Below, one piece after another: positions 1-64,000 of a DNA stretch of 64,000 nt (position 1 is its first letter; every line of letters begins with the position of its first letter). Under the pieces are notes generated by a model, which was given only the letters and a program-made list of their open reading frames with translations, was not told the DNA's origin and ran no database searches. Made by a program: the position numbers and the translations under genes. The stretch covers positions 62,001 through 126,000 of the forward strand of contig NZ_JAUYZI010000011.1 in the NCBI RefSeq assembly GCF_030700245.1. Direction: 5' to 3'. The DNA comes from Methylobacterium amylolyticum (GTDB lineage: Bacteria; Pseudomonadota; Alphaproteobacteria; Rhizobiales; Beijerinckiaceae).

Positions 1-108
1 CATGCGCGGGTGCTGCGCCTGTTCACCCGCGACCTGTGGCTCGACCGCTGCGAGGCGCTCTACGCGCGGGCCCGCTCCGGGGAACCCGCGGCCGCGCGCC
101 TCGGCTGA
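1..108 (+). CDS. C-terminal end of a probable glycosyltransferase (5' truncated by window edge)
   Basis: An open frame runs from the first base to a TGA and encodes 35 residues (HARVLRLFTRDLWLDRCEAL and so on). The frame is open to the left edge and its codon use matches the neighbours, so it is the tail of a gene that starts outside the window. The ending, with an aromatic and arginine-rich helix followed by a short Ala/Gly-rich tail, resembles the last helix of GT-B glycosyltransferases, but 35 residues cannot prove a family. The methyltransferase gene begins 60 bases downstream on the same strand, so the two could be co-transcribed as part of a surface-glycan locus. Confidence 0.5.
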   Translation, partial: HARVLRLFTRDLWLDRCEALYARARSGEPAAARLG

Positions 109-167
109 AGCCGGCCGCCGAACCCGGATCCGCGCCGCCCGGCGCGACCTTGCGAACGAAGCGAGAC

Positions 168-836
168 ATGACCCGACAGGACCTCATCGCCGTTCTGTGG
201 CACGGACGCGACCCGTTCGCGGATCCCCCGGCGGACCTGCGGCCCCTCGACCTCCAGGGTTGGCGCAGCCAGCATCCCTACCTCGACGAGGCGGTCGCCG
301 ACCTCCGCCCCGGCGTGGTCGTCGAGATCGGCACCTGGAAGGGGGCGAGCGCGCTCCACCTCGCCCGCACCATGGCCGCGCTGGGCGTCGCCGGCACGGT
401 GATCGCCGTCGATACGTGGCTCGGGGCCGTCGATCACTGGGCGGACCCGGCGCTGTTCGCGGAACTCGCCACCGAGCACGGCTTCCCCAGCCTCTACCGC
501 ACCTTCCTGGCCAACGTCGTGCGCGCGGGCATGGCCGACCGGGTGGTGCCGCTGCCGCTCGACTCGGTCAATGCCGCCGAACTCCTGCGGCTGCGCGGCG
601 TGAGCGCCGACGTCATCCACCTCGATGCCGGGCACGAGGAAGCGTCCGTGGCGGCGGACCTGCGCGCGTGGTGGCCGGTCCTGCGGCCCGGAGGCCTCCT
701 CATCGCCGACGACTACGACCGTCTCGGCGGCCGCTTCCCGGGCGTGACCCGGGCGGTCGACGCGTTCTGCGCCGAGGCCGGCCTTCGGGGGCCGTGGTCG
801 CTGCGGGGCAAGTGCAAGATCCTCAAGCCGGATTAG
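168..836 (+). CDS. Class I SAM-dependent methyltransferase (Methyltransf_24 / CmcI-like)
   Basis: The 222-residue protein has a Rossmann-type SAM site early on: VVVEIGTWKGASALHLA (around residues 50-66) fits motif I. VIAVDTWLG follows as the acidic end of strand 2, and DVIHLDAGHEEASV is the post-I/motif II region. The stretch near the C-terminus (RPGGLLIADDYD) matches the metal- or substrate-binding strand of CmcI-like and glycan methyltransferases. I chose the ATG at 168 because homologous sequence starts there; an open frame extends upstream to 36 but is arginine-rich and overlaps the preceding gene. The likely role is methylation of a sugar or small metabolite, given the glycosyltransferase-like tail just upstream. 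The substrate cannot be read from the sequence. Confidence 0.85.
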   Translation: MTRQDLIAVLWHGRDPFADPPADLRPLDLQGWRSQHPYLDEAVADLRPGVVVEIGTWKGASALHLARTMAALGVAGTVIAVDTWLGAVDHWADPALFAELATEHGFPSLYRTFLANVVRAGMADRVVPLPLDSVNAAELLRLRGVSADVIHLDAGHEEASVAADLRAWWPVLRPGGLLIADDYDRLGGRFPGVTRAVDAFCAEAGLRGPWSLRGKCKILKPD

Positions 837-906
837 AAGCACGCCCGATCGCGACGCGCACGGTTTACGACAGTTCGGCGTCTGCGTCGGCCGATCCCAC
901 CACCCC

Positions 907-1020
907 CCTCATCCTGAGGCGGCGGAGCGAAGCGGAGGCCTCGAAGGAGACCTCCAGCCGGCCGCGCGATCCCTGGAGGTCTCCTTCGAGGCCCGCTGGC
1001 GCGGGCACCTCAGGATGAGG
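907..1020. repeat. Intergenic palindromic repeat (REP-like, nested inverted repeat)
   Basis: The segment opens with CCTCATCCTGAGG and closes with CACCTCAGGATGAGG, which are inverted copies. Inside them, CCTCGAAGGAGACCTCCAG near 940-957 pairs with CTGGAGGTCTCCTTCGAGG near 973-991. The whole element can fold into one long interrupted hairpin of about 114 bases. Elements with the CCTCATCCTGAGG core are, to my knowledge, abundant between genes in Methylobacterium and Bradyrhizobium. It lies between the methyltransferase and the PilZ gene, which run toward each other, so it may also act as a bidirectional terminator. Confidence 0.85.
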
Positions 1021-1101
1021 TGGAGGGTCGGAAACGCTCCTCGGCTCGCAGCGTCGTGTACCGTGGGCAACGCGATCGGGACCGGCGGCCGCCGCGGACG
1101 A

Positions 1102-1416
1102 TCAGGACCAGGTTCTGGCGAGCCGCGAGATCTTGCCGAGCGCCTGCTTGTAGTGCGCGGGCATCCGCTCGACCGCGAGATGAATGCCGCGATGCGTGAC
1201 GCCGACGATGCGCGCCTCGAAGCGTCCGATCAGGGTCGCATCGATGTCGAGCGTGCGGCCGATCGTCAGATCCAGACGCTGCGACGCGGAGAGGAGGAGG
1301 CCGCCCGCGCTGACGTCGAGGACGGCCGCGCGATGCGTGCGCGCGTCGCAGATGATCTTCGCCGACAGCGTCACGGGATAACGCGTCGATCTGCGGCGCT
1401 CTGTCGTGCCGTCCAT
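1102..1416 (-). CDS. Stand-alone PilZ domain protein (c-di-GMP receptor)
   Basis: A 104-residue protein made of a single PilZ domain. The first c-di-GMP motif is seen as RRSTRYPV (about residues 8-15, RxxxR) and the second as DVSAGGLLL (about residues 34-42, DxSxxG), so all canonical ligand residues are present. Single-domain PilZ proteins are soluble c-di-GMP sensors that bind a partner protein. It is divergent from the hybrid kinase gene and sits within 4 kb of the cellulose operon. Control of cellulose synthesis or motility is therefore a reasonable inference, though no partner is visible. Confidence 0.9.
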   Translation of the reverse strand: MDGTTERRRSTRYPVTLSAKIICDARTHRAAVLDVSAGGLLLSASQRLDLTIGRTLDIDATLIGRFEARIVGVTHRGIHLAVERMPAHYKQALGKISRLARTWS

Positions 1417-1484
1417 ACCAGCCGCCGTCCCGGGTGGGCGAGGACGTCCATACGCGTCAAATTCGCTCTCACCGGGACAATCGC

Positions 1485-1511
1485 AAGTTACGGTAAAGTC
1501 GGGGTTAACTT
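1485..1511. promoter_or_regulatory. Inverted repeat in the divergent PilZ/kinase intergenic region
   Basis: AAGTTA at 1485-1490 and TAACTT at 1506-1511 are perfect inverted copies separated by 15 bases, in the most AT-rich part of the 194-base divergent intergenic region. The position suits an operator or overlapping promoters. No regulator can be assigned, and six-base arms may be chance. Confidence 0.3.
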
Positions 1512-1610
1512 CCGCGCGCCACAGTCCGGCCCGGGCGACGGTGCCGTCGCACGCGCTCCGATTGGTATGCCGATGGCCCTCTTCCCCCCTCGTCCCCCTG
1601 CGGGCGAGCC

Positions 1611-4375
<2,765 letters not shown>

Positions 4376-4379
<4 letters not shown>

Positions 4380-5032
4380 CTGCGGATGCCCCGCCCGCAG
4401 GTCCGGTCGCGGTCCTGGCGGACGACGACGAGTTCTTCCGCCTCGCGATGGCGAGCCTGCTCACGCGCCAGCTCGGATTCGGCCGCGTGGTCGAGACCGG
4501 GAGCCTGGACGAGGCGCTCGGCGCGCTGTCCGGGATCCCGGGCGCGACGCTGGCCCTGTTCGACCTGCGCATGCCCGGCATGGCCGGGGCGGGCTCGATC
4601 GCGGGCGTGCGCGCGTGCTTCCCCGCGGTCAAGACCGTGGTCCTGTCGGGTTCGACCGAGCGCGCGGACGTGCTGGATGCGCTGGCGGCCGGCGGACACG
4701 GCTACGTGCCGAAGACGCTGGGCGCCTCGGAGGTGGTGCGGGCGCTCGCCGCGATCCTCGACGGGTCGATCTACGTCCCGCCCTTCATGGCGCAGCCGGC
4801 GCCCGCCCAGGCCGCGGCGCCGGTCGCCCTGACGCCGCGGCAGCGGGACGTGCTGGGCCTGATCGTCGCCGGGCGCTCCAACAAGGAGATCGCGCGCGCC
4901 CTCGGCCTGGGCGAGGGCACCGTGAAGGTGCACGTCGCCGGGCTCCTGCGCGCGCTCGGGGTCGCCAACCGGTCCGCCGCGGCGGCGATCGGCGCGACGG
5001 TGCTCGCGGACGACCTAGGCCGATCGGCCTAG
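4376..5032 (+). CDS. Two-component response regulator, NarL/FixJ (LuxR) type
   Basis: 218 residues from a GTG whose last two bases are shared with the TGA stop of the kinase gene, so translation is coupled. The receiver domain begins VAVLADDDEFFRLAMASLL, with phospho-acceptor Asp about 63 in LFDLRMPGM and the conserved Lys in YVPKTLGASE. A LuxR-type helix-turn-helix occupies about residues 150-205 (LTPRQRDVLGLIVAGRSNKEIARAL then GTVKVHVAGLLRALGVANRS). It is the probable DNA-binding output of the hybrid kinase just upstream. The next gene in the same direction is bcsS after 242 bases, so it could regulate cellulose genes; that is positional inference. Confidence 0.93.
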
Positions 5033-5274
5033 CTCGCATGCGCTGTCCACAGGGCCGGGGCCGCGCCGGACCCGGTCCGGGCGCGGGGAGACGGGCCCGT
5101 TCGGAGACCGCCGCGGAGGGCGGCGCCCGGCGCCCGCCGCCCCGGGACGGCGGTCCGGCCGCCGCCCGGCGGCCTAGCCCGTCTGCGCGTTGCATTGCGC
5201 GGATCGCGGCAAGGTCCGATTAAGGCTGCGCGCCGGATCCTGCGCCCGTCACGCAGGTCTCGTCGCGTATCAAG

Positions 5275-6012
5275 ATGCCCCGCACGCTCATCGGCCTCGC
5301 CGCGGTTCTCACGGCGCAAGGATGCCCGGCCGCCCTGGCGGCGGACTGGTACACCGGCGCGGCGCCGCCTGCGGACGCCTGGATCGTGGCGGTGGACGCC
5401 TCCGCCACGGTCGGCTCGCAGGGCTCGCAGTTCGCCAGCGCCAGCCTCACCGCGGCGCCTGCGGCCGACCTCAACACCAGCGGCGTGCGCCTGCGGGTCG
5501 ACGGCCTGCTCGGGTCCTACCGGGCGGAGCGCCCCGGAGCCCCGCGCTCCATCGGCGAGCAGGCGGATCTCGCCGGCATGATCGGCTACGCGCTGGTCGG
5601 CGACAGCAGCGTGCTGTCGGGCTTCGTCGGCCTCAACGTGCGCCGCGACGAGACCTCGCACTTCGACCCGAGCGTGTCGGCCGCCCGCACCGAGGTCGGC
5701 GTGAAGACGGCGCTGGACTTCTATGCCCGCCCGACGGCCCTGACGATGGTCCACGCCACGGGCTCCTACGCGACGACCTTCAACGCCTATTACGGCCGGC
5801 TGCGGTTCGGCTTCGCGAGCTTCGCCGGAGGCTACCTCGGCCCGGAGCTCACCGCGCTGGGCGACGACAATTACCGGCAGTGGCGGGCCGGCGCGCACCT
5901 GTCGGGGATGCAGTTCGGCGCCCTCCAGTTCGGCGTCTCGGCGGGCTACGTCCACGACCACGTCCGAAAGGGCGGGGTCTACACCACGCTCGATCTGCGG
6001 ACGGGTTTCTGA
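5275..6012 (+). CDS. bcsS: Cellulose biosynthesis protein BcsS
   Basis: 245 residues with a signal peptide ending near ALA-ADWYTG (about residue 22). The rest is a series of alternating-residue beta strands with many aromatic girdle residues (SGFVGLNVRRDETSHF, TMVHATGSYATTFNAYYGRL, FGVSAGYVHDHVRKGG) and a terminal Phe, as in a small outer-membrane barrel. This matches the BcsS family found in alphaproteobacterial cellulose loci, whose exact role is unknown. It ends one base before the ATG of bcsA, so it is the first gene of the operon. With no BcsC barrel in the operon, it is the best candidate for an outer-membrane component. Confidence 0.8.
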   Translation: MPRTLIGLAAVLTAQGCPAALAADWYTGAAPPADAWIVAVDASATVGSQGSQFASASLTAAPAADLNTSGVRLRVDGLLGSYRAERPGAPRSIGEQADLAGMIGYALVGDSSVLSGFVGLNVRRDETSHFDPSVSAARTEVGVKTALDFYARPTALTMVHATGSYATTFNAYYGRLRFGFASFAGGYLGPELTALGDDNYRQWRAGAHLSGMQFGALQFGVSAGYVHDHVRKGGVYTTLDLRTGF

Positions 6013-6013
6013 G

Positions 6014-8707
6014 ATGGCCGCCGCGCCAGCCTCCGAAGCCGTCCCGCGGGCGGCCGCGACGCCGCGTCGGCGCGCCGGTCGCGCGGCGCTCGGCCTGATC
6101 TGGGCGTGCTGGACCGCCTGCGCCCTGCTCGCCCTGGGCTTCCTGGCCCAGCCGCTGAGCACGTCGGCGCAGCTCGCGCTCTGCGGCACCGCCGGCGCCG
6201 GCATGCTGGTCCTGTGGCTCCTGTTCCCGCACCGCGGCCTGCCGCGGATGGCCTTCCTGGCGCTCGGGAGCCTCGTGGTGATCCGCTACGTCTACTGGCG
6301 GTTCACGGGAACGCTGCCGAGCCTCGACGACCCGGTCGGCTTCGCGCTCGGCCTCGTGCTGGCGATGGCCGAACTCTACTGCGTGCTGATCCTCACCGTC
6401 AGCCTGATCGTCAGCGCCGACCCGCTGACGCGCGCCGCCGCCCCGGCGCTGCCGGAGGCGGACCTGCCGACGGTCGACGTCTTCATCCCGAGCTACAACG
6501 AATCCGCCGAGATCCTCAGCCTGACGGTCGCGGCCGCCAGGAACCTCGACTACCCGGCCGACCGCGTCACGGTCTGGCTCCTCGACGACGGCGGCACGGA
6601 CCAGAAATGCGCCGACCCCGATCCGGCCAGGGCCGCCGCCGCCCGGGCCCGCCGCGCCGAGCTCCAGGCCCTGTGCGCTCAGCTCGGCGCGCGCTACCTC
6701 ACCCGGGCGCGCAACGAGCACGCCAAGGCCGGCAACCTCAACAACGGTCTGAAGGCGTCGCGCGCCGAGATCGTCCTCGTGCTCGACGCCGACCACGCGC
6801 CGTTCCGCCCGTTCCTGCGCGAGACGGTCGGCCTGTTCTCGACCGACCCCAAGCTGTTCCTCGTGCAGACGCCGCACGTGTTCCTGAACCCGGATCCGGT
6901 CGAGCGGAACCTGCGCACCTTCGCGCGGATGCCCTCCGAGAACGAGATGTTCTACGGCGTCACCCAGGCCGGCCTCGACAAGTGGAACGGCTCGTTCTTC
7001 TGCGGCTCGGCCGCGCTCCTGCGCCGCGCGGCGCTGGACGAGGTCGGCGGGTTCTCCGGCATCACCATCACCGAGGATTGCGAGACCGCCTTCGAACTGC
7101 ACGCGCGCGGCTGGTCGAGCGCCTACATCGACCAGCCGCTCATCGCCGGGCTCCAGCCCGGGACGTTCGCGGACTTCATCGGCCAGCGCACCCGCTGGTG
7201 CCAGGGCATGTTCCAGATCATGCTCCTGAAGAACCCGCTGCTGAAGCGCGGTCTCAGGCCGATCCAGCGGCTCTGTTACCTCTCCAGCATGACCTTCTGG
7301 TTCTTCCCGCTGCCGCGCCTGATGTTCATGCTCGCGCCGTTGCTGCACATCTTCTTCGATGTGAAGATCTTCGTTTCCTCCATCGACGAGGCGCTGGCCT
7401 TCACGGCGACCTACATCGTCGCCAACATGATGATGCAGAACTACCTGTACGGCCGCGTGCGCTGGCCCTGGATCTCGGAACTCTACGAGTACGTGCAGGG
7501 CGTCTACCTCGCCAAGGCGATCGCCTCCGTGCTGGTCTCGCCGCGCAAACCCAAGTTCAACGTCACCGACAAGGGCGTGAGCCTGGATCGCGACCACCTC
7601 TCGCCCCTGGCGTGGCCGTACTTCGCGATCTTCGGCGCGCTGGCCGCCGGCTGCGCCACCGCGGCGTGGCGTTACCTGTTCGAGCCCGGCGTCACCGGCC
7701 TGATGCTGATCGTCGGCCTGTGGTGCCTGTTCAACCTCGTCATCGCAGGCGCCGCGCTGGGCGTCGTGGCCGAGCGCCGTCAGACCGAGCGCTGCCCGAG
7801 CCTGCCGGTCAGGCGGGACGGCGTGGCCTCCGTCGGCGGCGAGAGCTTCGCGGTCGTCGTCGAGCGTTCGGCCGCCGACGGATGCAGCCTGCGCCGCGCC
7901 GACGGTTCCGCGTGGCCCGTCTCGGTGGCCGCCGGCTCGGCCGGCGCGCTGTCGATCCCGGGCGGCACCTTCGCGCCCCTGGCGTTCCGGATGCGGGCCG
8001 ACGCCGCGGGCGACACCCGCGACGTCGCGTTCGAGCTGCCCCATCCGGCCGCCTACCGCGGGCTGGCCGAGCTCATGTACGGCGACGCGGCCCCGCTGCG
8101 GGCGTTCCTCGACGGGCGGCGGCGGCACAAGGATCTGCTGTCGGGCAGCCTGCGCCTCCTCGCCTGGGGGATCACCGAGCCGGTCCGCGCCCTCGCTTAC
8201 GTCGCGCGCGGCCTGCACCGGTCCGGCGCGGAGACGGTGATCGAGGCCGCGCCGGCCGCGACCATCGCGCGCGCGGCAGCCGCCCCGTCGGCCTTGGTCG
8301 CGGTCTCGACCGGCCGGGCTCCGGCCCTCGCCGCGCCCGCGGGCAGGGTCGCCGCCAACGTCCCGGCGCCCGCCGCCGACGAGCCGGTAGCGCGGACCAT
8401 CGCGCCGGCTGTCCTACCGGGCCTTCGGGACGCGATGCCGCGGCCGGCCCGGTCCGAGGCTCCCGAGGACCCGACGCGCCTGCCCCTGACCCGGGCCGCC
8501 TGGGCGGACGCCGTCGCCGCGCTCGCCGCGGCGGAGCAGGCTGCCGACCGCGATCGCCTGGATCCGGCGACGTGGCTCGCCGGGATCATGGCGCTCGCCG
8601 GCTCCGAGCACGCCGAGCCGGCCCGGCTCGACCTCGTGCGCGGCCCCGATTTCAGGGCGTTCGCCCGCGGCGCGGCCGAGTCCGGCCTCGACCGATCCGC
8701 CGCCTGA
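6014..8707 (+). CDS. bcsA: Cellulose synthase catalytic subunit (UDP-forming) BcsA
   Basis: 897 residues. BcsA polymerises UDP-glucose into beta-1,4-glucan and threads it through the inner membrane. N-terminal membrane helices are followed by a GT2 domain with all hallmarks: LDDGG (about 190-194), DADH (about 258-261), TED (about 351-353) and QRTRW (391-395). More membrane segments and a PilZ domain follow. The first PilZ motif is intact (RQTER, 589-593), but the second reads ERSAADG (617-623) instead of DxSxxG, with Glu for Asp and one extra residue. The C-terminal 170 residues are an Ala/Pro-rich extension without a recognisable fold. The gene starts directly after bcsS and is followed 9 bases later by bcsB. 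BcsA normally requires c-di-GMP for activity. Confidence 0.97.
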   Translation: MAAAPASEAVPRAAATPRRRAGRAALGLIWACWTACALLALGFLAQPLSTSAQLALCGTAGAGMLVLWLLFPHRGLPRMAFLALGSLVVIRYVYWRFTGTLPSLDDPVGFALGLVLAMAELYCVLILTVSLIVSADPLTRAAAPALPEADLPTVDVFIPSYNESAEILSLTVAAARNLDYPADRVTVWLLDDGGTDQKCADPDPARAAAARARRAELQALCAQLGARYLTRARNEHAKAGNLNNGLKASRAEIVLVLDADHAPFRPFLRETVGLFSTDPKLFLVQTPHVFLNPDPVERNLRTFARMPSENEMFYGVTQAGLDKWNGSFFCGSAALLRRAALDEVGGFSGITITEDCETAFELHARGWSSAYIDQPLIAGLQPGTFADFIGQRTRWCQGMFQIMLLKNPLLKRGLRPIQRLCYLSSMTFWFFPLPRLMFMLAPLLHIFFDVKIFVSSIDEALAFTATYIVANMMMQNYLYGRVRWPWISELYEYVQGVYLAKAIASVLVSPRKPKFNVTDKGVSLDRDHLSPLAWPYFAIFGALAAGCATAAWRYLFEPGVTGLMLIVGLWCLFNLVIAGAALGVVAERRQTERCPSLPVRRDGVASVGGESFAVVVERSAADGCSLRRADGSAWPVSVAAGSAGALSIPGGTFAPLAFRMRADAAGDTRDVAFELPHPAAYRGLAELMYGDAAPLRAFLDGRRRHKDLLSGSLRLLAWGITEPVRALAYVARGLHRSGAETVIEAAPAATIARAAAAPSALVAVSTGRAPALAAPAGRVAANVPAPAADEPVARTIAPAVLPGLRDAMPRPARSEAPEDPTRLPLTRAAWADAVAALAAAEQAADRDRLDPATWLAGIMALAGSEHAEPARLDLVRGPDFRAFARGAAESGLDRSAA

Positions 8708-8716
8708 GGGATCCCG

Positions 8717-11053
8717 ATGCGCAACCGCCTCAGACCGGCGCTCACCGCCGGATTCCTCGCCTGCGTCGCGGGGGACGCCCTCTGCGCCGCCGACGCCCTG
8801 GCGCAGACCTTCTCGGGGCTCGGGCCCGCGCCGGTGTTCGTGCTTCCGCAGCCGGGCGCACGGGCACCGCTGCCGGAGGTCGCCGCGGTTCCGGCCGCGG
8901 CCCGCTCGGCGCCCGTCCAGGACCGCGGCCCCAGGCTGCGGCGCCTGCCCGCGGGTGCCGCCCCCCTGCGCCTCTGGGGCGAGAACGGCTCCCTCACCTT
9001 CGCCTTCTACGCCACGGAGGCCGAAGCGCGGGCCGGCGGACGCTTCCAGGTCGGCTATCTCGCCGCCGTCTCGATCCTGCCCGAGGCCTCGCGCCTCAGC
9101 GTCGGCCTCAACGGCGCGACCCTCGGCGGCGCGCCGATCGACGGGGTGCGGGGCGCGCGCACGGTCGGCTTCGACGTCCCCCCGGGGGCGCTCGTCCGGG
9201 GCTACAACCGCATCGACCTGGCGGTCGCCCAGCGCCACCGCGTCGACTGCTCGGTGGCCGCGACCTACGAGCTCTGGACGCAGATCGACGCCGACACGAC
9301 GGGCCTGCTGTCGGGCGCCGAGGAGCCCGCCGACCCGGCCGACCTGCCCGCGATTCGCGGCGGCTTCGACGGCGCCGTGCCGGTCCGCCTGATCCAGACC
9401 GGCGAGCGCCTGAGCGAGCGCGGCGTCGAGCGCATCCTCGGGGCGCTCCAGTCCGCCGTGCTCGTCGGGCGCTTCGCGCAGCCCGCCGCCGATTTCGGCC
9501 CCACGGCCGAGGCCGGCGACGGGCTCGCCCTCGCGGTCGGCAGCGCGGCCGACCTGACGGGGCACGTCGATCCGGCGGAACTCGGCCCGATCACCGGACC
9601 CCGCCTCGCCCTCCTGCCGCGCACGGCCGAGCACCGGCCGGTGCTGGTCGTAACCGGCCGGGACGATGCGGAGGTGGCGGCCGCGCTCGCCGACCTCGCG
9701 CGGCTCCGGGCGGCCGAGCCGGTCGGCGCGCCCGCCGGGCTGCGGGCGCTGGCCGACGCGCGCGGCCGCCGGGTCGAGGGCGGGGAGACGATCACGCTGG
9801 CCGATCTGGGCCTGGCCGACGCGCACGTCGCGGCGCGCACGCACCGCATCGCCCTGGACCTCGACCTGCCGCACGACTTCCTGCCGGCCGACTACGACCG
9901 GATCGTCCTCGACGTCGACGCCGCCTATCCGGCGGGCCTCGTCCAGGGGGCGCAGATCGTCGTCGAGATCAACGGGCGCAACGCCGCGAGCGCCCCGCTC
10001 GGCCGGCCCGGCGGCGAGGCGATGAACCGGCGCTCGATCTTCCTGCCGCTCGGCCTGCTCCGCCCCGGCCTCAATCGCATCGCGATCCAGGCCGAGCTGC
10101 CCCGCGCCGACGACCGCGCCTGCGCGTCCGAGGCGGGCACGCCGACCGAGCGCCTGCATCTCGCCGCGACGACCCGCCTGACCATCCCGCCGCTCGCCCG
10201 CATCGGGCGCCAACCCGAGATCGCCGCCACCGTCGCCGCGGCCGTCCCCTACGCCGCGAGTGCCCGGCGGCCGACCCTCGTCGTCCCGTCGCCCGACCGC
10301 GACACCATGGCGGCCGCCGCGACGCTGGCCGCCAAGCTCGGGCTCGCCGCCGGCCGGCCGATCCCCTTCGCCTTCGCGGCCGGCCGCACCGTCTTCGCGA
10401 GCGCCGGCGTCGCCGGATCAGGCCTCGCGGGACCGAGCCTCGTGGTCTCGGCGGCCAAGCCCCTGGACGCGGCCACGCTCGCGGCGGCCCACATCGATCC
10501 GCAGGCCCTGCACGACGCCTGGGCCTCCCGCGAGCCGGGTGCGGCGCCGCGCGACGGCGGCCCGGCCCAGCGCCGCCGCATCCTGCGCAAGGACGGCATC
10601 GCCGCCTGCCGGGGCCGCAACCTCGCCGGGGCGGAGCCCGTCGCCGAGGCGGACAAGGCCGGCGGCGGGCCGACCCTGAAGGCGGCCTCGGCCGTCATCG
10701 CGCAGGGCGTGACCGGCCCGGGCCGGGACGACCTCCTCACCCTGGTGACGGCCCCGAGCGCGGCGGCCTTGCGCGAGGCCGTCGACTGCCTCGCCGACCC
10801 GCGGGTCTGGCGGCGGCCGGCGGGGCGGCTGGCGGCGCTCTCGTCCGTCGACGGGACGGTTGCCGTCGAGGCGGAGAACGCCCCGCGCTACATCGCCACG
10901 GCGCCGCCCGCGCCCGGCAACCTCCGCCGGATCGCCGCGGGCTGGCTCTCCCTGCACGCCGGTCTCTACGGCCTGTTCGGCCTGCTGGTGGCCGGGGGCC
11001 TCGCCGGCTCGACGCAGGTCCTGGTGCGCAATCTCGGACGGAAACCGCAATGA
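8717..11053 (+). CDS. bcsB: Cellulose synthase regulatory/periplasmic subunit BcsB
   Basis: 778 residues with an N-terminal signal sequence (FLACVAGDALCAADALAQ), a large periplasmic beta-rich region and a single C-terminal membrane helix (YGLFGLLVAGGLAGS) followed by a basic tail. This is the BcsB plan, in which the two carbohydrate-binding and two flavodoxin-like domains guide the nascent glucan across the periplasm and the tail helix anchors it to BcsA. The sequence LRLWGENGSLTFAFYATEAE near residue 75 fits the first carbohydrate-binding module. Its TGA overlaps the ATG of bcsZ (ATGA), and it starts 9 bases after bcsA, consistent with stoichiometric expression. Confidence 0.95.
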   Translation: MRNRLRPALTAGFLACVAGDALCAADALAQTFSGLGPAPVFVLPQPGARAPLPEVAAVPAAARSAPVQDRGPRLRRLPAGAAPLRLWGENGSLTFAFYATEAEARAGGRFQVGYLAAVSILPEASRLSVGLNGATLGGAPIDGVRGARTVGFDVPPGALVRGYNRIDLAVAQRHRVDCSVAATYELWTQIDADTTGLLSGAEEPADPADLPAIRGGFDGAVPVRLIQTGERLSERGVERILGALQSAVLVGRFAQPAADFGPTAEAGDGLALAVGSAADLTGHVDPAELGPITGPRLALLPRTAEHRPVLVVTGRDDAEVAAALADLARLRAAEPVGAPAGLRALADARGRRVEGGETITLADLGLADAHVAARTHRIALDLDLPHDFLPADYDRIVLDVDAAYPAGLVQGAQIVVEINGRNAASAPLGRPGGEAMNRRSIFLPLGLLRPGLNRIAIQAELPRADDRACASEAGTPTERLHLAATTRLTIPPLARIGRQPEIAATVAAAVPYAASARRPTLVVPSPDRDTMAAAATLAAKLGLAAGRPIPFAFAAGRTVFASAGVAGSGLAGPSLVVSAAKPLDAATLAAAHIDPQALHDAWASREPGAAPRDGGPAQRRRILRKDGIAACRGRNLAGAEPVAEADKAGGGPTLKAASAVIAQGVTGPGRDDLLTLVTAPSAAALREAVDCLADPRVWRRPAGRLAALSSVDGTVAVEAENAPRYIATAPPAPGNLRRIAAGWLSLHAGLYGLFGLLVAGGLAGSTQVLVRNLGRKPQ

Positions 11054-12147
11054 CCCTGCTCGGACCCGTCCTCGCGATCCTGGCCGGGATCGCGATCCTG
11101 CTGACGCCGGCCGCCGCCCAACCGTCCCGCGCGCCGGCCGCCCCGCCCCTCGTCGGCGCGCTCGACGACCCCGCGGCGTGGACCGCCTACAAGACCCGCT
11201 TCGTGACCGAGCAGGGCCGCGTCGTCGATACCGGCAACGGCGGCATCAGCCACAGCGAAGGCCAGGGCTACGGCATGCTGCTCGCCGTGGCGGCCAACGA
11301 CCGCCCGGTCTTCGAGCGGATCTGGACCTGGACGCGCGCCAACCTGATGGTCCGCGACGACCAGCTCCTCGCGTGGCGCTGGGAGCCGGACAAGCGCCCG
11401 GGCGTCGCCGACATGAACGACGCCTCCGACGGCGACCTCCTCGTCGCCTGGGCGCTGGCCGAGGCCGCCGACGCCTGGCACGACCCCTCGCACCGCGTCG
11501 CGGGCCGCCGCATCGCGGTGGAACTCGGGCGCAAGCTGATCCTGCCCAAGGCCGCCCACGGACCGGTCTTCCTGCCCGCGGTGCGGGGCTTCTCCGCCGA
11601 GGATCGCCCGGACGGGCCGGTGGTCAACCTGTCCTACTGGATCTTCCCCGCCTTCGAACGGGTGCCGCTCCTCGCGCCGGAATTCGACTGGGCGGGCCTG
11701 AGCCGCAACGGGCGCCGCCTGATCGCGCAGGCCCGCTTCGGCGCGGGCCGGCTGCCGGTGGAGTGGGTCTCGCTCGCGGAGCCCGCGCCGAGGCCGGCCG
11801 ACGGCTTCCCGGCCGAGTTCGGCTACAACGCCCTGCGCATCCCGCTCTACCTCGCGATGGCGGGCATCCGCGACGCGGACCTCTACGCGCCGTTCCTCGC
11901 CCTCTGGCGGCAGCCCGGCGCCGGCCTCACGCTGGTCGACACCGGCACCGGGCGCGAGACCGCCCGGCTGTCCGAGACCGGGTACGGCACGATCCCCGCG
12001 CTGGCAGCGTGCGCGCAGGGCGGCACCGCCTTCCCCGCCGCCCTGACCCGGGCGCGGCCCGAGAGCGACAACTACTACCCGGCGACCCTCCATCTGCTGG
12101 CGCTGGCGTCCCTGCGTTCGAGGCACCCCGCATGCGCGCCGCGCTGA
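11050..12147 (+). CDS. bcsZ: Endo-beta-1,4-glucanase BcsZ (glycoside hydrolase family 8)
   Basis: 365 residues with a cleavable signal peptide (LAILAGIAILLTPAAAQ). The GH8 catalytic acid is in SEGQGYGML (Glu about 70) and the second acidic centre in NDASDGDLLVAWAL (Asp about 127). Downstream, PAEFGYNALRIPLYLAMAG and DNYYPATLHLLALASL are conserved GH8 helices. BcsZ is a periplasmic cellulase that trims or relieves the emerging glucan and is needed for normal cellulose in many bacteria. The ATG overlaps the bcsB stop by four bases, and its 3' end overlaps the next gene by 16 bases. Confidence 0.95.
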   Translation: MTLLGPVLAILAGIAILLTPAAAQPSRAPAAPPLVGALDDPAAWTAYKTRFVTEQGRVVDTGNGGISHSEGQGYGMLLAVAANDRPVFERIWTWTRANLMVRDDQLLAWRWEPDKRPGVADMNDASDGDLLVAWALAEAADAWHDPSHRVAGRRIAVELGRKLILPKAAHGPVFLPAVRGFSAEDRPDGPVVNLSYWIFPAFERVPLLAPEFDWAGLSRNGRRLIAQARFGAGRLPVEWVSLAEPAPRPADGFPAEFGYNALRIPLYLAMAGIRDADLYAPFLALWRQPGAGLTLVDTGTGRETARLSETGYGTIPALAACAQGGTAFPAALTRARPESDNYYPATLHLLALASLRSRHPACAPR

Positions 12148-14012
12148 CCGCCTCCGTCGCGCTCGTCGCGCTCGGTACGATCGCCTGCGCCGCCGAGCCC
12201 GGCACGCGCCCCGACGAGACGGCGCTGCGCTACTACGCGAGCCAGAACCAGAGGGAGCGGGTCGAGGCGGAGGCCGCCCGCCTGCGAACGCGCTTCCCGG
12301 GCTGGACTCCGCCCGCCGACCTCTGGACCGCGCAGGCCGGCGGCGAGGACGAGGACGCGTTCTGGGACCTGCTCGCGGCCCGACGCGACGCGGACCTGCG
12401 GGCGGCGCTCGCCGCGCGGGCCGCGGCCGAGCCGGGCTGGAAGCCGTCCCCGGCGCTCGGCCAGGCGCTGGACGCGAACGCGCTGCGCGAGGCCTGCCTG
12501 CCCCTGATGAAGGCCGGGCGCTGGCCGGAGCTCGCCGACCTCGCCACCCGGCGGCGCGCCGCGTTCGAGGCGGCCGAGCCCGAGCTGGTCTGGGCCGCAG
12601 CGGAGGCGTTCGGCCGCACCGAGCGGCAGCCGGAGGCCTACGCGCTCCTGCACGCGGCCCTGTCGGGCGGGCGCTTCGGGCCGGAGGAGCGCCGGGTCAG
12701 CCTGCTGCGCGCCCTGCGTTTCCTGCCGATGGCCGACATCGACCGGCTCGCGGCCCTCGGGCCGGCGGCGGATCTCGACCCGATCCGGGTCGATCTCGCC
12801 CGCGGCCGGATCAGCGCCGTGCTGCACGACGAGGCCGGACAGTCGGTCTCGGCCGGCGACCGCGCGGCGTTCGAGGCCTACGCCGAGACGGCCCAGGATC
12901 CCGACCAGCCCGCGCTCGTCGCGTGGCTCGCCTTCAAGCAGCGCGAGCTGCCGGCCGCGCTCGCGTGGTTCAAGCGGGCGATGACCCGCGGCGGCGACGC
13001 GATGGTGGCCCACGGGCTCGCCCACACCCTGCGCCTCATGGGCTTCCGGCGCGACGCGGAGGAGGTGGCCTACGCGTGGCGCGAGCCGCTGGTGAACAAC
13101 ACGCTCCTGTTCATCGATCTCCTGGAGACCGACCTGACGAAGGAGATCCCGCCCGCGATCGAGCCCGAGCGGCTGAAGCGCTACGCCGAGGTGACCCTGG
13201 CCTCGGCCTCCGGCGAGGGCGCGCAGGCGCTGGGCTGGTACGCCTACAACGCCTGCCAGTTCGACGCGGCGCTGAGCTGGTTCCGCCGCGCGGTGGCGTG
13301 GTTTCCCAAGGAGGCGACGGTGTACGGCTACGCCTTGTCGCAGCGTCGGATGCACCAGGAGCGGGCGTTCCTCGAAACGGTGAACCGCTACGACGGGCTG
13401 TTCCCGAAGGTCGTGGACCTCCTGTTCAAGCCGGCGGAAGACCGCCCGATGCCGTGCGAGGCCGCGCCGCGCCGTCCCGCGGCGCCGGCCGCGGCGCCGT
13501 CCGGCTATCTCGACCTCGCGCCGCCGGGCGGGCAGGGGGGTTCGGGCAAGCGCGGGCGCGTGCCGCAGCCGGACGAGATCGCGTCCGGCCGCGTGGCCGC
13601 GATGCCGTCGATCCGGCGCAGCGATTTCCCCATCGCCGTCACCCCGGAGAACGACGTGCGTGCGGCGCCGACCGGCTCTCCGGTGCCCGAGCCGCGCTTC
13701 TCCGAGCGCCGACGCGGCTCGGCCCCGACCGTGGCCCGGCGCGTGCCGGGCGTGGGACCGATGCCCTACGAGCGCTACGGGTTCTCGCTGCTGCCGGCCT
13801 GGGACGGGACGGACGTCGCCCGCGCCCCGACCGCCGCCGAGGCGCCGGCACCGGCCGGGACGCTGTGGGCCGAGGAGCGCTCCGGCACCACCGCGTCCGC
13901 CCGCTCCCCCGCCGAGCCGATCACCGATCCGCGAGCGGGCGCGCCGACGACCACGGGCGCGATCACAGCGCAAGCTGTGCGTAACCAGACCGTGCGAGAG
14001 ATCAACCCGTGA
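12132..14012 (+). CDS. Cellulose-operon TPR protein without the BcsC outer-membrane barrel
   Basis: 626 residues. A short hydrophobic N-terminus (TASVALVALGTIACAAE) suggests export, possibly with lipidation, although the lipobox TIAC is not ideal. About residues 25-440 form alpha-helical tetratricopeptide-like repeats, for example QPALVAWLAFKQRELPAALA, MVAHGLAHTLRLMGFRRDAE and AQALGWYAYNACQFDAALSW. The last 180 residues are Pro/Ala/Arg-rich and look disordered. BcsC proteins join TPRs to a C-terminal beta-barrel and are usually well over 1000 residues; no barrel is seen here or in the next gene. Overlaps with bcsZ upstream (16 bases) and the BcsN-like gene downstream (GTGA) show it belongs to the operon. 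It is likely a periplasmic scaffold for cellulose export. Confidence 0.85.
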   Translation: MRAALTASVALVALGTIACAAEPGTRPDETALRYYASQNQRERVEAEAARLRTRFPGWTPPADLWTAQAGGEDEDAFWDLLAARRDADLRAALAARAAAEPGWKPSPALGQALDANALREACLPLMKAGRWPELADLATRRRAAFEAAEPELVWAAAEAFGRTERQPEAYALLHAALSGGRFGPEERRVSLLRALRFLPMADIDRLAALGPAADLDPIRVDLARGRISAVLHDEAGQSVSAGDRAAFEAYAETAQDPDQPALVAWLAFKQRELPAALAWFKRAMTRGGDAMVAHGLAHTLRLMGFRRDAEEVAYAWREPLVNNTLLFIDLLETDLTKEIPPAIEPERLKRYAEVTLASASGEGAQALGWYAYNACQFDAALSWFRRAVAWFPKEATVYGYALSQRRMHQERAFLETVNRYDGLFPKVVDLLFKPAEDRPMPCEAAPRRPAAPAAAPSGYLDLAPPGGQGGSGKRGRVPQPDEIASGRVAAMPSIRRSDFPIAVTPENDVRAAPTGSPVPEPRFSERRRGSAPTVARRVPGVGPMPYERYGFSLLPAWDGTDVARAPTAAEAPAPAGTLWAEERSGTTASARSPAEPITDPRAGAPTTTGAITAQAVRNQTVREINP

Positions 14013-15049
14013 CGCTCCCGACCCCGAACATCCTCGCTCTCGCCCTCGCGGGCCTCGCCCTGGGCGCCTGCACCGCGCGCGAATCCGCGCGGACATCCCC
14101 ACTCGCGCCGCGCTACGCCAGCCTGGACGCGGCCTTCGACGGGGGCAGGCCCGCGGCGGTGCCCCCGGCTCGGGCCGCCACGCCGGTGGCGGTCCTGCCC
14201 GACTGGATCGGACGGCCGCTGCGCCTGCGCGAGCGCGACGAGCCCGACGCCTTCGAGCAGGTCGTGACGCTGCCCCCCGCGCCGCGGGGAGCGACCCGGG
14301 AGAATCTCGTCCTGCTGCGCATGTCCCGGACCGCGTCGGCCGCCCTCGGCCCGGCCGTGGACGGGATGATGCTCGGCGGGCGGCCGACCGAGGCCGGCAT
14401 CCGGGCCGAGCTCGCCGCGGCCTTCCCCGACACGCCGATGCAGGTCGTCACCCGCTCCGCGGCGAACGCCTACGGCCCCTACGGCCTCGCCATCGGCCGC
14501 GCGCCGTCCGGTGCCCGCTGCCTCTACGCGTGGCAATGGATCGCGGACGCGCCGGTCCTCGACCCGGCGGACCGGGCCGCCGGGCCGCTGTCGCTGCGCG
14601 TGCGCCTCTGCCGCGACGACATGACCCTCGAGGCGATGGCCGCCGCCGTGAACCGGCTCACCCTGGTGCCGCGCTACGGCGGCACGCCGGTCGCCGACAC
14701 CCGACCCGCGCAGCCCGCCTCCGCGACGCGGCGGCGCGGCCACGCGCACGCGGCGGCAGCGCGGCCACGGCAGCGAACCCGCGACGCGGAGCACGACGCC
14801 GCTCCCGCCCGCACCGCGGCCGTCGAGGCACCCGCCGCGGCGCAGTCGGGGGCGGGCCGCCGCTATCTCGGCGTCGCCGAGGCTCCGCTCCTCCGACCGG
14901 AAGCCGCCCGCGACGCGTCGTACGGCGCGGCCACCGCGCGGGGCTCCGCGGCCGGCCCGGCGCCCGCGCCGCAGACGGCCACCCTGTCCGCCGACCTGCC
15001 GCCCGAGGCCCTGCGCGGCCCGCCCCCGCGGCCGCCGGGCCGACCCTGA
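14009..15049 (+). CDS. bcsN: Probable cellulose biosynthesis protein BcsN (lipoprotein)
   Basis: 346 residues from a GTG that overlaps the preceding stop. LALALAGLALGAC gives a good lipobox with Cys about residue 20, so an outer-membrane or periplasmic lipoprotein is expected. The core (about residues 70-230) contains DEPDAFEQVVTLP, NLVLLRMSR and NAYGPYGLAIGR, and has the character of the BcsN family reported next to rhizobial cellulose synthase genes. The family assignment rests on position and general resemblance. The last 110 residues are Ala/Pro/Arg-rich and low in complexity. Function in the family is not established; a role in secretion or anchoring of cellulose is inferred. Confidence 0.65.
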   Translation: MTLPTPNILALALAGLALGACTARESARTSPLAPRYASLDAAFDGGRPAAVPPARAATPVAVLPDWIGRPLRLRERDEPDAFEQVVTLPPAPRGATRENLVLLRMSRTASAALGPAVDGMMLGGRPTEAGIRAELAAAFPDTPMQVVTRSAANAYGPYGLAIGRAPSGARCLYAWQWIADAPVLDPADRAAGPLSLRVRLCRDDMTLEAMAAAVNRLTLVPRYGGTPVADTRPAQPASATRRRGHAHAAAARPRQRTRDAEHDAAPARTAAVEAPAAAQSGAGRRYLGVAEAPLLRPEAARDASYGAATARGSAAGPAPAPQTATLSADLPPEALRGPPPRPPGRP

Positions 15050-15068
15050 GGGTTCACCTGAGGATCAC

Positions 15069-16544
15069 ATGGGCGACGACATCCTCCTCGTCGAAGACGA
15101 TCCCGGCTCGCAGGAGCTGATCCGCGCCCTGTGCGCAGCGCGCGGTTACGCCGTCGACGTGGCCGGGGACGGCTTCCTCGGGCTGCGCCTGCTGAGCGAG
15201 CGCCGCCACGGGATCGCGCTGATCGACTATCATCTGCCCGAGATGGACGGGTTCGCCCTTGCGCGGCTGATGCGCGAGATCGTCGGCGCGAAGGCCCGGT
15301 TGAAGCTCGTGGGCATCACCGCCGATCGGCACGGGCTCGCGTCGCGCCGGGGCGCGGACGCGCTGTTCGACGCGATCCTCGTCAAGCCGCTGGATCCGGC
15401 CCTTCTCTACGCGACGCTCGACCGATTGACCGGCCCGGAGGGATCCGCTCCGGCCGTCGAGCCGGCCGCGGCTGGACACGCGGCCGACACGCTCTGGCGC
15501 CGCCGCGGCCTCTCGGGACGGCCCCGCGCCGTGCTCTGCCCGGATCCCGGGCCGGAGGTCGCGGCGGCCGTGGGCGAGGCGTTCGAACTGGGCAGCGCGG
15601 AGACCGCCGACCTCATCCTGATCGCCGCACCCGAGGGGTTGGACGGGTTGCGGGCGCTGCGGACCGCCGGCCCGGGACGCTTCCTCCCCGCCATCGATCT
15701 GGACGGGCGCCTGCGCGGCGTCTGCGACGGCGCGTTCCGCGTCGACGATGCCGAGGCCTGGAACCGTCTGGCCGAACTCTGCCGCACCTTCGCCGCCCGC
15801 CGCGCGTCGATCCCGGCGGCGATCCGGGAATCCGACGATCCCGCCACCCGGCTGCTGACCTTCCTCCATGTCGGCGACCGGGCCCTCTCGCTCACCGCCT
15901 GTGCCGATCCCTCCGCGATGATGGCGGAGATGGGCTTGTCGCGCGCCGCGACGATGTCGGCCGTGCTCAGGCTCGCCGAGACCGGGCTGGCCGTCTGCGG
16001 TGCCTCGCCCGACGGCGTGAGCGTGCGCCTGACCGAGGCCGGGATCCGCGCCGCGACCGGCGCAGCGCGGGCCGCGCCCGATCCGGACCCGCGCGCCGCC
16101 CTCGAACGGCAGCCCTCACCCATCCCCGACCCTGCGCCGCGAACGGGTCTGGACGCCGCGCCGGATCGATCGCCGGACGATCCGATCGTCGATCACCGGC
16201 GGGTCGATGCCCTGCGAGACCTGATCGGCGAGGCCGAACTCGCGCGCCTGCGCGACGACCTTCTGACCCGCCTCGGCCAGGCGTTTCCGAGAGAAGCGCC
16301 GAGGACCAGCATCGCGCACGAGGCGCACGCCCTGATCGCCGCGGCCGGAAACCTGGGCTTCGCGCGCCTGTCGACGGCCTGCCGCGATCTCCAGACCGCC
16401 GTCTCGCAGGGCCGGGACGAGGCGGAGGCGCTGCTCCGGGCGAGAGGCGCCGTACAGGAGGTGCTCGACGCCGTCGCGGCGGTCGGATCGCGACCGCGCG
16501 CGCCGGTGCGCGCTCGACAGCCCGGCCATCATTCGGCCGCGTGA
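15069..16544 (+). CDS. Multidomain phosphorelay protein: REC, degenerate REC, winged helix, Hpt
   Basis: 491 residues. Residues 3-120 are a good receiver: DILLVEDDPGSQ, phospho-acceptor Asp 53 in LIDYHLPEMDG, and Lys in LVKPLDPALL. Residues 150-245 look like a second receiver that has lost its acidic pocket (RAVLCPDPGPEVAAAVGEAF then ETADLILIAAPEG). Residues 255-335 suggest a MarR-like winged helix (DPATRLLTFLHV, MGLSRAATMSAVLRLAETGL, VRLTEAGIRAATGA). The C-terminus is Hpt-like with IAHEAHALIAAAGNLGF (His about 420). It begins 19 bases after bcsN, so it is probably transcribed with the cellulose genes. The Hpt helix closely resembles that of the hybrid kinase upstream, which suggests a shared relay. 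The domain order is unusual, and the middle assignments are tentative. Confidence 0.8.
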   Translation: MGDDILLVEDDPGSQELIRALCAARGYAVDVAGDGFLGLRLLSERRHGIALIDYHLPEMDGFALARLMREIVGAKARLKLVGITADRHGLASRRGADALFDAILVKPLDPALLYATLDRLTGPEGSAPAVEPAAAGHAADTLWRRRGLSGRPRAVLCPDPGPEVAAAVGEAFELGSAETADLILIAAPEGLDGLRALRTAGPGRFLPAIDLDGRLRGVCDGAFRVDDAEAWNRLAELCRTFAARRASIPAAIRESDDPATRLLTFLHVGDRALSLTACADPSAMMAEMGLSRAATMSAVLRLAETGLAVCGASPDGVSVRLTEAGIRAATGAARAAPDPDPRAALERQPSPIPDPAPRTGLDAAPDRSPDDPIVDHRRVDALRDLIGEAELARLRDDLLTRLGQAFPREAPRTSIAHEAHALIAAAGNLGFARLSTACRDLQTAVSQGRDEAEALLRARGAVQEVLDAVAAVGSRPRAPVRARQPGHHSAA

Positions 16545-16774
16545 CCGGCGGGACTCCCATCCGCGACGAGCCGGGGCGGCGGCAAGCTCCTCAAGCGCCG
16601 CACCGGCGGGCTGCCCGCGCGGAATCGCAGGCCGCCGCCTCCGATCTTTAATCCCGCTCGTCGCGTGCGCGATGTCACGTCACGCCGGGCTCACGGCTCC
16701 CATATCAAGGTCACGCAGGAGGAAATAGGCTGGAACACCCGGCCTGTACTGCGGAAAGGAGCCTGAACCAGACC

Positions 16775-17038
16775 ATGAAGACCCGTATCGCCGCCGTCGT
16801 CACCGCTCTCGTCCTTGGCGTCGCTCCGATCTCGTCCGCCATGGCCTTCACCGGTCCCGCCTGGACGGGCTACGGCCCCTACGACGTCGAGACCACCGGC
16901 TCGTTCGACGCTCCCCTGGGGCTCTACGACCGCAACCCGGTCACCTGCCCGATGAGTTCGGCCGCCGAGGGCAACGCCCGCCAGCAGAACTTCCCGGTCC
17001 AGCAGTACGGCCAGACGGCGGGCGGCAACCGCTGCTGA
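16775..17038 (+). CDS. Small secreted protein of unknown function
   Basis: 87 residues with a clear signal peptide (MKTRIAAVVTALVLGVAPIS, cleavage after SAMA). The mature part is about 62 residues, rich in Gly, Tyr, Asn and Gln, with two cysteines (VTCPMSS and the last residue). A strong ribosome-binding site (AAAGGAG, about 16755) precedes the ATG. I do not recognise a family; such short exported proteins are common in Methylobacterium. The two Cys could form a disulphide. A 32-residue membrane peptide follows after 10 bases. Confidence 0.75.
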   Translation: MKTRIAAVVTALVLGVAPISSAMAFTGPAWTGYGPYDVETTGSFDAPLGLYDRNPVTCPMSSAAEGNARQQNFPVQQYGQTAGGNRC

Positions 17039-17048
17039 GGCGAGCACC

Positions 17049-17147
17049 GTGAAGCTGAAAAGCCTCTCCTACGCGATGATCGCCGCCCTGGCGGTCGGTA
17101 TCTCGGTCGCGGTGATCGGCTCCGCCAGCGTGCTGCTGGGGCCGTAA
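17049..17147 (+). CDS. 32-residue single-span membrane peptide
   Basis: From a GTG the frame reads KLKSLSYAMIAALAVGISVA and continues to SVLLGP before a TAA. It has a basic start and one hydrophobic helix of about 22 residues. It lies 10 bases after the stop of the small secreted protein on the same strand, with a GA-rich stretch (GAGGCGAG) just upstream as a possible ribosome-binding site. The composition is that of a membrane microprotein and not of random GC-rich sequence. Function is unknown. Confidence 0.55.
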   Translation: MKLKSLSYAMIAALAVGISVAVIGSASVLLGP

Positions 17148-17192
17148 CCGCCCACGCGATCCCTCGCCGGCCGGTGCCGCCGCCACCGCCGG

Positions 17193-17214
17193 CGGCCCGG
17201 GCCTGACCGGGCCG
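17193..17214. terminator. Possible terminator hairpin after the small-protein pair
   Basis: CGGCCCGG and CCGGGCCG form an 8-bp GC stem with a 6-base loop, about 45 bases after the 32-residue gene. There is no T-run, so this is a weak call. Confidence 0.35.
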
Positions 17215-17322
17215 CTCTCCCAGCCCGTCGCGTTGCGGCCGCCGTCGACGCGACGATGCCGTTCAGGACGCGTCGGGTCCGCCGGAACCATCCATCCCCT
17301 CGAATCTCACACAGGAGCGCCC

Positions 17323-17835
17323 GTGTCCGTATCCAGCCGCCAGGAAGCCCGCCTCCTCAGCGCCGACGAAGCCGAACTCGTCGCCCGGTCGCACCATCCG
17401 ACCCTGCGTGACGCCGACGACAAGGGCTTGGCCGATCTGGTGGCGCGCCTTCGCGAGCGGCGGGACCGCGCCCGCGACGTGTCGCGTCGCCAGCGGCGCG
17501 AGATCCGCGGCAAGGCCGCCCCGTCCGGCGCGCGGGCAGCCGCCGACGACACGGGCACGCGGCGGAAGGCGGCGGTGCTCGCGGCGGCCGTGAAACGGGT
17601 CAGCAAGGAGAGCGAGCGTCGCAGGGTCGCGCGGGTCCGGGGCAGCTTGGTCGGCCATGCGCGCCGGGCGCTCGCCCTGAAGCAGGGGGCCGGAGACCCG
17701 GCCGCCGGCCGGCCGGCCTCGCGCACGGCGCACGAGGGCATGCGCCCGATCCCGAACGAGACCCTGGCGCCGTCCGGAGCGACGGACAGCGAGGGCCAGG
17801 AAATCGCGATGCGTCGCGGCGGCGGCCCGCGCTAG
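17323..17835 (+). CDS. Basic, coiled-coil-like hypothetical protein
   Basis: 170 residues. The GTG at 17323 follows ACAGGAGCG, a good ribosome-binding site, and the sequence upstream in frame lacks coding character. The protein is very rich in Arg, Ala, Glu and Asp, with a long helical section (LADLVARLRERRDRARDVSR, RRKAAVLAAAVKRVSKESER) and a low-complexity tail. There is no membrane segment or recognised domain. The pattern resembles small DNA- or RNA-associated basic proteins, but no function is assigned. Confidence 0.65.
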   Translation: MSVSSRQEARLLSADEAELVARSHHPTLRDADDKGLADLVARLRERRDRARDVSRRQRREIRGKAAPSGARAAADDTGTRRKAAVLAAAVKRVSKESERRRVARVRGSLVGHARRALALKQGAGDPAAGRPASRTAHEGMRPIPNETLAPSGATDSEGQEIAMRRGGGPR

Positions 17836-18052
17836 GCCGCCGGTGCCCCCGCCGGTCGCGCGCGGCGGGTCGCTCTGGGCGAGCACGTTGGGAAGAAAGT
17901 CGATCGGGCTTGGCCGTCCGGTCGTCGGCGCGACGTCGGACCTCACGAACGGCGGGTGCGGCGAGGACGTGTCCCGTGTGGCGAGGATGCGTTCCGATAG
18001 CCGCGGATCCCATCAGTGATACGGCTATACCAGAAATAACGACGTCGGTTCG

Positions 18053-18077
18053 GGAACCCGATTGCGCGCAACCCGTT
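18053..18077 (+). promoter_or_regulatory. Putative EcfG (general stress response) promoter
   Basis: GGAAC at 18053-18057 and CGTT at 18074-18077 are separated by exactly 16 bases. This matches the alphaproteobacterial EcfG consensus GGAAC-N16/17-CGTT controlled by PhyR-NepR. It lies about 53 bases before the GTG of the PAS-LuxR gene on the same strand. The match is exact in both boxes; transcription from it is inferred. Confidence 0.6.
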
Positions 18078-18129
18078 CCTCGCCCGCTGCCGCACCGGCA
18101 GCCGAGATCGGCGAGGAGACGGGCGGACC

Positions 18130-19590
18130 GTGACGGCGGGTGTCGACAGGCATGAGCTGAGGCAGATCATCGCCGGCCTGAGCGAGGGCGTGATCCTGGT
18201 CGAGCCCGACCAGACGATCACCTACGCCAACGCGGCCGCTCTGGCGATGCACGGGGCCGCCAGTCTGGACGAGATCGGGTCCACGGTCGATGCGTACCGC
18301 GCGCGCTTCGCCCTGCGCTATCGCAACAATCACGCCCTCGAGAGCTATCCGATCGAGCGGGTCGCCGCCGGGGAGACCGTCAACGACGTCGTCGTCGAGG
18401 TGCGGCGGACGGACGATCCCGACAGCACGTTCGTCCACTCGCTGCGCAGCCTCGTCGCCACCGACCGGGACGGGCGCCCGAGCTGCCTCGCCCTGGTGCT
18501 CAGGGACGTCTCCGCTCGGTTCGAGGCCGAGGAGCGCTTCGAGAAGACCTTCAACGCCAACCCGGCGCCCGCCGTCATCACGCGGCTCGCCGACCTGCGC
18601 CACGTCAAGGTCAATGCCGGCTTCCTGGAGATGACCGGCCACACCCGCGAGGCCGTGATCGGCCGCAGCGTCTACGAGGTCGACGTGCTGGCGGGCGCCC
18701 GCGACCGCGATCTCGCGGTCTCCCGCCTGCACGGGGGCGGCACCATCCCGCAGATGGAGGCCTGCCTCGACCTGCCGGACGGGGGCAGCCGCTTCGTCAT
18801 CGTCGCGGGCCAGCCGATCGAGATGGGCGATGAGCCCTGCATGCTGTTCACCTTCGCCGACCTCGAACTGCGCAAGAAGGCGGAGGCCGCCCTGCGCCAG
18901 AGCGAGGAGCGCTTCGCCCGGGCGTTCCGGATGACACCGGTGCCGACCGTGCTGGCGCGGGCGGAGAATCTCCAGGTCACGGGCATCAACGCGGCCTTCA
19001 CCCGGGTCTTCGGCCTGGGCGAGGACGGGATCGTCGGGCGCACGCTCGCCGAGGCGGGCCTGTGGGTGACCGAAGCCCAGCGCGCGTCCTTCGAGGCGGC
19101 GCTGGGCCGGCACGGCTGCGTGCCCGGCGTCGAGGTCTGCCTGCGGCACGAGAGCGGGGCGAACCTCGACTGCCTCGTCTCGGCCGAGCGCGTGAGCCTC
19201 GACGAGGCGGGGCTCGTGCTGCTGGTGCTTCAGGACATCACCGCGCGCAAGCACACCGAGCGGGAGCTGTTCGACGCCATCGAGACGGTGATGGCCGACA
19301 CCTCCTGGTTCAGCCGCGGCTTGATCGAGAAGCTCGCCGGTCTGCGCCGGCCGGGCCGCGAGGGGGCGAACGGCTCGGTGCCCGACCTGACGGTGCGCGA
19401 GCGCCAGATCCTCAACCTGATCTGCTCGGGCCTGGAGGACGACGCCATCGCACGCAAGCTCGGCCTGTCGCGCAACACGGTGCGCAACCACGGGGCCGCG
19501 CTCTACCGCAAGCTCGGGCTGCACAAGCGCGCGGAGGTGATCCTCTGGGGACGCGAGAACGGCTTTCCGGCGCGGGCTGCCGGTAGTTGA
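18130..19590 (+). CDS. PAS-PAS-PAS-LuxR transcriptional regulator
   Basis: 486 residues from a GTG preceded by GGGCGGACC. Three PAS-like segments are visible: EGVILVEPDQTITYANAAAL (about 18-37), then NANPAPAVITRLADLRHVKV followed by FLEMTGHTREAVIG (about 145-180), and MTPVPTVLARAENLQ with FTRVFGLGEDGIVGR (about 270-305). The C-terminal LuxR helix-turn-helix reads LTVRERQILNLICSGLEDDA, then NTVRNHGAALYRKLGLHKR. No kinase or receiver domain is present, so a ligand, redox or light signal sensed by PAS is probably passed directly to DNA binding. The EcfG-type promoter upstream and the CsbD-like genes downstream suggest a stress-response role. Confidence 0.9.
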   Translation: MTAGVDRHELRQIIAGLSEGVILVEPDQTITYANAAALAMHGAASLDEIGSTVDAYRARFALRYRNNHALESYPIERVAAGETVNDVVVEVRRTDDPDSTFVHSLRSLVATDRDGRPSCLALVLRDVSARFEAEERFEKTFNANPAPAVITRLADLRHVKVNAGFLEMTGHTREAVIGRSVYEVDVLAGARDRDLAVSRLHGGGTIPQMEACLDLPDGGSRFVIVAGQPIEMGDEPCMLFTFADLELRKKAEAALRQSEERFARAFRMTPVPTVLARAENLQVTGINAAFTRVFGLGEDGIVGRTLAEAGLWVTEAQRASFEAALGRHGCVPGVEVCLRHESGANLDCLVSAERVSLDEAGLVLLVLQDITARKHTERELFDAIETVMADTSWFSRGLIEKLAGLRRPGREGANGSVPDLTVRERQILNLICSGLEDDAIARKLGLSRNTVRNHGAALYRKLGLHKRAEVILWGRENGFPARAAGS

Positions 19591-19911
19591 GACCCGATCT
19601 ACCGGTACATTCGTACCATTGAACAGGTTCGCAGAGGGCACATCTGCGGGTCGGCCCGAGGGCTTGCCACGTCCGGCGCGGCGTCCGGGACCGAGGCGTG
19701 CCGGATCGAGGAAGGGACACCGACATCCGCCGGGCCTCGCGAGGGCCCGGCGAAGAACGCCGTCGGCAGGCACCGGGATGAGGCCCGGGCCGGAGCCGAG
19801 GGCCGGAGGCGCGGAACCGGATCACGGAGGGTGACCGGGCCGCGCGACCGACGCCGATCGGCGCAGCCTCCGGGGGCGCCGTCTCACCCACCACACGACA
19901 CGGAGACCGAC
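19591..19911. other. 321-base intergenic region with a short palindrome
   Basis: I see no coding sequence here. GGTAC at 19604-19608 and GTACC at 19613-19617 form a short inverted repeat just after the LuxR gene. A GGAAC at 19813-19817 lacks a partner box at 16-17 bases, so I do not call an EcfG promoter for the next gene. Confidence 0.5.
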
Positions 19912-20247
19912 ATGATCGACACCGACAGGATCACCGGCGCGGCCAGGGAGCTGGGCGGCAAGGTGCAGGGCGCGGTCGGCGACCTCACCGGCTCGAAGAG
20001 CGACTCGGTCGAGGGCCGCGTCCGCGAGGCCGTGGGGCAGGCCGAGAACCTCTACGGTCACGCCAAGGACGCGGCCCGGCACGCGGCCGACGAGGCCTAC
20101 GAGGTGGCCGAGGACGCCTACGACCAGGGACGCCGCTACCTGCGGGAGGGCCACGAGCGCTCCATCGAGTGGCCCCACGCCTCGCTGCTGGTGGCGGGCC
20201 TCGTGGGCTTCGGCCTCGGCCTGCTCGTCAACGCCCGCCGCCGCTGA
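19912..20247 (+). CDS. CsbD-like / DUF883-like membrane-anchored stress protein
   Basis: 111 residues. The N-terminal half resembles CsbD proteins (ITGAARELGGKVQGAVGDLT, VEGRVREAVGQAENLYGHAK). The second half is an amphipathic Ala/Asp helix followed by one C-terminal membrane helix (SLLVAGLVGFGLGLLVNARR), as in DUF883/ElaB-type proteins. The ATG at 19912 is chosen because the upstream in-frame sequence is Pro/Arg-rich and unrelated. CsbD proteins are stress-induced under general stress sigma factors; function is unclear. It forms a group with the next two genes. Confidence 0.8.
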   Translation: MIDTDRITGAARELGGKVQGAVGDLTGSKSDSVEGRVREAVGQAENLYGHAKDAARHAADEAYEVAEDAYDQGRRYLREGHERSIEWPHASLLVAGLVGFGLGLLVNARRR

Positions 20248-20292
20248 ACCGGCGCTCATCCTCTCGACGACCGAACCACTCGGAGTACACGC

Positions 20293-21213
20293 GTGACCAC
20301 CATCCAGACCGCCGCACCGCTGGCGACCGAGGCGCATGCCGACACGCGCGCCGTCCTACTCAACCAAGTCTCCTGGGGCGCCATCTTCGCCGGTGCCGTC
20401 ACCGCCCTGGTGGCGCAGGTCGTCCTGAACCTCGTCGGCGTGGGCGTCGGGCTGTCCTCGGTCGGCGCCAACGCCGCCGACAACCCGGCCGCCTCGACCC
20501 TGTCGCTCGGCGCGGGGCTGTGGTTCGTGATCTCGGGGCTCGTCGCCTCGCTGGTCGGCGGCCTCATCGCGGGCCGGCTCTCGGGCAAGACGCTGCCGGG
20601 CGCGGCCGGCCTGCACGGGCTGGTCTCCTGGGCGGTGACCACGCTCGTCGTGCTCTACCTGCTCACCTCCGCGGTCGGCGGCCTCGTCGGCGGCACCCTG
20701 GGCACCGTCGCGGGCGCGCTCGGCGGCGCGGGCAACCTCGTCGGCGGCACGGTGCAGACCGCGGCCCAGGCCGCCGCGCCCTCGCTGTCGAAGATCTCGA
20801 ACCCGCTCGACGGCATCGAGCAGAAGGTCCGCGAGCAGGCCGCCGGCCAGGACCCGCAGGCCGCCCGCGACGCGGCGGTGGCGGCGGTCAAGGCCGTGCT
20901 GACCGGCGATGCCGCCCAGAAGCAGCAGGCCGAAGCCCGCGCGGCGGACGCGCTCGCCAAGGCGCAGGGCATCCCCGCCGATCAGGCCCGCCAGCAGGTG
21001 CAGGACTACGAGAAGCAGTACGAGCAGGCGGTCGCCACCGCCAAGCAGAAGGCCGAGGCCGCCGCCGTGACGGCGAAGTCGGCCGCGACCCAGGGCGCGT
21101 TCTACGCCGCCCTGGCGCTGGTCCTCGGCGCGCTCGCCGCCTTCCTCGGCGGCCGCTTCGGCGCCCCCAAGCCTGCGACCCTGATCGGTGCCTACGAGGA
21201 TCGCCGCTTCTGA
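20293..21213 (+). CDS. Glycine-zipper membrane protein (PhnA-like annotation in relatives)
   Basis: 306 residues from a GTG. Several Gly/Ala-rich membrane segments occupy the first half (WGAIFAGAVTALVAQVVLNL, GLWFVISGLVASLVGGLIAG, TTLVVLYLLTSAVGGLVGGT). A hydrophilic coiled-coil region follows, rich in Ala, Gln and Lys (about residues 170-260), then a last membrane helix (FYAALALVLGALAAFLGGRF). No enzyme motif is seen. Placement between two CsbD-like genes suggests a stress-related envelope function; this is inference. Confidence 0.75.
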   Translation: MTTIQTAAPLATEAHADTRAVLLNQVSWGAIFAGAVTALVAQVVLNLVGVGVGLSSVGANAADNPAASTLSLGAGLWFVISGLVASLVGGLIAGRLSGKTLPGAAGLHGLVSWAVTTLVVLYLLTSAVGGLVGGTLGTVAGALGGAGNLVGGTVQTAAQAAAPSLSKISNPLDGIEQKVREQAAGQDPQAARDAAVAAVKAVLTGDAAQKQQAEARAADALAKAQGIPADQARQQVQDYEKQYEQAVATAKQKAEAAAVTAKSAATQGAFYAALALVLGALAAFLGGRFGAPKPATLIGAYEDRRF

Positions 21214-21224
21214 ATTCCGCCGAT

Positions 21225-21248
21225 CGGCCCCGCCCGCGGGCGGGGCCG
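21225..21248. terminator. Perfect GC palindrome after the membrane protein
   Basis: A 24-base perfect palindrome, CGGCCCCGCCCG followed by its exact complement, lies 12 bases after the stop codon. It could act as a terminator or stall site; no T-run follows. Confidence 0.5.
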
Positions 21249-21299
21249 CCCACCGACCGGCCGAGCCGGTCCCCACAACCCTGAGAAGGAGAGCACGCG

Positions 21300-21503
21300 A
21301 TGAGCAGCACCACCGACAAGATCAAGGGCCTGGCGAACGAGGCCGCGGGCAACGTCAAGCAGGGCGTCGGCAAGGCCACCGGCAACGACCGGCTCGTGGC
21401 CGAGGGCAAGGCGCAGGAGCTGAAGGGCGAGGCGCAGAAGACGGTCGGCGACGTCAAGGACGGCGCCAAGACCATCGCCGACAAGATCACCGGCAAGCGC
21501 TGA
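21300..21503 (+). CDS. CsbD family stress protein
   Basis: 67 residues, the standard length of CsbD proteins. The sequence shows the family signature ([20 protein letters not shown], then [20 protein letters not shown] and a helical tail ending ITGKR). A strong ribosome-binding site (GAAGGAGAG) precedes the ATG. CsbD proteins are small, soluble, helical and stress-induced, with no defined biochemical role. It is followed by a strong hairpin. Confidence 0.93.
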
Positions 21504-21511
21504 GCGTGGCG

Positions 21512-21540
21512 GGGTGGCACCGGTCGGACCGGTGCCACCC
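21512..21540. terminator. Hairpin terminator downstream of the CsbD gene
   Basis: GGGTGGCACCGGT and ACCGGTGCCACCC form a perfect 13-bp stem with a 3-base loop, 9 bases after the CsbD stop. There is no T-tract, which is usual in such GC-rich genomes. Confidence 0.65.
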
Positions 21541-21705
21541 GAGCCCGGACGCGGCGCGGGCGTTTCCCATCGCTGCTGCGCTCGGCGAAGGGCCGGCCGC
21601 CGACGGCGGGGCACCCCGGAGGCCGCGCACGGGTCCCGCGGCGACCGCTTGGAGGATCGCGGCACAGCGCCGATGGTAGCGCCGTGCACACGATCAGGAG
21701 ATCCG

Positions 21706-22695
21706 ATGGTCCGGTCCCTTCTCGCAGCGGCGACGCTCGTCCTTCTCGAAGCCGCCCCCGCCCTGGCCCAGCAGTTCACCCTCCCGCCGGGCTACAGCAA
21801 CAGCGTCGCCAATTCCGGCATCCCCGGCATCGAGAACGGGCACGTCTTCCTGTACAACGCGCCGCCCGCCTGGGATCCGGCGCAGACGCTGCGGGTCGAG
21901 CGCCGGATCGGCACCGGCTCCGGCAATCCCGGCTGGACCTACAACGCGCTCTACGCCACCTGCACGACCAACGCGCAGAACAAGGGCTACGAGTGGTGCG
22001 GCACCTTCGAGAGCCACAACACCGCTCATCTCTCAACGGGCGCGCAGAACGTCGCCCTGAACGCCACGATGTGGCGCGACCCGACCGACACGGGCGAGCC
22101 GACATCTCCCTCCTGGGCCGGCAACTTCAACTGCGTCGACACGGTGGGCAAGCCCGATCCCGTCTCGGCCTGCGTCGGGGCGGAGATCAACGTCGGCGGC
22201 GCGGTCGGCACCGATGCGAACCGCCAGCGGGTCGCCGTGCACGCCGCGGTCGGCGGCCAGCCGGGCAGCCACGTGGGTTACGGCTACATGGTCTCCGGCA
22301 CGCCGGGCGTCACGGTCGACCGGGCATTCTCGACGGCGAACGTGGGTGCGCTGTTCGGCATCGGTCTCGACCTCGCAGGCGGGGTGTTCTCAGGCGCCGC
22401 CGTCCTGCTCGCGCCGGGCCAGTCCCTCGCCCTCGACGGCACGCCCGACGGCGGCTTCGGGCGGTTCCTGTTCTACCGGGACGGGGCGCTGACCTACATG
22501 ACGCCGGGGGGCGCGATGCTGCGGCTCGGCGACGACGGCGCCGTCCGTCTCGGCCGGGTGATCGAGGAGGTCCCGCACGTCCCGGCCTCGGCCACCGCCC
22601 CGTGCACCGCGGGCGAGCGCGCCTGGGACGAGCGGTTCGAGTATCGCTGCGTCGCGCCGAACCGGTGGAAGCGCGCAGCCCTGAGCGATTGGTAG
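21706..22695 (+). CDS. Secreted protein resembling phage tail-fibre/adhesin sequence
   Basis: 329 residues. The ATG at 21706 follows ATCAGGAGATCCG and opens a signal peptide (MVRSLLAAATLVLLEAAPAL, cleaved near ALA-QQF). The mature protein is rich in Gly, Asn, Thr and aromatics, with four or more cysteines (TCTTNAQNKGYEWCGTF, NFNCVDTVGKPDPVSACVG). The middle (AFSTANVGALFGIGLDLAGG) and C-terminus (CTAGERAWDERFEYRCVAPN) have the look of phage virion or tail-fibre sequence. No catalytic motif is apparent. A signal peptide on such a protein is odd. It is otherwise a hypothetical secreted protein. Confidence 0.75.
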   Translation: MVRSLLAAATLVLLEAAPALAQQFTLPPGYSNSVANSGIPGIENGHVFLYNAPPAWDPAQTLRVERRIGTGSGNPGWTYNALYATCTTNAQNKGYEWCGTFESHNTAHLSTGAQNVALNATMWRDPTDTGEPTSPSWAGNFNCVDTVGKPDPVSACVGAEINVGGAVGTDANRQRVAVHAAVGGQPGSHVGYGYMVSGTPGVTVDRAFSTANVGALFGIGLDLAGGVFSGAAVLLAPGQSLALDGTPDGGFGRFLFYRDGALTYMTPGGAMLRLGDDGAVRLGRVIEEVPHVPASATAPCTAGERAWDERFEYRCVAPNRWKRAALSDW

Positions 22696-23189
22696 GGCTC
22701 TCGCGCGGCGCGTGCTGCGGCGATCCTCAGCGCAGGTGACCGGCGGCGCGCAGCGCGCGCTCCACGGACACGGTCACCCCGGCCAGCGGGTCGTCGTTGG
22801 CCGATGCGATCGGCGCGACCGGCGGCATCTCGGCGACGTGCCGGCTGAAGAAGGCGTGCGCGTCGGCCGCGTGCTTGGCGTCCCGGCGCGCGCCGGCATC
22901 GGTCTGCATCCGCGCTGTGGCGGCGCGCAATCAGCTCAACATCCGCGTCTCCTGGCCACATCCCCAACCTTGGCCGTAAACCGGCCGCGGCCGGGCAAGT
23001 TCCCGGCCAGACTCGACGGGGACCGCGCTCGCGAGCCGCCTCGACGACCGATGTCGATCAGACGTGACGGCCGTCGTGGGCGCGCGTTCGAGCCGCGCTC
23101 GCTTGCCATCCCGCCCGAACCGAAACGCCGGGCGTCGGACCCGACTTCCAGCCCATGGCCGCGGCACTTAAGAAGGCGGTCCTTCCCCG
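22696..23189. other. 494-base region with no convincing gene
   Basis: Apart from a weak minus-strand open frame at 22727-22909, I see nothing coding here. No strong hairpin or promoter motif stood out. Confidence 0.5.
22727..22909 (-). CDS. Doubtful small hypothetical protein
   Basis: A 60-residue frame from an internal ATG (MQTDAGARRDAKHAADAHAF then FSRHVAEMPPVAPIASANDD). A TTG seven codons earlier, at 22930, would extend it. Composition is closer to protein than the neighbouring shadow frames, but there is no domain and no clear ribosome-binding site. Treat as tentative. Confidence 0.3.
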   Translation of the reverse strand: MQTDAGARRDAKHAADAHAFFSRHVAEMPPVAPIASANDDPLAGVTVSVERALRAAGHLR

Positions 23190-24059
23190 ATGGCCCGAAA
23201 TTTCATGCTCAACGATATCTCAGCCGTCGAGCTGTCCCTGCTCGCGGTCTCGCTTCTCGGCGCCGGGGCACTCACGGGCTTCCTCGCTGGCGTGTTCGGC
23301 GTCGGCGGCGGCGCCCTGATCGTCCCCGTCCTCTACGAGCTGTTCCGGGTCATCGGGGTTCCGGAGGAACCCCGTATGCCGCTCTGCATCGGGACCTCCC
23401 TGGCCATCATCATTCCCACGTCGATCCGCTCGTTCAACGCCCACCGCGCGCGGGGAGCGGCGGACCTCCAGGTCGTGCGGCAATGGGCCGTTCCCGTCGT
23501 TCTGGGCGTCGTGGCGGGCAGCCTCATCGCGCGCTATGCCCCGGCCGATCTCTTCAAGATCGTCTTCGTCGGCGTCGCCGGCGTATCGGCCGTGCGGCTG
23601 CTGTTCGGGCGGGACACCTGGAGGTTCGGCACCGAGCTCCCGGGCCGCGCCGTCATGCGGCTCTACGGCTTCGTGATCGGCATCCTGTCCGCGCTGATGG
23701 GGATCGGCGGCGGCCAGTTGTCGAACCTCATCATGACGTTCTACGGGCGTCCGATCCACCAGGCCGTGGCGACGTCGTCCGGCCTCGGCCTCCTGATCTC
23801 GATCCCGGGCACGCTCGGATACATCTACGCGGGCTGGCCGGTCGCGGGGGCCTATCCGGACGTTGCGGCCCTGCAGGCGCCGCTCGCCCTCGGATACGTG
23901 TCGCTGCTCGGATTCGTGCTGTTCGTGCCGACAAGCATCTGGGCGGCTCCGATCGGCGCCCGGGCGGCTCACGCGATGCCCAAGCGCCGCCTGGAGATCG
24001 CGTTCGGCGTGTTCCTCCTCATCGTCTGCGTTCGCTTCCTGCTGAGCCTGATCGCGTGA
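23190..24059 (+). CDS. TauE/SafE (TSUP) family membrane transporter
   Basis: 289 residues with about eight hydrophobic helices and the two internal TSUP repeats. The first is GFLAGVFGVGGGALIVPVLY (about residues 30-50), the second YGFVIGILSALMGIGGGQLS (about 160-180). TSUP proteins export or import sulfite, sulfonates or other small organic anions; the substrate is not readable here. It is convergent with the AraC gene, so its link to the following cluster is uncertain. Confidence 0.93.
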   Translation: MARNFMLNDISAVELSLLAVSLLGAGALTGFLAGVFGVGGGALIVPVLYELFRVIGVPEEPRMPLCIGTSLAIIIPTSIRSFNAHRARGAADLQVVRQWAVPVVLGVVAGSLIARYAPADLFKIVFVGVAGVSAVRLLFGRDTWRFGTELPGRAVMRLYGFVIGILSALMGIGGGQLSNLIMTFYGRPIHQAVATSSGLGLLISIPGTLGYIYAGWPVAGAYPDVAALQAPLALGYVSLLGFVLFVPTSIWAAPIGARAAHAMPKRRLEIAFGVFLLIVCVRFLLSLIA

Positions 24060-24079
24060 GCAGCGTGATAGGCCTGTCC

Positions 24080-24097
24080 ATAATATGAATGTATTAT
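24080..24097. terminator. AT-rich inverted repeat between convergent genes
   Basis: ATAATA and TATTAT form a 6-bp inverted repeat with a 6-base spacer in a conspicuously AT-rich 48-base gap between the convergent tauE-like and araC-like genes. It could end transcription or bind a protein; the stem is weak for a terminator. Confidence 0.3.
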
Positions 24098-24107
24098 AAG
24101 AAATCAC

Positions 24108-25175
24108 TTACTTGATCTGGCAACGATAAGCGCCGGGATTCACGCCAGTCCACTTTCGGAACGCGCGAAAGAACGAGCTGGCCTCAGAGAAACCGGCAGA
24201 CTCGGCAACCGCGGTCAAGCTCAGATTCGTCGTGCGCAGGAGATGCACGGCGATCTCCTTGCGGACGATGTCCTTGATCTCCTGAAACGACTGGCCTTCG
24301 GCCTCGATGCGGCGACGCAAGGTCGAAGCCGACAATTCGAAGCGGCGCGCGACCTCGTCGAAATCCGGCCAGTCGTCGGGATTGAGCGAGCGCAGCAGAT
24401 ACTTGACTTTCGCGACCGTGCCGGCGTCGTTGCGATACTTGACGAGGATGTTGGCTGGGGCACGCTGGAGGAAGGCGTCGCGGTCGGCCTTGGTCGCCCG
24501 GACCGGTCGGTCCAGCGCGTGGCTCGCCACGATGAGGCGGTTCTCAGCCTGGGAGAATCGGATCTCGTCCGAGAAGAGGACCCGGTAATCCGCGCAGAAA
24601 TCGGGAGCCGCCGGCACGACATCGATGGCCAGCACGGGTATTCTCTGCCTGACGAGGAAACACATCAGGCCGTGGATGATGAGCCAATAGGCGAAATAGC
24701 TGAAGGGCCGCTGGGAGACGCTCGATTTCGACAGCGTCAGGTAGGCGACACCGTCCTCCTCGATGAGCCGGCCGTTCATCCCGTCGAGCATGAGGGAGAA
24801 AAAATTGAGCGCGAGGTGGACGGCCTCCCGCAAGGTCTGACAGTTGAGGGCGGCCCTGCTGACGAATGCGAAACTCCCCGCCCGCATCGGCCGGGGGTTC
24901 ATGCAGAAGAACTCGTCACCCGTCTCCTCGGCGGTCGCGAGCCAGATGGCGGCATATTGCTCGACCGAGATACGGCCGTCGTCGTCGGCGAGGTCGGCCA
25001 GCGAGACGCCGTTCCGACGCAGGAGCTCGACCGGCATGCCCCGAAGGCGGGCGATGTCGAGAAGTGCCTCCCGGAGCAGGCGCATCGAGATCGTACCGCG
25101 GTCCTCCTGGCGGCGCCCCTCGACGGCGGTCCTGAAGGTGTCAAAAGCGTCAAGCACGGTGACAGATGCGGTCAT
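24108..25175 (-). CDS. AraC family transcriptional regulator (OruR/ArgR-like, arabinose-binding N-terminus)
   Basis: 355 residues from an ATG preceded by AAGGGGG. The N-terminal 200 residues match the Arabinose_bd-type ligand domain found in AraC regulators of catabolic genes (RGMPVELLRRNGVSLADLAD, FFCMNPRPMRAGSFAFVSRA). The C-terminus is a double helix-turn-helix (DEVARRFELSASTLRRRIEA, then LTAVAESAGFSEASSFFRAF and WTGVNPGAYR). It is divergent from the gene for the periplasmic binding protein, with 163 bases between starts, so it probably controls that gene and perhaps the acyl-CoA cluster. Confidence 0.93.
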   Translation of the reverse strand: MTASVTVLDAFDTFRTAVEGRRQEDRGTISMRLLREALLDIARLRGMPVELLRRNGVSLADLADDDGRISVEQYAAIWLATAEETGDEFFCMNPRPMRAGSFAFVSRAALNCQTLREAVHLALNFFSLMLDGMNGRLIEEDGVAYLTLSKSSVSQRPFSYFAYWLIIHGLMCFLVRQRIPVLAIDVVPAAPDFCADYRVLFSDEIRFSQAENRLIVASHALDRPVRATKADRDAFLQRAPANILVKYRNDAGTVAKVKYLLRSLNPDDWPDFDEVARRFELSASTLRRRIEAEGQSFQEIKDIVRKEIAVHLLRTTNLSLTAVAESAGFSEASSFFRAFRKWTGVNPGAYRCQIK

Positions 25176-25338
25176 TGCGGTGCGCCCCCTTCGCCGCAAC
25201 TCTCGTTAGCAGCTCTGCCACGGCACCATGAGGGGTCGGGCAGGGGTTCGGGCGACAACCGTCTCAAAACTCCCCCATGCTCCGTGTGCCGAGGGCTGGG
25301 CGGTCGTCTCCCGAATGACGCCAACACGGGAGGACACG

Positions 25339-26556
25339 ATGCGGAAGGGAGCATGGCTCGGGGCCATGATGATGGCGGCCGGCTTCTGCCAGACCGCGCC
25401 GGCATGGGCGCAACTGTCGGGCGACAAGCTCAAGGTCGGCGTCCTGACCGACCAGAGTTCGATCTACTCCGACATCGCCGGCAAGGGCTCGATCGTCGCG
25501 GCGAAGCTGGCGATCGAGGATTTTGGAAAGACGGTCCTCGGCCGTCCCGTCGAGCTGGTGGTCGCCAACCATCAAGCCAAGGTCGATATCGGGTCGGGCC
25601 TCGCGCGCGAGATGTTCACCCGTGACGGGGTCGATGTCATCGTCGACATCTCGCACTCGGCCGTGAGCCTCGCCGTGCAGGAAGTGGCGCGGGACGCGAA
25701 CAAGCTCGTCATGCACGTCGGTTCCGCCCACGCCGACCTGTACGGCTCGGCCTGCTCGCCCAACGGCGTCCTCTGGCTCTACGACACCTACACCTTGGCC
25801 AACGGCATGTCCCGCGCCCTGATCAAGGAGGGGGGCGACACGTGGTTCTTCGTGACGGCCGACTACGCGTTCGGCCACTCGATGCAGGCCCAGATGACGC
25901 GCATCGTCGGCGAGCTCGGCGGCAAGGTCCTGGGCTCCGTCCGCCATCCGATCAACTCGAGCGACTTCTCGTCCTACCTGCTGCAGGCGCAGGCCTCGGG
26001 CGCGAAGGTGATCGGGCTCGCGAACGTCGCGGGTGATACCGCGAACTCGATCAAGCAGGCGGGCGAGTTCGGGATCACGCAGGGCGGGCAGAAGCTGGCG
26101 GCGCTGATCTTCTACATCCAGACCGCGAAAGCGATCGGTCCGCAACTCGGCCAGGGTCTCCAGTTCCTGACCGGCTACTACTGGGACAGGGACGCGGCGA
26201 GCCGGACCTTCGCCAAGCGCTTCCAGGCCGAGATGGGCGGGGCGATGCCCTCGCAGATCCAGGCGGGCACCTACAGCGCCACCCTGCACTACCTGCGCAG
26301 CGTGGCGGCGGCGGGCACCGACGACGCGGGCGCGGTGATGAAGGCGATGCGCGCGTCGCCGGTGGACGACTTCTTCGCGGAGGGCGCGGTGCTGCGCGCG
26401 GACGGGCGGCTGATGAAGGACCTGTTCCTGGCCGAGATGAAGAAGCCGTCCGAGGTGAAGGGCCCCTGGGACCTGCTGACGATCGTGCGGCGCCTGCCGG
26501 CTGCCGAGATCATCCGCCCGATCGACCAGGGCGGCTGCGCGATGGCGCAACGATAG
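25339..26556 (+). CDS. ABC transporter periplasmic substrate-binding protein (branched-chain amino acid type)
   Basis: 405 residues. The ATG at 25339 is chosen because CGGGAGGAC lies just upstream and a signal peptide starts there (AMMMAAGFCQTAPAWAQ). The mature start (LKVGVLTDQSSIYSDIAGKG) and DVIVDISHSAVSLAVQEVAR are characteristic of Peripla_BP_6 (LivJ-like) receptors. This family binds amino acids, aromatic acids, urea or short acyl compounds. No permease or ATPase gene is adjacent, so it is an orphan receptor here. The AraC gene is divergent and the acyl-CoA cluster convergent, suggesting an aromatic or carboxylic acid ligand; that is inference. Confidence 0.93.
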   Translation: MRKGAWLGAMMMAAGFCQTAPAWAQLSGDKLKVGVLTDQSSIYSDIAGKGSIVAAKLAIEDFGKTVLGRPVELVVANHQAKVDIGSGLAREMFTRDGVDVIVDISHSAVSLAVQEVARDANKLVMHVGSAHADLYGSACSPNGVLWLYDTYTLANGMSRALIKEGGDTWFFVTADYAFGHSMQAQMTRIVGELGGKVLGSVRHPINSSDFSSYLLQAQASGAKVIGLANVAGDTANSIKQAGEFGITQGGQKLAALIFYIQTAKAIGPQLGQGLQFLTGYYWDRDAASRTFAKRFQAEMGGAMPSQIQAGTYSATLHYLRSVAAAGTDDAGAVMKAMRASPVDDFFAEGAVLRADGRLMKDLFLAEMKKPSEVKGPWDLLTIVRRLPAAEIIRPIDQGGCAMAQR

Positions 26557-26563
26557 CCCTCCA

Positions 26564-26595
26564 CGCCAGGGCGGAGCGACCGCTCGGCCCTGGCG
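26564..26595. terminator. Hairpin terminator between convergent genes
   Basis: CGCCAGGGC at 26564-26572 and GCCCTGGCG at 26587-26595 form a 9-bp stem just after the binding-protein stop. It sits between genes that converge, so it may serve both. Confidence 0.55.
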
Positions 26596-26702
26596 CACGG
26601 GGAATTCTGCGGGTGGGGAGCCCGACGCCGTGACCGGCCCGCGTCGCCGTCGCGCGCGGACCGCAGCCTCGCTCCAGCCCGCGCTACGCCGCCCAGCCCA
26701 CT

Positions 26703-27833
26703 CTACGCCGCCAAGGCCCGGCTGATCACCATGCGCTGGACGTCGCTGGTTCCCTCGTAGATCTGGCAGACGCGCACATCGCGGTAGATCTGCTCGACGC
26801 CGTAATCCGCGAGATAGCCGTACCCACCGTGGACCTGGATGGCGTCGGAGCAGACCTTCTCCGCCATCTCGGAGGCGAACAGCTTCGCCATCGCGGCCTC
26901 CTTGCCGCACGGCAATCCGGCGTCGCGCAGACGGGCCGCGTTCAGCACGAGTTGCCGCGCCGCCTCGATCTGGGTCGCCATGTCGGCGAGACGAAAGGCC
27001 ACCGCCTGATGGCCGATCAGGGGCTTGCCGAAGGTCTCGCGCTCGCCCGCGTAGCGGACGGACGCCTCGAACGCGGCGCGCGCCATGCCCACGGATTGCG
27101 CCGCGATGCCGATGCGCCCTCCTTCGAGGTTGGACAGCGCGATGCGCAGTCCCTGGCCCTCCTCGCCGAGCATGAGGTCCGGGGTCAGGAACATGTCCTC
27201 GAACACGATCTGCGCCGTGTCCGAGCAACGCTGCCCGAGCTTGTGCTCGATGGAAGCGACCGTGTAGCCCGGCGTGTCGGTCGGGACGACGAAGGCCGAG
27301 ATGCCCTTCCGGCCGGCATCCGGGTCCGTGACGGCGAAGACGATGGCCACGTCGGCGTTCTTGCCCGAGGTGATGAACTGCTTCGTCCCGGAGACCACCC
27401 AGCCGTTCCCCGAGCGCCGGGCGCGGGTTCTCAGGGCCGCGGCGTCGGAACCTGCCCCGGGCTCCGTCAGGCAGAAGGCCCCCAGATGCTCGCCGCGGGC
27501 CAGCCGCCGGAGGAAGCGCTGCTTCTGGTCGTCGGTGCCGAACGTGAGAAGCGGCATGCAGCCCACCGAGTTGTGGACGCTCATGATGGTCGAGACGGCG
27601 CCGTCGCCGGCCGCGATCTCCTCGATGGCGAGCGCGTAGGCGACGTGGTCGACGGCCGCCCCGTCGTACGCTTCGGGCACGAGCATGCCCAGAAAGCCGA
27701 GGGCCCCCATCTCGGCGAGGGCCTCCTTCGGAAAGCGCGCTTCCCGGTCCCATTCGGCCGAGAACGGCTTCAGCCTCTCCGCCGCGAAGGTCCGCGCCGC
27801 GTCCCGGATCATCGTCTGGTCGTCGGTCAGCAT
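26703..27833 (-). CDS. Acyl-CoA dehydrogenase
   Basis: 376 residues, normal for the family. Visible features are the FAD/substrate motif [18 protein letters not shown] (about 125-142), [49 protein letters not shown], and the catalytic Glu in [18 protein letters not shown] near residue 362. It oxidises an acyl-CoA to the enoyl-CoA, passing electrons to ETF. The ATG at 27833 lies 10 bases after the stop of the SDR gene, so it is the last gene of a four-gene minus-strand operon. The substrate may be short or branched chain, which cannot be fixed by eye. Confidence 0.95.
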
Positions 27834-27843
27834 CGGGCGGATC

Positions 27844-28605
27844 CTATCGAGCCTGCATGCGCAGCGCGCCGTCGAGGCGGATGGTCTCGCCGTTGAGCAT
27901 CGGGTTGGCCAGGATGGCCATGACGAGCTGGGCATACTCCTCGGGGCGACCGAAGCGGGAGGGGAAGGGCACGGCGGCGCCGAGGCTCGCCTGGACCTCG
28001 TCCGGCAGCCCCTGGACCATCGGCGTCTCGAACATGCCCGGCGCGACGGCGCAGACGCGGATGCCGAGCGGCGCCAGTTCGCGCGCGACCGGCAGGGTCA
28101 GGCCGACGACCCCGGCCTTGGAGGCCGCGTAGCCCGCCTGCCCGATCTGCCCCTCGTAGGCGGCGATGGAGGCGGTCGAGACGATCACGCCGCGCTCCCC
28201 GCCCTCCAGGGGTTCGAGGCCCGCCGCCCCGGCTGCGACGAGCCGCATCATGTTGAACGTGCCGACCAGATTGACCTGGATGACCTTTGAGAAGGCGTCG
28301 AGCGAGGCCGGCCCGTTGCGGCCCACCACCTTCGCGGCCGGGCAGATGCCGGCGCAGTTGACCAGGATGCGGGCGACACCGTGCTCCGCCGCGGCGCGGA
28401 CCAGAGCCGCCTCCGCGCTCGCGGCATCGGCGACGTCGCAGGCGAGCGCGATCCCGTCGATCTCGCGCGCGGCGGCGGCGGCGGCCTCCTCTTGCAGGTC
28501 GAGCAGGGCGACCCTGGCACCCGCCGCGGCGAGCGCCCGGGCCGTGGCTGCGCCCAATCCCGAGGCGGCGCCCGTCACGATCGCCGCGATACCTTGAACC
28601 TTCAC
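27844..28605 (-). CDS. Short-chain dehydrogenase, 3-hydroxyacyl-CoA dehydrogenase type II-like
   Basis: 253 residues from a GTG preceded by GGAGG. The cofactor motif is [19 protein letters not shown] (about 10-28), NCAG follows at about 85, and the catalytic pair is YAASK (about 158-162), with the Ser in [14 protein letters not shown]. The overall pattern ([43 protein letters not shown]) is close to HSD17B10-type 3-hydroxyacyl-CoA dehydrogenases. In the operon it would oxidise the 3-hydroxyacyl-CoA before thiolysis. No enoyl-CoA hydratase is present here, so the pathway needs one from elsewhere. Confidence 0.9.
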
Positions 28606-28627
28606 GAAAACCTCCGGACTGCCCCGA

Positions 28628-29791
28628 TCAGATGCGTTCCACCGCCAGAGCCGTGGCCTCGCCGCCACCGATGCAGAGCGAGGCGATGCCCCGTCGTCCG
28701 CCGGTGCGCGCGAGGGCGGCCGCCAGGGTCACGATGATGCGCGCGCCGGAGGCGCCGATCGGGTGGCCGAGGGCGCAGGCGCCCCCGTGAACGTTGACCT
28801 TGTCGCGCGGCAAATCGAGGTCGCGCATCGCCGCCATCGCGACCACGGCGAAGGCCTCGTTGATCTCGAACAGATCGACGGCGTCCATGGACCAGCCGAC
28901 CTTCCCGGCGAGCTTGCCGATGGCCCCGATCGGGGCCGTCGAGAACCACGCCGGGGCCGCGGCGTGGCTGGCATGCCCGCGGACGATGGCCAGCGGCGCG
29001 TGTCCGCGGCGCTCGGCCTCGGACATGCGCATCAGCACGAGCGCGGCCGCGCCGTCCGAGATCGACGAGGCGTTCGCCGCCGTGACCGTGCCGTCGGCGC
29101 GGAAGGCCGGCTTCAGCGTCGGGATCTTCTCCGGCCGGGCCTTGCGCGGCCCCTCGTCCGAACGCACGCCCGCTTCGACCGGGACGATCTCGTCATCGAA
29201 GGCCCCGGTCTCGGCGGCCCGCTTGGCGCGGGTGAGCGACTCGAGGGCGTAGGCGTCCTGATCGTCCCGGGTGAACTGGTAGTGCCGGGCCGTCTCCTCC
29301 GCGAACGCCCCCATGAGGCGGCCGCGGTCGTAGGCATCCTCCAGGCCGTCGAGGAACATGTGATCCAGGACGCGTCCGTGGCCGAGGCGCTGTCCGGCCC
29401 GGGCCTTGTCGAGGAGGTACGGCGCGTTCGACATGGATTCCATGCCGCCCGCGACGACCACATCGGCCGAGCCGGCGGCGATCATGTCGAAGCCGAGCAT
29501 GACCGCCTTCATCCCCGAGCCGCAGACCTTGTTGAGGGTCGCGCAGGGGATGGCGTCCGACAGCCCCGCCCCGAGGGCCGCCTGCCGCGCCGGGGCCTGA
29601 CCCAGACCGGCGGGCAGGACGCAGCCCATCACGACCTCGGAGACCTCCGTATCCCCCAGGCCCGCGCGACCGACCGCGGCGCGGATCGCGGCGGCGCCGA
29701 GTTCCGTGGCGGAGTGGGACTTCAGCTCCCCCTGGAACGCCCCCATCGGGGTCCGGGCGGCGCTCGCGACGACGATGGGGTCCATCTGCAT
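28628..29791 (-). CDS. Acetyl-CoA C-acyltransferase (thiolase)
   Basis: 387 residues. The start MQMDPIVVASAARTPMGAF fits thiolases; a second ATG two codons on (29785) has an equally good ribosome-binding site, so the exact start is open. Catalytic residues are the nucleophilic Cys in LNKVCGSGMKAVM (about 92), the His in GGACALGHPIGASG (about 350) and the second Cys in SLCIGGGEATA (about 380), with NEAFA at about 318. It cleaves 3-ketoacyl-CoA or condenses two acetyl-CoA. Between the CoA ligase and SDR genes, the degradative role is more likely. Confidence 0.95.
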   Translation of the reverse strand: MQMDPIVVASAARTPMGAFQGELKSHSATELGAAAIRAAVGRAGLGDTEVSEVVMGCVLPAGLGQAPARQAALGAGLSDAIPCATLNKVCGSGMKAVMLGFDMIAAGSADVVVAGGMESMSNAPYLLDKARAGQRLGHGRVLDHMFLDGLEDAYDRGRLMGAFAEETARHYQFTRDDQDAYALESLTRAKRAAETGAFDDEIVPVEAGVRSDEGPRKARPEKIPTLKPAFRADGTVTAANASSISDGAAALVLMRMSEAERRGHAPLAIVRGHASHAAAPAWFSTAPIGAIGKLAGKVGWSMDAVDLFEINEAFAVVAMAAMRDLDLPRDKVNVHGGACALGHPIGASGARIIVTLAAALARTGGRRGIASLCIGGGEATALAVERI

Positions 29792-29906
29792 GTCCTGGTT
29801 CCTGATCGTCGTCTCCCGCACCGGCTCGGTCGCGGCATCCTCGGCCGGCGGCAGGGAGACTGGCCGTCTCAGCGACGGCGACTTGGTCACGGAGGATCCG
29901 CCGGGA

Positions 29907-31622
29907 TCAGTCCGGGGTCGCCTCGGATGTCATGGCGGCCTTGGCGACCTCCTGGTTGCGCAAGATGAACCGTTGCAGCTTGCCGCTCGGCGTCTTTGGC
30001 AGCGCATCGACGAATTCGATCTCGCGCGGGTACGAGTGGGCCGAGAGACGCTTCTTCACGTAGGTCTGAATGGTTTCGGCCAAGGCTTGGTCCGGCGCGA
30101 AGCCGTCCTTGAGGACGACGAAGGCCTTCACGAGTTCCGTGCGGTCGGGATCCGGCTTGCCGACGACGGCGGATTCCGCGACGGCGGGATGCTCGATGAG
30201 CGCGCTCTCGACCTCGAAGGGTCCGATCCGGTAGCCCGACGAGGTGATGACGTCGTCGGAGCGGCCCACGAAGGCAATGCTGCCGTCCGCGCCGGCCTCG
30301 ACCGTATCGCCGCTCAGGTAGTAGTCTCCGACGAATCCGGCGGTCGGGCGTTCCCAGTAGCCCGAGAACCACATCAGGGGCGAGCGTGCCCGGTCGAGGG
30401 CCAGGATGCCCGGCTCGCCCGGCCCCAGTTCCTCACCGTCGGCGTTGACCACGACCACCCGGTGGCCCGGAACGGCGAAGCCTGCGGAGCCGAGCCTGAC
30501 CGGGTGGGCGAGGGCGTGATGGTTGCAGACGACCATCCCCAGTTCCGTCTGCCCATAGTGGTCGTGAATGGTGGTGCCGAGGTGGTCCGCGAACCAGCGG
30601 ATGACTTCCGGATTGAGCGGCTCCCCGGCGCTGCTCACCGCGCGCAATTGTCCTGTCACCGCCGCCGCAGCCGCGGGCCCGGCGGCGATGAGGAAGCGAA
30701 AGGCGGTCGGGGAACCCGCGAGGTTCGTGATGCCGAGGGTCCGGATGGTGCGGTAGGTGTCCTCGACCGTGAACGCGCCGTCGTGGAAGGTCGTGGTGAG
30801 CCCCATCGCGAGCGGACCCGTGACGGCGTAGTACAGGCCGTAGGCCCAGCCCGGATCGGCGACGTTCCAGAAGCGGTCCTCCGGCCTCAGATCCACGGCA
30901 TCCCGCATGTAGGCGACGAACGCCACGATGGCCTTGAGCGGGACGAGCAACGGCTTGGCCGGACCGGTCGTCCCGGAGGTGAACATGATCAGGAACGGGT
31001 CTTCCGCCTCACAGGGGACCGGCGCGCCGTCGCCGGCCTTGGCCTCCAGCTCGGCCCAGAAGTCGAGATCCGTTCCCTCGCTTCCTGCCCCGACGGTGAC
31101 GATCCGGCAGAAGCCCTCGACGCCGATGGCCTTGGCGCGGTTGGGCAGATCCGTCACGACGACCTTCGTCCCGGCATCCTTGACGCGCTGCTCGATGGCC
31201 TTCGGTCCGAAGGCCGTGAACAGCGGCTGATAGACGGCGCCGAGGCGCCAGGTCGCCAGGATCGTGATCAGCAGTTCCGGCGTGCGCGGGAGGAGCCCGG
31301 CAACCCGGTCCCCCTTCGTCACGCCGCACGCGGACAGAACGTCGGCGAACTTGGCAGCCTGCTCGGCGAGGGTTGCGAAGGTGATCTCCCGGAGTGCCTC
31401 GCCCGGCCTGCTGTATCGAAGCGCGATGCGTCCGGGATCCGAGGCATGGCGGTCGCAGCAGGTATGGCAGGCATTGATCCGCCCCGACCCCTCCGGGAAG
31501 ATCGCCGCGAAGGCTGTCGCCGCATCGAAGTCGGAGACGGCGCGACGATATTCGGCCGCAGGTCGGACGCCCGGCCCGATCTCGTCCGAGGCAAGGTCGC
31601 CACAGAGCAGATGATGGTTCAT
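29907..31622 (-). CDS. AMP-dependent acyl-CoA synthetase (medium-chain/acetyl-CoA synthetase-like)
   Basis: 571 residues; the ATG at 31622 follows GGGGGAGGAG. It activates a carboxylic acid with ATP and CoA. The ATP loop FTSGTTGPAKPLLVP (about 210-224) is present, slightly variant in lacking the usual Gly after Lys. DHYGQTELGM, YYLSGDTV, GRSDDVITSSGYRIGPFEVE and the catalytic Lys in LPKTPSGKLQR near the C-terminus complete the ANL-enzyme signature. It is the first gene of the minus-strand operon and supplies the acyl-CoA. The pocket cannot be read for chain length. Confidence 0.93.
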   Translation of the reverse strand: MNHHLLCGDLASDEIGPGVRPAAEYRRAVSDFDAATAFAAIFPEGSGRINACHTCCDRHASDPGRIALRYSRPGEALREITFATLAEQAAKFADVLSACGVTKGDRVAGLLPRTPELLITILATWRLGAVYQPLFTAFGPKAIEQRVKDAGTKVVVTDLPNRAKAIGVEGFCRIVTVGAGSEGTDLDFWAELEAKAGDGAPVPCEAEDPFLIMFTSGTTGPAKPLLVPLKAIVAFVAYMRDAVDLRPEDRFWNVADPGWAYGLYYAVTGPLAMGLTTTFHDGAFTVEDTYRTIRTLGITNLAGSPTAFRFLIAAGPAAAAAVTGQLRAVSSAGEPLNPEVIRWFADHLGTTIHDHYGQTELGMVVCNHHALAHPVRLGSAGFAVPGHRVVVVNADGEELGPGEPGILALDRARSPLMWFSGYWERPTAGFVGDYYLSGDTVEAGADGSIAFVGRSDDVITSSGYRIGPFEVESALIEHPAVAESAVVGKPDPDRTELVKAFVVLKDGFAPDQALAETIQTYVKKRLSAHSYPREIEFVDALPKTPSGKLQRFILRNQEVAKAAMTSEATPD

Positions 31623-32258
31623 CTCAGCTCCTCCCCCAGTATTCGATTGCGCCCATTCGGGCTGCATCTGTGGACCTTAGGGACGGACCGCAGGCTCGTT
31701 CAATGACGGAAATAGCCACCGCCCCTGAGCGAATTTGCCAGCACGTCCTCCGGCTCCGCGTGGCGGTCCCAGGCATCGAAGGCCTGTTCGCTCTCGGCCG
31801 TCGACAGGGCCGTGCGCGCTTGCGCGAACGTCCCCGTTCGCTCGAACCCGGCAATCCCGACGTCGGGCGTTCCCTCCATGACCGGTCTCTTCGGTGGACT
31901 GTCAGCCACGCGGTGCTCCGCGATGCCGTGCCGACGCCGGGATCCTTCGGCGCGGGTCCAGCCCGGATCGCGCCTTCGAGGCGGCGAACGGGCTGTCGAA
32001 TCTGGCCCCGGACGCGTCGCCGCTGGAAACGCGCGCCGATCCACTGCACGGTCGGCGCGTCGAGCGAACGATCGTCGATGGCCGTGAGGCCGATCTCGAC
32101 GGCAGCATCGCCCGGCTTTCCGTCGGTCCAGGCGAGGGGTTGGACCGCCTCCGCGGTGGCCGCACGGGCGGCCGGACGATAGCCCCATACCCCTCTTCTG
32201 TCGGGTCATCGGCCGCCCTGGGTGCAGGTCGGCACCGGCAAGCGCCCGGGCCCGGACA
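31623..32258. other. 636-base region without an intact gene; possible decayed coding sequence
   Basis: No frame is convincing over its whole length. On the minus strand, protein-like stretches occur in different frames. One is ATAEAVQPLAWTDGKPGDAA with AVEIGLTAIDDRSLDAPTVQ around 32040-32170. Another is EGTPDVGIAGFERTGTFAQA with SEQAFDAWDRHAEPEDVLAN around 31700-31880. The residues between them are arginine-rich and look out of frame. This fits a gene broken by frameshifts, but I cannot name its family and chance is not excluded. Confidence 0.35.
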
Positions 32259-32837
32259 TCAATACGGCGTGCCGCCCCGCCGCCGCTCGCGCAGGGCCTC
32301 GGCGTACCACGCCAGCTCGTCGAGGAAGCGGCCGGCGGCCCGTTCCAGCCAGTCCTCCTGCGGCACGCCCTCCGGGTCCACCGCCTTCTGGAGGCGCGGG
32401 ATCGGCAGCAGCGAGGGGATGCTCGGCATGCCGAGTTCGGCGAGCATCGCCCGCAGCGCCATCGCCGCGCGCACGCCGCCGAACTGGCCGGCCGAGTAGC
32501 AGCAGATCGCCGAGGGCCGCCAGTAATACTCCTCCAGGAAGTGGTCGAGGGTGTTCGACAGGGCGGGCGGGACGCCGTGGTTGTACTCCCCCGAGACCAC
32601 GAGGAAGGCGTCGGCGCCGCGGTAGAGCGCGGCCAGCCGCTCCAGGGGCTCGGGCGCGCCGCCCGGCGGGTACTCCTTGTACATCCGGTCGAGGAGCAGC
32701 AGGCCGAGCTCGGCGGGATCGACCAGCGGCGCCGCGTGGCCGCGGGCTTCGAGCCGCGCGACGAGAAAGCGGGCGGCGCGGATGCCGATCCGGTCGGAGC
32801 GGACGCTGCCGAGGATCACGGGGATGGTGAGGGACAT
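32259..32837 (-). CDS. NAD(P)H-dependent FMN reductase
   Basis: 192 residues of the flavodoxin-like FMN_red family. The FMN phosphate loop is at the N-terminus (PVILGSVRSDRIGIRAARFL), and the second conserved loop reads LVVSGEYNHGVPPALSNTLD (about 83-102), which in this family cradles the flavin ring. The start at 32837 is chosen because the family motif begins directly after it. It reduces FMN, quinones or azo compounds with NAD(P)H. It is divergent from the metal cluster to its right, so a role in reducing ferric or cupric ions is possible but speculative. Confidence 0.93.
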   Translation of the reverse strand: MSLTIPVILGSVRSDRIGIRAARFLVARLEARGHAAPLVDPAELGLLLLDRMYKEYPPGGAPEPLERLAALYRGADAFLVVSGEYNHGVPPALSNTLDHFLEEYYWRPSAICCYSAGQFGGVRAAMALRAMLAELGMPSIPSLLPIPRLQKAVDPEGVPQEDWLERAAGRFLDELAWYAEALRERRRGGTPY

Positions 32838-32994
32838 GGACGGCCTCCCGGGCTGTTGAGCGATGATGCCCGAAGCCACGGCGCCGCTCCAGATCCCGGG
32901 CGGTGGTCGAGACGCGGCTCCGCCCTCGACGCGCCCCGGGACGGGCGCCCGCCCAGCGTTGACGCCCCGCGCGGCCGCCCCGTAAGAGATCCGC

Positions 32995-33366
32995 ATGGCC
33001 GGCCGCCGTACAGGGTCGGCGCGGGGCCGCGCGCTCGTCGGCGTGCTCGCGCTCTACGCGCTGCTGCTCCAGGCTTTCCTGGGGTTCGCGACGCCCGTCA
33101 CCGGGGCGGCGGAGGCGGCCCTGTGCGCCGCGCACGCCGTGGACGCGGGCGCGCCCGATGCGCCGGCCGACGGCAAGGCGCACCTGCACTGCGCGCTCTG
33201 CTGCACCGCCGTCCACGTCGCCAAGCTCGCTCCGCCGCCGGCCGGCGCCGCGGCGGCGCGGCCCGCTCTCGGGGTCGCGCGCGTCGCGTGGCGCTCCGAG
33301 CGCGCCTTCCCGCCCACCGGGCCGCCGATCCACGCCACCAGCGCCCGAGGTCCCCCCGCCGCCTGA
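32995..33366 (+). CDS. DUF2946 family small exported protein
   Basis: 123 residues. A membrane or signal segment (GVLALYALLLQAFLGFATPV) is followed by a region with a Cys/His cluster (LCAAHAVDAG, then AHLHCALCCTAVH), typical of DUF2946. These proteins are usually encoded with copper-handling or TonB-receptor genes, and the Cys/His cluster suggests metal binding. It precedes the PepSY membrane gene by 40 bases, and a second DUF2946 gene lies on the other side. Confidence 0.8.
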   Translation: MAGRRTGSARGRALVGVLALYALLLQAFLGFATPVTGAAEAALCAAHAVDAGAPDAPADGKAHLHCALCCTAVHVAKLAPPPAGAAAARPALGVARVAWRSERAFPPTGPPIHATSARGPPAA

Positions 33367-33406
33367 CGATCCGCTCCACCGATCGCTCAGACGCGGACCT
33401 CCAGCC

Positions 33407-34783
33407 ATGTCCACGACCCTTCAGGGCAGCTCTGCGGCCGTCGCCGCCGCGCCCGCCGCCCGCCCCGCGCGCGAGGCGCTCTACCGCGCCGCCTGGCGCT
33501 GGCACTTCTATGCCGGCCTGCTCTGCCTGCCGTTCCTCGTCCTGCTCTCGGCGACGGGGGCGCTGTACCTGTTCAAGGACGAGATCAACGGCACGCTGTT
33601 GTCCGCACGCACCACCGTCGCCGCGCGGGCGACGGCGCCGCTCGGCTCCGACCGCCTGATCTTCAACGCCGGCGAGGCCGTGCCGGACGGCGTGCCGCTG
33701 ACCTACACCGACCCGGCGAGCCCGACCGCCGCGGCCGTGGTCGCCGTCTCCGAGGGCGGGCGCCGGGTGCTGGTCTACCTCGATCCCTATACCGGCGATG
33801 TGCTCGACCGGCTCGACCGGGACGGCGAGCTGTTCATGGTGGTGCGCCGCCTGCACAGCCTCGCCTATTTCGGGCCGGTGGCGAACGGGCTGGTCGAGGT
33901 AGTGGCGGGCTTCACGGTCATCCTGGTGGCGACCGGCGCCTACCTGTGGTGGCCGAGGGGGCAGGGCGGGGGAATCGTCACCGTGCGGGGTACGCCTCGG
34001 CGCCGGGTCTGGTGGCGCGACGTGCACGCGGTCACCGGGCTGGTGGCCGGGGGCGGCCTGCTGTTCCTGGCGCTCACCGGCCTGCCGTGGTCGATCTGGT
34101 GGGGCGATCAGGTCCGGACGCTGTCCAACGCCGCCGGGCTCGGCCAGCCCCGCGCCCTGTGGGCCGGCAAACCGGTCTCGGCGGTGCCGATGGGCGCGGT
34201 GCTCGACACGGCCGGCTGGGCGATGGAGGACGCGCCGGTGCCGCGCTCGGCGCCGGCCGCGAGCCCCGAGATCGGCGTCGACCGGGCGGCGGCGATCCTC
34301 GCCGGGCTCGGCATGCCGCGGGGCTACGAGCTGGCGCTTCCGGTCGGGCCCGCGGGGGTCTACGCGGCCGCAGCCTACCCGCGCGACGTGCGCGCCCAGC
34401 GGATGGTGTCGCTCGACCGGTACACCGGCCAACCGCTCGTCGACGTGCGCTTCGCCGATCTCGGGCCGGTGGCGCGGCTGATCCAGTACGGGATCGGCAT
34501 CCACAAGGGCGAGCACTGGGGCCGGGCCAACCAGCTCGCGATGCTGGCCTTCTGCCTCGCCACGATCCTGCTCAGCGTCACCGCCGCGACCATGTGGTGG
34601 AAGCGCCGCCCCGCGGGGGGCCTCGGCGTGCCGCCCTGGCCGCGCGACCGCCGCGCCGCCGCTTGGGTGACGGCGATCGTCCTCGGCCTCGGCGCCCTGT
34701 TTCCGCTGACCGGGCTCGCGATCCTCGCCATGCTCGGCCTCGATATCGGGGTGCGTCACCTCTTGGGAGAGCGGGGCGCCTGA
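33407..34783 (+). CDS. PepSY-associated transmembrane protein
   Basis: 458 residues with four or five membrane helices: YAGLLCLPFLVLLSATGALY (about 32-51), VEVVAGFTVILVATGAYLWW, GLVAGGGLLFLALTGLPWSI, LAFCLATILLSVTAATMWW and a last one near residue 430. Conserved His residues flank the helices (WRWHFYAG, RRLHSLAYFG, VHAVTGL, IHKGEHWG), as in PepSY_TM proteins thought to handle electrons or metal reduction next to TonB receptors. The ATG at 33407 fits the family start. It probably reduces or moves a metal or siderophore in the inner membrane. Confidence 0.9.
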   Translation: MSTTLQGSSAAVAAAPAARPAREALYRAAWRWHFYAGLLCLPFLVLLSATGALYLFKDEINGTLLSARTTVAARATAPLGSDRLIFNAGEAVPDGVPLTYTDPASPTAAAVVAVSEGGRRVLVYLDPYTGDVLDRLDRDGELFMVVRRLHSLAYFGPVANGLVEVVAGFTVILVATGAYLWWPRGQGGGIVTVRGTPRRRVWWRDVHAVTGLVAGGGLLFLALTGLPWSIWWGDQVRTLSNAAGLGQPRALWAGKPVSAVPMGAVLDTAGWAMEDAPVPRSAPAASPEIGVDRAAAILAGLGMPRGYELALPVGPAGVYAAAAYPRDVRAQRMVSLDRYTGQPLVDVRFADLGPVARLIQYGIGIHKGEHWGRANQLAMLAFCLATILLSVTAATMWWKRRPAGGLGVPPWPRDRRAAAWVTAIVLGLGALFPLTGLAILAMLGLDIGVRHLLGERGA

Positions 34784-34808
34784 GCGGGTTCGGACGGGCG
34801 AGGCGCCC

Positions 34809-35207
34809 GTGTCCTCCCGCCGACAGACGGGCAAGCGATCCGGCGGCCGCGCGCTGGGCGCCGCGCTGGTGCTGCTCGCCCTGTGGCTCCAGGCGCTGGC
34901 TCCCGCCGCGGGTCTGACGGCGCGCGCCCGCGCCCTGGAGACGGCCGCCGCCGACGCGCTGATCCACGCCGCCCTGTGCGGCTCCGCGACGGCCGACCCT
35001 GCGGCCGACCTGCCGGGGGCGCCGCCGGCCTGCGACCACTGCCCGTTCTGCCGCTGTCCCGCCGCGGCGCCGCTGCCGCTTCCCCCGCAGGCCGCCCCCC
35101 GTCGGCTCGCCTGGAGCCCCGCCCTGTGGCCGATCCCGCCGCCCGCGCGGCCGGCGCGGCCGCCCCGCACGCAAGCCCAGGCCCGCGCACCGCCCGTCAC
35201 CGTCTGA
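34809..35207 (+). CDS. Second DUF2946-like exported protein
   Basis: 132 residues from a GTG. A hydrophobic segment (GAALVLLALWLQALAPAAGL) precedes a Cys/His motif ACDHCPFCRCPAAAP, with a Pro-rich tail. It is a likely paralogue of the DUF2946 gene 1.8 kb upstream, with a denser Cys motif. It lies 25 bases after the PepSY gene and 65 before the TonB receptor, so it belongs to the same transcription unit. Metal binding is inferred from the CxxCxxCxC arrangement. Confidence 0.75.
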   Translation: MSSRRQTGKRSGGRALGAALVLLALWLQALAPAAGLTARARALETAAADALIHAALCGSATADPAADLPGAPPACDHCPFCRCPAAAPLPLPPQAAPRRLAWSPALWPIPPPARPARPPRTQAQARAPPVTV

Positions 35208-35272
35208 CCGCTCCGTCACCGATCCCGGCCGCGCGCGCCCCGCCGCGGCCAAGCGCTCAGACAGGTTGTTCC

Positions 35273-37588
35273 ATGATCCCCCCTCACGCCCACCGCACCC
35301 TCGCCGCGCTGCTCGCGGCCGGCGCGCTCGGCGCCCCCGCCGCGCGGGCGCAGCCATCCGTCACCCTGGAGGAACTGTCGGTGGTCGGCGAGGGCGGTCC
35401 GGCCTCCGCCTCGGTCCCGGCCGCCCCGGCCGGCGCGCGGGCCGCCGCGGCGACGCCGATCGCGGCCCCGGTCGGCGAGGTCGCGACCGGCATCGGCCGG
35501 GCCGGGGTGATCGACGACCGTCCCGCGGTCAGCGTCGCCGACGTGCTGCGCAACAGCCCCGGCGTCACCGTCCGCCAGGGCAACGGCCCGCGCGACGTGG
35601 TCGTCTCGATCCGCGGCAGCAACGCCCGCGCCACCGGCGTCTCGCGCAACATGATCGTGCTGGAGGACGGCTTCCCGGTCACGCAAGGAGACGGTGCCTC
35701 GCGCTTCGACATCACCGACCCGCGCGCCTACGGGCGCATCGACGTGTTCCGGGGTCCGCAATCGGCCCTGTTCGGCAACTACGCCACGGGCGGCGCACTG
35801 GCCTTCTACACCCGCCGCGGCGCCGAGGTGAACGGCTACACCTACGGCGTCGATGCCGGCAGCTTCGGCTACCTCAACAACTACGCCACGATCGGCGGCG
35901 TCAGCGGCCCGCTGGAGTACAGCCTGTTCACCAGCGACACCCGCGGCAACGGTTTTCAGGACCACAGCTCGTTCAACACGCAGACGATCAACTTCCTCGG
36001 CACCTACACGCTGACGCCGGACGACCGGATCACCCTGAAGATCGTCAACAACGAGGTCCACGCGAACTTGGCCGGCCGCTCCTCGCTGCTCCAGTTCCGC
36101 CAGAACCCGTACCAGCGCGGCTGCGCCACGGCGCTGGCCGCAGCGGCCGGCTGCACGACCTACGCCCTGCCGCTCAACGGCCGCAACGGCGCCACCGTGC
36201 CGGTGACGGCGGACGAGGGCGCCTTCTTCCGCGGCGACCGGCGCACCATCGTCGGAGGCCGCTACGAGCACGATTTCGACGCGCTGACGACGTGGCGCAC
36301 GCAGCTCACGTTCGACGACCGGTCCATCAACCAGCCGTTCTACACGACCTCGTCCCGGGGCGACTTCCCGGGCTTCAACGTCCTGACCGACGTGACCCGG
36401 CGCGGCGACCTGTTCGGCCTGCCCGCCGCGGGTTACGTGGCGCTCGCCTACAACACCCTCGACTCGAACGCGCTGACCTACAACCGCGCCCCCTACGGCG
36501 GCGCCCGGCTCGGCGGCTTGATCGGCGACCTGCGGGCGACGCAGGACAACCTCGGCGGCCGGGCGCGGGTCGAGGTGGCGCTGTCCGAGCAGTGGACGGC
36601 GGTCGCCGGCCTCAGCGCCGAGAGCACCCGGATCACCGGGCGCAACCTCGCCTTCAGCTATCCCACGGCGGGTGGGCTCACGTTCACCCGGGCCAACCTC
36701 GACCGCAGCTTCCTCAACGTCGCCGAGGAACTGTCGCTGGTCTACACGCCAACTCCCGACTGGCGCTTTCTCGGCCGGGTGGCGACGGGCTACTCCACCC
36801 CCTCCGCCTCGAACCTGACCGTGACGCCCGCCGGCCTGCCGGGCAACAACAGCCAGCTTCAGACGCAGCAGAACCTCGGCTTCGACCTCGGCGCCACTTG
36901 GGTGCCGCTGCCGGGGCTCGAACTCGGCGTCACCGGGTTCTACGAGTTCTTCCGCAACGAGCTGATCTCCCAGTCGCCCGGCGCCGGCCTCCTGACCTAC
37001 TTCTTTAACGCTCCCGCTTCCGAGCACCGGGGCGTCGAGGTCGGGGGCACCTGGGCGGCGCCGGAGGGCTGGCGGGCGACGCTGGCCTACACCTTCGACG
37101 ACCAGATCTACACGAAGTATACTGAGCAGCTCAGCGCCGGCACGCGCACCGCGAGCTTCGACCGGGCCGGCCGCCAGATCCCCGGCGTGCCGCTCACCCA
37201 GTTCCTGTTCCGCTTCGGCTACGACCAGCCGACCGGGCCGTGGAAGGGTCTCGGCGCCTACGTCGAGACCGTCTACCAGAGCGATTTCTACCTCGACAAC
37301 GCCAACCTGCTGAAGGCGCCGGGCTACGCCATCGTGAACCTCAACCTGCACTACGACGCGCTCCTATCCGGCGGGGCGGAGGTGGGCTTCGCCAAGCGGC
37401 TGAGCCTGTACGTCGAGATGCGCAACCTGTTCGACGCGGTCTACGCGGCCTCGGCCCAGAACCTCGCGAACTCGATCAGCGCGTCGACCGGCCTGCAGAA
37501 CGGCGCGGGCGTGCTCGCGACCACCACCGGATCGATCTTCGCCGGCGCCCCGCGCAACGTCGTCGCCGGGATGCGCCTCGCCTTCTGA
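35273..37588 (+). CDS. TonB-dependent outer-membrane receptor, probably for copper
   Basis: 771 residues with a signal peptide (LAALLAAGALGAPAARAQ). A TonB-box-like stretch (LEELSVVGE) is followed by a plug domain (SVADVLRNSPGVTVRQGNGP, VVVSIRGSN, IDVFRGPQSALFGNYATGG), then a 22-strand-type barrel ending in Phe (AGMRLAF). It takes up a metal or metal complex with energy from TonB. The barrel resembles siderophore receptors, but flanking DUF2946, PCu(A)C and SCO1 genes argue for copper. Iron or a siderophore stays a real alternative because PepSY membrane proteins also accompany those. Confidence 0.9.
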   Translation: MIPPHAHRTLAALLAAGALGAPAARAQPSVTLEELSVVGEGGPASASVPAAPAGARAAAATPIAAPVGEVATGIGRAGVIDDRPAVSVADVLRNSPGVTVRQGNGPRDVVVSIRGSNARATGVSRNMIVLEDGFPVTQGDGASRFDITDPRAYGRIDVFRGPQSALFGNYATGGALAFYTRRGAEVNGYTYGVDAGSFGYLNNYATIGGVSGPLEYSLFTSDTRGNGFQDHSSFNTQTINFLGTYTLTPDDRITLKIVNNEVHANLAGRSSLLQFRQNPYQRGCATALAAAAGCTTYALPLNGRNGATVPVTADEGAFFRGDRRTIVGGRYEHDFDALTTWRTQLTFDDRSINQPFYTTSSRGDFPGFNVLTDVTRRGDLFGLPAAGYVALAYNTLDSNALTYNRAPYGGARLGGLIGDLRATQDNLGGRARVEVALSEQWTAVAGLSAESTRITGRNLAFSYPTAGGLTFTRANLDRSFLNVAEELSLVYTPTPDWRFLGRVATGYSTPSASNLTVTPAGLPGNNSQLQTQQNLGFDLGATWVPLPGLELGVTGFYEFFRNELISQSPGAGLLTYFFNAPASEHRGVEVGGTWAAPEGWRATLAYTFDDQIYTKYTEQLSAGTRTASFDRAGRQIPGVPLTQFLFRFGYDQPTGPWKGLGAYVETVYQSDFYLDNANLLKAPGYAIVNLNLHYDALLSGGAEVGFAKRLSLYVEMRNLFDAVYAASAQNLANSISASTGLQNGAGVLATTTGSIFAGAPRNVVAGMRLAF

Positions 37589-37619
37589 ACCCGTCACGAA
37601 CATCCGAGGAGAAGAGACC

Positions 37620-38114
37620 ATGACCCGACCGAACCGGACCCTGGCGCTGGCCGCCCTGATGCTCGCGGCGACCATCGGCGCCAGCCCCGCCCACGACTAC
37701 GCCGCCGGCGCCCTGAAGATCGGCCATCCCTGGTCGCGGGCGACGCCCGCCGGCGCCAAGGTGGCGGGGGGCTACCTGACGATCACCAACACCGGCCGCG
37801 AGCCCGACCGGCTGACCGCCGCCGCCCTCGACGGGGCGAGCCGCGGCGAGATCCATTCCATGACGATGGAGGGGAACGTCATGAAGATGGCGCCGGTCAC
37901 GGGCGGCCTGGAGATCAAGCCGGGCGAGACGGTGACCCTCAAGCCCGGCGGCTACCACCTGATGTTCCTCGACCTGAAGGCGCCCTTGAAGAAGGGCGAG
38001 CCGGCCAAGGGCACGGTGACCTTCGAGCGGGCCGGCACGGTCCCGGTCGAGTTCACGGTCGAGGGCATCGGCGCGCAGGCGCCGGCCGGCGCGGGACACC
38101 AGCACGCCCATTAG
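37620..38114 (+). CDS. Periplasmic copper chaperone PCu(A)C
   Basis: 164 residues with a signal peptide (LALAALMLAATIGASPAHDY). The copper site is visible as HSMTMEGNVMKM (about 80-91) and YHLMF (about 118-122), matching the H-M-x10-M-x21-H-x-M pattern of PCu(A)C. A His-containing tail (GHQHAH) adds possible ligands. The protein delivers Cu(I) to cytochrome oxidase, usually with SCO1, whose gene is immediately downstream on the opposite strand. It starts 31 bases after the receptor stop with a GAGGAGAAG ribosome-binding site, so it is the last gene of the cluster. Confidence 0.95.
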   Translation: MTRPNRTLALAALMLAATIGASPAHDYAAGALKIGHPWSRATPAGAKVAGGYLTITNTGREPDRLTAAALDGASRGEIHSMTMEGNVMKMAPVTGGLEIKPGETVTLKPGGYHLMFLDLKAPLKKGEPAKGTVTFERAGTVPVEFTVEGIGAQAPAGAGHQHAH

Positions 38115-38140
38115 AGCGCGCGGTGAAACGGCGGCGGGGC

Positions 38141-38800
38141 TCAGCTCGAGCGGCAGGTCCCGTCGCTCGTCCCGTCCCACAGGCTGACGCCGCCGCCGGG
38201 ATGGCACTGGCCGGGGAAGGCGAGGGTGATGAGCTTGGCGAGCATCCGCGCCTCGTCCTCGCCGTAGCCGATCTGGCCGACCTTGCGGCCGTTCCGGTCG
38301 AACAGCGACACGTCGGCGGAGTGGTCGATCGCGTAGTCGCCGCCCGTACCCGGCACCCGCCGGTAGTGGACGTGGTAGGCGTCGGCCATCCGCGCGACCT
38401 CGGCCGGAGTGCCGACCAGGGCACGGATCCGCGGATCGAAGGCGCCGAGGTAGTCCCGCAGGACCTCGGGGGTGTCGCGCTCGGGGTCGAGGGTCACGAA
38501 CGCCACGTTCAGCCGGTCGGCGTCGCGCCCCATCTTCGCCAGCGCCCCAGACAGGGTCGCCAGGGTGGTGGGGCAGACCTCGGGGCAGTGGGTGAAGCCG
38601 AAGAACACCGCCGTCGGCCGGCCCTTCAGGTCGGCCTCGGTGACGGTGCGGCCGTCGAGGTCGCGCATCGTGAACGGCCCCCCGGCCCGCCGCGGGTGAC
38701 TGAACGGCGAGTGCTGCTGCGCGACGATCGCCCCGGTGCCGGCCGCCACGAGGCCGAGGAGGCCGGCGGAGGCGAGGAAGACGAGCGGGGAGGGTGCCAT
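38141..38800 (-). CDS. SCO1/SenC family copper protein
   Basis: 219 residues with an N-terminal membrane anchor (LVFLASAGLLGLVAAGTGAI). The thioredoxin-like fold has the copper-binding CPEVCP motif (about 73-78, in FGFTHCPEVCPTTLATLSG) and the distant His in YAIDHSADVSLFD (about 164). SCO proteins insert or reduce the CuA centre of cytochrome oxidase. It is convergent with the PCu(A)C gene, so it is transcribed separately. The ATG at 38800 is chosen because the anchor starts there. Confidence 0.95.
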   Translation of the reverse strand: MAPSPLVFLASAGLLGLVAAGTGAIVAQQHSPFSHPRRAGGPFTMRDLDGRTVTEADLKGRPTAVFFGFTHCPEVCPTTLATLSGALAKMGRDADRLNVAFVTLDPERDTPEVLRDYLGAFDPRIRALVGTPAEVARMADAYHVHYRRVPGTGGDYAIDHSADVSLFDRNGRKVGQIGYGEDEARMLAKLITLAFPGQCHPGGGVSLWDGTSDGTCRSS

Positions 38801-38993
38801 GGGGATCCGTGACGGGGCCGTGCTGGTCCGCCCCGTAGATAGGGTGCGCCGCGCCGCGATGCGCCCCTCCGCTTCCACGGCTCCGGTCCGGGGGCTGCGG
38901 CCTCGCGGCGCGGCGAGGCCCGAGGGCGCGAAGCTTGACCGGGGCGGCCCGCGTTGGCCCGGCATCGGGCACGGGATGCCGAGGGCGGCGGCG

Positions 38994-39530
38994 ATGGATG
39001 GGACCGGAACGGACGCGACAGAAACCCTGCGCTTCCGCGTCCAGAAGCACGCAGCGCGGCGGCTGCACTACGACCTGCGCCTCGAACTCGACGGCGTGCT
39101 GCTGAGCTGGGCACTCACCCGCGGCCCGAGCCTCGATCCGGCCCGCAGCCGCCTCGCCGTGCGCACCTGCGACCACGCGCTCGGCTACGCCGATTTCGAG
39201 GGCACGATCGCGGCGGGCTTCGGGGCGGGCACGGTCATGCTGTGGGACATCGGCACGTGGGCGCCGGAGGAGAATCCGCGCGCGGGGCTCGCCGCCGGCC
39301 GGCTGCGCTTCACCCTGCGCGGCCGGCGCATGCGCGGCGGCTGGACGCTGGCGCGGATGAGGACCGAGCAGCGCGAGCGCTGGCTGCTGCGCAAGCGCGC
39401 CGACGAAGAGGCCGGGGCGGAGGACGCGCTGACGGACGCGCACCGCACCAGCATCGCGACCGGGCGCACGATGGAGGAAATCGCCGGGGCCGAACCGGCC
39501 TCATCGACCGGCCGGTTCCCGAGGAATTGA
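38994..39530 (+). CDS. Stand-alone LigD-type 3'-phosphoesterase domain protein
   Basis: 178 residues from the ATG at 38994, which has GAGGG 8 bases upstream; an in-frame ATG at 38976 is also possible. The sequence FRVQKHAARRLHYDLRLELD and VLLSWALTRGPSLDP is the signature of the 3'-phosphoesterase module of DNA ligase D, with the metal-site residues His, His and Asp in place. CDHALGYADFEGTI and GFGAGTVMLWDIGTW complete it. This module trims 3'-phosphates or ribonucleotides at broken ends. As a separate gene without ligase, polymerase or Ku in this window, it may act with those encoded elsewhere. Confidence 0.9.
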   Translation: MDGTGTDATETLRFRVQKHAARRLHYDLRLELDGVLLSWALTRGPSLDPARSRLAVRTCDHALGYADFEGTIAAGFGAGTVMLWDIGTWAPEENPRAGLAAGRLRFTLRGRRMRGGWTLARMRTEQRERWLLRKRADEEAGAEDALTDAHRTSIATGRTMEEIAGAEPASSTGRFPRN

Positions 39531-39570
39531 TTCGGCGACGGCCGGGCCGTTCCGACCCGATGGACTGGAC

Positions 39571-40284
39571 ATGACGCTGCATCTCACGGGGGCCGAGATC
39601 CTCCTGCGCCTGCTCCTCGCCTTCGTCGCCGGAGCCGTGGTGGGCTTCAACCGCGAGGCGCACAGCCACGCCGCGGGACTGCGGACGACGATCCTCGTCG
39701 CGCTCGCGGCGGCGGTGGCGATGATCCAGGCGAACCTGCTCCTGCCCACCGCCGGACGGACGGCGGACGCGTTTCCGACCATGGACGTGATGCGCCTGCC
39801 GCTCGGCGTGCTGACCGGCGTCGGCTTCATCGGCGGCGGCGCCATCCTCAAGCGCGGCGGCACGGTGAGCGGCGTCACCACCGCCGCGACCCTGTGGATC
39901 GTCACCGCCATCGGTCTGTGCTTCGGCGGCGGCCAGTACGGGCTGGGGCTCGCGACCACCGTCTTCGCCGTCGTGACGATCTTCGCGATGGCGTGGATCG
40001 ACCGGTGCCTGCCCCGCCGTCGCACGGCGGTGGTGCGGATCGCCGCCGCGGGACCGTCCGCGGAGGTCGCCGCGCGCGTGGCGCCGCGCCTGGACACGCT
40101 ACTTAAGCCGCTCGGCTGCACGGCCCGCTACGCCGGCCAGGATTCCGGGGCCGGACTGGCGGAGGTGCGTTACGCCCTGCGCTGGACGCAGACGGCGGCC
40201 GAGGACCGGACCGGGGCCATCCTCGCGGCCCTCGGCGGCCTCGACGTGCGCGGCTTCGACGTCGGCCCAGAGGGCGAGACCTGA
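39571..40284 (+). CDS. mgtC: MgtC/SapB family membrane protein
   Basis: 237 residues. The N-terminal half has four or five membrane helices with the family signatures GFNREAHSHAAGLRTTILVA (about 25-44), GVLTGVGFIGGGAILKRGG (about 88-106) and VSGVTTAATLWIVTAIG. The C-terminal 90 residues form a soluble ACT-like domain (TAVVRIAAAGPSAEVAARVA). MgtC proteins help cells cope with low magnesium and acid stress and can inhibit ATP synthase. It stands alone, 40 bases after the phosphoesterase gene. Confidence 0.93.
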   Translation: MTLHLTGAEILLRLLLAFVAGAVVGFNREAHSHAAGLRTTILVALAAAVAMIQANLLLPTAGRTADAFPTMDVMRLPLGVLTGVGFIGGGAILKRGGTVSGVTTAATLWIVTAIGLCFGGGQYGLGLATTVFAVVTIFAMAWIDRCLPRRRTAVVRIAAAGPSAEVAARVAPRLDTLLKPLGCTARYAGQDSGAGLAEVRYALRWTQTAAEDRTGAILAALGGLDVRGFDVGPEGET

Positions 40285-40486
40285 TCGCCCGCGCGGCCGG
40301 GCGAAGGGATCCGACATCGTCTCCGGGACAGATCGCTGAACCGCGATGCGGTTCTCTTCCTCCTCGCGGAGGGGGCAGGGAGGCAGAATCGGACGTTCCG
40401 GCCCATTCTGAAGCACCCCCACTGCCGTCACCTCCTCACAAGGAAGGGGAGGGCGGATCTCGGCCAAGCCCCGGATCCGATGGAGA

Positions 40487-40517
40487 AAAAAGAACCCGGC
40501 GGCCACATCCGCGGGGC
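40487..40517 (-). terminator. Rho-independent terminator of the small minus-strand gene
   Basis: Read on the minus strand, CCCGCGG and CCGCCGGG form a stem with one bulge, followed at once by TTCTTTTTTCT. It lies 33 bases after the stop of the 83-residue gene and before the convergent mgtC gene. Confidence 0.65.
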
Positions 40518-40549
40518 GATGTCCGAAAGCTGTCCGCGTCGCGACGCGA

Positions 40550-40801
40550 TCAGGCGCGGCCCTCGTCGAGCCGGGCCCGGTGCCGGTCGAGGATGTCGCG
40601 GAGCATCGGCATGACGGGCGAGTCCGCGTCGAGGTCGGCGGCGGCACGGCGGAGCCGGTCCAGCGCCTCGATCTGCGCGCTGAGGCCCGGCACGGCGGCG
40701 AGATAGGCCCAGACCGCCTCGTCGACGGGGCCGGCCGGCACCGGCGGTTCGGCGGCCAAGAGGTCCGCGAAGATCCGGAGGGTCTGGTCCAGGCTCGCCA
40801 C
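40550..40801 (-). CDS. Small helical hypothetical protein
   Basis: 83 residues from a GTG at 40801 preceded by AAGGGAG; a GTG ten codons earlier (40831) is the alternative. The protein is acidic and alpha-helical (ASLDQTLRIFADLLAAEPPV, MPMLRDILDRHRARLDEGRA), with no cysteine, membrane segment or known domain. A good terminator follows, which supports it being a real, separately transcribed gene. Confidence 0.65.
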   Translation of the reverse strand: MASLDQTLRIFADLLAAEPPVPAGPVDEAVWAYLAAVPGLSAQIEALDRLRRAAADLDADSPVMPMLRDILDRHRARLDEGRA

Positions 40802-40901
40802 GATGGCCGGCTCCCTTGTCTTTGAGACCACCCCGAAGCGCCGGGGCTCCGCCTTCCGTGAGGACGCCCCGGCACCCGCGGCGCCGGGGCGGGCGCGGGC
40901 G

Positions 40902-41123
40902 TCAGTGCGAGCGCGGACCCTGGCCCTTGCCGGCCGCGTCGCGGCGGTGGTGGCGGTCCTGCTCGCCGCCGCCGCCGGAGACTTCGGCGTGCGAGCCGCT
41001 GGTGGACGAGCCGGGCGTCGGGCCGCGGCCCTCGGTCGGGTCCGGCCGGTCGGGGCGCTGGTGACTGCTGCCGGGGCCGCCGTGGTGGCGGTCGGCGGCG
41101 GGGGTCTTGGACGAGGTGCTCAT
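40902..41123 (-). CDS. 73-residue hydrophilic, His/Gly-rich protein
   Basis: The frame from the ATG at 41123 reads MSTSSKTPAADRHHGGPGSS and ends GQGPRSH, with no hydrophobic stretch. AGCAGGACCG just upstream serves as a ribosome-binding site. The ATG overlaps the stop of the 58-residue gene (ATGA), so the two are coupled. Composition (Gly, Ser, His, Asp, Arg) suggests an intrinsically disordered, hydrophilin-like or metal-binding peptide. No family is recognised. Confidence 0.55.
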   Translation of the reverse strand: MSTSSKTPAADRHHGGPGSSHQRPDRPDPTEGRGPTPGSSTSGSHAEVSGGGGEQDRHHRRDAAGKGQGPRSH

Positions 41124-41296
41124 CGGTCCTGCTGATACCCCTTGTTGGTGGTGTTGACGGCGGTGTTGCCGGCCTGGCCGGTCTTGGACGGGTCGTCGGG
41201 GGTGCCCTTCGTGGTGTCCTTCGGCGCGGCCTGGGCGCTGCCCGGCCCCTTGTCCGAGCGGTTGTCCGGCGGCACCGGCGGCGGTCGGTTCGACAT
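41120..41296 (-). CDS. 58-residue hydrophilic protein
   Basis: From an ATG with GAGGAGAGCGC upstream, the frame reads MSNRPPPVPPDNRSDKGPGS, continues through PDDPSKTGQAGNTAVNTTNK and ends GYQQDR. It is rich in Pro, Asp, Asn, Thr and Lys and has no hydrophobic core, like small hydrophilins. It overlaps the next gene by ATGA. The good ribosome-binding site and coupling argue that both small genes are real. Confidence 0.55.
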   Translation of the reverse strand: MSNRPPPVPPDNRSDKGPGSAQAAPKDTTKGTPDDPSKTGQAGNTAVNTTNKGYQQDR

Positions 41297-41470
41297 GCGC
41301 TCTCCTCACGCTCCCGTGGGCGGGTCCCGGCACTGTCGCGGCGCCGCCCGCCCCATGCCCGGGAAACCCGGCACCGGCGCCGGGGTTCTGAGGGGACGCT
41401 GCGGCGATCCGCACCCCCGCCGCGCGGCCACTCCCGCCGCCCCGCTCGTCACCGAACACGGAGGCCGGCC

Positions 41471-42400
41471 ATGAGTGGACCCGGATGGACCGCCGCCGAA
41501 ATCCCCCCGCAGGTCGGTCGGGTCGCCCTCGTCACCGGCGCCACCAGCGGCATCGGCTACGAGGCCGCCCGGGCGCTGGCCGGGGCCGGGGCGCACGTCG
41601 TCCTCGCCGCCCGCGACGCGGCGAAGGCGGAGCGGGCGATGGCGGCGATCCGCGCGGTCCACCCGCAGGCCCGGCTGGAGGCACGCCCCCTCGACACGGC
41701 GAGCCTCGCCGCGGTGCGGGCCTTCGCCGAGGGCTGGACCGCGGACGGGCGGCCGATCGACGTGCTGCTGCTCAACGCCGGCATCGCCTCCGTGCCCCGG
41801 CGCGAGGAGAGCCCGGACGGATTCGAGCGGCAACTCGCCACCAACCACCTCGGGCACTTCGCGCTGACCGGGCTGCTGCTGCCCCGCGTGGCGCGGAGCG
41901 CCGCCTCGCGGATCGTGGCGGTGTCGAGCCTCGCCCACCGGTCGGGCCGGATCGCCTTCGACGATCCGCAGATGCACGCCGGCTACGGTCCGCAGCGGGC
42001 CTACCGGCAGTCGAAGCTCGCGATGCTGCTGTTCTCCCTCGAACTCGATCGCCGGCTCCGGACCGCCGGCTCGCCGGTCCGCTCGGTGCCGGTGCATCCC
42101 GGGCTCGCCGCGACCGACGTGATCCGGCGCGGGGAGCGGGCCGGGCCTGCGGCGCGGCTGGCGGGGCGAGCCCTGTTCGGGCTGCTCGGCCAGTCGGCGG
42201 CGCGGGGAGCGCTGCCGCTCCTGTACGCGGCGAGCGCGCCCGGGGCCGAGGGCGGAACCTATTACGGGCCGGGCGGCCCGTTCGAGGCCTGGGGGCCGCC
42301 GCGATGCGCGAGGATCGCCCCGCACGCCTTGGACCGCGACGTCGCCGCGCGGCTGTGGTCGCTGTCCGAGGCGCTCACCGGCGTGCGCATCCCGCTGTGA
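41471..42400 (+). CDS. Short-chain dehydrogenase (retinol dehydrogenase-like)
   Basis: 309 residues; ACGGAGG precedes the ATG. The cofactor loop is TGATSGIGYEAARALAGAGA (about 24-43), NAGIA occurs at about 101, Ser in VAVSSLAHRSG and the catalytic pair in YRQSK (about 178-182). The C-terminal part (LELDRRLRTAGSPVRSVPVH) fits the RDH/WW-oxidoreductase-like subgroup of SDRs, which are longer than classical ones. The substrate is unknown and the gene stands alone. Confidence 0.92.
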   Translation: MSGPGWTAAEIPPQVGRVALVTGATSGIGYEAARALAGAGAHVVLAARDAAKAERAMAAIRAVHPQARLEARPLDTASLAAVRAFAEGWTADGRPIDVLLLNAGIASVPRREESPDGFERQLATNHLGHFALTGLLLPRVARSAASRIVAVSSLAHRSGRIAFDDPQMHAGYGPQRAYRQSKLAMLLFSLELDRRLRTAGSPVRSVPVHPGLAATDVIRRGERAGPAARLAGRALFGLLGQSAARGALPLLYAASAPGAEGGTYYGPGGPFEAWGPPRCARIAPHALDRDVAARLWSLSEALTGVRIPL

Positions 42401-42527
42401 CCGCGGGCGCGGCGCGAGCGGGAAGCCGCGGTTCCGCTGCGGGTGTGGCAAAGCTGATACAGCTTCCCCGTGCGAACACGCCCAGCGTTTTCCTCGATCG
42501 GGCGAATCCGCTGGGGACAGCACGCGC

Positions 42528-43354
42528 ATGAAGGCGCTTGCCATTTCGCTGGCGATGTTCACGGCCCTCACGGCCGCCGCCACCGCCGCCGACCTCCCGC
42601 GCCGCGCGCCGCCGGTGTTCACCCCCGTGCCGGTCTTCACCTGGACGGGCTTCTACGCCGGTGTCAACGCGGGCTACGCCTTCGACGCCAGCAGCCGCAA
42701 CGCCGGCTCGGTGTTCGGAATCCCCGCCCGTTCGCCATCCCAGGCACCGTCGCCGTCTTCCGCAGCCGGAACCAGGACGGCTTCTCCGGCGGTGGCCAGG
42801 TCGGCTACAACTTCCAGTTCACCCCGGGCTCGGGCGTGGTCGTCGGCATCGAGGCCGACGCCCAGTACCTCGACTTCGGCCGCAACCGGAACAGCGCCTT
42901 CATCGTCGGCGGCCTCGCCCCGGGCTACTCCGTGACCGACCCGCGCGGCCTGTCGAGCCTCGACTTCTTCGGCACCGTCCGCGGCCGCCTCGGCTATGCC
43001 TTCGACCGGGTGCTGTTCTACGGCACCGGCGGTTTCGCCTACGGTTCGGGCAGCGCCGACCGCTCGTTCGGCGGCTACGCCGGCAACGACAGCTTCCGCA
43101 CCGGCTACGCCGTCGGCGGCGGCATCGAGTACGCGCTCCCCACCGACTCGTTCCTGAACGTCTTCCGCTCCAGCGCGGTCACGCTCAAGGTCGAGGGCCT
43201 GTCCGTCAACCTCGATCGCGGCACCCGCAACCAGGGTGCGTTCGTGATCAACGCCGCGACCAACGTCCCGCACGTGTTCAACGGCGTCGGCCGCCGCTCG
43301 GACGAGTTCGCTGTCATCCGCGCCGGCCTGAACTCCAAGTTCGGCACGTACTGA
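42528..43354 (+). pseudogene. Outer-membrane beta-barrel protein (Omp25/porin-like), frameshifted
   Basis: The ATG at 42528 opens a signal peptide (MKALAISLAMFTALTAAATA) and the start of an 8-strand barrel (PVFTWTGFYAGVNAGYAFDA). About residue 65 this frame turns to Ser/Arg/Pro-rich sequence, while good barrel sequence continues in another frame from about 42735 (FAIPGTVAVFRSRNQDGFSG to the terminal NSKFGTY). The length (827 bases) is one short of a multiple of three, so one missing base near 42720-42735 explains it. The family (OMP_b-brl, Omp25/31-like) is common in Rhizobiales, often in several copies. It is either a recent mutation or a sequencing error in a GC run. Confidence 0.85.
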
Positions 43355-43403
43355 GGTCGACGGCCGGTCCCGGAGCGTTCCGGAACCGGTTCCGCCCACC
43401 CGC

Positions 43404-43435
43404 GAACGCCCCGGGAGCCCGCTCCCGGGGCGTTC
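43404..43435. terminator. Bidirectional terminator hairpin
   Basis: GAACGCCCCGGGAG and CTCCCGGGGCGTTC form a perfect 14-bp stem with a 4-base loop between the barrel gene and the convergent cupredoxin-like gene. Confidence 0.8.
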
Positions 43436-43450
43436 TCACGCGTGGAGGGA

Positions 43451-43903
43451 TCAGCCTGCCGGGGGCGTGCGCACGAACGTGCCGGTGAACGGTGCCTTCC
43501 GGTCCCGGGTGCTGGTGCAGGCGTAGGATTCCTGCCCGGGCCCGAGCGTGCGCAGGCGCAGGGTGCCCTTGCCGTTCTGCTTGACGAGGTAGCCGTCCTC
43601 GCTCGCCACGTGCACGAGGTCGCCGTCGGCGTGCAGGACGCGGCCGTTGGCGAACTGCCCCGGCATGGTCAGCGTCACGGGGGTGTCGGCGCTGCTCACC
43701 ACGTGGAGCGCCACATTGGTGTCGGCGGGCAGGCGGATCTCCTGCGGGGCACAGACCGGCTTGCCGTCCTGCATCGAGATGGTCAGCTCCACCGGCGGCA
43801 TCACCGCGCTCGCCGGCGGCGGCAGCGGCTTGCCCTCTGCCAGGGCCGCGGCCGGGAGGAGGGGCACAGCCAGGGCACAGGCTGCGAGCAGGGTGCGTCG
43901 CAT
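43451..43903 (-). CDS. Secreted protein with a degenerate cupredoxin-like fold
   Basis: 150 residues with a signal peptide (RTLLAACALAVPLLPAAALA). The mature part has the rhythm of a cupredoxin beta-sandwich: QEIRLPADTNVALHVVSSAD, then PVTLTMPGQF and a C-terminal YACTSTRDRKAPFTGTFV strand pair. The Cys occupies the place of the copper Cys, but the following His and Met ligands of true cupredoxins are not seen, so copper binding is doubtful. It is the last gene on the minus strand before the convergent barrel gene, 103 bases after the dehydratase. The family assignment is tentative. Confidence 0.7.
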   Translation of the reverse strand: MRRTLLAACALAVPLLPAAALAEGKPLPPPASAVMPPVELTISMQDGKPVCAPQEIRLPADTNVALHVVSSADTPVTLTMPGQFANGRVLHADGDLVHVASEDGYLVKQNGKGTLRLRTLGPGQESYACTSTRDRKAPFTGTFVRTPPAG

Positions 43904-44006
43904 CGTCGATCTCCGTTCGGATGGCGGTCAGGCCAGGAAAGGCCGGCGCCGGAGCGCCGGTTCCCAGTCATGGCGTCGCGCCCCGGACGGAGGGAGACGC
44001 GCGGCG

Positions 44007-45812
44007 TCAGTGGTTGTCCCGCGGCAGGCCCTGGGTCTGGGCCACCCGCTGGAACTTGACCGCACCCTCCAGCACCATGCCCTCCGAGAGCTGGGCGACC
44101 TGCGCCCGGTAGATCTCCTGCCACGGAGTCTGGCTCGCGGGGTAGGGGAAGCCGCCCCGGGCCGCGAGGTCGGCGCGGCGGCGCTCCAGTTCCGCGTCCG
44201 GGAGCAGGATGTCGGCGCGGCGTTTCGTCAGGTCTATCCGCACCCGGTCGCCGGTCTGGAGCAGCGCCAGCCCGCCGCCGGCCGCCGCCTCGGGGGAGGC
44301 GTTGAGGATCGAGGGCGTGCCCGAGGTGCCGGACTGACGCCCGTCGCCGATGCAGGGCAGCGAGGTGACGCCCTGCCGGATCAGCGCCCCCGGCGGCTGC
44401 ATGTTCACCACCTCGGCCGCGCCCGGATAGCCGATCGGCCCGGCGCCGCGCATGATCAGGAGCGTGTGCGCGTCGATGTCGAGGGCGGGATCGTCGATAC
44501 GGTGGTGGTAGTCCTCGGGCCCGTCGAACACCACCACGCGGCCCTCGAAGGCCATCGGGTCCTCGGGGTTGCGCAGGTAGCGGGCGGCGAACTCCTCGGA
44601 GATCACGCAGGTCTTCATGATCGCCGAGTCGAACAGGCTGCCCTTGAGGTTGAGGAAGCCCGCCCGCTCCATCAGCGGCTCCGCGTAGGCGCGGATCACG
44701 TCGCGGTTCCACGAGTGCCGGCCGCGGTAGTTCTCGCCGACCGTGAGGCCGTTGCAGGTCAGCGCGCCCTCGTGAACCTTCCCCGCGTCGATCAGCTCGG
44801 CGAACACCGCCGGCAGGCCGCCCGCGCGGAAATACTCCTCGCCGAGCCAGCGGCCGGCGGGCTGCATGTCGACCAGCAGCGGGATCTCCAGGCCGACCCG
44901 CTCCCAGTCGTCGCAGGTCAGCGGCACGCCGATATGCTTGGCGATGGCGTTGATGTGGATCGGCGCGTTGGTCGAGCCGCCGATCGCGGCGTTGGCGACG
45001 ATGGCGTTCTCGAACGCCTCCCGGGTCAGGATGTCGGAGGGCTTCAGGTCCTCCCACACCATGTCGACGATCCGCCGGCCCGTGGCGTAGGCCGCCTGCC
45101 CGCGCTCCCGGTAGGGGGCGGGGATCGCGGCGGAGCCCGGCAGCGCCAAGCCGAGCGCCTCGGCGAGCGCGTTCATGGTCGAGGCGGTGCCCATCGTGTT
45201 GCAGTGGCCGGTCGACGGCGCCGACGAGCCGACGATGTCCATGAACTGCTGGAAGTCGATGTCGCCGGCCGCGTGCCGCTCGCGCGCCTTCCACACCACG
45301 GTGCCGGAGCCGGTCAGCTCCTTGTGGAAGTAGCCGTTCAGCATCGGGCCGACGTTCAGCGAGATCGCCGGGATGTTCACGGTCGCCGCCGCCATCAGGC
45401 AGGCCGGCATGGTCTTGTCGCAGCCGGTGAGCAGCACGACGCCGTCGAGGGGGTAGCCGTAGAGCACCTCGACCAGCGACAGGTAGGCGAGGTTGCGGTC
45501 GAGGCTCGCGGTCGGGCGCTTGCCGGTCTCCTGGATCGGGTGGCAGGGGAACTCGAAGGCGACGCCGCCGGCCGCGGTGATGCCCTCGCGCACGCGCTTG
45601 GCCAGCTCGACGTGGTGGCGGTTGCACGGGGACAGGTCCGAGCCGGTCTGGGCGATGCCGATCAGCGGCTTGCCCGAGCGCAGCTCTTCCGGGGTGAGGC
45701 CGTAGTTCAGGTAGCGCTCAAGGTAGAGCGCGGTCATCCCCGGGTTGTGGGGATTGTCGAACCACGCCTTCGAGCGCAGCTCGTCGGGGCTGACGCGGCG
45801 CTTCTCGCTCAT
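44007..45812 (-). CDS. IlvD/Edd family sugar-acid dehydratase (L-arabonate dehydratase-like)
   Basis: 601 residues; GGGAGAG precedes the ATG at 45812. Iron-sulfur and catalytic residues are visible: [15 protein letters not shown] (about 133-147), [20 protein letters not shown] (about 203-222) and [20 protein letters not shown] near the C-terminus. The subgroup features ([24 protein letters not shown]) point to sugar-acid dehydratases and not to the branched-chain amino acid enzyme IlvD. It would convert an aldonate such as L-arabonate or a related acid to the 2-keto-3-deoxy acid. Two SDR genes upstream on the same strand fit the oxidising steps of a non-phosphorylative pathway. Confidence 0.92.
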
Positions 45813-45855
45813 CTCACTCTCCCGTTTGCTTCGGTCTTCGGTCGACGGGCTCGGC

Positions 45856-45878
45856 GTCACGGGTCACGGACCCGTGAC
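45856..45878. promoter_or_regulatory. Perfect palindrome upstream of the dehydratase gene
   Basis: GTCACGGGTC and GACCCGTGAC are perfect 10-base inverted copies with a 3-base spacer, 44 bases before the dehydratase start and 20 bases after the SDR stop. It could be an operator for a sugar regulator or a terminator for the SDR gene. No T-run follows it. Confidence 0.5.
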
Positions 45879-45898
45879 GCGCGCCATATCCGTCGCCT

Positions 45899-46633
45899 TC
45901 AGATCGTCATGCCGCCGTCGATGGAATAGGCTTGGCCGGTGACGAAGGCGGCCTCGTCGCTGGCCAGGAACACCACCAGGGGGGCGATCTCCTCGGCGGT
46001 CGCGAGCCGGCCCATTGGCTGGCGGGCGATGAAGGCTTGGCGCGCCGCCACGGGATCGTCGTAGGCGTTGATGCGCTCGGCGAGCGAGGGCGTGTCGACG
46101 GTGCCGGGGCAGATGCAGTTGCAGCGCACGCCGCGGCCGACGTAGTCGGCGGCGACCGACTTGGTCAGCCCGATCACCGCGGCCTTCGACACTCCGTAGA
46201 CGCAGCGGTTGGGCAGGCCGCGCACGGAACTCGCCACGCTCGCCATGTTGACGATGCTGCCCGAGCCCCGCTCCAGCATCCCCGGCAGGACCGCGCGGAT
46301 CGCGCGGAACTGGGCGCGGACGTTGAGGTCCATCGCGAAGTCGAAATCCGCCTCGGTCGCGTCGAGCACCGTGCCGGCGTGCACGACCCCGGCGCAGTTG
46401 AATAGCACGTCGACGCGATCCAGGCCGCCGACCACGGCCGCGATCTGCCCGGCGTCGAGCACGTCGAGCACCGCGGTGTCGACGTTCGGCTCCGCGTCGA
46501 GGCCGGCCAGCGCGTCGGCGCGCAGGTCGGTGGCCAGCACCCGCGCGCCCGCGCGGGCGAGGGCGAGGGCGCTCGCGCGGCCGATGCCCTGGCCGGCGGC
46601 GGTGACGAGGGCGGTCTTGCCCGACAGACGCAT
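45899..46633 (-). CDS. Short-chain dehydrogenase (2-keto-3-deoxy-L-fuconate dehydrogenase-like)
   Basis: 244 residues. It begins MRLSGKTALVTAAGQGIGRA, the typical start of BDH2-like SDRs and of 2-keto-3-deoxy-L-fuconate dehydrogenases. NCAGVV (about 81), MASVASSVRGLPNRCVYGVSK (catalytic Tyr/Lys about 146-150) and the C-terminal GQAYSIDGGMTI follow the classical pattern. With the sugar-acid dehydratase downstream, oxidation of a 2-keto-3-deoxy sugar acid is a likely role; the exact sugar is not known. Confidence 0.88.
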   Translation of the reverse strand: MRLSGKTALVTAAGQGIGRASALALARAGARVLATDLRADALAGLDAEPNVDTAVLDVLDAGQIAAVVGGLDRVDVLFNCAGVVHAGTVLDATEADFDFAMDLNVRAQFRAIRAVLPGMLERGSGSIVNMASVASSVRGLPNRCVYGVSKAAVIGLTKSVAADYVGRGVRCNCICPGTVDTPSLAERINAYDDPVAARQAFIARQPMGRLATAEEIAPLVVFLASDEAAFVTGQAYSIDGGMTI

Positions 46634-46671
46634 GGTGCCTCCCTGAACGTTTCGTCGCCCGATGGCTCTGG

Positions 46672-46708
46672 CGGCCCCGGTCGCGCCACTCTGCCGCGGC
46701 CGGGGCCG
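46672..46708. terminator. Hairpin between the two SDR genes
   Basis: CGGCCCCGG and CCGGGGCCG form a 9-bp stem with a 19-base loop in the 94-base gap between the SDR genes. It may attenuate read-through; there is no T-run. Confidence 0.35.
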
Positions 46709-46727
46709 CGGCGTAAATACCGCCGGC

Positions 46728-47495
46728 CTACGACAGCATGCGGGTGTCGCCGTCGATGGAGATCGCCTGTCCCGAGATCGTGCGCCCGCGGGGCGAGCAC
46801 AGGAGCAGGATCTGGTCGGCGAGCTGCCGGGCGGTGACGTACTCCTTCATCGAGACGAAGGAGAAGGCGCGCGCCTCCATCTCCGCGTAGCTCGCCCCCT
46901 GCTGCTGCGCCTTGGCCTCCAGCACGCGGCGCTGCCGGTCGCCGGCCACCAGCCCCGGCAGGATCGCGTTGACCCGGATGCCGGCCTCGCCGAGCTCGAT
47001 CGCCAGCGACTTGGTGAAGCCGATCACCCCCCACTTCGCCGCCGCGTACGGGCTGCGCAGGCCGAAGCCGAACTTGCCGGCCGCCGAGGACAGATTGACG
47101 ATCGAGCCGTTGGCGCTCGCGCGCAGGTGCGGCACGGCGAGCCGGGCGCAGTTGAATTGGCTCGTCAGGCAGACGGTGAGGCAGCGGTCCCACTCCTCGG
47201 GGGCGATCTCCTCGACGCGGCCGGTGGGCCCGGCGATGCCGGCGTTGTTGACCAGGGCGTCGAGGCCGCCGAGATGGTCGAGGGCCGCCGCCATCATGGC
47301 AGCGACGGCGTCGCGGTCGGCCACGTCGGTGCGGCAGCGCCCGACCTCGGCCGGCAGGCTCGCCAGCGCCTCCGCATCGACGTCGCAGGCGAAGACCCGG
47401 GCCCCCTCCTCGACGAACGCCTCGACCACCGCGCGCCCGATTCCCGCCGCGCCCGCCGTCACGAGCACGCGCAGCCCCTCGATGCCGAGATCCAT
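46728..47495 (-). CDS. Short-chain dehydrogenase (sugar 1-dehydrogenase-like)
   Basis: 255 residues; the ATG at 47495 follows GGGAGGGAGAG. The cofactor loop reads VTAGAAGIGRAVVEAFVEEG (about 12-31), with an Ala in place of the usual Ser. NNAGIAG occurs at about 84, and Ser/Tyr/Lys are in VNLSSAAGKFG and YAAAKWG. It ends GQAISIDGDTRML, the classical C-terminal turn. Placement upstream of the second SDR and the dehydratase suggests it oxidises the free sugar or the keto-deoxy acid. Assignment of step is inference. Confidence 0.9.
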   Translation of the reverse strand: MDLGIEGLRVLVTAGAAGIGRAVVEAFVEEGARVFACDVDAEALASLPAEVGRCRTDVADRDAVAAMMAAALDHLGGLDALVNNAGIAGPTGRVEEIAPEEWDRCLTVCLTSQFNCARLAVPHLRASANGSIVNLSSAAGKFGFGLRSPYAAAKWGVIGFTKSLAIELGEAGIRVNAILPGLVAGDRQRRVLEAKAQQQGASYAEMEARAFSFVSMKEYVTARQLADQILLLCSPRGRTISGQAISIDGDTRMLS

Positions 47496-47682
47496 GCTCT
47501 CCCTCCCTGAACGTGCCCGCCGTCTCTTCTTGAAGGGCGGATCGTCGCCGCGAACGGACGCGCCTGCCCCGGGACCGGATGGCGGATCAGGTCCGTCCCC
47601 GGGTCGCAGGCATAGCACCGATCGCGGGGTGCGCAGCCCCGAACCGGGTCCGGATATACGCGGATCCCGCGGGGAAGCCGCC

Positions 47683-48918
47683 TCAGGCCCCGCCCTCGGG
47701 CAGGCGGCGCAGGCGGGCGACCTTGGGGCGGCTGGTGCGGAACTGGCCGCGCTCGACGGCGATGAACACCACCACGGCGATTGCGAGCGCAGTGAGCCAC
47801 CAGATCGCGGTCAGCCCGACGCCCAGGCAGGCGACGGCGAAGGCGCTCGCGAAGCAGGCCATCGCCGCCGGGACCAGGGCCGGCACGTCGCGCCCGGCCC
47901 GGCGGATCGCGGCGTGGAGGGCGAAGGCCGCGGCGAAGGCGCCGACGATCCCGAGCTCGTACCAGAACTCGAACAGCGCGGTGGTGGGGGCGTTGATCGG
48001 CACGAGCCCGACGAGGCGGCCGCGCAGAGCGGTCTCGAAGCCGTGGCCGGTGATCAGCCGCACCGGCTCGGTGGTCACCACCTTCTGCCAGCTCTTGAGC
48101 GACAGCACGCCCGGGGCGAGGGGTCCGAACAGGGCGGCGCCGATCGGCCGGGCCAGGAACGGCAGCAGCGGCGCCACGGCGAGCAGGGCGGCGGAGATCA
48201 AGGCCGTCAACGCGACGCCGAGCTTCGGCCGGAAGCTCGTCACCGCGAAGGCGACGGCGCCGATGGCGAGCGCGGCGATCTGCGTGGCGTTCGGCTGCAC
48301 GGTGAGCGCCGCGGCCACGAGGAGGGCGAGACCCAGCGCCTCGCGGTCGCGGCGGCGGGAGCGCAGCCACGCGAGCGCCGGCCAGATCAGCAGGATCAGC
48401 AGGATCAGGCCGCGGTCGAGCGCGCCGTCCTCCTCCGTGCCGGCGGGCGTGATGTGCGCGCCGAACACCCCGAGCACGATCGCGACGATGGCCCCTGCGA
48501 TCACGCCCAGCGGCAGCAGGTAGAGGTTGGCCGAGCGCATCCGATCGGGCAGGGCGAGGTAGCCGAGCAGTGCGAGGCCGATCGTGGCGAGCAGGTTGGC
48601 GAGCCGCTCCAGGGCGGGCCCGGGAAACGGCGTCCAGGCGAGCGACAGGGCCGACCACAGCACAACGAGCATGCCGGCCAGGAAGGCCGGCGCGGTCAGG
48701 AGCCGCGCGATCCCCGGGCGGACGGGGCGCTGGCGCCGGTCGATGGCGCTGGCGATCACCAGGAGCACCACCGCGATCGGCGCGAGGATCACCGCGGCGC
48801 GGCGGGCGACCTGGGCCAGCACCGGCAGGATCACGAACAGCCCGAAGAAGCCCATGCGCCGCAGTAGGGCCGCGGCATCGAGGGCCGGATCGATGGTGGG
48901 GCTCGACGCGCGCGGCAT
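47683..48918 (-). CDS. O-antigen ligase / polymerase-like membrane protein
   Basis: 411 residues with ten or more membrane helices (for example FGLFVILPVLAQVARRAAVI, YLLPLGVIAGAIVAIVLGVF and AIWWLTALAIAVVVFIAVER). A larger periplasmic loop carries LITGHGFETALRG and NAPTTALFEFWYELGIVGAF, the G-G/A-x-x-N...E-x-G-x-x-G pattern of the Wzy_C/WaaL family. The ATG at 48918 has GGGAGAAGG upstream. It would ligate or polymerise surface glycans at the periplasmic face. No other glycan genes are adjacent. Confidence 0.9.
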   Translation of the reverse strand: MPRASSPTIDPALDAAALLRRMGFFGLFVILPVLAQVARRAAVILAPIAVVLLVIASAIDRRQRPVRPGIARLLTAPAFLAGMLVVLWSALSLAWTPFPGPALERLANLLATIGLALLGYLALPDRMRSANLYLLPLGVIAGAIVAIVLGVFGAHITPAGTEEDGALDRGLILLILLIWPALAWLRSRRRDREALGLALLVAAALTVQPNATQIAALAIGAVAFAVTSFRPKLGVALTALISAALLAVAPLLPFLARPIGAALFGPLAPGVLSLKSWQKVVTTEPVRLITGHGFETALRGRLVGLVPINAPTTALFEFWYELGIVGAFAAAFALHAAIRRAGRDVPALVPAAMACFASAFAVACLGVGLTAIWWLTALAIAVVVFIAVERGQFRTSRPKVARLRRLPEGGA

Positions 48919-49037
48919 GTCACGCCTTCTCCCGGTCCGGAACGGCCGGGTCCCGTTGTAGGTAAGCAAGCACCGGGCAGGCCGCTGTAGACGGCCGGCA
49001 ACACCTCCCGATCCGCGTCGCGGCCGAAGTCGCGTCG

Positions 49038-49562
49038 TCAGGCGGCCGCGGCGGGCGTGCGCGGGCGCCGACGGGCCATGCGCCGGCCGACATCGGAGGC
49101 GATCCGCCAGCCGCCCCAGGCAGCGAAGAAGCCGAGAAGCCCGGCCGTCAGCCCGTCGGCGGTGGTGGGGACCGCCGGATCGTAGGCGCGGTAGGTGGCC
49201 TCGGCGATGCCGGGGTCGGGGTCGCGCATCACCGCCACCACCCGGCCCAGCGGGCTGGTGGCGGCGGCGAGCGCCTGCTGCTGGGCGGAGAGCCGGGCGA
49301 GGCGGGCGATGGCGGCGCGCGCCGCCTCGCCGCGCCGCGCCACGAGGTCGTCGGGATTGGTGCGCAGGCGCTCGACGGCGCCGTCGCGGGTGACGCCGTT
49401 GGCGCGCGCGTCGGATTCGAGGGTGGCGACCTCCCGGCGCAGCTCGTCGACCGCGCCGCCGAGACGCTGGGCGTATTGCTGCGCGAATTCGGGGGCCTGG
49501 GCCGCGACGCCGCCGCCGAGCAGGCCGACGGCGAGGCCGAGGGTGCGGATGACGCGGAACAC
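49038..49562 (-). CDS. DUF2937 family membrane protein
   Basis: 174 residues from a GTG at 49562. An N-terminal hydrophobic segment (VIRTLGLAVGLLGGGVAAQA) is followed by FAQQYAQRLGGAVDELRREV and a long helical region, then a second membrane helix near the C-terminus (GLTAGLLGFFAAWGGWRIAS) and a basic tail. This is the DUF2937 arrangement: two helices flanking a periplasmic coiled coil. The function is unknown. It is transcribed after the WD40 gene, 72 bases downstream. Confidence 0.8.
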   Translation of the reverse strand: MFRVIRTLGLAVGLLGGGVAAQAPEFAQQYAQRLGGAVDELRREVATLESDARANGVTRDGAVERLRTNPDDLVARRGEAARAAIARLARLSAQQQALAAATSPLGRVVAVMRDPDPGIAEATYRAYDPAVPTTADGLTAGLLGFFAAWGGWRIASDVGRRMARRRPRTPAAAA

Positions 49563-49634
49563 GGGTGGCGGCCTCGCAGGGGTGGAGCGGTTTCGGAACA
49601 AGGCCGGCCCGCGCGGGCGGTTCCCGGCGGCCCG

Positions 49635-50648
49635 TCAGCCCGGCAGGCTGAGCAGCCCGGCCTGCCCGTCGGCGCAGCCGAACACGAGGCGCTCGCCGCG
49701 CCCGTCCCAGGCGAGCGCGCTGATCGCGCTGCCGGCCACCGCCGGGCGCACCAGCAGCTCGGCGGCGTCGGTGAGGCGCACGAGCAGCACGCAGCCGTCC
49801 TCGTAGCCGATCGCCAGGACGGGCGAGCGCGGGTGGAACGCCACCCGGGCGACGCGGGCCGGCCGCACGCCGCATTCCCGCGGCGCCTTGCCGGTCGGCC
49901 CCTCCTTGGAATCGAACGGCCAGATGATCGCCGCCTCGGCACCCCCGGTCGCCAGCCAGTGCCCGTCCGAGGACCACGAGACCGAGCGGACCTTGCCGGG
50001 GTAGCCCGACATCCGCATGTGGCCGCGGTCGGGCTGGAGGCGCCAGCCGTGCAGGGCGTTCTCCTGCATGGTCGTGATCACGAAGCGCCCGTCCGTCGAC
50101 CACGTGACGTCGATGTGCGAGCCCTTCCAGGCGACGACCTCGGGGGGCGTCTCGTGGTTGGGGTACCACAGGCTCACGCCGTTGTAGTGGGCCACCGCCA
50201 GCCGGTAGCCCTTGGGCGCGAAGGCGAGACCGCGGGCGCTCGACGGCGCCGTCAGCGTCCGCTCGCGGCCCTTGGCGTCCCGGGCGGTGACGGCGCGGCC
50301 CGCCGACCACGCGAGCCCGCCGTCGCCGTGCAGCGCCAGGGCGTCGATCCAGGCGCCGCCCTTGGCGGCGGCGACCTCGACGGCGCTGCCGTCGCCCCGG
50401 ATCTCGACGATCCGCCCGTCGTCGCCGCCGGTGACGAGCCGGTCCGCGTCACCCGCGGCGACGAGGATGCCGGCCTCGGGATGGGCGGCGACGCGCTCCG
50501 GCGCGCCGGCGCGCGACAGGATCACCGTCCCGTCGGCCAGCGCGAGGGCAGGGGTGTCCTTCAGCCAGTGGGCGGCCACCACGTGGGCCCCGGCCTCGAT
50601 CGGGACGACGTGGCTCGTCAGGGAGGGGGTGCTCAGGGGGCTACTCAT
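49635..50648 (-). CDS. WD40-repeat beta-propeller protein
   Basis: 337 residues composed of seven imperfect WD40 blades, such as GILVAAGDADRLVTGGDDGR, VTWSTDGRFVITTMQENALH, VSWSSDGHWLATGGAEAAII and LAWDGRGERLVFGCADGQAG. There is no signal peptide, so a cytoplasmic scaffold is expected. Alphaproteobacterial relatives are single-domain propellers without known partners. It lies 24 bases after the DUF1275 gene and shares its strand, so they may be co-transcribed. Confidence 0.9.
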   Translation of the reverse strand: MSSPLSTPSLTSHVVPIEAGAHVVAAHWLKDTPALALADGTVILSRAGAPERVAAHPEAGILVAAGDADRLVTGGDDGRIVEIRGDGSAVEVAAAKGGAWIDALALHGDGGLAWSAGRAVTARDAKGRERTLTAPSSARGLAFAPKGYRLAVAHYNGVSLWYPNHETPPEVVAWKGSHIDVTWSTDGRFVITTMQENALHGWRLQPDRGHMRMSGYPGKVRSVSWSSDGHWLATGGAEAAIIWPFDSKEGPTGKAPRECGVRPARVARVAFHPRSPVLAIGYEDGCVLLVRLTDAAELLVRPAVAGSAISALAWDGRGERLVFGCADGQAGLLSLPG

Positions 50649-50672
50649 GGGTGGAAGCTCATGGGTGGGTGC

Positions 50673-51338
50673 TCATGCGGACGAGACCTTCCGGGTCGAG
50701 CGGGCGATCAGGGCGGTGGAGACCAGGGCGAAGACGGCGGCCGCGATCGCGGGCAGCGCGAGGGCGTAGAGGCCGTAGAGGCCGTAGACGTGGGCTCCGA
50801 GGATCGCGCCCAGCAGCAGGAACAGCCAGACGAGGCCGTCGCCGACCCAGCCCCACGGCTCGCCGGTGCGGGTCAGCGCCTGGGCGATCTTCTGGCCGAA
50901 GCTGAACAGGGCGCCGGTGACGAAGGTGGCGCCGGCCCGGAAGCCCTTCACCTGCGCCAGCACCGCGTTCTGCGCGCCCATCGCCACCGCCATGGACACG
51001 CTGGCGACGCCGAGTTCCGAGACGCCGAGCCCGAGGCCGAGGGCGGCGGCGAGCAGCGCCGCCTCGAAGGCCAGCACGATCGGCGTCGACCACCGCGAAG
51101 GCGCCAGGATCCCGATGCCGCTGCCGACGACCGCGCCGGCCAGGAACCCGGTGAGCAGCGCGAGCGGCAGGATCAGGTGGTTTCCCTTGCCCTCGGCCGT
51201 GAAGACGCCGAGCTGCGTGGTGTTGCCGCTCATGAACGAGGTGTAGAGGCCGCCGAGCCGCAGGAAGCCCAGGGCGTCCACGTAGCCGGCGAGCGCCGTG
51301 AGCGCGAGCCCGGTGCCGAGCTGCCAGGGCCGGGTCAC
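50673..51338 (-). CDS. DUF1275 (YoaK) family membrane protein
   Basis: 221 residues from a GTG with GGGGAG upstream. The family signature occurs early: LTALAGYVDALGFLRLGGLY and TSFMSGNTTQLGV (about 12-44), then MAVAMGAQNAVLAQVKGFRA with FVTGALFSFGQ (about 116-150). Six or so membrane helices are visible. DUF1275 proteins are widespread inner-membrane proteins of unknown, possibly transport, function. Confidence 0.92.
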   Translation of the reverse strand: MTRPWQLGTGLALTALAGYVDALGFLRLGGLYTSFMSGNTTQLGVFTAEGKGNHLILPLALLTGFLAGAVVGSGIGILAPSRWSTPIVLAFEAALLAAALGLGLGVSELGVASVSMAVAMGAQNAVLAQVKGFRAGATFVTGALFSFGQKIAQALTRTGEPWGWVGDGLVWLFLLLGAILGAHVYGLYGLYALALPAIAAAVFALVSTALIARSTRKVSSA

Positions 51339-51545
51339 GAATTCGCTCCCCGCCCGCGCCCCGGTAACCGGTCGTTAACCATTCCGGCCGCTCCGTTCAC
51401 CGACCGGGACGGGCGGTTAACGCGCCGCTCACTTAACCCGAGCAATTCGATGCAAGTCCGGCGAACGCCGCGCCGCGGGGACCTGTTCTCCCCGCGATCA
51501 GGCACCGGGGCGGTCCGCCCCCGCCGGGTGAGTTGGAGTTGCGTC

Positions 51546-51986
51546 ATGATCCCGTTCGCCGTCGCCTTCGCCGCTCCGGTCCTGCCCGCCCTCGAAACCG
51601 CCGCCACGGTCCTGGTCGTGGAGGACGAGCCCCATGTCTGCGAGCTGGCGGCCGAGGCGCTCCTCGACGAGGGCTACCGGGTGATCACCGCCGCGGATGC
51701 CTGGGAGGCCGAGGCGATCCTCGCTCGCGAGAGCGTGGACCTGCTCTTCACCGATATCGACCTCGCCCGCAACACGAACGGCCTCGTCCTGGCGCAGCAC
51801 GCGCGGGCCCAGTGCCCGGGCCTGCCGGTCGTCTACACCTCCGGCGGCCGCGCCGGCCTCTCGCAGCGCGAGACGGTGCCGGAATCCGTGTTCGTGCCCA
51901 AGCCCTACCGGCCGAGCCAGCTCGTGGCGCTGACCAACGACCTGCTGCGCGGCGCGCCGTCCGACCACGCCTGCCACCACGCCTGA
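51546..51986 (+). CDS. Single-domain response regulator (CheY-like)
   Basis: 146 residues: a short hydrophobic leader (MIPFAVAFAAPVLPALETAA) then a receiver domain, VLVVEDEPHVCELAAEALLD, with the phospho-acceptor Asp in LLFTDIDLARNTNG (about 75) and the conserved Lys in SVFVPKPYRPSQL. There is no output domain. Receivers of this type in Methylobacterium often sit in stress or motility relays. The cognate kinase is not adjacent. The C-terminus has a Cys/His tail (DHACHHA) that is unusual for a receiver. Confidence 0.9.
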   Translation: MIPFAVAFAAPVLPALETAATVLVVEDEPHVCELAAEALLDEGYRVITAADAWEAEAILARESVDLLFTDIDLARNTNGLVLAQHARAQCPGLPVVYTSGGRAGLSQRETVPESVFVPKPYRPSQLVALTNDLLRGAPSDHACHHA

Positions 51987-52005
51987 GAGACCCCGGAGAA
52001 CCGCC

Positions 52006-52368
52006 ATGCGGCGCCCGACGATCGCCCTCTGCCTGACCCTGCTCGCCGTGCCGGCCCACGCCGCCTGCGACGTGAAGGGCGCCCGGATCGAGGAGACCAT
52101 CGCCGCCAAGCCGGACTTGCAGAAGGACGCCAACGCCCAGACGGTGCGCGACCTGCGGACCCTGCGCGACGCGGCGATCGTGCTCGACACCTACAAGTAT
52201 CCCGGCGAGTGCGAGGTGCTGCTCGGCATCGCCCGGACGATGCTCGCCGATCCGGGCCGGACGATCGAGCAGGGCGGCGACACCGACGAGGAGAAGGCCG
52301 ACGACGTCGCCGAGGCGCGCAAGCCGAAGCTCCCGTCCGACGGGAAGCCGGCCCCCAAGGCCAACTGA
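52006..52368 (+). CDS. Small secreted hypothetical protein
   Basis: 120 residues with a signal peptide (RRPTIALCLTLLAVPAHAAC). The mature protein starts with Cys, has a second Cys in YKYPGECEVLLG, and is helical (DLRTLRDAAIVLDTYKYPGE, LLGIARTMLADPGR) with an acidic-to-Pro/Lys tail. The two cysteines could form a disulphide. It starts 19 bases after the response regulator with CGGAGAACC upstream, so the two are probably co-transcribed. A family of this kind (PRC-barrel-associated in some relatives) is suspected but not shown. Confidence 0.75.
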   Translation: MRRPTIALCLTLLAVPAHAACDVKGARIEETIAAKPDLQKDANAQTVRDLRTLRDAAIVLDTYKYPGECEVLLGIARTMLADPGRTIEQGGDTDEEKADDVAEARKPKLPSDGKPAPKAN

Positions 52369-52432
52369 GCGCGCGTCCGGACGCCGTCGGCGGGCATCCC
52401 GCCGACCTCCCCCGGGATCCCTCAGGGTCCCC

Positions 52433-53062
52433 TCAGCGCTCCTCGTCCGCGCCGGTGCCGATCCGCGCCCGGGCCAGCGCCCGGCCGAGCTTGGCCGCGA
52501 TCTGCGCGCGCAGGGCGTCGGCCATCTCGATATCGACGAGGCGCCAGGTCAGGCCGCGCAGGCGCAGGCGGATCCGGGTGCGCTCCGCCCGCGGGGCGTC
52601 GGGGGGGACCGGGATCACCACCGCGCGGAAGCCGCGCATCTCGGCGGCGCCGTAGTAGGACAGCAGCCGGCCGAGGCCGCGTATGGCGAGACCCTCGGGC
52701 CGCGCCCCGGCCGGGCGCTCGACCTCCAGCGTCTCCGGCCAGCCGTCGTCGAGGAGATCGATCACCGTCTCGGGCGTCACCAGCGTCTCGGCGAGCGCCA
52801 GGGCGAGGCCGTAGGCGACCTCGTTGAGGCGCTGGCGCTCCCGCGGATCGAGGCCTGCGTCGGCGTCGGCCGCCCCGCGCAGCGCCCCGGTGATCTGGCG
52901 GACGAGGGAGAGGCGCAGCGTCCGGAAGTTGACGTGGCTCTCGATGTAGGCCGTGTCGTGCCGCCGCACCGCCCCCGCCAGATCGTAGAGCGACCAGAGC
53001 GGCGTCACGGTGTAGGCGAGCCACACCAGCCCGGCCGTCAGCGGGATCGCGATCCAGCGCAC
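52433..53062 (-). CDS. DUF2939 family membrane-anchored protein
   Basis: 209 residues from a GTG. An N-terminal helix (IPLTAGLVWLAYTVTPLWSL) is followed by the family motif YDLAGAVRRHDTAYIESHVN (about 26-45) and RTLRLSLVRQI. The remainder is mixed alpha/beta with a C-terminal LTWRLVDIEMADALRAQIAA. DUF2939 proteins are common next to rppH in Rhizobiales. They are inner-membrane proteins of unknown function. The gene lies 23 bases after rppH and is probably co-transcribed. Confidence 0.88.
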   Translation of the reverse strand: MRWIAIPLTAGLVWLAYTVTPLWSLYDLAGAVRRHDTAYIESHVNFRTLRLSLVRQITGALRGAADADAGLDPRERQRLNEVAYGLALALAETLVTPETVIDLLDDGWPETLEVERPAGARPEGLAIRGLGRLLSYYGAAEMRGFRAVVIPVPPDAPRAERTRIRLRLRGLTWRLVDIEMADALRAQIAAKLGRALARARIGTGADEER

Positions 53063-53085
53063 GGCTCAGGCCCCGGAGCCGGGCG

Positions 53086-53628
53086 TCACGCCCGCGCCGC
53101 CCAGGTCGCGAGGGGGGCGAAGGCTTCGGCCACCCGCTCGTAGACCGGGCGCTTGAACGGCACGATCAGCTCCGGCAATTCGTCGAAGCGCGCCCAGCGC
53201 CACGCGTCGAACTCCGCCTTGTAGGCGCCGTCGCCCGGGCTCGCCACGTCGATCAGCGCCTCGGGCCCGGTGAACCCGTAGGAGAACCAGCGCTGCGTCT
53301 GGCCGCGGTAGCGGCCCTTCCAGGCGGCCTTCATCACCGCCGGAGGCAGGTCGTAGGGGAGCCACTCGGGGATCTCGGCGAGGAACCGCAGGGCGTGGCC
53401 GGGGACGTTGGTCTCCTCGAACAGCTCGCGCCGCGCAGCCGCCTCGGGATCCTCGCCCGGATCGACACCGCCCTGCGGCATCTGCCACCGGTGCGGCCCG
53501 GCGACGTGCTCCGGCCCCGCATCCGCGCGACGCCGCCCGACGAACACGCCCCCCGACGGGCTGATCAGCGCGATGCCGACGCAGGGCCGGTACGGCAGGG
53601 CGTCGCTTGATTCGGCGGGCGTCGTCAT
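53086..53628 (-). CDS. rppH: RNA pyrophosphohydrolase RppH (Nudix)
   Basis: 180 residues. The N-terminus [20 protein letters not shown] is the RppH start, and the Nudix box is complete ([20 protein letters not shown], about 51-70, with the catalytic Glu pair). Further family features are [20 protein letters not shown] and [10 protein letters not shown]. The enzyme removes pyrophosphate from 5'-triphosphorylated mRNA and so starts RNA decay. It is the left-most gene of the conserved minus-strand run. Confidence 0.96.
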
Positions 53629-53677
53629 CGCGGGCGACCATAGGCCGGGCGCGAGTCGCGCGGCAACGGAGCGGCAC

Positions 53678-54904
53678 TCATTCCGCCCGGCTGACGCGCT
53701 TGGGCGCGCCGCCGCGCAGGGCGACGCTCACCGGCACGAGGCGGATGCCGCGGGCGTCGAGATCGCGGGCCCAGCGGGCGATCCGCTCGACGGTCAGCAG
53801 CGTGCCGGCGGCGGAGGCGAGAGCGAAGCCGCCGGAGCGGGCCTGCGCCTCGGCGCGGGCGAGTTCGGCGTCGATCGCGTCGGGGCGCGCGACCGCGTCG
53901 AGGACGATCTCGGCCCGGGCGAGGGGGGTGTGGGCCTTGTTGGGCGTCGCCGCGGGCTTCGGGCCGGTGCCGTCGTCGACGAAGCCGAGGCCGCGGGCGC
54001 CGATCTCGCGCAACACCGGCTCGAAGGCGGGGTCGGCCATCAGCTTGGCGCCCATCAGGTTGACCAGACCGACATAGCCGGGAAACCGCGCCAGCGCCCA
54101 GGCGAGACGATCGGCGTTCTCGGGGCCCTTCAAGGCGGTCAGCAGGGTCTGGGGGCCGGGATCGCTGTCGGGGTAGTCGAAGGGCTCCATCGGCACCTGA
54201 AGGAACACCTCGTGCCCGGCGTCACGGGCGCGGGCGGCGGCGCGCTCGGTCTCGGCGCCGTAGGGCGTGAAGGCGAGGCTGATGGCGGGGGGCAGGCGCA
54301 CGGTCGCGGCGGCGGTGGCCGACTGGCCGATCCCGAGTCCCGTCACCAGGATCGCGATACGGGGGCCGGTGCCGGGCTCCTCCGGGCGGGCGTAGACGTC
54401 GAGGGCGCGGACCCGGCCGTCGCCGAGCCGCGGCATCAGCCCGTGCCGGCCGGGCTCGATCAGGCGGGCGTCGGGGGCCGGCGCGAGGCGCGGCGCGTTG
54501 GCGGGGGGCACGCGAATCACGACCGCCTCGCTGGGGGCCGAACCGGCCGGGCGGACGACGGTGACGCCGGAGGCGGTCTCGACCTCCTCGGCGCTGCGCT
54601 GCTGCGGGATCGCGGCCGGGCTGGCGGCGACCGGCGCGGCGGGGGGCGCCTCCGGCACGACGGCGCGCGACGGCTCGCGCAGGGTGATGGCGACGCGCAC
54701 CCGCGGCTCGCCGCCGCGCGGATCGCCGAGCGCCAGGACGAGGCCGACCGCCCCGGCCAGCGCGGCGGCCAGGAGCCCGGCCACCACCCGCGGGTCCCGC
54801 GCGCGCGCGCGAAGCCCGGCGAGGCGTCCCCGGTCGGGACCTGCCGGCTGCGCCTCCGCGACCCCGAGGGGGCGGGTGAGGATATCGTCCGCGGGCTCGG
54901 TCAA
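53678..54904 (-). CDS. Divergent polysaccharide deacetylase family protein (YibQ-like)
   Basis: 408 residues from a TTG. A short cytoplasmic N-terminus precedes a membrane helix ([20 protein letters not shown], about 37-56), a Pro/Ala-rich linker, and the YibQ-type NodB-like fold ([20 protein letters not shown], then [20 protein letters not shown] and [17 protein letters not shown]). The metal-binding His/Asp set of true deacetylases is reduced in this divergent family. Position after envC and ctpA is conserved in Rhizobiales, pointing to a periplasmic cell-wall role. The TTG has only a weak ribosome-binding site, so the start is uncertain. Confidence 0.88.
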
Positions 54905-55010
54905 GCGCCACTCGTCCCGGGATCGCGCCCCGCCCGCCGAACGCGGCGGCTCGCATCTTGCGCCTATTGCCGGCCGGTATGGTTAACGTCCGGCTAACGT
55001 GGCGGTCACG

Positions 55011-55046
55011 AAAAACCCCGCCCGGCGGGAGCCGGACGGGGCTTTT
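55011..55046. terminator. Rho-independent terminator after ctpA
   Basis: A GC stem is flanked by AAAAA on the left and TTTT on the right. On the minus strand it reads AAAAGCCCCGTCCGG, loop, CCGGGCGGGGTTTTT. It lies 26 bases after the ctpA stop and closes the obgE-to-ctpA transcription run; it could work in both directions. Confidence 0.9.
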
Positions 55047-55071
55047 GGTCCCGCATGCCGGGCGAAAAAAA

Positions 55072-56408
<1,337 letters not shown>

Positions 56409-56409
<1 letters not shown>

Positions 56410-57953
56410 CAGCCGCGAACCTTCTCGCCAAACACCGTGTTACTCGGCACCGTGTTACCCGGGCCTCTCGCCCACCACGGCTCCGGATCGATGGAGCCGC
56501 CATCCTTCTTGAACTCGACATACAGGGTCGGATCGCCGTCGGCGCCGGGCGCGCCATCGCCCATGCCGCCCACCGGTTCGCCCGCCAGCACGAACTGGCC
56601 GACCTCGACACTGATCTGGTCCATCCCGGCCAGCAAAAGATAGTAGCCGTCGCCCGCATCGATGATCAAGAGACGGCCGTAGGAGCGGAACGGGCCGGCG
56701 AACTTCACCCAGCCGTCGGCGGGCGCGGAGACGACGGCCTTCGGCCGCGTCGCGAAGGAGACGCCGCGGGTGATCCCGCCGTTGCCGTCGGGCTGGTTGA
56801 AGCCGCGCACGAGGCGCCCGACCGCGGGCCGCGGCACTTCGCCCCGCGCCTCCGCGAAGCGGACTTTCGGGGCGAGGCGGACGGGATCGCGCACGCCGGC
56901 GGCGGCGAAGCGCTCGCGGGTGGCGCGCACCTCGCGCTCGGCGGCGGCCTTGGCCTCGTCGGCGGCGCGGGCGGCGGCCGAGACCTCGCCCTCGACGCGG
57001 TCGAGGAGGTCCTTGAGGGACTTGGCCTGGGCGCCGAGTTCGACGGCGCGGCGGCGCTCGGCGGCGAGCCCGCTCTCGATCTCGGCCTGCCGGGCGCGGC
57101 GGGCGGCGACGAGCGCCTGGAGCCGCTGCTGCTCGGACGCCCAGCGGGCGAGATCGGCGGCGAGCCCTTCCTTGTCCTTGGCGATCAGGCCGCGCAGCCG
57201 GACCATCTCCGTGAGGTCGGCGGCCAGGGTGTCGACCTCGCCGCGCAGCTCCGGCACCACCGCGCCGAGCAACATCGAGGTGCGGATCGCCGCCAGAACG
57301 TCCTCGGGGCTGACCAGCACCGCGGGCGGCGGGCGGCGGCCCATCCGCTGGAGGGCGGCGAGGATCTCGGCGACGATCCCGCGGCGGGCCTGGAGCGAGC
57401 GGCGGATCGCGCCCTCGCCCTCGGTCATCGCCTTCAGGCGCTCCTCCAGGCGGTTCATCCGGCCCTCGGTCGCCTGGGCCTGCCGGCCAGCGTCGAGAAG
57501 GGCGGCGTCGAGCTTGGCCCGGTCCGTGCCGATGGCGGCGATCTCCGCCTCGAACTGGGCGCGCTGGCTCTGGCTCGCGGCCAGCGCGTCCTGCACGCGC
57601 TTCAGGTTCTCGGCGCGGCGGTCGCGCTCCTCGGTGGCCTGCCGGATTTTTTCGGAGTCGGGGGCGGGGGAGTCTTCGGCCCTGGCGGGGCCTGCATGGA
57701 AGGCGAGGAGCAGCAGGGCGGTTGCTCGGATAAGGCACCCTCGAGCCGACGCCCTCCCTCCCCCCACTGCGGGGGAGGGAGGCCCTCGCGTCAGCGAGGG
57801 TCGGGAGAGGGGCGGCGCGACGCGTCGGGAAACGGCGCCCGGCGCGCCCGTTCCGGAAGCGGCGCTCCCCTCTCCCGACCCGCTTCGCGGGCCACCCTCC
57901 CCCGCAGAGGGGGGAGGGACAAGCGGGCGGCCGATGAACGCGTCGTCAGTCAC
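56409..57953 (-). CDS. envC: Murein hydrolase activator EnvC (LytM/M23 family), with an inserted repeat at its 5' end
   Basis: 514 residues if read from the GTG at 57953, which lies 4 bases after the rlmH stop. A signal peptide (RATALLLLAFHAGPARA) begins only at about residue 76. Then come long coiled coils (ATEERDRRAENLKRVQDALA and on, about 100-350) and a degenerate LytM domain (GITRGVSFATRPKAVVSAPA, GYYLLLAGMDQISVEVGQFV). Residues about 12-65 are encoded by a palindromic repeat (57752-57919) and are Pro/Ser/Gly/Arg-rich. Translation more likely begins at a later codon, for example the GTG near 57770, so that the signal peptide is N-terminal. EnvC-type proteins activate amidases for cell separation. 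Confidence 0.92.
57752..57919. repeat. Multi-hairpin palindromic repeat within the envC 5' region
   Basis: The 168-base element consists of nested inverted repeats. CCTCCCTCCCCC pairs with GGGGGAGGGAGG; CCCTCGC with GCGAGGG; GGGTCGGGAGAGGGG (about 57799) with CCCCTCTCCCGACCC (about 57877); and CCCTCCCCC with GGGGGGAGGG at the right end. Such CCCTCTCCCGACCC-type palindromes are familiar as dispersed intergenic elements in Rhizobiales. Here it keeps the reading frame of envC open. Confidence 0.85.
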
Positions 57954-57957
57954 GCCC

Positions 57958-58452
57958 TCAGCCCGGATCGCCGCGGTGATACGGGTGGCCGGCCAGGAGG
58001 GTCAGGCTGCGGTAGAGCTGTTCGAGGGCGAGCACGCGCACGAGTCCGTGGGGCAGGGTGGCAGCCCCGAAGGACAGGATCAGCTCGGCGCGCGTCCGAA
58101 TTGAGGCGTCGAGTCCGTCCGCCCCGCCGATCGCGACGACGAGGGCCGCCCGGCCCGCGTCTCGCCAGCCGCCGACCCGGCCCGCCAGAGCCTCGCTGGC
58201 GAGGTCGGAGCGGCCGCGCTCGTCGTAGGCCAGCAGCACGCCGCCGGCCGGCAGATGGCCGAGCAGCGCCGCGGCCTCCTCGGCGCAGCGGTCGGCGGCG
58301 CGGCGGGCGCGTGATTCGGGGATCTCGACGAGGTCGCAGGCGGGGAAGCCGAGGCCGCGGCCGAGCTGGGCGGACCGCTCGCGGTATCGTGACGCCAGCT
58401 CGCGCTCCGGGCCGGCCTTCAGGCGGCCGACCGCGGCGAGGACGAGGCGCAC
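57958..58452 (-). CDS. rlmH: 23S rRNA pseudouridine1915 N3-methyltransferase RlmH
   Basis: 164 residues from a GTG. The SPOUT methyltransferase signatures are VLLAYDERGRSDLASEALAG (about 70-90), VVAIGGADGLDASIR (about 105-119) and, at the C-terminus, LVRVLALEQLYRSLTLLAGH followed by PYHR. The knot-forming Gly-rich loop and the terminal His/Arg are in place. The enzyme methylates pseudouridine 1915 in helix 69 of 23S rRNA. It lies 9 bases after rsfS, in the conserved order. Confidence 0.96.
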   Translation of the reverse strand: MRLVLAAVGRLKAGPERELASRYRERSAQLGRGLGFPACDLVEIPESRARRAADRCAEEAAALLGHLPAGGVLLAYDERGRSDLASEALAGRVGGWRDAGRAALVVAIGGADGLDASIRTRAELILSFGAATLPHGLVRVLALEQLYRSLTLLAGHPYHRGDPG

Positions 58453-58461
58453 GGAGGCCGG

Positions 58462-58869
58462 CTAGCCGGCGGCGAGCCCGACCGGGCGATCGGCGCCCCA
58501 CATCTTCTCCAGGTTGTAGAAGCCGCGGACCTCGGGGCGGAAGATGTGCACCAGTACGTCGCCCGCGTCGATCAGCACCCAGTCGCAGGCGGGCAGGCCC
58601 TCGACCCGGGCATTGCCGAAGCCCTTGTCCTTCATCGCCTGGATGATCCTGTCGGCGATCGAGCCGACGTGGCGCTGCGAGCGGCCGGAGGCGATGATCA
58701 TCGTGTCGGCGAGCGAGGTCTTGCCGGCGAGATCGATCTCTACCGTCTCCTCGGCCTTCATCTCGTCGAGGCACACGAGCGCCAGCGCCTTGAGGGAATC
58801 CGAGCGCGCCGAGCCGGCGTCCTCGGGGGCGGCGGGGCGGGGGGCCTCCGTGCGGAGAGTCTCGGGCAG
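58462..58869 (-). CDS. rsfS: Ribosome silencing factor RsfS
   Basis: About 135 residues if translation starts at the CTG at 58869, which has GAGGA 9 bases upstream. The first ATG/GTG/TTG start in frame is the GTG at 58776, but this begins inside the first conserved helix (SLKALALVCLDEMKAEETVE). The body shows the RsfS signatures SLADTMIIASGRSQRHVGSI, CDWVLIDAGDVLVHIFRPEV and FYNLEKMWG. RsfS binds uL14 and blocks subunit joining when nutrients are low. A stop codon precedes the CTG by 27 codons. Confidence 0.93.
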   Translation of the reverse strand: MPETLRTEAPRPAAPEDAGSARSDSLKALALVCLDEMKAEETVEIDLAGKTSLADTMIIASGRSQRHVGSIADRIIQAMKDKGFGNARVEGLPACDWVLIDAGDVLVHIFRPEVRGFYNLEKMWGADRPVGLAAG

Positions 58870-58973
58870 CGTCCTGGTTCCTCGTGGCGGCCCCCGTCCG
58901 GGAGCCAGGCTTTGAAAGTGGCGGCTTCAGCTATCGATTGCAACATCGCCCGCGCGCGGGAGAGCGCGGATGG

Positions 58974-59567
58974 TCAACCGCCCGCGCGGATCGCGGTGGA
59001 GGACAACTCCGAGCGCGGCCCGTGCAGGAAGACCCAGGCCGGGGGCTGCCGCTCCGGCAAGGTGCGCGCCTCCGCCTCCGGCACTCGGGCGCGGGCGAGC
59101 CGGCGGGCGGTGCGCGCGGAGAGGGGTGTCATGGTCGAGCCCGGCCGGTCGATCACCGCGATCGGCACCAGCGCGGCGATCTCGGATGCGCCTTTCCAGC
59201 GGTGGAAGGTACTGAGCGAATCCGCCCCCATGATCCAGACGAAACGCACCCCCGGCCGGCGCCGGACGAGGTAGCGCAGGGTCTGCACGGTGAAGCGGAC
59301 GCCCAAGGCCGCCTCGAAGCCGGTCACCGCGATGCGCGGGTGGCGGGCGACGGCCTCCGCGCCGGCGCATCGCGCCGCCAGCGGGGCCAGCGCCCGGTGG
59401 CTCTTGAGCGGGTTGCCGGGGCTCACCAGCCACCACACCCGGTCGAGGCCGAGCCGCCGCAGGGCGGTCTCGGTGACGTGGCGGTGGCCGAGATGGGCCG
59501 GGTTGAACGACCCGCCGTAGAGACCGATCCGCATGCCGGGCCGGCTCGGCGGCAGGATCAGCCGCAC
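58974..59567 (-). CDS. nadD: Nicotinate-nucleotide adenylyltransferase NadD
   Basis: 197 residues from a GTG at 59567; the ATG at 59534 (MRIGLYGGSFNPAHLGHRHV) is the alternative and neither has a strong ribosome-binding site. The nucleotidyltransferase motif GGSFNPAHLGHR (about 19-30) and the C-terminal SSTAIR (ISSTxIR type) are complete; WIMGADSLSTFHRWKG is the NadD-specific loop. It makes deamido-NAD from nicotinate mononucleotide. It is followed by rsfS and preceded by proA. Confidence 0.95.
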   Translation of the reverse strand: MRLILPPSRPGMRIGLYGGSFNPAHLGHRHVTETALRRLGLDRVWWLVSPGNPLKSHRALAPLAARCAGAEAVARHPRIAVTGFEAALGVRFTVQTLRYLVRRRPGVRFVWIMGADSLSTFHRWKGASEIAALVPIAVIDRPGSTMTPLSARTARRLARARVPEAEARTLPERQPPAWVFLHGPRSELSSTAIRAGG

Positions 59568-59586
59568 GCGGCGGCCGGTGCCAGGA

Positions 59587-60915
59587 TCATGGGCGGGTCT
59601 GGCCGCTGCCGTGGACCCGGTACTTGAAGGTGGTGAGTTGCTCGACGCCCACCGGGCCCCGCGCGTGCATCCGGCCGGTGGCGATGCCGATCTCCGCGCC
59701 GAAGCCGAACTCGCCGCCGTCGGCGAACTGGGTCGAGGCGTTGTGGGTCACGATCGCCGAATCGACCTCGGCGAGGAAGCGGGCCGCCTCGGCGGAATCC
59801 TCGGTGATGATCGCGTCGGTGTGGTGCGAGCCGTGGGTCTCGATGTGCTCGATCGCCGCGTCGAGCCCGTCGACCACGCGCACGGCGATGACGGCGTCGA
59901 GGTACTCGGTGTCCCAGTCGGCGGCGGTGGCCGCCGTGACGCGGGGATCGACGGACCGGGTGTCGGAGTCGCCGCGCACGGCGCAGCCCGCGTCGAGGAG
60001 CGCCGCGACGAGCGGAGCGAGGTGGGTGTGTGCGCAGGCCCGGTCGACGAGCAGCGTCTCGGCCGCGCCGCAGACCCCGACCCGCCGCATCTTGCTGTTG
60101 AGCAGCACCGTGCGCGCCATTGCAAGATCGGCGGCGCGGGCGACGTAGACGTGGTTGATGCCGTCGAGATGGGCGAAGACCGGCACCCGCGCCTCGGCCT
60201 GGACCCGCTCGACGAGGCCGCGGCCGCCGCGGGGCACGATCACGTCGACGCAGCCGTCGAGCCCGGCGAGCATCAGCCCGACGGCGGCGCGGTCGCGGGT
60301 GGGCACGATCTGGATCGCGTCGGCGGGGAGCCCGGCGGCCGCCAGCCCCTCGCTCATCGCCTGCGCGATCGCGACGGCGCTGCGGTGGCTGTCCGAGCCG
60401 GCGCGCAGGATCGCGGCGTTGCCGGCCTTGAGGCAGAGGGCGCCGGCATCGGCGGTGACGTTGGGGCGGCTCTCGAAGATCACGCCGACGACGCCGAGGG
60501 GCACCGCCACGCGCTCGATCAGCAGGCCGTTCGGCCGCTCGATCGCCGCGAGCTGCCGGCCGACGGGATCGGGCAGGGCGCCGACCTTCTCGACCGCCTC
60601 GGCGATGCCCGCGAGCCGGCCGGGATCGAGGACGAGGCGGTCGATCAGTGCCGCCGAGTGGCCGCCGGCACGCGCCGCGGCCACGTCGCGGGCGTTCTCC
60701 CGCAGAATGGCGTCGCCGTTCGCCCGGATCCGCTCGGCGATCGAACGGAGGGCGATGTCCTTCGCCTGGGCCGAGGCCAGGGCCATCTGCCGGGCGGCCT
60801 GCCGGGCGCGGCGGCCGATCCCGGCCATCAGTTCCGGCAGCGCCTCGGCCTCGGCGAGGTTGGATCTCAGGTTCAGGACGGGCACGGCGGCGGCCTCGGC
60901 TGTCGGCGACCCCAC
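59587..60915 (-). CDS. proA: Glutamate-5-semialdehyde dehydrogenase ProA (gamma-glutamyl phosphate reductase)
   Basis: 442 residues from a GTG. The ALDH-like fold shows [20 protein letters not shown] (cofactor side, about 115-134), [14 protein letters not shown], and the catalytic Cys in [16 protein letters not shown] (about 280). [20 protein letters not shown] at the C-terminus is diagnostic of ProA. It reduces glutamyl phosphate in the second step of proline synthesis. It lies 104 bases after proB, a gap that holds no gene. Confidence 0.96.
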
Positions 60916-61019
60916 GGGCCGCGGTGACGCCTATTTGCACACTCGCGCACCGCGCGACAAGCGTCGCGACGCCATTTTCGCGCATTCATGCAAGCATTCG
61001 CACACTGGAACAAGTCCAG

Positions 61020-62135
61020 TCACAGAAGAGCCAAGTCATCGCGGTGCACCATCCACGCGCGCCCGGGATAATTCAGCAGTTCGGGGATGCGGGCGCTCGG
61101 ATGGCCGATGATCAGCGCCGCCTCGGTACTGTCGTAGGCGACGAGGCCGCGGCCGAGGACGCGGCCCGCGGGATCGCGGATCAGCACCGCGTCGCCGCGG
61201 GAGAAGCTGCCCTCGATGGCGCGGACCCCGACCGGCAGCAGGCTCGCGCCGCCTTGCAGCGCCCGCGCGGCGCCCGCGTCGATCGCCAGCGCGCCGCGCG
61301 GCTCCAGCGCGCCGGCGATCCAGGTCTTGCGCGCGGCGTTGGGCGTCGAGCCCGACAGGAACCACGTGCAGCGCGCGCCCTCCTGCATCGCCTTCAACGG
61401 GTTCTTGGCGCGCCCGTCGGCGATCACGAGGTGGGTGCCCCCCGAGACCGCGATCTGGGCCGCCTCGACCTTGGTGCGCATCCCGCCCCGCGACAGCTCC
61501 GAGGCGGGGCCGCCGGCCATCGCCTCGATCTCCGGGGTGATGCGCTCGACGAGCGGGAGATGCCGGGCGTCCGGGTCGCTCTTGGGCGGCGCGGTGTAGA
61601 GGCCGTCGATGTCGGAGAACAGCACCAGCACGTCGGCGTCGATCATCGTGGCGACCCGGGCCGCCAGCCGGTCGTTGTCGCCGTAGCGGATCTCGGAGGT
61701 CGCCACCGTGTCGTTCTCGTTGACGACCGGCACCGCGCGCATCTCAAGCAGCTTCAGCACGGTGGCGCGGGCGTTGAGGTAGCGGCGGCGCTCCTCGGTG
61801 TCCTGCGGGGTGACGAGGATCTGCCCGGCGACGATGCCGTGGTGCCCGAGCGCCTCGGCCCAGTGGCGGGCCAGCGCGATCTGCCCGACCGAGGCCGCCC
61901 CCTGGCTCTCCTCCAGCTTCAGGGCGCCCGGCGGCAGGCCGAGCACGGTGCGCCCCAGCGCGATGCTGCCCGATGAGACCACCAGCACATCGACGCCGCG
62001 GGCGTGCAATTCGGCGATGTCCTCCGCGAGCGCGGCGAGCCACGCGTGGCGCAGCCGCCCGCGGGCGCGGTCGACCAGCAGGGCGGAGCCGACCTTGATG
62101 ACGACGCGGCGGAATTCTTCGAGGACGGGAATCAT
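61020..62135 (-). CDS. proB: Glutamate 5-kinase ProB (with PUA domain)
   Basis: 371 residues. The amino-acid kinase fold starts [15 protein letters not shown] (about 9-23), with [39 protein letters not shown] and [13 protein letters not shown] as active-site segments, and [19 protein letters not shown] for the phosphate site. The C-terminal 95 residues form the PUA domain ([40 protein letters not shown]). It phosphorylates glutamate and is normally feedback-inhibited by proline. It is separated from obgE here by the vapBC pair. Confidence 0.96.
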
Positions 62136-62486
62136 GGGGTCGGGACGCGGGCCGGGACGTGCCCCGTTTGGACGAACGCGGCGGCGTTGAACAGACGGAG
62201 CGCTGCATGGGTCGACGACCCTGGCCGCCGCATCGCCGCCGACCGGGTCTCACGATCTCGTACACGTCCGGTCCCTGGACCCTGGCCTGCGCAAGCTGGT
62301 CGTCGCGTTGGCCGGCGGCGTCCGTCCACGGCCACGCGCCACGACCACCCGATCCAGGCGATCGGCGGCGAGGCCTTGAAGACCTCCGGAACTGGGACGA
62401 CAGCGCGTTCGGATCGGCTCGCTTCGGCGCACGCGCGCGAGGACGGCGCGTGCGGCAGGAACCGAGCGGTTCACCCGGAGACGTGG
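62136..62486. other. 351-base intergenic region upstream of proB
   Basis: No coding frame looks real here. It should contain the proB promoter. GC is somewhat lower than the genes on either side. No strong hairpin was seen. Confidence 0.5.
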
Positions 62487-62891
62487 TCACGCCGCCGGAT
62501 CGCAGGCCGGAACGAGATCCGTGTGAATGAAATCGGCGCCCTTGAAGAGCAGGGGCGCGGCGTAGGCCTTCGCGACCGCATAGGACAGGCAGTCGCCGAA
62601 ATTCAGCCGGGCCGGGTGGCCGCGCCCCTTCCCGTACCGGGCGAAGGCATCGATGGCGATGTCAAACATATCGGCATTGAATGAGATTACGTCGACTGAA
62701 TGATCAGTCAGGAAGCGCCGTAAGGCGCTCTCGGATCGGTTCGAGAAACGACGTTCGAGCGAGAGCCTCGCCTCGACGAGCGTCGGGGCCCCCACCAGCA
62801 TCCGTTTCGTCGCCATCAACCGGTCGAAAGCCTCCTCTTCCGGCTCCGCCAGGAGGACTGCGAGGATTGCGGACGTATCGATAGCGATCAT
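62487..62891 (-). CDS. vapC: VapC-type PIN-domain ribonuclease toxin
   Basis: 134 residues. The PIN catalytic acids are visible: Asp 5 in MIAIDTSAILAVLLAEPEEE, Glu in APTLVEARLSLERR (about 40), Asp in LNFGDCLSYAVAKAYAAPLL (about 100) and Asp in FKGADFIHTDL (about 119). The order and length are those of VapC toxins, Mg-dependent RNases that cleave tRNA or rRNA. Its ATG lies 9 bases after the antitoxin stop. Codon use is a little less GC-rich than the flanking housekeeping genes, consistent with acquisition. Confidence 0.94.
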   Translation of the reverse strand: MIAIDTSAILAVLLAEPEEEAFDRLMATKRMLVGAPTLVEARLSLERRFSNRSESALRRFLTDHSVDVISFNADMFDIAIDAFARYGKGRGHPARLNFGDCLSYAVAKAYAAPLLFKGADFIHTDLVPACDPAA

Positions 62892-62900
62892 AACTATCGC

Positions 62901-63206
62901 TCAGATGGGCAGACCGTTCTCGTCATACATGTCACTGTGATCGGATGTGGCGCCGGGCAGACGATACTGAGCCATCTCGCGGGTCAATTGTCTCAGAGAT
63001 TCGTACGAGGCACGCTGCGGCGGCGTGAGTTCATCCAGTTCCGGAACCCGAACCGGCTGCGGTGGAGTCGGACTGCGCGGCAGCGCTTGTGACAGGGCCG
63101 CCCGCAATGACTCAATTACGGCTTCGTCCACCGACGTGCCCCGCCGCTCCGCCAGTTCGCGCGCGAGGCTCAGGGCCTCGTCGCTCTCCACGATCAACGC
63201 GTCCAT
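62901..63206 (-). CDS. vapB: VapB-type antitoxin (Rv0623-like)
   Basis: 101 residues; the ATG at 63206 has GGAGGAC upstream, whereas sequence further up is not conserved in character. The N-terminal half (MDALIVESDEALSLARELAE, RRGTSVDEAVIESLRAALSQ) is the ribbon-helix-like DNA-binding part of Rv0623-type antitoxins, and the C-terminal tail (HSDMYDENGLPI) would wrap around VapC. It neutralises the toxin and autoregulates the pair. It is somewhat longer than the common 70-85 residue forms because of a Pro-rich insert (about 55-75). Confidence 0.9.
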   Translation of the reverse strand: MDALIVESDEALSLARELAERRGTSVDEAVIESLRAALSQALPRSPTPPQPVRVPELDELTPPQRASYESLRQLTREMAQYRLPGATSDHSDMYDENGLPI

Positions 63207-63260
63207 CGCCGTCCTCCGCGGGCACACCCGCAGCCTAGCGCCTCCGGCGGGCACCGTCAC

Positions 63261-64000
63261 TCACGGCTGCCACGGCGCGGCGGGGGCGGCCTCCGCCTCG
63301 GCCTCCCGCCCGTCCGCGATCGCCGCCTGGAGCGCGCGCAGGGCCTCGGGCACGCCCTTCCGGCTCGCCGCGGATAGGACCAGCGGCGCCCGGCCAGCCG
63401 CCCGCTTCAGCTTGGCGACCTGACTCTTGAGGGTCTCGGCGTCGAGGGCATCGGCCTTGGACAGGGCGACGATCTCGGGCTTGTCCGCCAGCCCGTTGCC
63501 GTAGGCCTCGATCTCGCCGCGCACGAGTGTGTAGGCCTTGCCGGCGTGCTCGCAGGTGCCGTCGACGAGGTGCAGCAGCACCCGGCAGCGCTCGACATGG
63601 GCGAGGAACCGGTCGCCGAGCCCGACGCCCGCGTGGGCGCCCTCGATCAGGCCGGGGATGTCGGCCAGCACGAACTCGCGCCCGTCCGAGCTGACGACGC
63701 CGAGGCCCGGATGCAGGGTGGTGAACGGGTAGTCGGCGATCTTCGGCTTGGCCGCGGTGACGCTCGCGAGGAAGGTCGATTTGCCGGCGTTCGGCAGGCC
63801 GACGAGACCCGCGTCGGCGATGAGCTTGAGGCGCAGCCAGATCCACATCTCCTGGCCGTCCTGGCCGGGATTGGCGTGCTTGGGCGCCCGGTTGGTTGAT
63901 GTCGTGAAGTAGGCGTTGCCGAAGCCGCCGTTGCCGCCCTTGGCGAGCCGCACCCGCTGGCCGACCTCGGTGAGGTCGGCGATCAGGGTCTCGCCGTCCT
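63261..64000 (-). CDS. obgE: GTPase ObgE, 5' part beyond the window edge
   Basis: The visible 246 residues are the C-terminal two-thirds of Obg. They begin in the Gly-rich Obg fold ([20 protein letters not shown]) and cover the GTPase domain: G1 [14 protein letters not shown]2 [12 protein letters not shown]3 [21 protein letters not shown]4 ALSKADALD (SKAD for NKxD) and G5 SAASRKG. The short C-terminal region ([14 protein letters not shown]) is variable as usual. ObgE acts in 50S assembly and stress control. The start lies to the right of the window. Confidence 0.96.

Follow-up and report, generated by a model that had tools for sequence, protein, structure and literature searches.

A Methylobacterium cellulose operon with a barrel-less BcsK scaffold and a predicted outer-membrane barrel, BcsS, as candidate exit channel

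The window, i.e., the whole stretch of DNA that was analysed (64,000 nucleotides from Methylobacterium amylolyticum), carries a compact cellulose operon of six intact open reading frames in the order bcsS-bcsA-bcsB-bcsZ-bcsK-bcsN (Table 1). One base lies between bcsS and bcsA and 9 bases lie between bcsA and bcsB, and the remaining genes overlap, by 4 bases at bcsB/bcsZ, 16 at bcsZ/bcsK (the TPR gene) and 4 at bcsK/bcsN. The initial annotation had described a complete and overlapping operon of this composition, and the gene coordinates and uninterrupted frames confirm it. The bcsS and bcsN products belong to the Pfam families PF17036 (8e-36; 124 bits against a curated cut-off of 24) and PF17038 (6.4e-22; 78.3 bits against a curated cut-off of 25.6), respectively, and the closest BcsA found is that of Methylobacterium sp. 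J-048 (80% identity). Pfam gave no match for BcsD, BcsE or BcsG in the operon's six proteins or in the one that follows them. The TPR gene placed between bcsZ and bcsN encodes a BcsK-type protein in place of BcsC, which is a feature of type III cellulose operons.

Table 1. Features of the cellulose operon, in positions of the window.
Feature	Position	Strand	Remarks
bcsS, proposed exit channel	5275..6012	+	Signal peptide (judged by eye) and predicted 12-stranded outer-membrane beta-barrel; C-terminal F
WYTG segment, BcsS residues 25-28	5347..5358	+	Just after the likely cleavage site of the signal peptide
bcsA, cellulose synthase catalytic subunit	6014..8707	+	TIGR03030 (NCBIfam, CelA), 815 bits, cut-off 699
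bcsB, periplasmic co-polymerase	8717..11053	+	PF03170, 5.8e-36
bcsZ, GH8 periplasmic endoglucanase	11050..12147	+	PF01270, 2.3e-43; NF008305 match under its cut-off
bcsK, barrel-less periplasmic TPR scaffold, 626 aa	12132..14012	+	Weak TPR matches; family common to bcs operons across the order
Proline-rich BcsK tail, codons 431-626	13422..14009	+	Occupies the place of the terminal TPR in relatives without linked bcsS
PYERYGF motif, BcsK residues 545-551	13764..13784	+	In the tail
bcsN, predicted lipoprotein, 346 aa	14009..15049	+	Globular domain at about residues 57-224, then disordered tail

BcsC-less type III operons with BcsK, including that of Methylobacterium, are already known, and their lack of a pore has been noted as a puzzle. 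A Starkeya operon is likened to type IIIb, e.g., that of Methylobacterium extorquens, with BcsK replacing BcsC (PMC6559018, citing Romling and Galperin 2015); BcsK is compared to AlgK as well as to the first portion of BcsC, the function of BcsN being called unclear (PMC9012009); BcsK is described as frequent in type III systems, with scaffolding as its only role (PMC11470070); and a novel export mechanism has been suggested from the finding that some Alphaproteobacteria have lost BcsC (Bundalovic-Torma et al.; PMC7112194). The type III(b) bcs operons of Methylobacterium, Starkeya, Shinella and Agrobacterium share with the window BcsA, BcsB, BcsZ, BcsK in the place of BcsC, and BcsN. Compared with these published passages, the window adds a linked BcsS and a BcsK with a proline-rich, PYERYGF-containing tail instead of the terminal TPR. 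The name BcsS is merely listed in one cellulose paper (PMC9693552), and no other cellulose paper naming BcsS was found in the literature searched, which includes few subscription papers. The absence of BcsC is thus not new, operons with BcsK in its place being in print (PMC6559018, PMC9012009, PMC11470070, PMC7112194), and the variant with BcsS and a shortened BcsK was found described nowhere in the literature searched.

The window BcsK has only weak Pfam TPR matches (residues 264–286 and 365–393) and no barrel domain. Its proline content is 15.8% past residue 430 vs 5.8% before. In the place of a 16-stranded C-terminal barrel of the BcsC type it has a disordered-like tail, and it has no match to PF05420, the BcsC barrel model. 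Outer-membrane barrels usually end in an aromatic residue; BcsK ends in the non-aromatic REINP and BcsS ends in Phe. The Pfam result and the tail composition agree with the original description of a TPR protein that ends in disordered sequence and lacks the BcsC barrel. BcsK has no clear lipobox. When PDB sequences were searched, the window BcsK sequence alone gave no match at E ≤ 1, and the BcsK profile matched 20 sequences at E ≤ 0.01, all of them generic TPR proteins and none named BcsC.

A full-length BcsC or barrel partner encoded elsewhere in the genome and required for cellulose had been named in the initial annotation as the finding that would speak against a split system. The profile search with PF05420 gave no match in the whole 6.57 Mb genome, and a BcsC elsewhere in the genome was rejected. 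The assembly consists of 136 contigs with a completeness given as 100, so an overlooked barrel of this family is unlikely, though not impossible. As a control, the same model was run over 385 genomes of the class and matched in 15 of them (in 14 above the cut-off), and it therefore does detect BcsC barrels in this class. CelA was matched at E ≤ 1e-150 in 66 of 297 genomes of the order, at 68 places. When these CelA-bearing genomes were searched with the barrel and accessory families PF05420, PF17036 and PF17038, the BcsC barrel was found in 0/66, BcsS in 10/66 and BcsN in 59/66, leaving 56/66 without a match to either barrel family. Type III systems must therefore exist that do without both, and BcsS was rejected as the exit used by type III systems in general. 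In operons lacking bcsS, no replacement barrel gene recurs beside the bcs genes in gene lists made with a simple gene caller and similarity clustering, in which names were given by similarity and small genes may be missed.

AlphaFold2, run with 20 relatives, predicts BcsS to have 12 strands (mean pLDDT 85.7, pTM 0.79), in line with its earlier description as a barrel-like product. BcsS also has a signal peptide, as judged by eye, an even number of strands, alternating hydropathy in most strands and a C-terminal aromatic residue, as do outer-membrane barrels; the C-terminal residue is Phe in 64 of 65 operon-type BcsS sequences and Tyr in the other (1/65). With the BcsS model as query, Foldseek gave 29 matches at E ≤ 0.001, every one an outer-membrane barrel, with modest TM-scores of 0.26–0.53 by query length among the best 45 matches listed. 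The best VIA-align matches are autotransporter barrels, led by BrkA (Z 16.5, rmsd 3.4, 198 aligned), behind which the oligosaccharide porins KdgM (Z 15.1, rmsd 3.6, 169 aligned), VhGalP (Z 14.7, rmsd 3.7, 189 aligned) and NanC (Z 13.6, rmsd 3.9, 175 aligned) are nearly tied. These three are 12-stranded monomeric barrels similar in size to BcsS; they differ from it in being uptake porins, export being proposed for BcsS, and in sequence family. Although the fold is alike, BcsS has no KdgM/NanC family match, PF17036 being its sole Pfam match at E ≤ 1, and the BcsS profile has no match at E ≤ 1 among PDB sequences.

Certain positions of BcsS are strongly conserved. With inward and outward positions assigned from hydropathy and not from coordinates, the higher conservation over the 12 strands lies at the inward positions (mean difference from the outward positions 0.146; sign-flip p 0.0028), and 2 of the 12 strands show the opposite trend, with outward positions the more conserved. 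Thirteen residues are invariant in all 59 unique operon-type sequences (Asp41, Arg72, Arg74, Tyr82, Tyr105, Tyr173, Arg175, Glu191, Gln202, Arg204, His208, Asp228 and Tyr236). Trp25, Tyr26, Thr27 and Gly28 are each conserved in at least 90% of these 59 sequences, and on the basis of this conservation the WYTG segment, which falls partly in a low-confidence region of the model, is a possible docking or plug segment.

The bcsS gene is closely tied to the synthase gene. The named BcsS loci number 56 and come nearly all from Methylobacteriaceae and relatives; bcsA lies in the same locus in 54 of them, and in 45/56 the full A, B, Z, K and N set stands beside bcsS. In three of these 54 (L104, L106, L108) bcsS is divergent from the operon at a distance of about 3 kb, and the two loci lacking bcsA are L127, which stops about 200 bases past bcsS, and L128, which does not. 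Among the 10 BcsS-bearing genomes of the order, bcsS adjoins bcsA in eight (nine operons, two of them from the source genome) and lies apart from bcsA in two (G454 and G652). Two other orders contain BcsS as well, one of them in 1 of 40 genomes and the other in 3 of 42, and in 4/4 of these genomes it adjoins a CelA-like GT2 protein (L085, L086, L145, L146). Two of these synthases were scored, at 282 and 235 bits (under the NCBIfam CelA cut-off of 699); both have the DxD and TED motifs, and neither matched the plain QxxRW pattern. The synthase frame of L146 is split in two pieces. Profiles of BcsB, BcsZ, BcsK and BcsN had no match near the BcsS–synthase pairs, over surrounding stretches of 20.0 and 14.9 kb for two of them and about 1.5 kb on each side for the remaining two, and a whole-genome search found BcsB in 0/4 of these genomes (one of which is 76% complete).

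BcsS paralogues also occur away from cellulose genes. The source genome holds a second complete bcsS-A-B-Z-K-N operon (L009, contig C104) and a third BcsS paralogue (L010:8877-9635, contig C1), which is divergent from an ExoD-family gene (PF06055, L010:9909-10529); a gene of the same similarity cluster as this neighbour occupies this place in seven of the nine unlinked BcsS loci fetched from the order.

The C-terminal end of BcsK differs between operons with and without linked bcsS. BcsK was matched in 112 loci, seven of which were left out of the comparison of ends, three for scores under 300 bits (L055, L104, L106) and four that are cut by contig or stretch ends (L015, L046, L064, L097; L104 and L106 are also on the list of cut loci), and removal of near-identical BcsK (L013, L014, L016, L019) reduced the remaining 105 to 101. 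L031 was scored as lacking linked bcsS, and its genome (G454) has an unlinked BcsS. A C-terminal TPR-like stretch is present in all 52 BcsK from operons without linked bcsS, with Pfam TPR matches at this end in some of them (L061, L024), and positions 569–658 of the BcsK family profile match TPR proteins. This terminal TPR is missing in 46 of 53 BcsK with linked bcsS vs 0/52 without. The motif P[YFW]E[RKQ][YF]G[FYW], located in the proline-rich tail, shows the same distribution (44/53 vs 0/52). After near-identical rows are removed, the TPR is missing in 43/49 and the motif present in 40/49 of the loci with linked bcsS, and the lost TPR was found in no other open reading frame of those 43 loci. 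From this sequence pattern, PYERYGF is a possible docking motif of the BcsK tail.

Both bcsS and the terminal TPR are present in 7 of 53 loci (six after de-duplication), as would be expected of a lineage that gained bcsS first. If regain is excluded, about three losses of the terminal TPR are placed on the BcsA tree (a single tree, built by a quick method and with several open forks), all within the bcsS-carrying clade, which makes up 32.9% of the branch length, giving a chance figure of 0.035. Without the exclusion of regain, the unrooted minimum is two changes, and an independent-pairs test offers 1–2 pairs, which is too few. The confinement of the BcsK change to the bcsS clade is suggestive support for an exit role of BcsS, and is not proof of it.

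The window BcsN was initially annotated as a lipoprotein, and its lipobox (LGAC, residues 18–21) supports this. The confident part of its AlphaFold2 model is one small globular alpha/beta domain. Foldseek gave no match to this model at E ≤ 0.001, and VIA-align gave LpqN, PsbP, Apa and DcrB at Z of about 8, a level at which the program warns of a merely common arrangement; for example, 3lyd_A (Z 8.2, rmsd 4.0, 131 aligned) and 6e5d (Z 8.2, rmsd 3.6, 131 aligned). We read the predicted core as a Mog1/PsbP-like fold, and the model suggests that BcsN is an accessory protein, small and globular. A Wza- or PelC-like pore is not supported, given the lack of a Foldseek match and the VIA-align Z of only about 8; other folds are still possible. 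In de-duplicated operons without linked bcsS, the lipobox is present in 45 of the 47 BcsN detected (five more operons had no BcsN found). In de-duplicated BcsS operons it is present in just 24/49 BcsN, so lipid anchoring is no fixed trait of the BcsS group.

We put forward BcsS, fed by BcsK, as the exit channel of this operon, a reading that we consider about evenly balanced between right and wrong. The functions of BcsC (TPR scaffold and 16-stranded pore) would be taken over by two separate parts, BcsK and BcsS. BcsA and BcsB would make the glucan and move it into the periplasm, BcsZ would trim it, BcsK would lead it across the periplasm and BcsS, as a small 12-stranded barrel, would release a single chain through the outer membrane. 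The BcsK of this lineage no longer has the terminal TPR, which by comparison with BcsC would be the portion adjoining the pore; in its stead is a flexible tail whose conserved motifs may serve for docking to BcsS or BcsN. BcsN would be an accessory protein, periplasmic or lipid-anchored. Computation shows the parts themselves, the absence of the BcsC barrel, the predicted barrel of BcsS, the bcsS–bcsA linkage and the altered BcsK end; an open BcsS lumen, cellulose as its cargo and contact between BcsS and BcsK are inferred. The split export system of TPR scaffold, lipoprotein BcsN and small barrel BcsS proposed in the initial annotation is thereby retained in its barrel part, with a predicted BcsS barrel tied to the operon and no BcsC, and weakened in its use of BcsN as a lipid-anchored export component, with the lipobox lacking in 25/49 and a small globular core.

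Known systems offer partial parallels. BcsC is a single protein with a 16-stranded barrel (PMC11379886), and AlgK–AlgE has been likened to BcsC (PMC4646962). Like the window, the E. coli type II system has a periplasmic TPR scaffold beside an outer-membrane barrel and an operon with BcsA, BcsB and BcsZ, but in the window scaffold and barrel are separate genes, 12 strands are predicted instead of 16 and PF05420 has no match. In AlgK–AlgE, as in the window, TPR protein and barrel come from separate genes. With its 18 strands AlgE is larger than BcsS, and AlgK is a lipoprotein, unlike the window BcsK with no clear lipobox.

An exit role for BcsS has to be set against the 56 of 66 genomes with neither BcsS nor BcsC barrel, the 2 of 10 genomes with unlinked BcsS and the 7 of 53 BcsK that keep the terminal TPR, as well as against the low number of BcsK losses (about three), the two strands with the opposite conservation trend, the modest Foldseek TM-scores and the BcsS paralogues apart from cellulose genes. 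Moreover, a 12-stranded BcsS would be narrower than the 16-stranded BcsC, and its conserved charged inward residues could close the lumen. BcsS might instead be an accessory outer-membrane protein (an anchor, a modulator, an adhesin-like protein or a closed barrel), with the pore being an unlinked barrel of another family that binds BcsK and is common to the type III systems of the order. We hold this to be a serious possibility of clearly less than even probability, mainly because those 56 genomes manage without BcsC and BcsS; no alternative barrel gene recurs beside their bcs genes, the order-wide set consists of A, B and K, with N in 59/66, and the terminal TPR conserved in 52/52 BcsK without linked bcsS could dock such a pore. 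However, searches covering PF05420, PF17036 and PF17038 identified no such barrel, and an unlinked pore leaves unexplained the linkage of bcsS to bcsA (54/56), the BcsS–synthase pairs of other orders and the restriction of the BcsK change to the bcsS clade.

Lipoprotein oligomers serve as the conduit in some capsule systems, and BcsK and BcsN could likewise form a barrel-free conduit in the outer membrane, with BcsS just helping. The presence of BcsN in 59/66 CelA-bearing genomes of the order and of its lipobox in 45/47 cases outside the bcsS group is consistent with this, but the predicted BcsN core consists of a single small alpha/beta domain whose confident region shows neither a pore-like nor a long amphipathic element, 25/49 BcsN in de-duplicated BcsS operons lack the lipobox and seven of the 66 genomes lack a BcsN match, so that we regard it as improbable. 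Even less credit is given to an operon that is no active exporter, its product being periplasmic or the operon decaying so that no exit is needed. The degenerate c-di-GMP motif of the window BcsA and the second complete bcs operon in the genome would fit such a state, but none of the six overlapping frames is interrupted, the full set of six genes is found again in 45/56 named loci and floc formation in Shinella requires related type III operons (PMC9012009).

If BcsS is the exit channel, cellulose export would be modular, with scaffold and pore as separate, swappable parts. The comparison points to one candidate gene, for one lineage, in answer to how cellulose leaves BcsC-less cells; export in most of the order must be explained without BcsS. 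A broader proposal, which we advance tentatively and consider rather doubtful, is that BcsS is the founding member of a class of channels for polysaccharide exit, 12-stranded barrels that are stand-alone partners of a cellulose-type synthase. The simplest form, represented by the pairs from two further orders of Alphaproteobacteria, would be synthase plus BcsS and no other part of the Bcs set, while a full takeover of the exit by BcsS would have let BcsK drop its pore-facing TPR in the lineages of Methylobacterium and Methylocystis-Methylosinus.

Two further observations concern regulation. The PilZ c-di-GMP motif [DN]xSxxG is degenerate or absent in the window BcsA (6014-8707). Of the 43 de-duplicated operons that combine bcsS with a shortened BcsK, 39 lack this motif, and its retention is seen in 50/52 operons without linked bcsS and in 6/6 with bcsS and a full BcsK. 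Judged by this motif, the synthases that lack it may have lost the usual activation by c-di-GMP. Signalling genes flank the operon on both sides (1611-5032, 15069-16544 and 18130-19590), with a PAS histidine kinase, a LuxR-type response regulator, a response regulator with an Hpt domain and a PAS-LuxR protein among their products, and these may regulate the cellulose operon.
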